Source: a virus. From it: a stretch of DNA of 29,907 nucleotides. The translations under genes were made by a program, and so were the position numbers. The stretch is from positions 1 through 29,907 of IMG/VR virus record IMGVR_UViG_3300005613_000302; one strand, 5' to 3'. Shown here one piece after another: positions 1 through 29,907 of the stretch. Each line of letters begins with the position of its first letter. The stretch's first letter is position 1. Below the pieces are notes generated by a model that saw nothing but the letters and a program-made list of their open reading frames with translations, had not been told where the DNA came from and ran no database searches.

Positions 1-294
1 CAGCACGACGACGCGCTGACTAGGTGCGATGCGGTTCTGTAGGGCCTTGTTCGTCCAGTAGGCCCACTGGGAGCGCCCAGCCTTGTCCATGTCGGCCAGG
101 GCGCAGTTATAAGGCTCGATTATTTGGTCAAGCTCCACAAGGCCATGCAGGGCGCTTAAGATCACGGCGTCGGCCTCGGCACGCTCAGCGGCGGCCAGGG
201 AAAACTTAAAGGCTTGCCCTTGGTACAGGTCGCGCGCGGGCGCGGCGCGGTCAAGCTTCTTTCCCGAACAGGCGATTAAATAAATTGGGCGCAT
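1..294 (-). CDS. DUF6884/YaaA-like protein, partial (3' end outside the window)
   Basis: The reading frame starts at the ATG complementary to 292-294 and stays open to the left edge, giving 98 visible residues. The N-terminus carries LIACSGKKL at residues 6-14, an ARDLYQG segment near 21-27, and ILSALHGLVE followed by IEPYN. From memory this order is typical of the DUF6884 family, which resembles YaaA-like proteins; no biochemical role is claimed. The start overlaps the stop of the upstream minus-strand gene as TAATG, so the two are probably translationally coupled and share the promoter near 709-735. The base composition is visibly more GC-rich than that of the head and tail genes. The C-terminal part lies beyond the window. 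Confidence 0.7.
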   Translation of the reverse strand, partial: MRPIYLIACSGKKLDRAAPARDLYQGQAFKFSLAAAERAEADAVILSALHGLVELDQIIEPYNCALADMDKAGRSQWAYWTNKALQNRIAPSQRVVVL

Positions 295-677
295 TAGAAA
301 AGCTCCTCTTGAGTAGGTGCGTCGGCTCGCACTGGTAATGCCTGGTAAACGACCGCGGCTCCGTGTTCGCGGTTGTAGCGTTCGATTTGCTCGCGCGTAA
401 CATTAAAGCTTGCGGGGTGTTCGCCAGCGCGTAGTAGGGCGGCGCTCTTTTGATAATTCTCTTCCGCGTTCAAAAGGTTGCGGCGCGCTTCCTCTGCCGG
501 CGTGACATAAGCACGGCGCCCGACTCCAGCGCCAGCACGGCGCTTCCCCTGCATAGCATCGGCAAGCTCACGGCGCGCTAGTGCAAGCTCCTTCCGAAGC
601 TCTACGGGGTCTGTAGGGCGGTTCCACCTGTTAGGCCAGGGGAACGGTGCGTTCAGTGTTAGAGGGTCGGTTGTCAT
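294..677 (-). CDS. hypothetical helical phage protein
   Basis: This frame of 127 residues starts at the ATG complementary to 675-677, with an AAGGAGC Shine-Dalgarno sequence about 9-12 bases upstream on the minus strand. I do not recognise the family. Residues 23-80 are rich in Arg, Ala, Glu and Leu (for example ELRKELALARRELADAM) and should form long helices, possibly a coiled coil. The tail is acidic (APTQEELF). It is the first gene of a minus-strand pair, overlaps the next start as TAATG, and is divergent from terS. It probably belongs to the non-structural arm of the genome that lies left of the window. Its GC-rich codon use matches its neighbour and terS. Confidence 0.6.
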   Translation of the reverse strand: MTTDPLTLNAPFPWPNRWNRPTDPVELRKELALARRELADAMQGKRRAGAGVGRRAYVTPAEEARRNLLNAEENYQKSAALLRAGEHPASFNVTREQIERYNREHGAAVVYQALPVRADAPTQEELF

Positions 678-708
678 TGGGTGTCGCTCCTTACTGATAG
701 GAGTCCCG

Positions 709-735
709 ATCTTATCATGAGTTCTTGACTGTCAA
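709..735 (-). promoter_or_regulatory. sigma70-like promoter for the leftward genes
   Basis: On the minus strand TTGACA (735-730) is followed after 15 bases by TAAGAT (714-709), preceded by TGA, an extended -10 arrangement (TG at 717-716). The perfect -35 plus extended -10 compensates for the short spacer. It lies about 30 bases upstream of the gene at 677. The -35 sits inside the inverted repeat TTGACTGTCAA (725-735), which could be an operator half-pair. No start site has been measured. Confidence 0.5.
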
Positions 736-786
736 GCATTTTATTGCTCAGGCTTTCTTACCCGTTACAGCTCGAATAGGTAAGGT

Positions 787-815
787 TTGCATAGTGAAAA
801 TACATACAGTAGAAT
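787..815 (+). promoter_or_regulatory. candidate sigma70-like promoter for terS and the rightward genes
   Basis: TTGCAT (787-792) is separated by 17 bases from TAGAAT (810-815), a five-of-six match to the -10 consensus. It is placed 47 bases before the terS start at 862. The -35 match is poor, so this may need a phage or host activator. It is the best rightward candidate in the divergent region 678-861. Confidence 0.35.
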
Positions 816-861
816 CCGTTCTCAGGTTGTACCCGTCTTGTTCCTATTTGGAAGCCAATAA

Positions 862-1743
862 ATGCCGCGCAAGCGATTGACTCGTCAGCAGATTAAAGAA
901 GGGCTGGAACAGATTCCAGTCGAGCAAGTTTTGCTCGGTCATAGTCGCGCGCATGGTGTCGCACTCACTGCTAAACAATTGAAGTTTGCTGAGGAACTGG
1001 CCAGGGGCGAGAGCAAGGCGGGAGCGTATCGGAAGGCGTATAACACCAAAACGAGTCCAGGCGCTCAGAGCGTAGAAGGCGCCAGGCTGAGCAAGAACCC
1101 CAAGATCGCACTCCAGGTCGAGGCGATAAAGCTCGCATTGGAGGCGGAGAAGTATGCGACCCCCTTACATCTTCGGGCCTTGATAATCCAGAAGTTAACC
1201 GAGAAGGCGCTGGATCCCGACGTTAACCACGCCCAGCAACTACGCGCGCTTGAGTTGTTGGGGAAGGTCACAGAGATTGCCGCGTTCACTGAGCGCCGGG
1301 AGACCGTGCATGTACACGACGCGCAAACCCTGCGCGATAAGCTCATGCACTCCCTGCGCATGGTGGCCGACGCGCAGACGGTCGATTACCAGGATGCCGA
1401 CTCCCTGCTAGCCGAGCTTGCCGATGCGCCAGGCGACGACCCCACCCCACTCGAACCCCTGCCAGGCGAGACCCCACCAGCCCCCGACCCCCAAGATTCT
1501 GAGCGCGCAGGCGGCAATACTACGCATAGTAATCCGCTCAAAGAATCCGACGACTGTAACAATGTTACCGAGGATGACTGTAACAATGTTACGCATGATG
1601 AAAGTAACGATGTTACCGACTGTAACAATGTTACAGATGACGAGGAGACTGTAACACATGTTACAGTCGTTGCGAAAACACAACACTCAGACTGTAACGA
1701 TGGGGGTGGGGGTGTTGAATTATTGGAAGCTAAGGACAAGTGA
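862..1743 (+). CDS. terS: terminase small subunit (TerS)
   Basis: A 293-residue protein. Residues 35-85 (LTAKQLKFAEELARGESKAG..AYRKAYN..., then SVEGARLSKNPKI) match the helix-turn-helix region of Terminase_2-type small subunits, which recognise phage DNA and load it on the large subunit for packaging. Residues 100-170 are helical and probably oligomerise. From about 186 the chain becomes a Pro/Asp-rich linker, then a low-complexity tail with repeated CNNVT, SNDVT and TVTHVT units (231-269). That tail is long for the family and is the coded reading of the palindromic DNA array at 1555-1698. A weak GGAAG ribosome site precedes the ATG. The gene is GC-rich compared with TerL. TerL follows after one small gene, which supports the call. 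Confidence 0.85.
   Translation: MPRKRLTRQQIKEGLEQIPVEQVLLGHSRAHGVALTAKQLKFAEELARGESKAGAYRKAYNTKTSPGAQSVEGARLSKNPKIALQVEAIKLALEAEKYATPLHLRALIIQKLTEKALDPDVNHAQQLRALELLGKVTEIAAFTERRETVHVHDAQTLRDKLMHSLRMVADAQTVDYQDADSLLAELADAPGDDPTPLEPLPGETPPAPDPQDSERAGGNTTHSNPLKESDDCNNVTEDDCNNVTHDESNDVTDCNNVTDDEETVTHVTVVAKTQHSDCNDGGGGVELLEAKDK
1555..1698. repeat. array of GTAAC-N3-GTTAC palindromes inside terS
   Basis: Four palindromes GTAAC-N3-GTTAC start at 1556, 1580, 1604 and 1622. A fifth with a 4-base centre starts at 1651, and a half-site GTAAC lies at 1694. Start-to-start spacings are 24, 24, 18, 29 and 43. The strongest copies have 7-base arms CTGTAAC/GTTACAG (1620-1636 and 1649-1666). The first four lie in one codon phase (CNNVT), the fifth in another (VTHVT), so the DNA motif rather than the peptide seems to be kept. 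It could bind TerS (a pac-like site), the nearby winged-helix protein, or a replication initiator. Confidence 0.85.
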
Positions 1744-1797
1744 TGGATATAGAAACCCCCCCCTTGTCTTTTTGGGTCCCCTCTAAATAGGTGGGGT

Positions 1798-2022
1798 ATG
1801 ACTGAAGCTCAGAAGGAGATTTATCTTGTTATTGATGGCTGGTGGAAGAGGTATGGGTATGGGCCTTCTATTGATGAGATCATGAGTCTGACTGGTGAGC
1901 GCGGGCGCGGGAATGTTTCTAGGAAGATGTGGCGGCTGGTTGAGCTTGGCATCTGTAAGGGGATCAAGGGGAGGCCGCGCAGCATACGGCCTTCTTATCT
2001 AAGGGTGTATAACATTGAGTAA
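1798..2022 (+). CDS. LexA-like winged helix-turn-helix DNA-binding protein
   Basis: A 74-residue protein that matches the N-terminal DNA-binding domain of LexA almost end to end. It has an opening EAQKEIYLVIDGWW helix, a YGYGPSIDEIM turn (residues 20-29), a GNVSRKMWRLVELG recognition helix (38-51), and a KGRPRSIRP wing and tail (58-65). It has no S24 peptidase domain, so it cannot self-cleave as LexA does. The ATG follows a purine-rich AGGTGGGG. The 3' end overlaps the TerL start by 8 bases. The position between the two terminase genes, about 100-240 bases downstream of the palindrome array, suggests it may bind that array. It could be a transcription regulator or a packaging accessory factor. 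Confidence 0.7.
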   Translation: MTEAQKEIYLVIDGWWKRYGYGPSIDEIMSLTGERGRGNVSRKMWRLVELGICKGIKGRPRSIRPSYLRVYNIE

Positions 2023-3511
2023 AATTCTTGAGCTGATTGAGAAGTTGCCGGAGGGGGAGCGGGAGTCTCTCCTCCTTATGGCGCAGCAGTATCAAGATGC
2101 TCTTATGCGGGAGCAGGGGCAGAAGTCTTTTATGTCCTTTGTTAAGTCAATGTGGCCGGGATTTATCCACGGCAGGCACCACGCCGTTATGGCTAAGAAG
2201 TTTGAAGAGATTGCTGAGGGGAAGTTAAAGAGGCTGATTATTAACATGCCTCCCCGGCATACGAAGTCGGAGTTTGCATCCTATTTATTGCCGGCCTGGT
2301 TTTTAGGGAAGTACCCGGGCAAGAAGATCATCCAATGTTCGAACACGGCAGAACTGGCCGTTGGCTTTGGACGGAAGGTCAGGAACCTTGTGGACGGGGA
2401 GACGTATGCCAAGGTCTTCCCCAATGTATCCCTACGGCATGACTCAAAGGCGGCGGGCCGTTGGTCTACTAATGAGAACGGGGAATACTTCGCTATCGGG
2501 GTGGGGGGTACGGTAACTGGTAAGGGTGCCGACCTTTTGATTATTGACGATCCCCATTCGGAGCAAGAGGCGGCGCTGGCGTCCAATGACCCCAGCATTT
2601 ACGACAAAGTCTACGAGTGGTTTACATCCGGCCCACGGCAGCGTCTCCAACCTGGAGGCTCCATAGTCGTCGTGATGACCCGCTGGGGTAAGAGAGACTT
2701 AACCGGCCAAGTCTTAAAGGCGGCTGCTCAGAGGGGCGGGGAGGAATGGGAGGTTGTTGAGTTCCCAGCGATCCTTCCGTCGGGCAACCCCCTGTGGCCA
2801 GAATTTTGGTCGTTTGATGAACTAGACGCTCTGAGGAATGAACTGCCCAATCCCAAGTGGCAGGCTCAGTATCAGCAAAGCCCGACATCTGAGTCGGCTG
2901 CGATTATTAAGCGGGAGTGGTGGAAGATCTGGGAGGAGGAGAGCCCGCCCCCGTGTGACTACACTCTCATGGCCTGGGACACGGCGTTTGAGAAATCAAG
3001 CCGGGCTGACTACTCGGCAATGACACTTTGGGGAGTCTTTGAGCACCCAGATGATAACGGTATTTACCAAACCAACATTATTTTGTTGAATGCTTTTAGA
3101 GATCGGATGGAGTTTCCAGAACTAAAGAAAAGGGCGATAGAGCACTATAGGGACTGGGAGCCGGATTCGGTGATTATTGAGAAAAAAGCTTCTGGTGCGC
3201 CATTGATCTATGAAATGCGCGCAATGGGAATCCCGGTGCAGGAGTTTACCCCTGTACGCGGAAACGATAAGATTTCAAGGGTAAACGCTATTTCCGACTT
3301 ATTTGCATCAGGACGAGTATGGGCTCCCCCATCTCGATGGGCCGAAGAAGTAATTGATGAGGTCGCCAGTTTCCCCTCGGGGGAGCATGACGACTATGTG
3401 GATACCGTGTCCCTAGCAATGATGCGATTTCGTAAAGGTGGCTTTATCAAAACCCTCTTAGATGAGGAAGATGAGCCACGTGAATTTAGGCGGCATGTCG
3501 CCTACTACTAA
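2015..3511 (+). CDS. terL: terminase large subunit (TerL)
   Basis: A 498-residue packaging motor. The ATPase half has LIINMPPRHTKSE at 74-86 (a Walker A-like loop variant), GADLLIIDDP at 171-180 (Walker B) and VVVMTRWGKRDLTG at 218-231 (coupling motif). The C-terminal RNase H-like nuclease has MAWDTAFEKSSRADYSA at 319-335, VIIEKKASG at 386-394 and HDDYVD at 458-463, supplying the expected acidic metal ligands D322, E389 and D459/D460/D463. The start is TTG at 2015, 10 bases after AAGGG, overlapping the upstream gene by 8 bases; a later ATG (residue 22) would still keep all motifs. It cuts and translocates concatemeric DNA into the prohead through the portal encoded next. Confidence 0.95.
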   Translation: MSKILELIEKLPEGERESLLLMAQQYQDALMREQGQKSFMSFVKSMWPGFIHGRHHAVMAKKFEEIAEGKLKRLIINMPPRHTKSEFASYLLPAWFLGKYPGKKIIQCSNTAELAVGFGRKVRNLVDGETYAKVFPNVSLRHDSKAAGRWSTNENGEYFAIGVGGTVTGKGADLLIIDDPHSEQEAALASNDPSIYDKVYEWFTSGPRQRLQPGGSIVVVMTRWGKRDLTGQVLKAAAQRGGEEWEVVEFPAILPSGNPLWPEFWSFDELDALRNELPNPKWQAQYQQSPTSESAAIIKREWWKIWEEESPPPCDYTLMAWDTAFEKSSRADYSAMTLWGVFEHPDDNGIYQTNIILLNAFRDRMEFPELKKRAIEHYRDWEPDSVIIEKKASGAPLIYEMRAMGIPVQEFTPVRGNDKISRVNAISDLFASGRVWAPPSRWAEEVIDEVASFPSGEHDDYVDTVSLAMMRFRKGGFIKTLLDEEDEPREFRRHVAYY

Positions 3512-3521
3512 AGGATAAATC

Positions 3522-5996
3522 ATGGCAATTGATAAGGCACTCAATCCGGCTCCCCTGGGACTTGGAGAAGACTTACCGCTCGGGCAAGAAATGGAGCCTG
3601 CGTTTGAAATTGAGATAGAAGATCCCGAACGGGTAAATATTAGGGCTGACGGCCTAGAGATTGAGCTTGTGCCTGATGATTTCTCTGATGAGTTTAATGA
3701 GAATCTGGCCGAAAAGCTGGATGAAGATATTTTGGCCGAGATTGCCGGTGATTTATTGGGCGAATATCAGTCCGATTTAGACTCCCGCAAGGACTGGGTG
3801 CAGACTTACGTGGACGGCCTTGAGCTTTTGGGCCTAAAAATTGAGGAAAGAACAGAGCCATGGCCTGGCGCTTGTGGCGTCTACCATCCTCTGTTGTCCG
3901 AAGCCCTTGTAAAGTTTCAGTCAGAGACAATTATGGAGACCTTCCCCGCGGCAGGTCCAGTCAAAACCTCGATTCTTGGCCAAGAAACGCCAGAAAGAGT
4001 GGAGGCTGCGCTGCGGGTCAAGGAAGATATGAACTATCAACTCACCGAGGTCATGGTTGAGTACCGACCTGAGCACGAGCGGATGCTCTGGGGCCTGGGC
4101 CTTTCGGGGAATGCGTTTAAAAAGGTCTACTTTGACCCAAATCTTGAGCGGCAGGTCTCTTTATTTGTACCTGCTGAAGATATTGTTGTCCCCTACGGGG
4201 CATCCAGTCTTGAAACGTCCGAGCGCGTGACGCATGTCATGCGGAAAACCAAGAATGAGCTGCGTAAATTGCAGGTCATGGGGTTCTATCGGGACGTTGA
4301 GTTGGATGATCCTGTGGATACCCTGGATGAAGTGGAGAAAAAGATTGCCGAACAGATGGGATTTAAGGCATCCCAGGATGATCGGTACAAGTTGCTTGAG
4401 ATGCACGTTTATCTGGACCTCCCTGGCTACGAAGACAAGGATGACAAGGGCGAAGAAACAGGAATTGCACTGCCTTATGTTGTGACTATTGAAAAAGGCA
4501 CGGAAGAGGTTTTATCTATCCGCAGGAATTACCACCCCGACGATCCAAACAAGCAGAAGAGGAACCACTTTGTACACTATGGCTATGTACCTGGATTTGG
4601 CTTTTATTGCTTTGGCCTTATTCACCTCATTGGCGCTTTTGCTAAGTCCGGAACCTCGATACTTCGCCAGCTTGTTGATGCTGGTGTGCTGTCAAATCTT
4701 CCTGGTGGCTTTAAGACTAAAGGTCTTAGGGTAAAAGGGGACGATACACCGATTGCTCCAGCCGAGTTCAGGGATGTGGATGTAGCGTCTGGCACGATCA
4801 AAGACAACATCATGACTCTTCCCTACAAGGAGCCGAGCCAAGTACTTTATACATTGCTTGGCACAATCGTTGAGGAAGGCCGGCGGTTTGCCTCTGCTGC
4901 TGATCTCAAGGTCAGCGACATGTCGTCCCAGTCTCCCGTGGGAACGACCCTTGCCATATTAGAAAGAACTCTTAAGGTGATGAGTGCGGTTCAAGCCCGT
5001 GTTCACTACGCCATGAAGCAGGAGTTCAAGCTTCTTAAAAACATCATCCGCGACTACACGCCGGAAGAGTATGACTACGATCCGGTCGAGGGCCCTCCTC
5101 GTGCGAAGAGGTCCGACTATGACATGGTCGAGGTCTTGCCGGTATCGGATCCCAACGCGGCAACCATGTCTCAGAAGGTTGTCCAGTATCAAGCAGCTCT
5201 TCAGCTAGCCCAATCCGCCCCCCAGTTGTATGACTTGCCCTTGTTGCATCGCCAGATGCTTGAGGTTCTGGGGATTCGCAACGCCTCTAAGTTAGTACCC
5301 ATCGAAGATGACCTTAAGCCAAAAGATCCGGTATCAGAGAATATGGACGCCCTCAATGAAAAGCCCCTCAAAGCTTTCATTTATCAAGATCATGCGGCGC
5401 ATATTACGGTCCACATGAGCATGTTGCAGGATCCTGTGACCGCGCAGATTATTGGCCAGAATCCAAAAGCCCAGCCCATCATGGCATCCTTCATGGCCCA
5501 CATCATGGAGCACTACGGCTTCCAGTACCGCAAGAACATCGAAGAGAAGCTTGGCGTACCGTATCCCGCTCCGAACGAAGAGATGCCAGAGGAGATGGAG
5601 GTTGAGGTTTCAAGGCTTGCAGCCGCAGGAGCTCAGAAGCTTCTCCAGTCTAACCAGGCCATGATCGCTCAGCAGAAAGCACAACAAGCAGCCCAGGATC
5701 CTGTGGTTCAAATGCAGCAACAAGAACTTCAGATCAAGGCGGCTGAGGTGCAGCGCAAGGCCCAGAAAGACCAGACTGACGCGCAGCTTCGCATGGCGCA
5801 GATTGAAACAGAAAGACAAAGAATCGCCACGCAAACCGAAGTCGAGGGCGCCAAGCTTGGCGCTCAGGTTGCAAAAGATCGCACTCAACAGGAGTTTGAT
5901 GCAGCCACCCGTGCAGTTGATGAACAAATTAAAGGGGTGGAATTGGGTCTAAAAATGGGGGAAAAGATGATGCCCCAACAACCTAAAGGAGAGTAA
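3522..5996 (+). CDS. portal protein, P22-type long form
   Basis: An 824-residue protein directly after TerL with an AAAGGA ribosome site. The order TerL-portal-scaffold-capsid and the size support the call. Residues 77-145 contain LLGEYQSDLDSRKDW, EPWPGACGVYHPLLSEALVKF and METFPAAGPVKT, which I recall from portals of podoviruses with P22-like architecture. The last ~135 residues (about 680-815) are a Gln/Ala/Lys-rich alpha-helical segment (repeated QQ, AQ and KAQ). This is consistent with the long helical barrel of P22-type portals that projects into the head and senses headful packaging. The dodecamer would form the DNA channel and bind TerL, then the adaptor proteins encoded at 14220 and 16059. 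The first ~75 residues are very acidic and probably flexible. Confidence 0.9.
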   Translation: MAIDKALNPAPLGLGEDLPLGQEMEPAFEIEIEDPERVNIRADGLEIELVPDDFSDEFNENLAEKLDEDILAEIAGDLLGEYQSDLDSRKDWVQTYVDGLELLGLKIEERTEPWPGACGVYHPLLSEALVKFQSETIMETFPAAGPVKTSILGQETPERVEAALRVKEDMNYQLTEVMVEYRPEHERMLWGLGLSGNAFKKVYFDPNLERQVSLFVPAEDIVVPYGASSLETSERVTHVMRKTKNELRKLQVMGFYRDVELDDPVDTLDEVEKKIAEQMGFKASQDDRYKLLEMHVYLDLPGYEDKDDKGEETGIALPYVVTIEKGTEEVLSIRRNYHPDDPNKQKRNHFVHYGYVPGFGFYCFGLIHLIGAFAKSGTSILRQLVDAGVLSNLPGGFKTKGLRVKGDDTPIAPAEFRDVDVASGTIKDNIMTLPYKEPSQVLYTLLGTIVEEGRRFASAADLKVSDMSSQSPVGTTLAILERTLKVMSAVQARVHYAMKQEFKLLKNIIRDYTPEEYDYDPVEGPPRAKRSDYDMVEVLPVSDPNAATMSQKVVQYQAALQLAQSAPQLYDLPLLHRQMLEVLGIRNASKLVPIEDDLKPKDPVSENMDALNEKPLKAFIYQDHAAHITVHMSMLQDPVTAQIIGQNPKAQPIMASFMAHIMEHYGFQYRKNIEEKLGVPYPAPNEEMPEEMEVEVSRLAAAGAQKLLQSNQAMIAQQKAQQAAQDPVVQMQQQELQIKAAEVQRKAQKDQTDAQLRMAQIETERQRIATQTEVEGAKLGAQVAKDRTQQEFDAATRAVDEQIKGVELGLKMGEKMMPQQPKGE

Positions 5997-6185
5997 ATGG
6001 ACGCATTAAGGTATTTGTCAAGTCAGATTCAAGAAGAACGCAAGCGGATGGCGGAGGACTTGTCTGACGGTATGGCGAAAGACCACAGCGAATATAAGTA
6101 CTGCTGTGGAGTTGTGCGAGGGCTGTTAATTGCTAACAGCCTAATTCTTGAACTATCTGAAAGGTTGGAAAAAGACGATGAGTGA
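5997..6185 (+). CDS. small helical hypothetical protein
   Basis: Its 62-residue frame begins with the ATG immediately after the portal stop codon and uses the AAAGGAGAG sequence at the end of the portal gene as ribosome site. The protein is predicted to be nearly all helix (QEERKRMAEDLSDGMAKDHSEYKY, then a leucine-rich VVRGLLIANSLILELSERLEK). It overlaps the co-chaperonin start by 8 bases. I recognise no family. Small helical proteins after the portal are common in short-tailed phages; a head-assembly accessory role is only a guess. Confidence 0.6.
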   Translation: MDALRYLSSQIQEERKRMAEDLSDGMAKDHSEYKYCCGVVRGLLIANSLILELSERLEKDDE

Positions 6186-6585
6186 AATCCTGATTGGGTC
6201 TACAAGCGATCCAAACGAAGCAACCGTATTACCCGAAACGCCAGAGCAAAAAGCGAAGCAGCTTCCAGATCCGTCTGGTTATCGCATTCTCTGCGCTATC
6301 CCTGAAATTGATGACTCCTACGACAACGGCTTGATTAAAGCCGATACGACTGTGAAGTATGAAGAGCTGTTAACCACGGTTCTTTTTGTTATCAAGATGG
6401 GACCTGATTGTTATAAAGACGAAACCCGGTTCCCTTCTGGCCCATGGTGCAAGCAGGGTGACTTTATTTTGGTTCGTCCACACGCAGGAACACGGGTAAA
6501 GATTCACGGGCGGGAGTTCCGCATTATCAACGACGACGCTGTCGAAGGGGTTGTAGAAGATCCCCGAGGCATTAGTCGCGCATAA
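6178..6585 (+). CDS. GroES-like co-chaperonin (Cpn10 fold)
   Basis: A 135-residue protein starting at ATG 6178; a TTG 30 bases upstream is also in frame but less likely. Residues 33-127 follow the Cpn10 pattern: PSGYRILCAIP (first strand), an acidic and Gly-containing loop at 43-60 in the place of the GroEL-binding mobile loop, VLFVIKMGPDCYKD (68-81), GPWCKQGDFILVRPHAGTRVKIHGREFRIINDDAVEGVVEDP (88-129). The KMGP and KQGDFIL stretches and the closing strand are typical of GroES. No GroEL is encoded here, so it would cap the host chaperonin, as T4 gp31 does, to fold the capsid protein. Its place between portal and scaffold supports that. The N-terminal ~30 residues are an extra acidic extension. 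Confidence 0.8.
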   Translation: MSEILIGSTSDPNEATVLPETPEQKAKQLPDPSGYRILCAIPEIDDSYDNGLIKADTTVKYEELLTTVLFVIKMGPDCYKDETRFPSGPWCKQGDFILVRPHAGTRVKIHGREFRIINDDAVEGVVEDPRGISRA

Positions 6586-6596
6586 AGGAGTCAATC

Positions 6597-7511
6597 ATGG
6601 CTGAAGAAAAAGATGTTCAAGAAGTAGAAGAACAGGAATCTCAAGAAAAGGATTTTGAGCTTGAGATAGAAGACGACACCCCAGAGCAAGACCGCGGGCG
6701 TCAGCCTTTGCCACAGGAAATGGTCCAGGAGCTTGAAGAAGATGAGCTTGAGGACTATTCAGAGAAGGTAAAAAACCGTCTCAAGCAGATGAAGAAGGTC
6801 TGGCATGACGAGCGCCGAGAGAAAGAGGCCGCTTTACGTGAGCAGCAAGAGGCTGTTTCTTTAGCCCAGAAGCTAGTCGAAGAGAATAAACAACTCAAAG
6901 GCCGGTTAACTGAGGGCGAAAAGTCTCTAATCATGACGGCCACCCGAGAGGCTGAGCTGGATATGCAGATGGCCGAAAGGGCTTACAAAGAGGCTTATGA
7001 CTCAGGTGACTCCGATCAAATCTTGGAAGCCCAAAAGAAACTCAATACGGTTTCTAATCGGCTAGAGCGATTAAAAGGTTATAAGCCCGCTTTACAACCT
7101 CAAGAAAATAATGTACAAGTACAAAATCAACAGGCAGCAGCCCCTCGCCTTGACCAAAAAACGGATAGCTGGCGCAAACAGAATACGTGGTTCGGTCAAG
7201 ATGAGGAAATGACGGCAACGGCGTTGGGCCTGCATCAGAAGTTAGAAAAACAGTACGGTGCGCAATACATTGGTACTGACGAGTATTGGAACACGGTCGA
7301 TAAGACCATGCGAAAAAGGTTCCCAGATTACTTTGGGGACGAAGAGCCTGAGAAACCTCAGCGCACAGCAGCTACGGTTGTAGCACCCGCGTCGCGTAGT
7401 ACGGCCCCCAAAAAGATCGTACTGAAGCAGTCGCAGTTGGCACTTGCCAAAAAACTTGGACTAACTCCTGAGCAATATGCGAAGGAATACGCGAAAACGA
7501 TGGGAGCATAA
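6597..7511 (+). CDS. capsid scaffolding protein
   Basis: A 304-residue protein with a strong AAAGGAG ribosome site. The first 55 residues are extremely acidic. Residues 55-165 form a long charged coiled coil, followed by a Gln/Asn-rich linker and a shorter helical region. The C-terminus (about 275-304: KIVLKQSQLALAKKLGLTPE) is a basic helix-turn-helix of the type scaffolds use to bind capsid protein. Position between portal and major capsid, composition and length fit an internal scaffold that is lost on maturation. No protease domain is visible here or in adjacent genes, so exit or proteolysis by another factor is assumed. The call rests on context and composition, not on a conserved motif. 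Confidence 0.75.
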   Translation: MAEEKDVQEVEEQESQEKDFELEIEDDTPEQDRGRQPLPQEMVQELEEDELEDYSEKVKNRLKQMKKVWHDERREKEAALREQQEAVSLAQKLVEENKQLKGRLTEGEKSLIMTATREAELDMQMAERAYKEAYDSGDSDQILEAQKKLNTVSNRLERLKGYKPALQPQENNVQVQNQQAAAPRLDQKTDSWRKQNTWFGQDEEMTATALGLHQKLEKQYGAQYIGTDEYWNTVDKTMRKRFPDYFGDEEPEKPQRTAATVVAPASRSTAPKKIVLKQSQLALAKKLGLTPEQYAKEYAKTMGA

Positions 7512-7513
7512 TC

Positions 7514-7963
7514 ATGGCTGAAAACCGAACATCACGAGAAGTTGAATCACGCTCAAATACAGAGCGCCCCAAAACTTGGCAACCTGCTTCGACACTACCG
7601 GAGCCGGATAAACAGCCTGGATATGCGTACCGTTGGGTACGTGTTTCTTCGTTAGGACAGCATGACGCACGAAACATTTCGTCAAAGTTCCGCGAGGGAT
7701 GGGAGCCTGTACGAATTGAAGAACAGCCTCAATTTAAGGCAATCGTCGATTCAAACAGTCGATTCAAAGACAACATTGAAGTAGCAGGATTGTTGCTCTG
7801 CAAGGTTCCTGAAGAGCTTATGGATCAACGCAAAGAGTATTACGCGAAGAAAAACCGCGCTCAGATTGAATCAGTAGACAACAACTTTATGCGAGAGAAC
7901 GACCCGAGGATGCCTCTCTATAGTGAGAAGAAATCCAAAACGTCGTTTGGTAAAGGTATCTAA
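7514..7963 (+). CDS. conserved phage hypothetical protein, head region
   Basis: This 149-residue protein starts two bases after the scaffold stop, with GGGAG upstream. It has a disordered, charged N-terminus (about 1-35), then a compact mixed domain with YAYRWVRVSSLGQHDARNIS and REGWEPVRIEE, DNIEVAGLLLCKVPEELMDQRKEYY. I recall proteins of this shape (W-R pattern, a line that the protein was moved through a 'GYEPV'-like motif, then LxxKVPEEL) just upstream of capsid genes in many uncultured phages, with no known function. Head assembly or internal virion protein is inferred from position only. Confidence 0.7.
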   Translation: MAENRTSREVESRSNTERPKTWQPASTLPEPDKQPGYAYRWVRVSSLGQHDARNISSKFREGWEPVRIEEQPQFKAIVDSNSRFKDNIEVAGLLLCKVPEELMDQRKEYYAKKNRAQIESVDNNFMRENDPRMPLYSEKKSKTSFGKGI

Positions 7964-7986
7964 ACTTTTTTAAATGAGGTCCTAAA

Positions 7987-8589
7987 ATGGCTTATCCTAC
8001 CGTTTCAGCCCCTTACGGGCTAATCCCGATCAATCTGGTCGGCGGTCGGGTGTTTGCTGGCGCGACCCGTCAAATTCCTATCGGCTCTGGAGAAGGCACA
8101 TCCATCTTTTATGGTGATGTTGTTGCTTTCAATGCCGCTGGTAATCTGACCCGCGACGTAAGCACCGATGCTGCTACACCGATTGGTGTTTTTCTTGGTT
8201 GCTCCTACACCGATCCTACGTTCGGTAAGGTCTTCCGTCAGTACTATCCTGCCAGCACTGTCGCTTCTGACACTGTCGGTATTGTTTGTGATGACCCCGA
8301 TGCGCTCTTTAAAGCCGCTGTTGTTGACACCGGAACTACGACTATCAGCTTCCTGAATCGTACCGATGTTAACCGCAACGCCGCTCTGGTTCAGAACAAC
8401 GGTTCTACCATTACGGGTAACTCTGCTGTTGGTATCAATGATGCCACCAACACAACGACTACCCTCCCGGTTCGTATCGTTGACTTTGTTCCTGAGACAA
8501 CCATTGCAGGTGAGCCTGGCTCCTACACGGAAGTTATCGTGAAGTGGGTCGCCGGTGTGCATCGTTATACCAACCCCACCGGTGTTTAA
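7987..8589 (+). CDS. probable capsid decoration/structural protein
   Basis: A 200-residue protein immediately before the major capsid gene, with GAGGT as ribosome site. The sequence is rich in Thr, Gly, Val and Asn and looks entirely beta-stranded (APYGLIPINLVGGRVFAGAT, GVFLGCSYTDPTFGKVFRQYY, YTEVIVKWVAGVHRYTNP). It starts with the APYGL..INLxGG signature I recall from structural proteins next to gpT-like capsid genes. Codon use looks tuned for strong expression like that of the capsid gene. A decoration, cement or head-fibre role fits place and composition, but no functional motif is visible. Confidence 0.7.
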   Translation: MAYPTVSAPYGLIPINLVGGRVFAGATRQIPIGSGEGTSIFYGDVVAFNAAGNLTRDVSTDAATPIGVFLGCSYTDPTFGKVFRQYYPASTVASDTVGIVCDDPDALFKAAVVDTGTTTISFLNRTDVNRNAALVQNNGSTITGNSAVGINDATNTTTTLPVRIVDFVPETTIAGEPGSYTEVIVKWVAGVHRYTNPTGV

Positions 8590-8601
8590 GGAGATACTTA
8601 A

Positions 8602-9513
8602 ATGGCTATTTCACGCGCACAACTACTAAAGGAACTCCTTCCTGGCCTGAACGCTCTGTTTGGTCTTGAGTATGCACGCTACGGCGAGCAGCACAAGGAG
8701 ATTTTTGAAACTGAAACTTCCGAGCGTTCGTTCGAAGAAGAGACCAAGCTGTCCGGTTTCTCCGCCGCTCCTGTCAAAAACGAAGGTTCTGCCATCGCTT
8801 ATGACAACGCACAGGAAGTCTTCACAGCCCGCTATAACCACGAGACAATCGCTCTTGGCTTTTCGCTGACAGAAGAGGCAATTGAGGACAACCTCTATGA
8901 CTCGCTCTCCAGCCGATACACCAAGGCTCTTGCCCGTGCTATGGCTTACACCAAGCAGACTAAGGCTGCTGCGGTTCTTAACAATGGCTTCGACACTGAC
9001 TACCCCGGTGGTGATGGCGTGCCCTTGTTCTCCGCTTCGCATCCCCTGGTTTCGGGTGGCACAAACAGCAACATCCCCAGCACACCGGCTGACCTTAACG
9101 AGACTGCTCTTGAAGCTGCCGTTATTCAGATCGCTGCCTGGACGGATGAGCGTGGTCTTCTCATCGCTGCGAAGCCCCGCAAGCTTGTTATTCCTCCCAG
9201 CTTGCAGTTCGTTGCAACCCGCCTTCTCGAAACCGAGTTGCGTGTCGCTACGGCTGACAACGACATCAACGCTATCAAGTCCAACGGGTCTATCCCCGAG
9301 GGCTATACCGTTAACAACTTCCTGACTGACGAAGATGCATGGTTCCTCACGACGGACGTACCTAACGGTCTGAAGCACTTCGTTCGCACACCTATGTCCA
9401 ATTCGATGGACGGTGACTTTGATACCGGCAACGTCCGATACAAAGCTCGCGAGCGTTACAGCTTCGGTTGGTCTGATCCTCTCGGTATGTTTGGTTCGAT
9501 TGGTGCAGCCTAA
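8602..9513 (+). CDS. major capsid protein, Mu gpT-like
   Basis: A 303-residue protein with AAGGAG eight bases before the ATG. Its features match the HK97-fold major head subunit of the Mu gpT group. They include a helical N-terminus with LPGLNALFGLEYARYGEQ, FETETSERSFEEETKLSGF (residues 34-52), the ARYNHETIALGFSLTEEAIEDNLYD segment, NNGFDTDYPGGDGVPLFSASHPL (132-154), a PRKLVIPPSLQFVATRLL strand-helix and a RERYSFGWSDPLGMFGS C-terminus. It has no obvious cleaved delta domain. A terminator directly follows, so the gene ends the head transcript and may be made in excess. Scaffold and co-chaperonin upstream agree with the call. Confidence 0.92.
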   Translation: MAISRAQLLKELLPGLNALFGLEYARYGEQHKEIFETETSERSFEEETKLSGFSAAPVKNEGSAIAYDNAQEVFTARYNHETIALGFSLTEEAIEDNLYDSLSSRYTKALARAMAYTKQTKAAAVLNNGFDTDYPGGDGVPLFSASHPLVSGGTNSNIPSTPADLNETALEAAVIQIAAWTDERGLLIAAKPRKLVIPPSLQFVATRLLETELRVATADNDINAIKSNGSIPEGYTVNNFLTDEDAWFLTTDVPNGLKHFVRTPMSNSMDGDFDTGNVRYKARERYSFGWSDPLGMFGSIGAA

Positions 9514-9517
9514 GATT

Positions 9518-9544
9518 GGGGGCCTTGTGCCCCCTTTCTGTTTT
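9518..9544 (+). terminator. rho-independent terminator after the major capsid gene
   Basis: GGGGGC (9518-9523) and GCCCCC (9529-9534) form a six-base GC stem around the loop CTTGT, followed by TTTCTGTTTT. It starts five bases after the capsid stop. It is the only clear intrinsic terminator in the window, so downstream genes need read-through or a promoter not recognised here. Confidence 0.88.
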
Positions 9545-9560
9545 ACTGTATGATTTAATT

Positions 9561-9641
9561 AAGTCTAGGATTTACCACCCATGCAGACTGGCCTAGCAGA
9601 CTTAGTAGAGACGGCATGGGGATGTGCTACTACACAAGGAG
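9561..9641 (+). ncRNA. structured leader RNA candidate downstream of the gpT-like capsid gene
   Basis: The non-coding stretch between the terminator and the next gene has four pairing possibilities. AAGTCTAGG (9561-9569) can pair with CCT and AGACTT (9592-9603). CCCATGC (9578-9584) is perfectly complementary to GCATGGG (9614-9620). TAGTAG (9603-9608) is complementary to CTACTA (9627-9632). TGTG/CACA (9623-9636) closes a hairpin with CTACTA as its loop. The stems cross, so pseudoknots or alternative folds are implied. AAGGAG at 9636-9641, the ribosome site of the next gene, abuts the hairpin. I recall a published metagenomic RNA motif named Mu-gpT-DE (downstream element) with the same location; identity with it is unverified. 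Confidence 0.6.
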
Positions 9642-9647
9642 TCTTCA

Positions 9648-10208
9648 ATGGCACGTACTACCTTTTCTGGCCCAGTTGCATCTGACAACGGATTTATTAC
9701 CACAATTACGGATACCTCCACAGGTTCTTCCACATTTAATGCCAGCACAACCACGGTCACGATGACCGGTGCAGGTGGTGTTGGTGGACGTACTCTTTTC
9801 CAACTTAATGCCGACGCTGCGCTTGGTTCGTTCACCAATGCTCTTAAGGCTGAGGTTGTTTACGGCGCTTCTGGCCGCACGACTGGCCTGGGTTCAGCCT
9901 TTGTTGCTGAGATGACCCTCTCGGCTGGTACTTCTGCTGGTACGTATGCTCCTGTTGAGATCGAACTTAATGCTCCTACCGGCGCATCGACTGGCACAAG
10001 AACATCGTTTATCTACGCTTCAACCCAGGGTGCTGGTGTTGCTGCGGTTGACAGCAATGGCGTGTTTTTTAATCTCCAGGGTTTGACTGCCGGAGCAGGA
10101 AAAATGTTGGTTGCCGGAACGACTCTTGGTACCGCTTATGGTGGCCTTCGTGTTCGTGTTGGTTCGACGAACTACTGGGTTCCCCTGTACGCTGCTGAAC
10201 CAAGCTAA
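9648..10208 (+). CDS. phage structural protein, beta-rich
   Basis: A 186-residue protein. The ATG at 9648 is chosen because AAGGAG ends six bases before it; a GTG at 9624 is in frame but lies inside the RNA hairpin. The composition (Gly, Ala, Thr, Ser, no Cys) and strands such as ALKAEVVYGASGRTTGLGSAFVAEMTLS and GGLRVRVGSTNYWVPLYAA indicate an all-beta virion protein. The opening ARTTFSGPV..SDNGF is one I recall from many aquatic phage structural genes placed just after the capsid gene. A decoration or head-fibre protein is likely. Its translation may be controlled by the leader RNA. Confidence 0.7.
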   Translation: MARTTFSGPVASDNGFITTITDTSTGSSTFNASTTTVTMTGAGGVGGRTLFQLNADAALGSFTNALKAEVVYGASGRTTGLGSAFVAEMTLSAGTSAGTYAPVEIELNAPTGASTGTRTSFIYASTQGAGVAAVDSNGVFFNLQGLTAGAGKMLVAGTTLGTAYGGLRVRVGSTNYWVPLYAAEPS

Positions 10209-10384
10209 TGGCTGCGTTAGATAAAGAGTACCTGTTGAGCCTTAAAGCCCAAGCGACGGAACAGCGTCAAAAACACTGGGACATGGTTCAACAGGCTAAC
10301 GGCGCAATCGCAATGGTGGATGTTTTGTTAACAGAACTCGACCGAGAAGAACCGGAGAACCAAGATGGCAAGTCAACAGTATGA
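10208..10384 (+). CDS. small helical hypothetical protein
   Basis: The 58-residue frame begins at ATG 10208, overlapping the previous stop as TAATG, and ends TGA at 10382-10384. It reads MAALDKEYLLSLKAQATEQR, then continues through a QKHWDMVQQANGAIAMVDVLL helix to a charged end. It is nearly all helix and probably coiled coil. The frame fills the only gap between two structural genes and overlaps the next start by 20 bases, which argues for a real coupled gene. Function unknown. Confidence 0.65.
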   Translation: MAALDKEYLLSLKAQATEQRQKHWDMVQQANGAIAMVDVLLTELDREEPENQDGKSTV

Positions 10385-10967
10385 TATTTGGTCAGTAACA
10401 CCAGAGGCCGATGTCGATTTTTACCGAGCGGCTGCTACTATTGCTGCTGCGGGCCCTTTAACACTACTTAAAACAATCCCAGGCCGCAATGGCTATGGGT
10501 TTAAAGTTTCGGTAACTTCTGACGGTAACGATGCGACCACAGTGTTTACGATCACAGGAACAATCGTCGGGCAGACAACCGATGGCGGTATTGGCACAGA
10601 AACAATTACAGGTGTCAACGCAAATACCGTTTCTTCAACCAAGTACTTCTCTTCTGTCACAAGCGTCGTAGCAAGCGCAACATCATCCAACGACGTAAGC
10701 GTTGGGTACACCGCTGATTTGGCCCTCCCGCGTACGCGAATTAAGGGTTTGTACTACGTAGGTAGCGGCACCGCAGGCAGCATTGTTATTACTTCAGCCA
10801 ACGTGACAGCGCCTTTGTACAAGATTGTTACCCCAACCAACGGCGCTAGCTTTGCTGACAGCCTGTTTATGCCTGCTGAAGGCATTTTAGTGGGTGGTGA
10901 TGCACGGGACGACTTTGCAACGGTAACGGTTACAAACGTAACTTCGTTTACTCTTCTGTGTGGCTAG
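10365..10967 (+). CDS. phage structural protein, beta-rich
   Basis: A 200-residue protein beginning inside the end of the preceding small gene; GGAGAACC lies upstream of the ATG. It is dominated by Thr, Val, Ser and Gly with alternating strands (FKVSVTSDGNDATTVFTITGTIVGQ, SIVITSANVTAPLYKI, FATVTVTNVTSFTLL). There are no Cys residues except the penultimate one. I recognise no catalytic motif. The gene sits in the head-decoration block, so a surface or minor capsid protein is the best inference. No paralogue relation with its neighbour at 9648 is evident beyond composition. Confidence 0.65.
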   Translation: MASQQYDIWSVTPEADVDFYRAAATIAAAGPLTLLKTIPGRNGYGFKVSVTSDGNDATTVFTITGTIVGQTTDGGIGTETITGVNANTVSSTKYFSSVTSVVASATSSNDVSVGYTADLALPRTRIKGLYYVGSGTAGSIVITSANVTAPLYKIVTPTNGASFADSLFMPAEGILVGGDARDDFATVTVTNVTSFTLLCG

Positions 10968-10968
10968 C

Positions 10969-11253
10969 ATGGCTAAGGGCATGGGCATCAAAACGTCGGT
11001 AAAAAGCGGTAACTTCCGACGAACAAAACAGGGCGCTGGCATGACGGAGAAAGGCGTAAAAGCCTACCGTAAGGCCAACCCCGGCTCTAAGCTACAGACT
11101 GCCGTTACAGAAGACAGCCCCACAGGCAAACGCGCAGCGCGGCGTAAATCGTTTTGTGCTCGTATGACCGGTATGAAGAAGTTAGCTAAGCCCGAAACAC
11201 GCAAAGACCCCAACAGCCGAATTAACCAGTCATTAAAAAGGTGGAAGTGCTAA
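10969..11253 (+). CDS. DUF6321-like small basic phage protein
   Basis: A protein of 94 residues from ATG 10969, one base after the previous stop; a GTG at 10960 is an alternative. It has GAGMTEKGVKAYRKANPGSK, TGKRAARRKSFCARMTGMKK (about residues 57-70 for the RKSFCARM core) and ends NSRINQSLKRWKC. RRKSFCARM(T/C)GMK and the C-terminal S-L-(K/R)-x-W-x-C are the signature I recall for DUF6321, found in phages and large viruses, function unknown. It is strongly basic and could bind nucleic acid. The stop overlaps the next ATG (TAATG). Confidence 0.75.
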   Translation: MAKGMGIKTSVKSGNFRRTKQGAGMTEKGVKAYRKANPGSKLQTAVTEDSPTGKRAARRKSFCARMTGMKKLAKPETRKDPNSRINQSLKRWKC

Positions 11254-11483
11254 TGAGCGTCGAACGTGAACTAGCCGAACACGGCGTTGAAATCAAGCAC
11301 ATCCAGGACGACATGGACCGGATGATGAAGGATATTGATGAGATTAAGCGCTCTCTGGCAGAGATAAACCGCACTCTTTCAGAAGCCAAAGGCGGCTGGA
11401 AAACAATGATGGCTGTGGCAGGACTAGCCGCCGCAGTAAGCGGCACATTAGGGTTTTTACTACATTATTTAACAGGGAAATAA
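11253..11483 (+). CDS. coiled-coil protein with one C-terminal membrane helix (XhlA-like)
   Basis: A 76-residue protein from ATG 11253 (a GTG 12 bases upstream is less likely because the TAATG overlap gives coupling). Residues 1-45 form an amphipathic coiled coil (VERELAEHGVEIKHIQDDMD, MKDIDEIKRSLAEINRTL). Residues 50-72 (KTMMAVAGLAAAVSGTLGFLL) are one membrane helix. This arrangement is that of XhlA-type hemolysin/holin accessory proteins. It lies 14 kb from the main lysis genes at 24581-26000, so it might be a separate holin partner, an anti-holin or a virion membrane protein. Confidence 0.65.
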   Translation: MSVERELAEHGVEIKHIQDDMDRMMKDIDEIKRSLAEINRTLSEAKGGWKTMMAVAGLAAAVSGTLGFLLHYLTGK

Positions 11484-11485
11484 TC

Positions 11486-11884
11486 ATGCCTCTTAAAATA
11501 ACACCCAAGACATTTGGCGCAGCTTTTAGTGCTGCTCGTAAACGTGGCGATAAAACCTTTGAGTTTAAGGGTAAGAAATACACCACCCAAACCAAAGAAG
11601 AGAAAGACCGGGAAGTAACGCCCGAGGCTAAAAAGGTCATGGACCAGACGCGCAGGGATCGTGAAGGCAACTTCCGTGCTCAAGCACGTAAAGCTGATGT
11701 TGCTATGGAAACTCCTGAAGAGCGCGGCGCCATGAACCTTGAAGGTTTTAAGCGCGACAAAAAAGACATGGAAGGTTCTGGCGAGTATTCGCCGTTTAAA
11801 AAAGGCGGTTCAGTCAAGTCTTCCGCTTCCAAGCGTGCTGACGGGATTGCAATGCGCGGTAAAACCCGTGGAAAAATGGTCTGA
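11486..11884 (+). CDS. small basic phage protein with SASKRADGIA module
   Basis: A 132-residue, Lys/Arg-rich protein. The N-terminus has TFGAAFSAARKRGDKTFEFKG then KKYTTQTKEE (residues 9-40), a pattern I recall from phage hypothetical proteins that are probably virion-associated. The middle is a charged helix with probable disorder. The C-terminus (about 105-132) has KKGG followed by SSASKRADGIA and RGKTRGKMV. The SASKRADGIA core is repeated in the gene at 12548, including 17 identical bases. No enzyme motif is visible. The stop overlaps the next ATG as TGATG. Confidence 0.65.
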   Translation: MPLKITPKTFGAAFSAARKRGDKTFEFKGKKYTTQTKEEKDREVTPEAKKVMDQTRRDREGNFRAQARKADVAMETPEERGAMNLEGFKRDKKDMEGSGEYSPFKKGGSVKSSASKRADGIAMRGKTRGKMV

Positions 11885-12543
11885 TGTACCTAACGAGCAA
11901 CATTCCATATTTCAAGTGTTGGGTCAGGAAAGAGTTTACTCATGCGCACAACGATTACCACGGCGAATACATACACGGCCTGGCAGTTGCTGTCACGACG
12001 ATTCCTGACCGATGCCTCAGCTTTCAAATCATCTTCACGGGACTTGAGGCTGAAGGAGAGCCAAACCCTCATGGCGGGGCTATGTGGGCGCGTATGCCGA
12101 TCACTGCGCTTGTGGGTGACATCCCCCTTCAAGAGTGGCCAGAGCGTATGCAGACCCATCTGGCGCAGCCTTGGGACTGTAGCTCGTACAACCATGGAAT
12201 TATTAAGATCGCCAGGGCACAGCCTTCGCCTTGGTTGTGCAAGATTGATAACGAGTTTCATACTGGAAGATATTTGTTTACAGTGGACTACGCCGAGAGC
12301 GATGTCTCTGAAGACCCCTCCCAGCATAAACAGAGCCATGTGTTAATGCTTACTGATGCAGGCAAATGGACGGGCAATATAGTGGCTTTACCCAACAATC
12401 GAGTGCGAGTTACCAGTCCTGCCTATTGGGTGACCGGAGAAGGAGCGCCTGATTTTAGACCGAGCCAATGGATTCACTGTGCGGAACAAGATGACTCGTA
12501 CATGGACCCCGAGGTGACTTTTAACAACTTGTACAAGGAGTAG
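11884..12543 (+). CDS. conserved phage hypothetical protein
   Basis: A 219-residue protein starting MYLTSNIPYFKCWVRKEF. It is a mixed alpha/beta domain with HGEYIHGLAVAVTTIPDRCL, a GGAMWARMPITALV turn, LAQPWDCSSYN (about residues 93-103), GRYLFTVDYAESD, then EDPSQHKQSHVLML and LPNNRVRVTSPAYW. I recall this pattern from conserved proteins of aquatic podoviruses, where it has no assigned function. It is the largest member of this small-gene block and its composition is neutral, unlike the basic neighbours. Residues His, Asp and Trp are frequent, but no known catalytic site can be named. Confidence 0.7.
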   Translation: MYLTSNIPYFKCWVRKEFTHAHNDYHGEYIHGLAVAVTTIPDRCLSFQIIFTGLEAEGEPNPHGGAMWARMPITALVGDIPLQEWPERMQTHLAQPWDCSSYNHGIIKIARAQPSPWLCKIDNEFHTGRYLFTVDYAESDVSEDPSQHKQSHVLMLTDAGKWTGNIVALPNNRVRVTSPAYWVTGEGAPDFRPSQWIHCAEQDDSYMDPEVTFNNLYKE

Positions 12544-12547
12544 GAAA

Positions 12548-12880
12548 ATGATGAAGGCAAAAATGGGCGCTTCTAAAATGGGCACAGTTAAAACAGCCAA
12601 GCCCGCTATGGGCAGCGCATCCAAGCGTGCTGACGGTATTGCTGTAAAAGGCAAGACCAAAGGGACAATGATGGCCGCTGGTGGTAAGGCTAAAATGATG
12701 GCGGGTGGCGGAAAAGCTAAGATGATGGCTAGCGGCGGAATGCCTATGGTCGAAAAAGACGGGAAGAAGGTTCCTGCTTTTGCGGCTGATGGCAAGGGCA
12801 AGATGGCTCGCGGCGGCATGGCTAAGATGATGGCCGGCGGTGGCAAAGCCAAAATGATGAAAAGCGGCGGCAAGTACTAA
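12548..12880 (+). CDS. Lys/Met/Gly low-complexity basic protein
   Basis: A 110-residue protein with AAGGAG at 12535. It contains a SASKRADGIAVKGKTKG segment (23-39) shared with the gene at 11486, then repeats of GG-GKAKMMA/MAS (41-66 and 90-110) separated by a short VEKDGKKVPAF segment. Almost no acidic or aromatic residues are present. The DNA repeats at about 12677-12738 and 12817-12873 are close relatives, suggesting internal duplication. Such a chain is probably disordered and could bind DNA or RNA inside the virion; Met content is unusual. No family function is known to me. Confidence 0.6.
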   Translation: MMKAKMGASKMGTVKTAKPAMGSASKRADGIAVKGKTKGTMMAAGGKAKMMAGGGKAKMMASGGMPMVEKDGKKVPAFAADGKGKMARGGMAKMMAGGGKAKMMKSGGKY

Positions 12881-13161
12881 TGATGCCGTCCCGTGGCATG
12901 GGGGCCATTAGGGCCTCCAAGATGCCTTCTGCCAAGACGATCACCCGAAAGGATGATCCGAACAAAGTCACCATGTACCGACAGGGAGGTGAGTCGCGTG
13001 TTAACGAGGCCGGAAATTATACAAAACCTTCACTCAGAAAGCGACTATTTGAGCAGATTAAAGCGGGTGGGAAAGGTGGAAACCCCGGGCAGTGGTCTGC
13101 CAGAAAAGCCCAAATGCTTGCCCAAGCTTATAAGAAAGCCGGCGGCGGCTACAAAGACTGA
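12880..13161 (+). CDS. DUF5872-like small basic phage protein
   Basis: A 93-residue protein whose ATG overlaps the previous stop (TAATG). Residues 47-93 read YTKPSLRKRLFEQIKAGGKG, GNPGQWSARKAQMLAQAYKK, AGGGYKD. The KPxLRxRL...KAG.KGG.PGQWSARKAQ.LA.xYKxAGGGY pattern is what I recall as DUF5872, found in phages and some giant viruses, function unknown. It is basic and compact, with a single Trp. The N-terminal half is likely flexible and also basic. Its role may be nucleic-acid binding; this is only inferred from charge. Confidence 0.75.
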   Translation: MMPSRGMGAIRASKMPSAKTITRKDDPNKVTMYRQGGESRVNEAGNYTKPSLRKRLFEQIKAGGKGGNPGQWSARKAQMLAQAYKKAGGGYKD

Positions 13162-13318
13162 CAGGTTTGAGTACCAGCCCAAGGAAGACGGCAATGTATT
13201 TCAATGGATTCTTTACTCGGCGCTCACCAAGCGGCACTTACGGAGGCTAGAAAGAGATGCCTTTGAAAAAGCCGCAGCAAAGTCTAAAGAATTGGACCAA
13301 GCAAAAGTGGACGACTAA
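13118..13318 (+). CDS. possible small helical protein, start uncertain
   Basis: An open frame ending TAA at 13316-13318 encodes a plausible protein between 13162 and 13318: DRFEYQPKEDGNVFQWILYS, then ALTKRHLRRLERDAFEKAAAKSKELDQ, a clear amphipathic helix. No ATG lies in a suitable place; TTG at 13118 is the closest conventional start and lacks a good ribosome site. The frame overlaps the DUF5872-like gene by 44 bases and the next gene by 62 bases. Without it, 13162-13256 would be empty in a block where genes otherwise touch. A non-standard start or a fusion by frameshift are alternatives. Confidence 0.35.
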   Translation: MPKLIRKPAAATKTDRFEYQPKEDGNVFQWILYSALTKRHLRRLERDAFEKAAAKSKELDQAKVDD

Positions 13319-13508
13319 AAGTGGCAAGCCGTCCACACAGGGTCCAAAGGCGACTGGGGAGAGATACCTCCCTGAGAAGGCGATTAAGGCTTTATCACCT
13401 GCGGAGTACGCAGCAACAACACGAGCTAAGAGAGTTGGAAAAAGAGCTGGAAAGCAGTTCGTCGAGCAACCTAAGCAAGTTGCTAGAAAGACCGCGAGGT
13501 TCCGATAA
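13257..13508 (+). CDS. conserved small basic phage protein
   Basis: An 83-residue protein with AAAGAG before ATG 13257. It reads QQSLKNWTKQKWTTKSGKPS, then TQGPKATGERYLPEKAIKAL and SPAEYAATTRAKRVGKRAGK, ending KQVARKTARFR. The KxWTxQxWxTKSGKPSTQGPKATGERYLP..AI..L...EYAATT..KR pattern is one I recall as highly conserved in many phage contigs and a few eukaryotic viruses, without known function. It is very basic (Lys/Arg throughout) and may bind nucleic acid. The stop overlaps the next ATG as TAATG. Confidence 0.7.
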   Translation: MPLKKPQQSLKNWTKQKWTTKSGKPSTQGPKATGERYLPEKAIKALSPAEYAATTRAKRVGKRAGKQFVEQPKQVARKTARFR

Positions 13509-13687
13509 TGGCTAAGGAAAAATGGATTCAAGAGGCAGTCAAGAAACCAAACGCTCTCCGAAAGTCGCTTGGTGTGAAAAAAGGCGAGAAGATTCCCGCG
13601 GGCAAACTGGCCGCAGCCGCCAAAAAACCAGGCAAACTTGGCCAGCGTGCTCGGCTTGCACAGACTCTAAGGGGCTTAAAGAAATGA
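13508..13687 (+). CDS. small basic phage protein (EKWIQxAVKKPxALRKSLG type)
   Basis: A 59-residue frame from ATG 13508 to TGA 13685-13687: MAKEKWIQEAVKKPNALRKS, LGVKKGEKIPAGKLAAAAKK, PGKLGQRARLAQTLRGLKK. I recall this sequence pattern as widespread in phage and large-virus genomes, sometimes as a domain in larger proteins, with unknown function. It is highly basic. Start and stop overlap the neighbours (TAATG before, ATGA after), showing that this chain of small genes is translationally coupled. Confidence 0.75.
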   Translation: MAKEKWIQEAVKKPNALRKSLGVKKGEKIPAGKLAAAAKKPGKLGQRARLAQTLRGLKK

Positions 13688-13887
13688 TTGACTTCGTTCA
13701 AAAGCAGCTAGAGGCTTCCGAGCGTTTGTTCAAAATGATGGCAGACGACCACAAAGAGCGCATGACGGGTTTGCAGGTCTGGATCGAGATGAACGAGAGC
13801 TATCAAAAGAAGCTGGCTGAAAGAGACGCAGAAATTGCGGAGCTTAAAGCTACAATTGCCGCATACAAAATAGCAGAGAAGTTGTAA
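13684..13887 (+). CDS. small coiled-coil protein
   Basis: A 67-residue frame from ATG 13684, overlapping the previous stop as ATGA; a longer reading of the same frame upstream would run through the preceding gene and is rejected. The protein is all helix with heptad-like spacing: MIDFVQKQLEASERLFKMMA, DDHKERMTGLQVWIEMNESY, QKKLAERDAEIAELKATIAA. It is amphipathic and mildly acidic, unlike its basic neighbours. A scaffold, needle-like or regulatory coiled coil is possible; nothing specific can be claimed. Confidence 0.6.
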   Translation: MIDFVQKQLEASERLFKMMADDHKERMTGLQVWIEMNESYQKKLAERDAEIAELKATIAAYKIAEKL

Positions 13888-14033
13888 TGGAAATAACTAC
13901 CCACCTGATTACTGGCATGATGGTGGGTATTGAGATTGTCCCCGGTGACGAGGATTGGCGGCACTGCCTGGTCTTAGACTTGTTTATTGTGCGGATTATG
14001 CTTCACTGGGGAGAAGACAATGTGGATAGCTGA
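13887..14033 (+). CDS. small conserved phage protein
   Basis: A 48-residue frame from ATG 13887 (TAATG overlap) to TGA 14031-14033. It reads MEITTHLITGMMVGIEIVPG, DEDWRHCLVLDLFIVRIMLH, WGEDNVDS. The pattern GIExV...D..HCLVLDLFIVRIMLxWG resembles a short protein repeatedly seen in podoviruses, where the hydrophobic stretch LVLDLFIVRIMLHW could be a beta pair or membrane-associated helix. It overlaps the next gene by 14 bases. Unknown function. Confidence 0.6.
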   Translation: MEITTHLITGMMVGIEIVPGDEDWRHCLVLDLFIVRIMLHWGEDNVDS

Positions 14034-14223
14034 ATTTGTTCTCTGTACCATAACTCAGGGTTGCACGGGCATCGTGTTTGAAGACCAGACAAATTTTGTA
14101 ACAAAAAATGAATGCGAAGCTTATACTGAGCACAAAAGTGATTTGATTGTAAAAATTATGAATGAATACGAGCAGATTGGTAAAATTTATTACGACTGCA
14201 AAAAACTTGGAACTGCAACATGA
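14020..14223 (+). CDS. small Cys-containing, possibly exported protein
   Basis: A 67-residue frame from ATG 14020 with GGGAG upstream; an ATG at 13987 in the same frame is less favoured because no ribosome site precedes it. It reads MWIAEFVLCTITQGCTGIVF, EDQTNFVTKNECEAYTEHKS, DLIVKIMNEYEQIGKIYYDC. The hydrophobic start and four Cys (9, 15, 32, 60) suggest an exported disulphide-bonded mini-domain. I recall similar short Cys proteins before tail genes of aquatic phages. No function known. ATGA overlap with the next gene. Confidence 0.6.
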   Translation: MWIAEFVLCTITQGCTGIVFEDQTNFVTKNECEAYTEHKSDLIVKIMNEYEQIGKIYYDCKKLGTAT

Positions 14224-14927
14224 CAACCTCTGGCACCTCAGGATTTAATTTAGACCTCAACGATATTATCGAGGAGGCTTTTGAGCGCTGCGGTGTTGAG
14301 GTACGTACTGGCTATGAGCATCGAACGGCCCGTCGGTCCCTAAACCTTTTGACAATCGAGTGGGCCAATCGAGGCATCAATCTGTGGACAATTGAGCAAG
14401 GCTCGATTCCTATGGTGCAGGGGCAGATTGTTTACACCCTTCCCGTAGATACGATTGATTTGTTGGATCAGGTTATCCGCACTCAAACCGGCGTGAACCA
14501 AACTGACATTAACATCAGCCGTATTAGTGTTTCTACCTACGCAACGATCCCCAACAAGAATACTCAAGGCCGACCTATTCAAGTCTGGATAGATCGACAG
14601 TCGGGGGCAACCGAGCCGACAGGTGTTGCTGCTCCAGAAATTTATGTTTGGCCTACGCCAGATCAGAGCAACTTCTACACTTTTGTTTACTGGCGCTTAA
14701 GGAGGATTCAAGATGCAGGAACTGGAACCTCGACCCAAGATATACCTTTTAGGATGCTCAATTGCCTGGTTGCGGGTCTTGCGTATTATCTTTCCTTAAA
14801 GATTCCCGAGGCAGCAAATCGGATTGAAATGTTAAAAATGGAATACGAAAACCAATGGCTTTTGGCTTCATCAGAGGACAGGGAAAAAGCTTCTTTAAGG
14901 CTGGCGCCAAGGGAGATGTTTTACTAA
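14220..14927 (+). CDS. head-tail connector/adaptor (P22 gp4-like)
   Basis: A 235-residue protein. Residues 8-60 read FNLDLNDIIEEAFERCGVEV and RTGYEHRTARRSLNLLTIEWANRGINLWTIEQ, a helical bundle with the conserved ARRSLNLL..EWANRGINLW motif, followed by beta strands and VYWRLRRIQDAGTGTSTQDIPFRMLNCLVAGLAYYLSLK (about 160-200), where the LRRIQDA and CLVAGLAYYL segments are hallmarks I recall for tail accessory factors. P22 gp4 binds the portal and builds the tail tube entry. Together with the adaptor at 16059 and the hub at 26000 it supports a short-tailed virion. The order is interrupted by the endonuclease gene that starts in its stop codon. Confidence 0.8.
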   Translation: MTTSGTSGFNLDLNDIIEEAFERCGVEVRTGYEHRTARRSLNLLTIEWANRGINLWTIEQGSIPMVQGQIVYTLPVDTIDLLDQVIRTQTGVNQTDINISRISVSTYATIPNKNTQGRPIQVWIDRQSGATEPTGVAAPEIYVWPTPDQSNFYTFVYWRLRRIQDAGTGTSTQDIPFRMLNCLVAGLAYYLSLKIPEAANRIEMLKMEYENQWLLASSEDREKASLRLAPREMFY

Positions 14928-15493
14928 TGCCACGTAAAGACCCGGAGGCTAGGAAAGCCTATCAAAAAGAGTATGCCGCAAAGCGAAAGGCATACGCTCG
15001 GGTTAAAGCATGGAGAGCAGCAAACCCCGAAAAAGTTGAAGAGCAAAACAAAAGGTATGCCGAAAAACATCCAGAACAACTAAGGCTAAAAGCGCTTCGC
15101 AGTAGACACAAAAATCTGGAAAAAGTCAGGGAACGTGACCGAGAAAATTCAAAGAAGTACAGGCTGGAAAATAGAGATAAAGTTGTTTTGGCTAAAAAGC
15201 AGTATGCCCAAAATAACAAAGGGAAAATAAACGCTGCTGTAGCTAAAAGAGATGCAGCCAAACTACAACGTACTCCAGCTTGGCTTACGGAAGATGATTT
15301 TTGGATGATACAAGAGGCGTATGCACTCGCTGCACTACGCACTAAATTGTTCGGCTTTCCGTGGCATGTAGATCATATTTTGCCGTTACAGGGTAAGGTT
15401 GTATCTGGACTTCATGTACCCATTAACTTGCAAGTGATACCAGGCAAAGATAACGTGCGCAAAGGCAATAGGATGGTGAACCATGCCCACTAA
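14927..15493 (+). CDS. HNH endonuclease (free-standing, homing-type)
   Basis: A 188-residue protein; the ATG overlaps the previous stop (TAATG) and GGGAG lies about 10 bases upstream. Residues 1-115 are Lys/Arg-rich helices (RKAYQKEYAAKRKAYARVKA and similar), probably DNA-binding. The nuclease is at the C-terminus: WHVDHILPLQGK (146-157, with the HVDH metal motif), GLHVPINLQVIPGKDN (161-176) and KGNRM (179-183), so His, Asp, Asn and the later N/K residues of an HNH site are present. It sits inside a tail-gene operon between the adaptor gene and a zinc-ribbon structural gene, as mobile endonucleases often do. Its AT-richer, Lys-rich codons differ from neighbours. Confidence 0.85.
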   Translation: MPRKDPEARKAYQKEYAAKRKAYARVKAWRAANPEKVEEQNKRYAEKHPEQLRLKALRSRHKNLEKVRERDRENSKKYRLENRDKVVLAKKQYAQNNKGKINAAVAKRDAAKLQRTPAWLTEDDFWMIQEAYALAALRTKLFGFPWHVDHILPLQGKVVSGLHVPINLQVIPGKDNVRKGNRMVNHAH

Positions 15494-15905
15494 ATATGCC
15501 TCTGGCAAATGGGCCATTTCGCAGTGTGACCGTTGCGGGTTTAGATACAAACTTAAAGAATTAAAGCAACTTGTTATTAAAACGAAAAATGTTAATCTAC
15601 TAGTATGCCCAACGTGTTGGGAGCCGGATCAGCCACAACTGCAACTTGGTCTTTACCCGGTTTCGGACCCACAGGCTTTACGCAATCCACGGCCTGATAC
15701 GACGTACTCACAGGCTGGTTTTACAGGATTGCAGATTGACTCTGGGTCTGGAGAATTTGGGTCTGGAGATCCTTCTGGTGGTAGTAGAATTATTCAATGG
15801 GGCTTTGCTCCTGTAGGAGGTGCTAGAGCAAATGCAGACGGTCTAACACCAAATAACTTGGCTTTAGGTATTACGCTTGGTACAGTAATAGTATCAACAA
15901 CTTAG
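15483..15905 (+). CDS. zinc-ribbon-containing phage structural protein
   Basis: A 140-residue protein that overlaps the endonuclease by 11 bases. The N-terminal half has a Cys-X2-Cys pair in SQCDRCGFRYKL (Cys15, Cys18) and a second one in CPTCWEPDQPQLQLGLYPV (Cys42, Cys45), a zinc ribbon. After the conserved DPQALRNPRPD stretch the C-terminal half is Gly/Ser-rich and ends with beta strands (NLALGITLGTVIVST). I recall this two-part protein from many podovirus-like genomes near adaptor genes, with unknown role. It probably belongs to the virion neck or tail. The Gly/Ser stretch is likely a flexible linker. Confidence 0.75.
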   Translation: MPTKYASGKWAISQCDRCGFRYKLKELKQLVIKTKNVNLLVCPTCWEPDQPQLQLGLYPVSDPQALRNPRPDTTYSQAGFTGLQIDSGSGEFGSGDPSGGSRIIQWGFAPVGGARANADGLTPNNLALGITLGTVIVSTT

Positions 15906-15914
15906 GAGTTAAAA

Positions 15915-16058
15915 ATGTCTTCACACAACCAACCAAAACCGGTTCCGGTCCCTAACACAGCAGGATACCCTAACAATGTCCCCAATACGCAAACTGTTAA
16001 GACTCGTGGCACGGGCGCAGCTACGAAGGGCACGAACTCTTCTAAGAAGCTTGGATAA
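15915..16058 (+). CDS. small conserved phage protein (PNT..KTRGTGAATKG type)
   Basis: A 47-residue frame from ATG 15915, with TTAGGAG upstream, ending TAA at 16056-16058 directly before the next ATG. It reads MSSHNQPKPVPVPNTAGYPN, NVPNTQTVKTRGTGAATKGT, NSSKKLG. The KTRGTGAATKGT core is a motif I recall from short proteins placed exactly before adaptor genes in many aquatic phages. The N-terminus is Pro/Asn-rich and disordered, the C-terminus basic. Function unknown. Confidence 0.7.
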   Translation: MSSHNQPKPVPVPNTAGYPNNVPNTQTVKTRGTGAATKGTNSSKKLG

Positions 16059-16733
16059 ATGAACTACGCTCAGCTCTTTGAAACCATCAAGGGATACGTT
16101 GAAAACGAGTTCCCAAATACCCAGTTTACGGATTCGACTGGGGGCACAGGTACTTTTACATCCAAAGAGCAGATTGACACGTTCATCCAGCAAGCTGAGC
16201 AAAGGATTTATAACTCGGTTCAGTTTCCCAACTTTCGAAAAAATCAAACGGGTACGCTTACAGCCAACAACAAATACTTAGAGGCGCCAGTCGATTTTTT
16301 AGCCTCTTATTCTCTAGCGGTTATCACGGACGGTAGCTTTGAATATTTGCTAAATAAAGATGTGAATTACATCCGAGCGGCGTACCCAAGCCCGACAGAT
16401 ACTGGGATTCCGAAATATTACGCACAGTTTGACGACAACACCTTTATTGTGGGGCCAACGCCTGATGATGCTTATACCGTTGAACTTCATTACTTTTATG
16501 CACCAGAATCCATAGTTACGGCAGGCAATACATGGTTGGGCGACAATTTTGACTCCGCTCTTCTCTATGGCTCCTTGATGGAAGCCGCGACATATATGAA
16601 AGAAGAGGCCGATGTCTTGGCTAATTACAATAAGCGTTACGAAGAAGCAATGATTCTGGCTAAACGCCTTGGTGATGGGATGCTGCGCCGCGATGCTTAC
16701 AGGTCTGGTCAGGTCAGAATGACGGTGAACTAA
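16059..16733 (+). CDS. tail/head-completion adaptor (SU10 adaptor-like)
   Basis: This 224-residue protein starts right after the previous stop. N-terminal helices NYAQLFETIKGYVENEFPNT and KEQIDTFIQQAEQRIYNSVQFPNFR (residues 2-60) are followed by beta strands (EAPVDFLASYSLAVI), DTGIPKYYAQFDDNTFIVGPTPD (about 125-150), YTVELHYFYAPESIV and helices GDNFDSALLYGSLMEAATYM. The pattern QAE.RI.....FP..R and later P.YY.....TF..GPTPD..Y..EL.YF..P is one I recall for phage adaptor proteins that dock under the portal, such as in SU10-like podoviruses. It likely forms a ring between the portal complex and the tail hub at 26000. Confidence 0.78.
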   Translation: MNYAQLFETIKGYVENEFPNTQFTDSTGGTGTFTSKEQIDTFIQQAEQRIYNSVQFPNFRKNQTGTLTANNKYLEAPVDFLASYSLAVITDGSFEYLLNKDVNYIRAAYPSPTDTGIPKYYAQFDDNTFIVGPTPDDAYTVELHYFYAPESIVTAGNTWLGDNFDSALLYGSLMEAATYMKEEADVLANYNKRYEEAMILAKRLGDGMLRRDAYRSGQVRMTVN

Positions 16734-17141
16734 ATGAGCTTCACTGGCAACTACACCTGCAATTCGTTTAAGTCCGGCTTGATTAACGGGGATTTTGACT
16801 TTGATACCGACACCATCAAGATGGCGTTGTATACGAACGCTGCGACTTTAGATGAAGATACAGCAGCCTACACAACCACAGGTGAGGTATCTGCGTCGGG
16901 GTACACAGCAGGTGGCGTTACTCTTACAGTCGAAAAAGGGCTTACAAATAACACCGCCTTCATTAGTTTTGAAAACGTCACAATCTCTGCCGCTTTTACT
17001 GCGAGGGGGGCGTTGATTTATAAGGATGGTGGAGCGGCTATTTGTGTCCTTGACTTCGGGTCTGATAAAACTTCTACAAATACGTTTATCGTTACATTTC
17101 CCACGGCTTCCAGCGCTGATGCACTCATAAGGCTGAGTTAA
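16734..17141 (+). CDS. beta-rich structural protein (paralogue of 18576)
   Basis: A 135-residue, mostly beta protein: MSFTGNYTCNSFKSGLINGDF, IKMALYTNAATL, ASGYTAGGVTL, FTARGALIYKDGG, VLDFGSDKTSTNTFIVTFPT. The FKSGLxxGxF...IKMALYT...GYTAGG...ARGALIY...DFGxDK pattern is one I recall from tail or fibre-associated proteins of uncharacterised phages. Its strands match in order those of the protein at 18576 (FKMALFN, GYTSGG, VKYAVLTFG). The two genes flank the methyltransferase-DUF115 gene. The TAA stop overlaps that gene's ATG (TAATG). Confidence 0.72.
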   Translation: MSFTGNYTCNSFKSGLINGDFDFDTDTIKMALYTNAATLDEDTAAYTTTGEVSASGYTAGGVTLTVEKGLTNNTAFISFENVTISAAFTARGALIYKDGGAAICVLDFGSDKTSTNTFIVTFPTASSADALIRLS

Positions 17142-18574
17142 TGTTCACCTCCTTTCACTCCGACCCACCAACAGTACAGATCAGGCCCATCCTGCTGTCA
17201 AAGCCACGCCCAGCCGAAAAGGACATCTATAAAACGATGTGGAGCAAGCCGGAGTACCGGACTGTGGCCCCAGGTGAGCATTGTGCAATGGACTTTCTGG
17301 CTCAGGCCCAGCCCAAAAAGGGCGAAACGGTGCTTGATCTGGGATGTGGAACGGGCCGAGGCGGTTTGGCGTTAGCTTTCTTTGGTGGTTTGAACGTCAC
17401 CCTGGTGGACTTTGCCGATAACTGCCTGGACGAAGATATTCGCCCAATGCTTGAAACCCAAGCTCATGCTTTGCGTTTTGTGGAGCATGACCTGACAGAG
17501 CCGCTGACCCAAGGTGCTACCTACGGTTTTTGTACAGACGTTTTAGAGCATATTCCAACCGAGGATGTGGATAAGGTTTTGGATAACTGCCTAGCGGCCT
17601 GTAAGCACGTTTTCTTCCAGATTTCCACGGTGGATGACGTTATGGGTGGCATGATTGGGCACCCCTTGCATCTGACGGTCCAACCCTACGAGTGGTGGCT
17701 AAAGAAATTCACGGACCGAGGCTGTATTGTCCACTGGTCCAAGCAAGACAATATTTCCTGCATGTTGTACGTCTCGGCCTGGGTGCCGATGGACAAGGTT
17801 GAAGTCTCTGGCAGGCTTAACATTGAGCTTGAGCAGGTTCGTGAGAACGTCAGGCAGAACATCAAAAAAGGCTTCCAACAGGTCGTGCCGCATCCCACCA
17901 ACGATGTCGAGGTGATGATCGTAGGGGGTGGGCCGTCCTTGAAGCGGGATATTGAAAAGGTCCGGGAGCTGCGGGACCAGGGCGTGAAGCTGATCTGCAT
18001 GAATAACGCCTACAGCTTTTGCCTTGAGCACGGTATAACACCGTCTGCCTACATTCAGGTGGATGCTCGGGAGTTCAACACAAGGTTTGTTGATAAGGTT
18101 ATCCCTGAGTGCAAATACTTTATTGCGTCGCAATGCCACCCTTCGATGTTTGACAAGCTGCCTAAAGAGCAGACATTTATCTGGCACACAAGCGCAGAAG
18201 ATGTTAACGATGTACTGGCTGAAGAGTACAAGAATTGGTATCCTGTCCCTGGTGGCTCGACTGTCTTGTTACGAGCGCTGCCCTTGTTTAGAATGTTAGG
18301 GTTCAAACGTTTCCATATTTTAGGCTGTGATTCATGCTTAGAAGAGGGGGCGCATCATGCCTACGAGCAAAAAGAAAATGACGGGCAACCTGTTGTTTCT
18401 GTGCGTATCGGGGAAAAGGTTTTCTTTTGTCACCCGTGGATGGTTTCTCAGGCTCAGGAGTTTATTGACTTGATTGGCTGCATGGGGGACGTTATGGAGT
18501 TGGAAATTTACGGTGGGATGCTCCACCAAATTCTAGTGGATGGTGCTTCTCGCGCCGATTTAAAGGAGATTTAA
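17141..18574 (+). CDS. SAM-dependent methyltransferase fused to a DUF115/MptE-like domain
   Basis: A 477-residue two-domain protein. Residues 45-200 are a class I methyltransferase: VLDLGCGTGRGG at 64-75 (SAM-binding motif I), TLVDFADN (87-94, acidic residue for ribose), FVEHDLTE (113-120) and VLEHIP (134-139). A helical linker (about 225-250) leads to residues 255-465, which carry VEVMIVGGGPSL (256-267), LICMNNAYSFCLEHGITPSAYIQVDAR (284-310), PVPGGSTVLLRALPLFRMLGF (368-388) and HILGCDSCL (392-400). This second part looks like DUF115 (MptE/Maf-like), a Rossmann fold seen in pterin kinases and flagellin glycosylation factors. A role in modifying a virion or host-surface glycan is inferred, not shown. 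It sits inside tail genes, coupled by TAATG to the upstream gene. Confidence 0.8.
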   Translation: MFTSFHSDPPTVQIRPILLSKPRPAEKDIYKTMWSKPEYRTVAPGEHCAMDFLAQAQPKKGETVLDLGCGTGRGGLALAFFGGLNVTLVDFADNCLDEDIRPMLETQAHALRFVEHDLTEPLTQGATYGFCTDVLEHIPTEDVDKVLDNCLAACKHVFFQISTVDDVMGGMIGHPLHLTVQPYEWWLKKFTDRGCIVHWSKQDNISCMLYVSAWVPMDKVEVSGRLNIELEQVRENVRQNIKKGFQQVVPHPTNDVEVMIVGGGPSLKRDIEKVRELRDQGVKLICMNNAYSFCLEHGITPSAYIQVDAREFNTRFVDKVIPECKYFIASQCHPSMFDKLPKEQTFIWHTSAEDVNDVLAEEYKNWYPVPGGSTVLLRALPLFRMLGFKRFHILGCDSCLEEGAHHAYEQKENDGQPVVSVRIGEKVFFCHPWMVSQAQEFIDLIGCMGDVMELEIYGGMLHQILVDGASRADLKEI

Positions 18575-18575
18575 A

Positions 18576-19043
18576 ATGGCTGCTTCAGCTTGGCAACTTT
18601 ACAATTCTGGTAAAAGGTACATCGGCAACGGCACGATCACGCTGGGTGCAGGTAGCTTCAAAATGGCTCTGTTTAATAGTGCCAGCAACACTTCGACTTT
18701 CACTCTAAGTACGTTTGCCTCATTGACCGGGCAGATTTCGGCAACCGGCGGCTACACTTCTGGTGGTAAAGAGCTTGTGCCTGCTACAGGCCAATGGACG
18801 GTTGGTGCTTCCGCAAAGCAGATGAAGTTCACTTACTCAACGGTGGGCCTAACATTTACAGCTTCTGGTTCAGCACTTACAAACGTAAAATACGCTGTGT
18901 TGACCTTTGGTGCGTCGGCGGGTGTGGCTTCTGCACGGAAACTCTTGTGCTTCTGCCAGCTCTCTTCAAGTCAATTCACGGTGGCAAGCCCCAATACGTT
19001 AACGGTTCTACCTGCTGCAACTGGTGTGTTTACATTGACCTAA
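18576..19043 (+). CDS. beta-rich structural protein (paralogue of 16734)
   Basis: A 155-residue protein with AAAGGAG inside the end of the previous gene. It is Ser/Thr/Ala/Gly-rich and beta-stranded: WQLYNSGKRYIGNGTITLGA, GSFKMALFNSASN, ATGGYTSGGKEL, VKYAVLTFGASAG. The order FKMALFN, GYTSGG, then VKYAVLTFG parallels the smaller protein at 16734, which suggests duplication with later divergence. It is probably a tail-fibre or baseplate-associated subunit. No enzymatic motif is visible. Confidence 0.68.
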   Translation: MAASAWQLYNSGKRYIGNGTITLGAGSFKMALFNSASNTSTFTLSTFASLTGQISATGGYTSGGKELVPATGQWTVGASAKQMKFTYSTVGLTFTASGSALTNVKYAVLTFGASAGVASARKLLCFCQLSSSQFTVASPNTLTVLPAATGVFTLT

Positions 19044-19052
19044 GAGGACTAA

Positions 19053-19901
19053 GTGTCAGCCGGCTATGGCATAACTCCCTATGGTATAGGCGACTGGGGA
19101 TCTGAAAACACAATCATCCCCGGTACAGGGAGTGTAACGACCCAGCACGGCTGGGGAATTGGTGCTTGGAACGGTAACTATGGTTGGGGTGAAGCAGACC
19201 TAAATACAGCTCCAACGATAGAACGAAGTAATATTATTCAGCCCGGAACAGGGGCAATTGCAGTAAGTGGTCAAACGCCTGAGACGATCTTTGCAGTATT
19301 CATAGCTCCAGGAAGCGGTGTTGTTTCGATTGTTGGGCAGGTTCCTCAGGTTGTAAGTGGTTTTGTTATTACTCCGGCGGTCAATGACCTTGTGTTTGTT
19401 GGGTCTGCGCCTGGAACGATTGAAGATGAGATTATCACCCCTGCGGGTGGGGCAACTTTAGTAGGATCTGCTCCCAGTGTGGTGGTTGCCGGTGAGATTA
19501 GGATCCCTGGCACGGGAAGTGTGGCGCTTGCTGGTGCGGCACCCACGTTAGACATAAGTAAGATATTTACACCAGCAACGGCGAATTTGTCGCTTGTCGG
19601 TCAGATTCCCGCACAGGATAAAACGGCGTCTCCTGCCGCTGGTGCAGTGGCACTTTTAGGTGCAGCACCGATTGTTCAACTAGGAATTGTTACAGGCCAG
19701 GCGAGCCTAAGTCTTGTTGGACACGCACCAAGCATATTACGAGGTCATGTGGCACTTCCGGGTTCTGGAGCCGTGACACTCGTAGGGGCAGCCCCTGTTA
19801 TTAAGAACCCGAACTGGATACCGATTGATGACAACCAGACCGCAAACTGGCAGAATGTAGTTGATTCGCAGACCGCCAATTGGGTCGCTGTAGCAGCTTA
19901 A
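19053..19901 (+). CDS. repeat-containing tail/fibre protein
   Basis: A 282-residue protein with a GTG start after AGAGGA. It opens with Gly/Trp/Tyr motifs (GYGITPYGIGDWG and WGIGAWNGNYGWG, residues 4-46). Residues 60-252 are about nine degenerate units of 20-22 residues with the pattern x-I-x-x-P-G-x-G-x-L-x-L-x-G-x-A-P (for example GTGSVALAGAAP and GSGAVTLVGAAP). The end (253-282) has a two-fold DDNQTANWQN/DSQTANW motif. The chain should form a repetitive beta structure typical of fibres. Related repeats close the protein at 27928, and the YGWG motif recurs in the hub at 26000, linking these as parts of one tail apparatus. Confidence 0.75.
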   Translation: MSAGYGITPYGIGDWGSENTIIPGTGSVTTQHGWGIGAWNGNYGWGEADLNTAPTIERSNIIQPGTGAIAVSGQTPETIFAVFIAPGSGVVSIVGQVPQVVSGFVITPAVNDLVFVGSAPGTIEDEIITPAGGATLVGSAPSVVVAGEIRIPGTGSVALAGAAPTLDISKIFTPATANLSLVGQIPAQDKTASPAAGAVALLGAAPIVQLGIVTGQASLSLVGHAPSILRGHVALPGSGAVTLVGAAPVIKNPNWIPIDDNQTANWQNVVDSQTANWVAVAA

Positions 19902-19913
19902 AGGAACCGAAAA

Positions 19914-20978
19914 ATGGCAAGTACATATTCAACCAACCTGAAGATCGAGCTAATTGGCACCGGGGAACAGGCTTCCGTCTGGGGTATAACCACGAACAGT
20001 AACCTTGGCACAGCCTTAGAACAGGCAATTGTTGGAAAAGCCGACGTTGCAATGTCGAGCACCACGATCACGCTCACGCTTTCTAACTCCAACGCTGCCC
20101 AGGACGCACGGGCTATTTACTTGAATCTGACTGGTTCTCCTGGCGGCGCTGCTGTCTTGGAAGTCCCGGCGGTTCAAAAGCCCTACATCGTTAAGAACGG
20201 CTCGGACCAGCAGGTTACGATCAAAGTCTCAGGCCAAACCGGTGTACCTATCCCCACGCTCAAAACGGCGCTGGTCTATAACAACGGCACCGATGTCGTT
20301 ACGGCTGTGGACTTTATCCCTGCGGTTGAGACGGCTGCTTTGGTTGCTACAACGGCTGACATTAACGGCGGTTCAATTGATGGCGCGACGCTGGGCACAA
20401 ACTCGGCTATTACCTCCTTAGTTGCTACGACTGCTGATATTAATGGCGGTTCAATTGATGGTGTCACTTTAGGCACAAACAGCCCGGTAACCGAGGCAGA
20501 TATTGACAACATCAACATCAACGGCAACAGCATCACCAGTACGAACACAGACGGCAATATTACGCTTGACCCTGACGGTACGGGGACGATTGAATTGTCT
20601 GGGCCTGTGTTGGTATCCGATAACTTAGTCACCCGAGCCACACTAAAAGACTATGCTATTGAGGGTTCTGCGGTAGGCAACACAGGAGCCACACGGACAT
20701 TTGATTTGTCTGTGGCTAACTTCTTTTCGGCAACGCTGGATCAGGCATGTACCTTCACCTTCTCTAACCCACCCGCTTCTGGTGACTTTGGTGCTTTTGT
20801 GCTTGAGTTAACCAACGGCGGTGCGTATGCGATTACCTACCCTGCTTCTGTGGATTTTGTTGGTGGAGTAGCTCCGACTCTAACGGCCTCGGGCGTGGAT
20901 CAATTGGTCTTTACGACCCGTGACGGCGGCACAACCTACTTTGCGTTTGTTGCTGGTCTTGACATCAAATCGCCTTAA
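19914..20978 (+). CDS. tail fibre/spike-like protein
   Basis: A 354-residue protein with AAAGGA upstream. The N-terminus reads ASTYSTNLKIELIGTGEQAS with VWGITTNSNLGTALEQAI (residues 2-40), a head I recall in phage fibre proteins. The middle (143-200) has a 26-residue tandem repeat with ADINGGSIDG, then INGNSITSTNTDGNITLDPD and GTGTIELSGPV, typical of beta-helical fibre shafts. The C-terminus (about 250-354) is a beta-sandwich. It is probably a tail fibre or spike. No endosialidase or lyase motif is visible. Neighbouring genes encode further surface-exposed tail parts. Confidence 0.78.
   Translation: MASTYSTNLKIELIGTGEQASVWGITTNSNLGTALEQAIVGKADVAMSSTTITLTLSNSNAAQDARAIYLNLTGSPGGAAVLEVPAVQKPYIVKNGSDQQVTIKVSGQTGVPIPTLKTALVYNNGTDVVTAVDFIPAVETAALVATTADINGGSIDGATLGTNSAITSLVATTADINGGSIDGVTLGTNSPVTEADIDNININGNSITSTNTDGNITLDPDGTGTIELSGPVLVSDNLVTRATLKDYAIEGSAVGNTGATRTFDLSVANFFSATLDQACTFTFSNPPASGDFGAFVLELTNGGAYAITYPASVDFVGGVAPTLTASGVDQLVFTTRDGGTTYFAFVAGLDIKSP
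20340..20495 (+). repeat. 78-bp tandem repeat in the fibre gene
   Basis: Two adjacent units of 78 bases (20340-20417 and 20418-20495) code for 26-residue blocks that both begin LVATTADINGGSIDG and continue TLGTNS. They differ mostly at third codon positions, which implies that the protein repeat is kept by selection. Repeat number may vary between relatives by recombination. Confidence 0.85.
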
Positions 20979-20986
20979 GGACGGAC

Positions 20987-23398
20987 ATGGCTGACTTAAC
21001 TGCAATGCTTCAAGCCGCTGCTGGTGCTGGCGGCGACTACCAAATCTCCCGCAGTCTGCGGTTTAACTCTGCGGATTCGGCGTATCTGAGTAGGACACCA
21101 GCAAGTGCGGGTAACCGCAGGACTTGGACTTGGAGTGGGTGGGTTAAGCGGAGTGCATTGGGCTTGTCTGGTTTGTTTAGTGCTGGCCCAGACAATGTAA
21201 ACCAACATACTTTGACCTTTACAAGTAGCGATGCGATTCAAATACGGTTAGAGGTGGCAGATGCTATATCTTTTGACAGAATAACCTCGGCCCTTTATCG
21301 AGATGTTTCTTCTTGGTATCACATCGTTTTGGTTTGGGATACTACTCAAGCAACTGGGTCAGACCGTATTAAATTATATGTAAATAATGAGCAAGTAACA
21401 GACTGGGGCGGGGGAAATACAATCGGACTTCAAGACACAGATGGGTGGATAAACGATACAACATACGCCCATTCTATTGGAAAGGCACGAGGCGATAATG
21501 GCCCGGCTAACGGCTACATGGCCGACATAAATTTCATAGACGGTCAAGCACTAACCCCATCGTCTTTCGGTGAAGTGGATGAAACCACAGGCGTGTGGAA
21601 GCCTATTGCTTACGCTGGTACTTACGGCACTAACGGTTTCCATTTAGACTTCTCAGACAACTCCAGCACGACTGCGCTAGGCTACGATGCCGCTGGTTCT
21701 AACGATTGGACACCTAACAACTTCTCTGTAACTGCGGGTGCTGGTAACGATTCTCTGGTAGACACACCTACGCCCTACGGTACAGACACGGGTGCTGGTG
21801 GTCAGGTGCGTGGGAATCACTGTACGCTGAGTCCGTTAAGAACAAACTCTGCTATTACTTTGTCAAATGGAAATTTAGACGCATCCACAAGCACAGGAGG
21901 CAATAGATTTTGCTCGTCAACATTCGGCCTTAGTTCTGGAAAATGGTATTGGGAGTCCACAGTAACCAATACTCAAGAATTATTGATTGGCGTAGAAAGT
22001 GGCTCTGCTAATACGGGCGCATACCTTGGATTTGATGCAAATGGTTGGGGATATGACAATTTAGACGGGAAAGTCTACAACAATGGTGTTGGTGTTGCAT
22101 ACGGAAATACTTTTACAACCAATGATGTAATTGGCGTTGCTATTGATATGGACGCAAAAAAGATATGGTTTAGCAAGAACGGAGTCTTTCAAAATTCTGG
22201 ATCGCCAACTAGCGGGACAAATGCGGCCGCAACAAACCTGCCAAGCACAGTTCTTCCAGCGGTATCCCCACTTGGGAATGTGTCTTCTTGTTCTAACAAC
22301 TTCGGACAACGCCCATTTGCCTACACAGCCCCATCTGGTTTTAAGGCACTTGTCACAACGAACCTACCTGAGCCAACTGTTGTGCAGGGGAATGATTACT
22401 TTAATACGGTGTTGTGGACTGGTGATGGCGATGGTTCTGGTCAGGCAATTACAGGTGTTGGATTCCAGCCAGACTTTTTGTGGGGTAAGGTAAGGGACAG
22501 CGCAGATATTTCACACAGGCTAATTGATAGCGTTCGTGGTGTCACAAAACAACTTTACTCTAACTCTACAAGCGCAGAAAACACTAATGCAACAGAATTG
22601 CTATCTTTTGACTCCGATGGATTTACTGTTGGTTCGGCTACGGCATTAAACTGGGATACGCATCCTTTTGTTGGCTGGTGCTGGAAAGCCAACGGTGCTG
22701 GCGTAAGCAACACAGACGGTACGATTACCAGCACAGTCTCAGCGAATACAACTGCGGGGATTTCCATAGTTACTTATACGGGTAATGGTGTTGCTGGTGC
22801 TACGGTAGGCCACGGTTTAGGTGCGGTTCCACGCATGATTATTGTCAAGAACCGAGATCAAGCAGATGCTTGGCAGGTTTATCATGCCGCCAATACCGCA
22901 AGCCCCGAGACAGATTACTTGGTGCTAAACACAACTGCGGCAACTGCGGATGCGCTAGACAGGTGGAACGATACTGCGCCTACTTCAAGCGTGTTTTCTT
23001 TAGGCGATGGTGTAGAAGTTAACACGAACACAGAAGACTATGTTGCCTACGCTTTCGCAGAAATAGAAGGCTTCTCCAAGTTCGGGAGCTTAATAGGGAA
23101 CGGATCGGCAGATGGCCCCTTTGCCTTTTTAGGTTTCCGCCCAGCCTTTGTGATGCTCAAGCGAACAGACTCCACAAGCAACTGGACTATTCTTGATCTG
23201 AAGCGTGAGGGCTACAATGTGGATAACGACCCTCTGTTTCCTAATCTAAGCAACGCAGAAGGCACGACTGACCTAGCCGACCTGCTTTCTAATGGATTCA
23301 AACTACGGTCTACGGATGCCTCTGTAAATGCTTCTGGTGGAACCTATGTGTTTGCGGCGTTTAGTTCTAATCCATTTAAGTTCAGTCTTGGGAGGTAA
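20987..23398 (+). CDS. large tail protein with LamG-like and SPRY-like domains
   Basis: An 803-residue protein with AAGGA before its ATG. Residues 25-235 look like a concanavalin A/LamG jelly roll (FNSADSAYLSRTPASAGNRR, TWTWSGWVKRS, WYHIVLVWD, IKLYVNNEQV, GYMADINFIDGQAL). Residues about 303-440 resemble a SPRY domain (SSGKWYWESTV, LLIGVESGS, DVIGVAIDMDAKKIWFSKNG). From 470 on there are related beta modules (WTGDGDGSGQAITGVGFQPD, YTGNGVAGATVGHGLGAVPR, FLGFRPAFVMLKRTD), a C-terminal family I recall as DUF7483-like. The architecture suggests a host-recognition or glycan-binding tail component. Few Cys; low charge. The gene is the longest tail gene in the window. Confidence 0.8.
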   Translation: MADLTAMLQAAAGAGGDYQISRSLRFNSADSAYLSRTPASAGNRRTWTWSGWVKRSALGLSGLFSAGPDNVNQHTLTFTSSDAIQIRLEVADAISFDRITSALYRDVSSWYHIVLVWDTTQATGSDRIKLYVNNEQVTDWGGGNTIGLQDTDGWINDTTYAHSIGKARGDNGPANGYMADINFIDGQALTPSSFGEVDETTGVWKPIAYAGTYGTNGFHLDFSDNSSTTALGYDAAGSNDWTPNNFSVTAGAGNDSLVDTPTPYGTDTGAGGQVRGNHCTLSPLRTNSAITLSNGNLDASTSTGGNRFCSSTFGLSSGKWYWESTVTNTQELLIGVESGSANTGAYLGFDANGWGYDNLDGKVYNNGVGVAYGNTFTTNDVIGVAIDMDAKKIWFSKNGVFQNSGSPTSGTNAAATNLPSTVLPAVSPLGNVSSCSNNFGQRPFAYTAPSGFKALVTTNLPEPTVVQGNDYFNTVLWTGDGDGSGQAITGVGFQPDFLWGKVRDSADISHRLIDSVRGVTKQLYSNSTSAENTNATELLSFDSDGFTVGSATALNWDTHPFVGWCWKANGAGVSNTDGTITSTVSANTTAGISIVTYTGNGVAGATVGHGLGAVPRMIIVKNRDQADAWQVYHAANTASPETDYLVLNTTAATADALDRWNDTAPTSSVFSLGDGVEVNTNTEDYVAYAFAEIEGFSKFGSLIGNGSADGPFAFLGFRPAFVMLKRTDSTSNWTILDLKREGYNVDNDPLFPNLSNAEGTTDLADLLSNGFKLRSTDASVNASGGTYVFAAFSSNPFKFSLGR

Positions 23399-23399
23399 G

Positions 23400-23996
23400 A
23401 TGCCTAAAAAAATAGAAATGCTTGGCAAAAAATTTGGAAGGTTAATTGCCACGCAACAGACAGGTAAAGATAAACACGGCTATCGTTATTTATTTACTTG
23501 TGACTGTGGAAATGCAAAAGACATAAGTGGGGCTTCAGTTCGTGCGGGCCATGTTTTATCTTGTGGATGCATCAGATCAGAAACAACTGCGGCTAAGAAT
23601 TTTGTGCATGGCATGGTTCATTCTGGTGCTTACAGCTCTTGGCAAGCAATGAAAACCAGATGCAACAATACCAATCAAAAGGCCAACGAAAGATATAGGT
23701 CTATTGGGTACGATAAAGACTGGGAATTGTTTGAGAACTTTGTGCGGGATATGGGCGAGCGTCCACATGGGATGACCTTAGACAGGATTGATAATTCAAA
23801 GGGCTACTCAAAAGCAAACTGTCGTTGGGCAACGCCAGCGCAACAAAGCAGAAACACTCGGCAAAATGTTTTTATTACGCACAACGGAAAGACGATGTGC
23901 ATGAAAGACTGGGCTAACGAAACTGGTATTCCTTACCCAACCATTCAAGATCGGGTTCGTAAAAATAAAACGCCCGAAGAAATCTTAACCGTTTAG
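23400..23996 (+). CDS. HNH-like phage endonuclease with zinc-binding N-terminus
   Basis: A 198-residue protein from ATG 23400, two bases after the tail gene stop, with GGGAGGTAAG as ribosome site; an upstream in-frame reading would extend into the tail gene and is rejected. Residues 8-60 (LGKKFGRLIA...CDCGN...SCGC, Cys34, Cys36, Cys55, Cys57) form a zinc-binding module. Residues 70-150 contain YSSWQAMKTRCNNTN, GERPHGMTLDRIDNSKGYSK and NCRWATPAQQSRN, the conserved pattern of a homing-endonuclease family common in phages. Residues 155-195 (FITHNGKTMCMKDWANETGI) look like a helix-turn-helix of the NUMOD type. It is an insertion between tail genes and not expected in the virion. Confidence 0.7.
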   Translation: MPKKIEMLGKKFGRLIATQQTGKDKHGYRYLFTCDCGNAKDISGASVRAGHVLSCGCIRSETTAAKNFVHGMVHSGAYSSWQAMKTRCNNTNQKANERYRSIGYDKDWELFENFVRDMGERPHGMTLDRIDNSKGYSKANCRWATPAQQSRNTRQNVFITHNGKTMCMKDWANETGIPYPTIQDRVRKNKTPEEILTV

Positions 23997-24005
23997 GAGC
24001 TACTC

Positions 24006-24581
24006 ATGTATTGCATCGTACAAAACAACGAAATAGTTAAAACAGGTTCTATAAAGTCTCTGTTTCCGAATGTTAGCTTCCCTGCGGGTGGTGCATCTGC
24101 CCAGTTCAAAGCAGAGAACGGTGTTGTGGAAGTGGTTAGCGGTGAGCAGAAAGACCAAAGGTTCTACTGGGTCACTCCTGCGAATCCTCATCTGCAACTG
24201 GTGGACGGTGTTCCAACATTCGTATTCACGAACACACCTAAAGAGCTTGAGGACAGGGAAGAAGTGGATGAGGACGGTAATCCTCTGTATGTAAAAGTCT
24301 TGGGTGAAGTAGACGGTGAACCCGCAATGGTGGACTCTGCGGAGCGGCTGGTTACAAAAGGGCTGAAGTCACAATGGATTGCACAGACCAAAGAGAACTC
24401 AAATAAAGCACTCGCACCGACCGACTGGTATGTCATCAGGAAAGCAGAGCGAGATGTTGCCATCCCCGCAGAGGTTGTCGCAGAGCGTCAGGCGATTATT
24501 GATGCTTGTACCGCAAAAGAAGCGGCGATTACTGCGGCAACGACGATTGAAGAGTTAATGACGGCAGTTCAAGGTGCTTAG
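24006..24581 (+). CDS. tail fibre assembly-like protein
   Basis: A 191-residue protein with TAGGAG upstream. The N-terminus (IVQNNEIVKTGSIKSLFPNV, SFPAGGASAQF) matches a family I recall downstream of phage tail fibre genes. The middle has an acidic EDREEVDEDGNP loop. The C-terminus (about residues 140-190) has LAPTDWYVIRKAERDVAIPA and EVVAERQAIID, which corresponds to the L-x-x-T-D-W...R...I P.. pattern of tail fibre assembly (caudo_TAP/DUF4376-like) proteins. It probably helps fibre proteins trimerise or attach. The TAG stop overlaps the GTG start of the next gene. Confidence 0.7.
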   Translation: MYCIVQNNEIVKTGSIKSLFPNVSFPAGGASAQFKAENGVVEVVSGEQKDQRFYWVTPANPHLQLVDGVPTFVFTNTPKELEDREEVDEDGNPLYVKVLGEVDGEPAMVDSAERLVTKGLKSQWIAQTKENSNKALAPTDWYVIRKAERDVAIPAEVVAERQAIIDACTAKEAAITAATTIEELMTAVQGA

Positions 24582-25102
24582 TGGATCCAATAACCCTGCT
24601 TGCCGCCTGTACTGCTGTATGGAACGGGATAAAAAAGGCATCCGAGTTTGCTCAGGAGGCCGAGGGCGTTTGGTCACAACTTAGTAAATACGCAGGGCTT
24701 GCAGACCAGCTTGAGCAGCACATAACGACTGCCAAGAACAAGCCCCAGAAGCCCAAGCTCTTCGGTAATTTAGAGTTTGGCAACGACACGCAAGAAGCCT
24801 TCAACGTCTTTGAGGCCGAGCATAAGTTGATGCAGATGGAAGCGGAAATAAAACACGAGTTCTTATACGGTGCCTTTGCCGATCTTGAGGGGGGCTACGG
24901 AAGCCTGGATGGGTACCGCAAGTTTTTAGAGATGCGCCGCAAGATCAGGGCTGAGCGGATTCGCATGAAGCAAGAGCAAGAGATGATGCAAAGGAAGTTC
25001 TGGGACGACATGTTCCTTTATGGTGGTGTCTCAGCCGTCGTGGTGGTTGGGTGCCTACTTTTATACATGGCAATTGACTTTATTTTTAGGTACGCAAAAT
25101 GA
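24581..25102 (+). CDS. membrane-anchored helical phage protein
   Basis: A 173-residue protein with a GTG start overlapping the previous stop (TAGTG). It starts DPITLLAACTAVWNGIKKAS, continues with helices and a KNKPQKPKLFGNLE linker (residues 53-65), then a long charged helix (GYRKFLEMRRKIRAERIRMKQEQEMMQRKFW, 111-141) and one C-terminal membrane helix (147-169). I recall this architecture from conserved proteins of marine and freshwater phages located next to the holin. It may assist lysis or act in the membrane. No signal peptide is present, so the N-terminus is probably cytoplasmic. Confidence 0.7.
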   Translation: MDPITLLAACTAVWNGIKKASEFAQEAEGVWSQLSKYAGLADQLEQHITTAKNKPQKPKLFGNLEFGNDTQEAFNVFEAEHKLMQMEAEIKHEFLYGAFADLEGGYGSLDGYRKFLEMRRKIRAERIRMKQEQEMMQRKFWDDMFLYGGVSAVVVVGCLLLYMAIDFIFRYAK

Positions 25103-25539
25103 TTCCCTTAGCCGCAATTCTTTCAATAGGTGAGAAAGTTCTTGACAAAGTTCTCCCGGACCCAGAGGCCAAGGCCAAAGCGCAGGCAAGTCTTATGGAG
25201 ATGGCGCAGCGGGGTGAGCTAGCCCAGTTAGAAGCCCAGGTCAAAGAAATGCAGTCTGCCCGTGACCGGGAGGTTCAGATTGCCACCAGCGAGTTTGCTC
25301 CAATGCTGAGCAAGATCGTCACGCCCCTGCTTGCGCTTGGTACGGTAGGGTTAACCTTTATTTTGTTCGGGGTCATCATCTTTGTGGATGTGGATGCCGA
25401 CTCCAAGGACATCTTGATTTATGTACTGGGTGCGCTGACCTCTGCGGTTACGATGGTGTTGGGGTACTACTTTGGATCGTCTGCTGGCAGTAAGGAAAAG
25501 AGCGCCCAGCTTGATGACATCATGGAAAAGAAAAAGTGA
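25099..25539 (+). CDS. holin (Holin_3TMs-like, two predicted membrane helices)
   Basis: A 146-residue protein with ATGA overlap. Residues 10-60 contain the amphipathic stretch IGEKVLDKVLPDPEAKAKAQ and QRGELAQLEAQVKE typical of this holin group. Membrane helices are predicted at about 72-97 (KIVTPLLALGTVGLTFILFG) and 104-127 (DILIYVLGALTSAVTMVLGY). The C-terminus is charged (KEKSAQLDDIMEKKK). It would permeabilise the inner membrane and release the endopeptidase encoded next, which overlaps by four bases (GTGA), so they are coupled. Confidence 0.82.
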   Translation: MIPLAAILSIGEKVLDKVLPDPEAKAKAQASLMEMAQRGELAQLEAQVKEMQSARDREVQIATSEFAPMLSKIVTPLLALGTVGLTFILFGVIIFVDVDADSKDILIYVLGALTSAVTMVLGYYFGSSAGSKEKSAQLDDIMEKKK

Positions 25540-26000
25540 ACCTGACCCAAAACTTCACCCTTTCCGAGATGACCAAGTCAGAGACGGCTCTGCGCTTTGG
25601 TATGGACAACACGCCAACAAGTTCTGAAATTGAAAACCTTCGTATCCTTTGCGAAAACGTTTTACAACCTGTGAGGAATTACTACGGCATGGGGGTCAAG
25701 GTCAACAGTGGGTACCGGCATCCGCTTGTAAACGCCAAGGTTGGTGGCAGTGCAACATCGGATCACTGCAAAGGCTTTGCCGCAGACATTGAGATTCCTG
25801 GTATTGCCAACGCTGATTTGGCCCAGTGGATAGCAGACAATTGCGATTTTCGTCAATTAATATTAGAATTTTATACACCGGGCATACCTGATTCGGGTTG
25901 GGTTCATGTTTCTTATGACCTCAATGACTTAAAAAAGCAGGTGATGACTGCTACAAAGCAAAACGGCAAGACTGTTTACCTAACTGGACTTGTAGCCTAA
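25536..26000 (+). CDS. M15-type peptidoglycan endopeptidase (endolysin)
   Basis: A 154-residue protein with a GTG start. It is a single peptidase M15_3 domain. VNSGYRHPLVNAKVGGSATSDHCKGFAADIE contains S59, R61, the first Zn ligand His77 in SDHCKGFAAD and the second, Asp84. Glu111 (LILEFY) is the likely general base and His124 in GWVHVSY the third ligand. The enzyme cleaves peptide bonds in cell-wall stem peptides, as in L-Ala-D-Glu or D-Ala-D-Ala type M15 lysins. No signal peptide or wall-binding domain is visible, so it needs the holin. The compact size matches phages of Gram-negative hosts. The stop overlaps the next ATG (TAATG). Confidence 0.92.
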   Translation: MNLTQNFTLSEMTKSETALRFGMDNTPTSSEIENLRILCENVLQPVRNYYGMGVKVNSGYRHPLVNAKVGGSATSDHCKGFAADIEIPGIANADLAQWIADNCDFRQLILEFYTPGIPDSGWVHVSYDLNDLKKQVMTATKQNGKTVYLTGLVA

Positions 26001-27928
26001 TGTCATTTTTAAAACTTGTTTTCAAGCCCGGAATTAACCGTGATCAGACAAACTACTCTGGTGAGGGTGGCTGGTGGGACGGCGATAAGATTCGGTTCTT
26101 TTCTGGGTTTCCACAGAAATTAGGCGGCTGGCAAAAAGCAACTCCAAATCCGTTTATTGGTGTGTGCCGTCAGGTCTGGAACTGGGTAACGTCTTTTACG
26201 GATAATTTTCTTGGGGTCGGCACCGACGTTAAACTTTATGTTGAAGTGGGTGGGCTTTTTTATGACATTACTCCCCTGCGAACGACCCTAGCTACGCCAG
26301 CAACCGACAACTGCGTCGATACAACAAACACCTCAACAACAGTCAATATCAACGTCACAGCGCACGGCTGCTTGTCTGGAGATTACGTCACAATTTCTGG
26401 CGTAACAGGCGATGTGGGTGGGGTGCCTGATGCTGAAATTAATACCGAGCATGTTGTGACTCGGGTGGACGCAGATAACTTCACTATTACCGTTACCACA
26501 GCAGCAACTTCTACAGCCACTGGTGGTGGCACGGCTATCGACATTGAGTGCCAAATACATCCAGGGTTTCCCCTTACGACCGAGGGTTACGGCTGGGGCG
26601 CTTCTGTTTGGAACGGTTCTTATGGATGGGGCCTTTCCGGTGATACGCCCGTTGACTTGATGCAGCGGGATTGGTTTTTAGATAATTTTGACAATGATCT
26701 TGTTGCTAACATCCGAAAAGGTGCCATTTATTATTGGGAGCGCGGGGCGCTAGCAACCCCTTCAACCGCCTTAGGCACTCGGGCTATACTGCTTTCAAAT
26801 TTAACGGGGGCTAATTCTGTGCCTAATGTGGCGATGCAGACCCTTGTTTCTCAGAATGATAAGCACCTTTTGGCCTTTGGTTGCCAGCCTTACGCTGGTG
26901 GTTCGACCGACTACGACCCCCTTTTAATTCGTTGGGCCAGCCAAGACGAACCTCAGTATTGGAATCCCACAGGCACAACGCCGGGTGGTTCTGCTAGCAG
27001 TGCTGGATTTTTACGAGTTTCACGAGGTTCAGAAATTGTCCGTGCGTTACCGACTCGGCAAGAGATTATGGTCTGGACGGATACAACTCTTTATTCTCTG
27101 CAATACCTTGGAACAACCGACGTTTTTGCATTGCAGCAGCTTGCTGACAACATCTCTATTATTAGCCCACGAGCAGTAGCCTCAGCAAACAACATTACGT
27201 ACTGGATGGGGACAGATAAGTTTTACGCCTATACCGGACAAGTTCAAACACTGCCAACAACCGTCAGAGAGTACGTTTACAAAGATATTAATTACGCCCA
27301 AGCCGATCAAATTGTTGCGGGCACTAACGAAGGGTTTAATGAAATCTGGTGGTTCTACCCAAGCGCTAACTCCAACTGGAATAACAGGTATGTGGTATTT
27401 AATCATCTGGATCAGGTCTGGTTCTTCGGAAATCTGGGCCGTACAGCATGGCTAGATACACCACTAAGGGATTTCCCCACTGCCCTATTTACAGAGCCAT
27501 ACACCTATAGCGACACGATTGCTGGTAGTCCAAACGATGGGTATTTATATCAACACGAGGTCGGTGTAGACGACGATGGTTTGCCTATGGAGTCCTACAT
27601 TCAGTCTAACGATTTTGATTTGGCTGAGGGCGATCAATTTATGTTGACCCGACGTATGCTTCCTGACATCAATTACAACCAGTCTACGGCAGCAACACCG
27701 ACAGTGACTTTAGCCGTGCGCCCACGCAACTTCCCAGGCTCTCAGTATCAAGGTGACCCATCGGACACACAAAATGTTATTGAGACAACGACAGATATTT
27801 ACACAAACCAGGTCTTTGTTCGTGCTCGTGCTCGTCAGATGGCGCTAAAAGTTGCCTCCGACCAGCTTGGGGTGCAGTGGCAGTTGGGTTCGGTAAGGCT
27901 TGATGTACGACCGGATGGACGACGCTAA
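26000..27928 (+). CDS. P22 gp10-like tail hub / packaged DNA stabilisation protein
   Basis: A 642-residue protein. The start reads MSFLKLVFKPGINRDQTNYS, EGGWWDGDKIRFFSGFPQKLGGW (residues 1-45), a motif I recall from packaged DNA stabilisation proteins of P22-like and aquatic podoviruses. Many short beta motifs follow (WNWVTSFTDNFLGVGTDVKL, YYWERGALATPSTALG, SQDEPQYWNPTG, IMVWTDTTLYSLQYLG, WWFYPSANSNWNNRYVVFN), a pattern expected of a beta-propeller hub. A local insertion at 105-175 is Thr/Val-rich. The YGWGASVWNGSYGWG stretch resembles the one in the protein at 19053. It probably closes the channel below the adaptors and anchors the fibres. Confidence 0.8.
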   Translation: MSFLKLVFKPGINRDQTNYSGEGGWWDGDKIRFFSGFPQKLGGWQKATPNPFIGVCRQVWNWVTSFTDNFLGVGTDVKLYVEVGGLFYDITPLRTTLATPATDNCVDTTNTSTTVNINVTAHGCLSGDYVTISGVTGDVGGVPDAEINTEHVVTRVDADNFTITVTTAATSTATGGGTAIDIECQIHPGFPLTTEGYGWGASVWNGSYGWGLSGDTPVDLMQRDWFLDNFDNDLVANIRKGAIYYWERGALATPSTALGTRAILLSNLTGANSVPNVAMQTLVSQNDKHLLAFGCQPYAGGSTDYDPLLIRWASQDEPQYWNPTGTTPGGSASSAGFLRVSRGSEIVRALPTRQEIMVWTDTTLYSLQYLGTTDVFALQQLADNISIISPRAVASANNITYWMGTDKFYAYTGQVQTLPTTVREYVYKDINYAQADQIVAGTNEGFNEIWWFYPSANSNWNNRYVVFNHLDQVWFFGNLGRTAWLDTPLRDFPTALFTEPYTYSDTIAGSPNDGYLYQHEVGVDDDGLPMESYIQSNDFDLAEGDQFMLTRRMLPDINYNQSTAATPTVTLAVRPRNFPGSQYQGDPSDTQNVIETTTDIYTNQVFVRARARQMALKVASDQLGVQWQLGSVRLDVRPDGRR

Positions 27929-28758
27929 TGGCGCTGGTTGGTTTTAGGGCACCTGCCTTACCCCTGCCTCCTCCTACTTACAGCTCTCAACAACAAGCCG
28001 AACTTCTCCGTGCGCTAAGACTTTACTTTAACCTGCTTGACTCTTTAGCCCCTCAACAGGCTATTTCGTATACGGCGGATCAGTTCATTGGTGGAGAGAT
28101 TTCTGGGTCAAGTATTACAGGCGGTATTCTTGCAGGATTTAACCGTGGGATTGAAGCGCCGTATGTCATGCTTATGTCAAACCAAGACCAGGCAAACGCT
28201 GGCGCTACATCGGAAAATATTGTAACCTTTAACCAAATTGTACTAAACAACGGCATCACGGTTCAGGACAGCACAAAGATAAGGTTTGATTACTCTGGGC
28301 AGTATCTGGTCAACTTTAGGCTTCAGGTTGTCAATAAGAGCAACGCCGTTAAAGAATTTGAAGTCTGGGCTAAAAATTCAGGCACAAACTACCCCTTGAG
28401 TAATACTCGGTTTGATGTTGCAGCACGGAAAAGTGCGTCAATTTATGGGCATACTGTTGCAAATGTAGCCGGTATTTTTACTGTTAATGCTAACGAGTAC
28501 TTGGAGCTTGCGTGGTGGGGCGAGGATACGGATGTTGAACTAGAACACTATGCTGCTGGAACAAGCCCGGTTCGCCCCGAGGTACCTTCGGTTATTTTAA
28601 CGGCAGCATTTTTATCCGCTAGACCGAAGAAGTTTATACCGACACTGACAGGGGGTTTGAGTTTATCTGGCACTGCACCATCAATTAACATCGGTATAGT
28701 TCCTGGAGCAAACAACTTAACAATTGCAGGTGTAGCGCCTACAATAACCATAGCGTAA
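27928..28758 (+). CDS. tail protein with beta-sandwich and C-terminal repeat module
   Basis: A 276-residue protein coupled to the hub gene by TAATG. The first 50 residues have a Pro-rich start and a helix (QQQAELLRALRLYFNLLDSL). A Gly/Ser-rich piece (GGEISGSSITGGILAGF) leads to a C1q/TNF-like jelly-roll candidate (APYVMLMSNQDQANAGATSE, FDYSGQYLVNFRLQVVN, EYLELAWWGEDTDVELEHYA; about 77-215). The last 42 residues are two copies of the P-x-x-x-x-L-x-x-x-G-x-A-P repeat that builds the protein at 19053. Probably an attachment or spike-like tail component; a role is inferred from position and fold. Confidence 0.72.
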   Translation: MALVGFRAPALPLPPPTYSSQQQAELLRALRLYFNLLDSLAPQQAISYTADQFIGGEISGSSITGGILAGFNRGIEAPYVMLMSNQDQANAGATSENIVTFNQIVLNNGITVQDSTKIRFDYSGQYLVNFRLQVVNKSNAVKEFEVWAKNSGTNYPLSNTRFDVAARKSASIYGHTVANVAGIFTVNANEYLELAWWGEDTDVELEHYAAGTSPVRPEVPSVILTAAFLSARPKKFIPTLTGGLSLSGTAPSINIGIVPGANNLTIAGVAPTITIA

Positions 28759-28771
28759 TTAGGACTAAATT

Positions 28772-29907
28772 ATGAATACTCGTGGATTACCAGCAATTAG
28801 ACGCTATGTAAGCGGTGGTCAGATTAACGCTATTTATGATGCGCTTTTTGATCGCCCCGCTGATTCCGAAGGTATGGCGTTCTACGCCCCGTTGCTAGCA
28901 AACAAAAGCTATGAAGAGGCAGTAAAAATTATTGCTGGGGGTGCTAGAAATCAAGACATAGCTACTGAAGCTGAAATGCAACAGGCCGTGGCAGATTTTA
29001 ATGCGCTTATGGATAAAGGGGACTATGGGGCAGCAGCTTCTTTTGCGTCTAACGCCGGTGTCGATCCTGACGTTGTTGCTAATTATGTTAACGAAAATTA
29101 TGGGGATCGCTTTGGCGGTGCCACTGTAACGGCTGATACGGTTAAACAAGCTGCCAGAAATTATGACGTTATTGATTTAGATTTAGGGCCAGCCAGACCC
29201 ATACCGCAACCTTCTGTAAACCTCAGCACCGTAAACCCAAATACAACTTTAAACACCGGAGCAAACACAGGAATCCCGACAGTAACTCAACTTCCTTCTA
29301 ATTCACCTGAGGTTAACGCTAAAAGTCTTCTTGATCGTGTCTATAACGATGTTCTTAACAGGGCGCCGACTCAAGCAGGGTATGACTACTATCTGCCTAA
29401 GATTCTTTCAGGTGAGCTTACTGCGAACAACATTATTCCAGCGGTCACAGGGGGTGCAGAATCTTCGGCGGATAGGGCTGCTGCTACTAATTACGCACTT
29501 AAAACAAACTTAGCTGACTTTGATACGTTGATAGCTAACCGTGATTTTGTGGGGGCTAAAAATCTTCTCGATCAAACAATAAATCAATACTATCTTGATC
29601 CAACCGCCTCTTACGCAAACATCGCTGAGTATTTAAACGAAGACCCAAAGTTTGCAAATATTAGAGCAGCAAATAAAGGTCAACTTTTTGATGTAGACGA
29701 CATTCGTGATTTTGGTAGTGCTGTAGATGCATCTGGTACGAATACATCTGGCGAAAAGAAAATTAAAGCCGGTATGGATGATCCTCTTGAAGACCCCGGT
29801 ACTGACTTTGTTCAAGCTGTTGTGACTGACGAAGCTGGTAATATTCTTTCGGGGCCTCCTGACAAAGTAATTCCCGGGATACCAAAGTTTGCTCGTCAAG
29901 AGTTCAC
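28772..29907 (+). CDS. DUF4214-like repeat protein, partial (3' end outside the window)
   Basis: A frame with TAGGA upstream stays open from ATG 28772 to the right edge, giving 378 visible residues. Two related segments, INAIYDALFDRPADSEGMAF followed by YAPLLANKSYEEAV (residues 18-53) and LLDRVYNDVLNRAPTQAGYD followed by YYLPKILSGELTANNI (about 187-222), match the DUF4214 pattern in which a Y..LL.R.pd..G..Y....L..G repeat is helical. Between and after them are Asn/Thr-rich linkers and helices. DUF4214 repeats occur in large surface or extracellular proteins. Here they may belong to a tail or internal virion protein. The C-terminus is unknown. Confidence 0.65.
   Translation, partial: MNTRGLPAIRRYVSGGQINAIYDALFDRPADSEGMAFYAPLLANKSYEEAVKIIAGGARNQDIATEAEMQQAVADFNALMDKGDYGAAASFASNAGVDPDVVANYVNENYGDRFGGATVTADTVKQAARNYDVIDLDLGPARPIPQPSVNLSTVNPNTTLNTGANTGIPTVTQLPSNSPEVNAKSLLDRVYNDVLNRAPTQAGYDYYLPKILSGELTANNIIPAVTGGAESSADRAAATNYALKTNLADFDTLIANRDFVGAKNLLDQTINQYYLDPTASYANIAEYLNEDPKFANIRAANKGQLFDVDDIRDFGSAVDASGTNTSGEKKIKAGMDDPLEDPGTDFVQAVVTDEAGNILSGPPDKVIPGIPKFARQEF

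Follow-up and report, generated by a model that had tools for sequence, protein, structure and literature searches.

The window analysed here is a virus record of 29,907 bases that has no repeats at its ends and falls well short of its relatives, which span 47 to 67 kb. It carries the terminase small-subunit gene (terS), a gene for a 74-amino-acid LexA-type winged-helix protein, and the terminase large-subunit gene (terL) (Table 1). An exact motif search of the window located five GTAAC-N3/4-GTTAC palindromes and a half-site within positions 1556 to 1698, where the codons form the C-terminal part of the TerS open reading frame. Four of the palindromes have the N3 spacer, the N4 palindrome has its core starting at position 1651, and the spacings through to the half-site are 24, 24, 18, 29, and 43 bases. 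All N3 palindromes and the half-site are in a single codon phase, and the copy at 1651 lies in another. The spacings, counts, and codon phases given in the preliminary description are therefore exact.

Table 1. Features of the array and adjoining genes in the window
Feature	Position	Strand	Remarks
terS, terminase small subunit	862..1743	+	phrog_51, E 3e-7; 3' end reads through the array
Copy of conserved element GCWTAGTAWTCCRCAC (ANNCAATC)	1524..1539	+	terS 3' end, just before the array; candidate pac/cos
Palindrome 1	1556..1568		GTAACAATGTTAC
Palindrome 2	1580..1592		GTAACAATGTTAC
Palindrome 3	1604..1616		GTAACGATGTTAC
Palindrome 4	1622..1634		GTAACAATGTTAC, dyad extends to CTGTAACAATGTTACAG
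Palindrome 5	1647..1668		N4 type, extended arms GACTGTAACA-CA-TGTTACAGTC
Half-site GTAAC	1694..1698	+	within ACTGTAACGATG
74-aa LexA-type winged-helix gene	1798..2022	+	PF01726; flanked by terS and terL in relatives; proposed target
terL, terminase large subunit	2015..3511	+	phrog_38, PF17289; proposed target operon

The array is far from a chance occurrence. Only 0.11 palindromes are expected in the whole 29.9-kb window, none of 100 dinucleotide shuffles reached five, and 11 of the window's 57 GTAAC/GTTAC half-sites fall within the 0.5% of its length that the array occupies. Across phages, the consensus half-site is GTAACA, 1 to 3 bp separate the half-sites in the dyads, and the flanking bases are phage specific. 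Spacer length ranges from N3 to N5, which is unusual for a rigid dimer, and an extended N4 or N5 copy like palindrome 5 is usual in relatives too. No good promoter was found adjoining the array in the window. Between terS and the lexA-like gene, at positions 1750 to 1797 and in most relatives, C-run/G-run inverted repeats are followed by T/A-rich DNA and resemble an intrinsic terminator.

Three queries, namely TerS, the LexA-like protein, and the palindrome motif, were used to gather relatives and yielded about a hundred related phage fragments; TerS and LexA-like protein queries against the INPHARED phage collection gave no match. The close relative L005, whose TerS is 83% identical, has six array copies to the window's five, with nearly invariant cores and variable spacers, and in both L005 and L006 the six copies lie inside the terS tail. 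Many other relatives carry one to three copies in the noncoding gap between terS and the lexA-like gene (L024, L036, L045, L055, L057, L059, L060, L081, L082, L088, L096, L099, and L100, among more), and in L035 the terS stop codon falls inside one copy. Most relatives recovered with TerS as the only query share this gene order and lack the palindrome. The motif had been expected at the terS 3' ends of relatives, which holds for the terS tails of L005 and L006, but elsewhere it lies mostly in the gap or is missing.

Because the palindromes are mostly noncoding in relatives, the comparison indicates that terS has extended into the sites, which do not need terS, and that this read-through is peculiar to the few phages of the window's small clade. 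Since terS runs through the array in that clade, selection appears to act on the DNA, as the preliminary description had supposed; its view of the array as a DNA-level feature bound by a symmetric, probably dimeric protein is likewise upheld. Its suggestion that the TerS tail may exist to host the sites is better read the other way round.

The same palindrome occurs elsewhere in these genomes. In long relatives it also lies upstream of an orphan ParB-like gene 8 to 10 kb from terS, a recurrence that held up when 80 ParB loci were compared. At these loci the sites are directly upstream of parB or in the leader of its operon (for example, at -32 in G003, -20 in L204, -48 in L173, -85 in L235, and -33/-50 in L217), with further sites upstream of the lexA-like gene (lex). 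Some contigs have a third site before a RecB/Cas4-like exonuclease gene that is divergent from RuvC/RusA-like genes, names that come from our reading of the sequences rather than from a family search. In the relatives, inverted-repeat sites are thus present both in the promoter region of the parB-like gene itself and elsewhere on the replicon that carries it. The parB-like gene was not found on the window contig, an incomplete record. The closest hint comes from L235, a contig with a ParB gene whose source metagenome also yielded L005: there GAGACTGTAACATTGTTAC lies 85 bases before the ParB gene, and its GACT flank is that of the window array.

The bases flanking the palindrome agree between loci of one phage. 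Flank identity between the lex site and other sites averages 0.56 within a phage, a value that includes shared ancestry, and 0.35 between phages (permutation p = 5e-5). The closely related L199 and L201 provide an example: their flanks differ in concert at the lex and parB sites, GC-type in one and CCTT/AAGG in the other (GC versus CTT), and nearly all of their shared neighboring proteins are about 86 to 99% identical. Their ParB-like proteins, among the least conserved of these neighbors, are 77% identical, with 138 of 202 positions identical in the N-terminal and DNA-binding part and 88 of 92 in the C-terminal coiled coil. No alternative palindromes common to the parB and lex regions were found in phages without GTAAC sites. 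Matches to GTAACGNNCGTTAC, for example in a capsid-like gene of G011, were judged coincidences because they lack the inner A..T and are found in both groups.

This distribution bears on whether the array is a pac site, that is, repeats bound by TerS to start packaging. Phages P1, P22, and SPP1 have pac sites inside their terminase genes, and that of P1 is a repeat array. The window array resembles these in being putative protein-binding DNA embedded in the terminase small-subunit gene, but its palindromes are repeated at distant loci of one genome and usually lie outside terS. Rather than marking a single locus per genome that is conserved with TerS, the palindromes are absent from many relatives whose TerS is about 46 to 55% identical, and the TerS proteins of L199 and L201 are 92% identical although the flanks have changed. 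Moreover, phages of both groups, with palindromes and without, keep a different, single-copy element at the terS end. This element, GCWTAGTAWTCCRCACANNCAATC, is nearly invariant and is conserved in 78 contexts around that end, is found in another reading frame or beyond terS in 16 of them, and has one copy in each of 9 of the 11 genomes, G001 and G013 lacking it at the stringency used. We infer that it is a better packaging-site (pac/cos) candidate than the palindromes. With this element at hand, and the same phage-specific palindromes recurring at parB and at the third site, TerS binding to the array as a pac site, one of the options of the preliminary description, is very unlikely.

The ParB-like protein encoded by the relatives belongs to phrog_1033 (E 2e-16 to 9e-21) and matches the Spo0J profile 1vz0 (E 2e-5). 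Noc, ParB, and KorB are among its best PDB folds (best E 5e-8), with Noc as the best structural match and with a fold match to the KorB structures 8qa8 and 8qa9. Its architecture combines a ParB/Noc/KorB-type nucleotide-binding fold, a helix-turn-helix (HTH), and a C-terminal coiled coil, so that both a ParB-fold N-terminal domain and an HTH are present, in the relatives' protein rather than in one of the window phage's own. A G-x-x-R-x-x-A-like stretch, GFHRYFA, which may bear on the binding of CTP or another NTP, is conserved. A ParABS partition system was rejected, as the ParA ATPase (PF13614) was absent from 16 contigs, which may be incomplete, while control genomes were positive. No tyrosine integrase was seen in the same number of contigs.

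Just upstream of the parB-like gene or operon, Rfam identifies RF02932, the "Betaproteobacteria-1 RNA" (E 4e-16 to 4e-18), at 1227 to 1345 in L144, 2453 to 2569 (-) in L150, and 3382 to 3504 (-) in L142; positions 2796 to 2851 of L140 resemble RF02278 below the cutoff. The presence of RF02932 beside parB points to a structured RNA carried by the phages and to hosts among the Betaproteobacteria, which are the probable hosts of this group.

Variation in the ParB-like protein follows the presence of the palindrome. Among 47 ParB clusters, palindromes occur in 17 of the 20 whose recognition helix starts with [KRH]MT and in 2 of the 27 without this motif (p 6e-8). In L184 and L192 palindromes lie just after terS and the records end before lex; counting these two, the figures become 19/20 and 2/27 (p 6e-10). 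Since the motif was picked after inspection of the data, more weight rests on a scan of alignment columns, in which ParB columns 81, 113, 115, and 132 pass p<1e-4 for palindrome presence and none of the 495 columns of the neighboring helicase does so. An AlphaFold model of the protein (pLDDT 87.6) places the recognition helix of the HTH at residues 132-141, with K132 at its start. On the helicase tree the palindrome state changes about 9 times, and the sister contrasts L198 versus L199/L200 and L233 versus L236 are concordant. There are exceptions: a K helix is present and palindromes are absent in the ParB cluster L190/L191/L195, and L218 and L237 show the reverse, palindromes in the absence of the strict motif. 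A post hoc association was noted between W116 and a T in position -1 (p 0.006), but distances between flanks were not significantly related to distances between ParB HTHs in a Mantel test, and a flank code linking ParB residues to flanking bases is therefore only suggestive.

A similar comparison can be made for the LexA-like protein, which might autoregulate through the array upstream of its own gene and also bind the parB sites. In relatives the array is immediately followed by the gene for this protein; CTGT, the Escherichia coli LexA half-site, is found in the arms of the window and G011 palindromes, and one change in the protein's recognition helix, G to R, accompanies the flank difference between L199 and L201. 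However, the recognition helix GRGNVxRK is identical in phages with and without palindromes, no LexA-like column relates to palindrome presence better than p 0.004, and serine at its variable position is paired with many different flanks. The LexA box CTGT-N8-ACAG is not matched, the window having N9/N10 spacing and many relatives missing CTGT, and sites occur at parB, 8 to 10 kb away, although lex is never far from terL. The LexA-like protein, another binder put forward in the preliminary description, is thus an unlikely one.

We judge it similarly improbable that a host-encoded or other phage-encoded dimeric regulator, such as a TetR-like protein, binds the palindromes. In Lachnospiraceae and Oscillospiraceae, pairs of the same 13-mer coincide with -35/-10 boxes, as a repressor operator would, and regulators of other families can thus use the palindrome. 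Against such a regulator, the concerted flank change with nearly all neighbors constant, together with the ParB helix association, points to a phage protein, and comparison of G001 with its relatives revealed no clear palindrome-specific gene, small HTH genes being covered in part only. The 13-mer in promoter-overlapping pairs of Firmicutes (L107-L109, L115, L117, L118, L120, L121, L123, and L125) and in Prevotella tandem repeats was judged convergent. Palindrome pairs were also seen in other, unrelated viral contigs (L023, L025-L029, and L031); in L023, L026, and L027, apparently unrelated phages, GTAACNATGTTAC pairs spaced 23 bases apart immediately precede a portal-like gene.

In our assessment, the array is probably a set of operators through which a phage ParB/KorB-like regulator acts on the lexA-like-terL operon, and the binders named in the preliminary description are probably wrong; a ParB-like protein was not among them because the parB gene is not in the window. 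Four computed results underlie this reading: the palindromes common to several loci, the within-phage match of their flanks, the link between recognition helix and palindrome, and the ParB fold. An orphan ParB-like protein, of a family best known for segregating chromosomes and plasmids, would bind the array as an operator cluster; it is encoded about 8 to 10 kb upstream of terS in relatives and off the window contig, and the window's own phage presumably encodes such a protein. The protein would bind its own operon, giving autoregulation, as well as the recombination/exonuclease region and the array before the lexA-like-terL operon, and could thereby coordinate early and packaging gene expression. 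Its binding to the sites is predicted from sequence patterns, and its nucleotide dependence is presumed. Sites 20 to 50 bases before parB starts, and the analogy with plasmid KorB, suggest that the mode would most likely be repression rather than activation.

More tentatively, and with some doubt, the ParB-like protein of each phage and its operator flanks may have coevolved toward differing specificities in an immunity-like diversifying circuit, in phages that would have no integrase and probably infect Betaproteobacteria. In such a circuit ParB would be the master regulator, silence recombination and packaging operons from afar by nucleotide-dependent sliding, and replace a lambda-type repressor.

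KorB has several palindromic operators across the RK2 replicon. This ParB-like protein of plasmid RK2 is a long-range repressor (PMC11790492), and the protein proposed here would be like it in using a ParB fold and HTH for transcriptional repression and in having several palindromic operators over a replicon. It is unlike KorB in being phage borne, in the palindrome used, in that ParA was not found, and in having operators before packaging genes. DNA sites of the nucleoid occlusion factor Noc and of Shigella VirB, also of the ParB family, serve roles other than partition (PMC10770331), and a nonpartition role at DNA sites is proposed here as well; the sites differ, and neither membrane binding nor antisilencing has evidence here. 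Phages and plasmids commonly carry orphan ParB-like proteins, whose DNA sites and targets are mostly unknown (PMC12704722). The protein described here resembles that group of phage proteins with a ParB-CTPase fold in being long branched, carried on mobile elements, and without ParA. Unlike that group, which the survey passages covered describe without DNA sites or target operons, it is here assigned proposed examples of both. Concrete sites and target operons are thereby put forward for an orphan phage ParB-like group, and L199/L201, a close ParB pair with different sites, make the proposal directly testable. If true, it would mean that a large group of uncultured phages uses a new type of global regulator.

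Two further readings of the array concern replication and RNA. If the array were part of a replication origin, with initiator sites and DnaA boxes, an indication would come from one subclade (L096, L097, and L099-L101), where two or three tandem DnaA boxes, TTATCCACA, and an AT-rich stretch lie beside or between the palindromes. Such boxes are absent at the array position in the window and most relatives, GC skew does not turn at the array, and the palindromes also precede parB and recombination genes. For the replication initiator mentioned in the preliminary description, DnaA boxes adjoin the palindromes in that subclade only, and an origin at the array has only a slight chance of being correct. 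Hairpins in mRNA for processing or attenuation are the least credible reading, and an extremely improbable one. Outer arms that vary yet remain complementary in many extended copies, and a spacer of 3 to 5 bases that suits a loop, would fit them, but the inner A..T of N3/N4 copies, which could not pair in so tight a loop, is largely retained, many copies have only 5-bp arms, and the ParB residue association is left unexplained. The DnaA boxes of the subclade precede the lexA-like gene at positions 2958 to 2990 in L096/L097, 902 to 922 in L099, and 2938 to 2958 in L100/L101.
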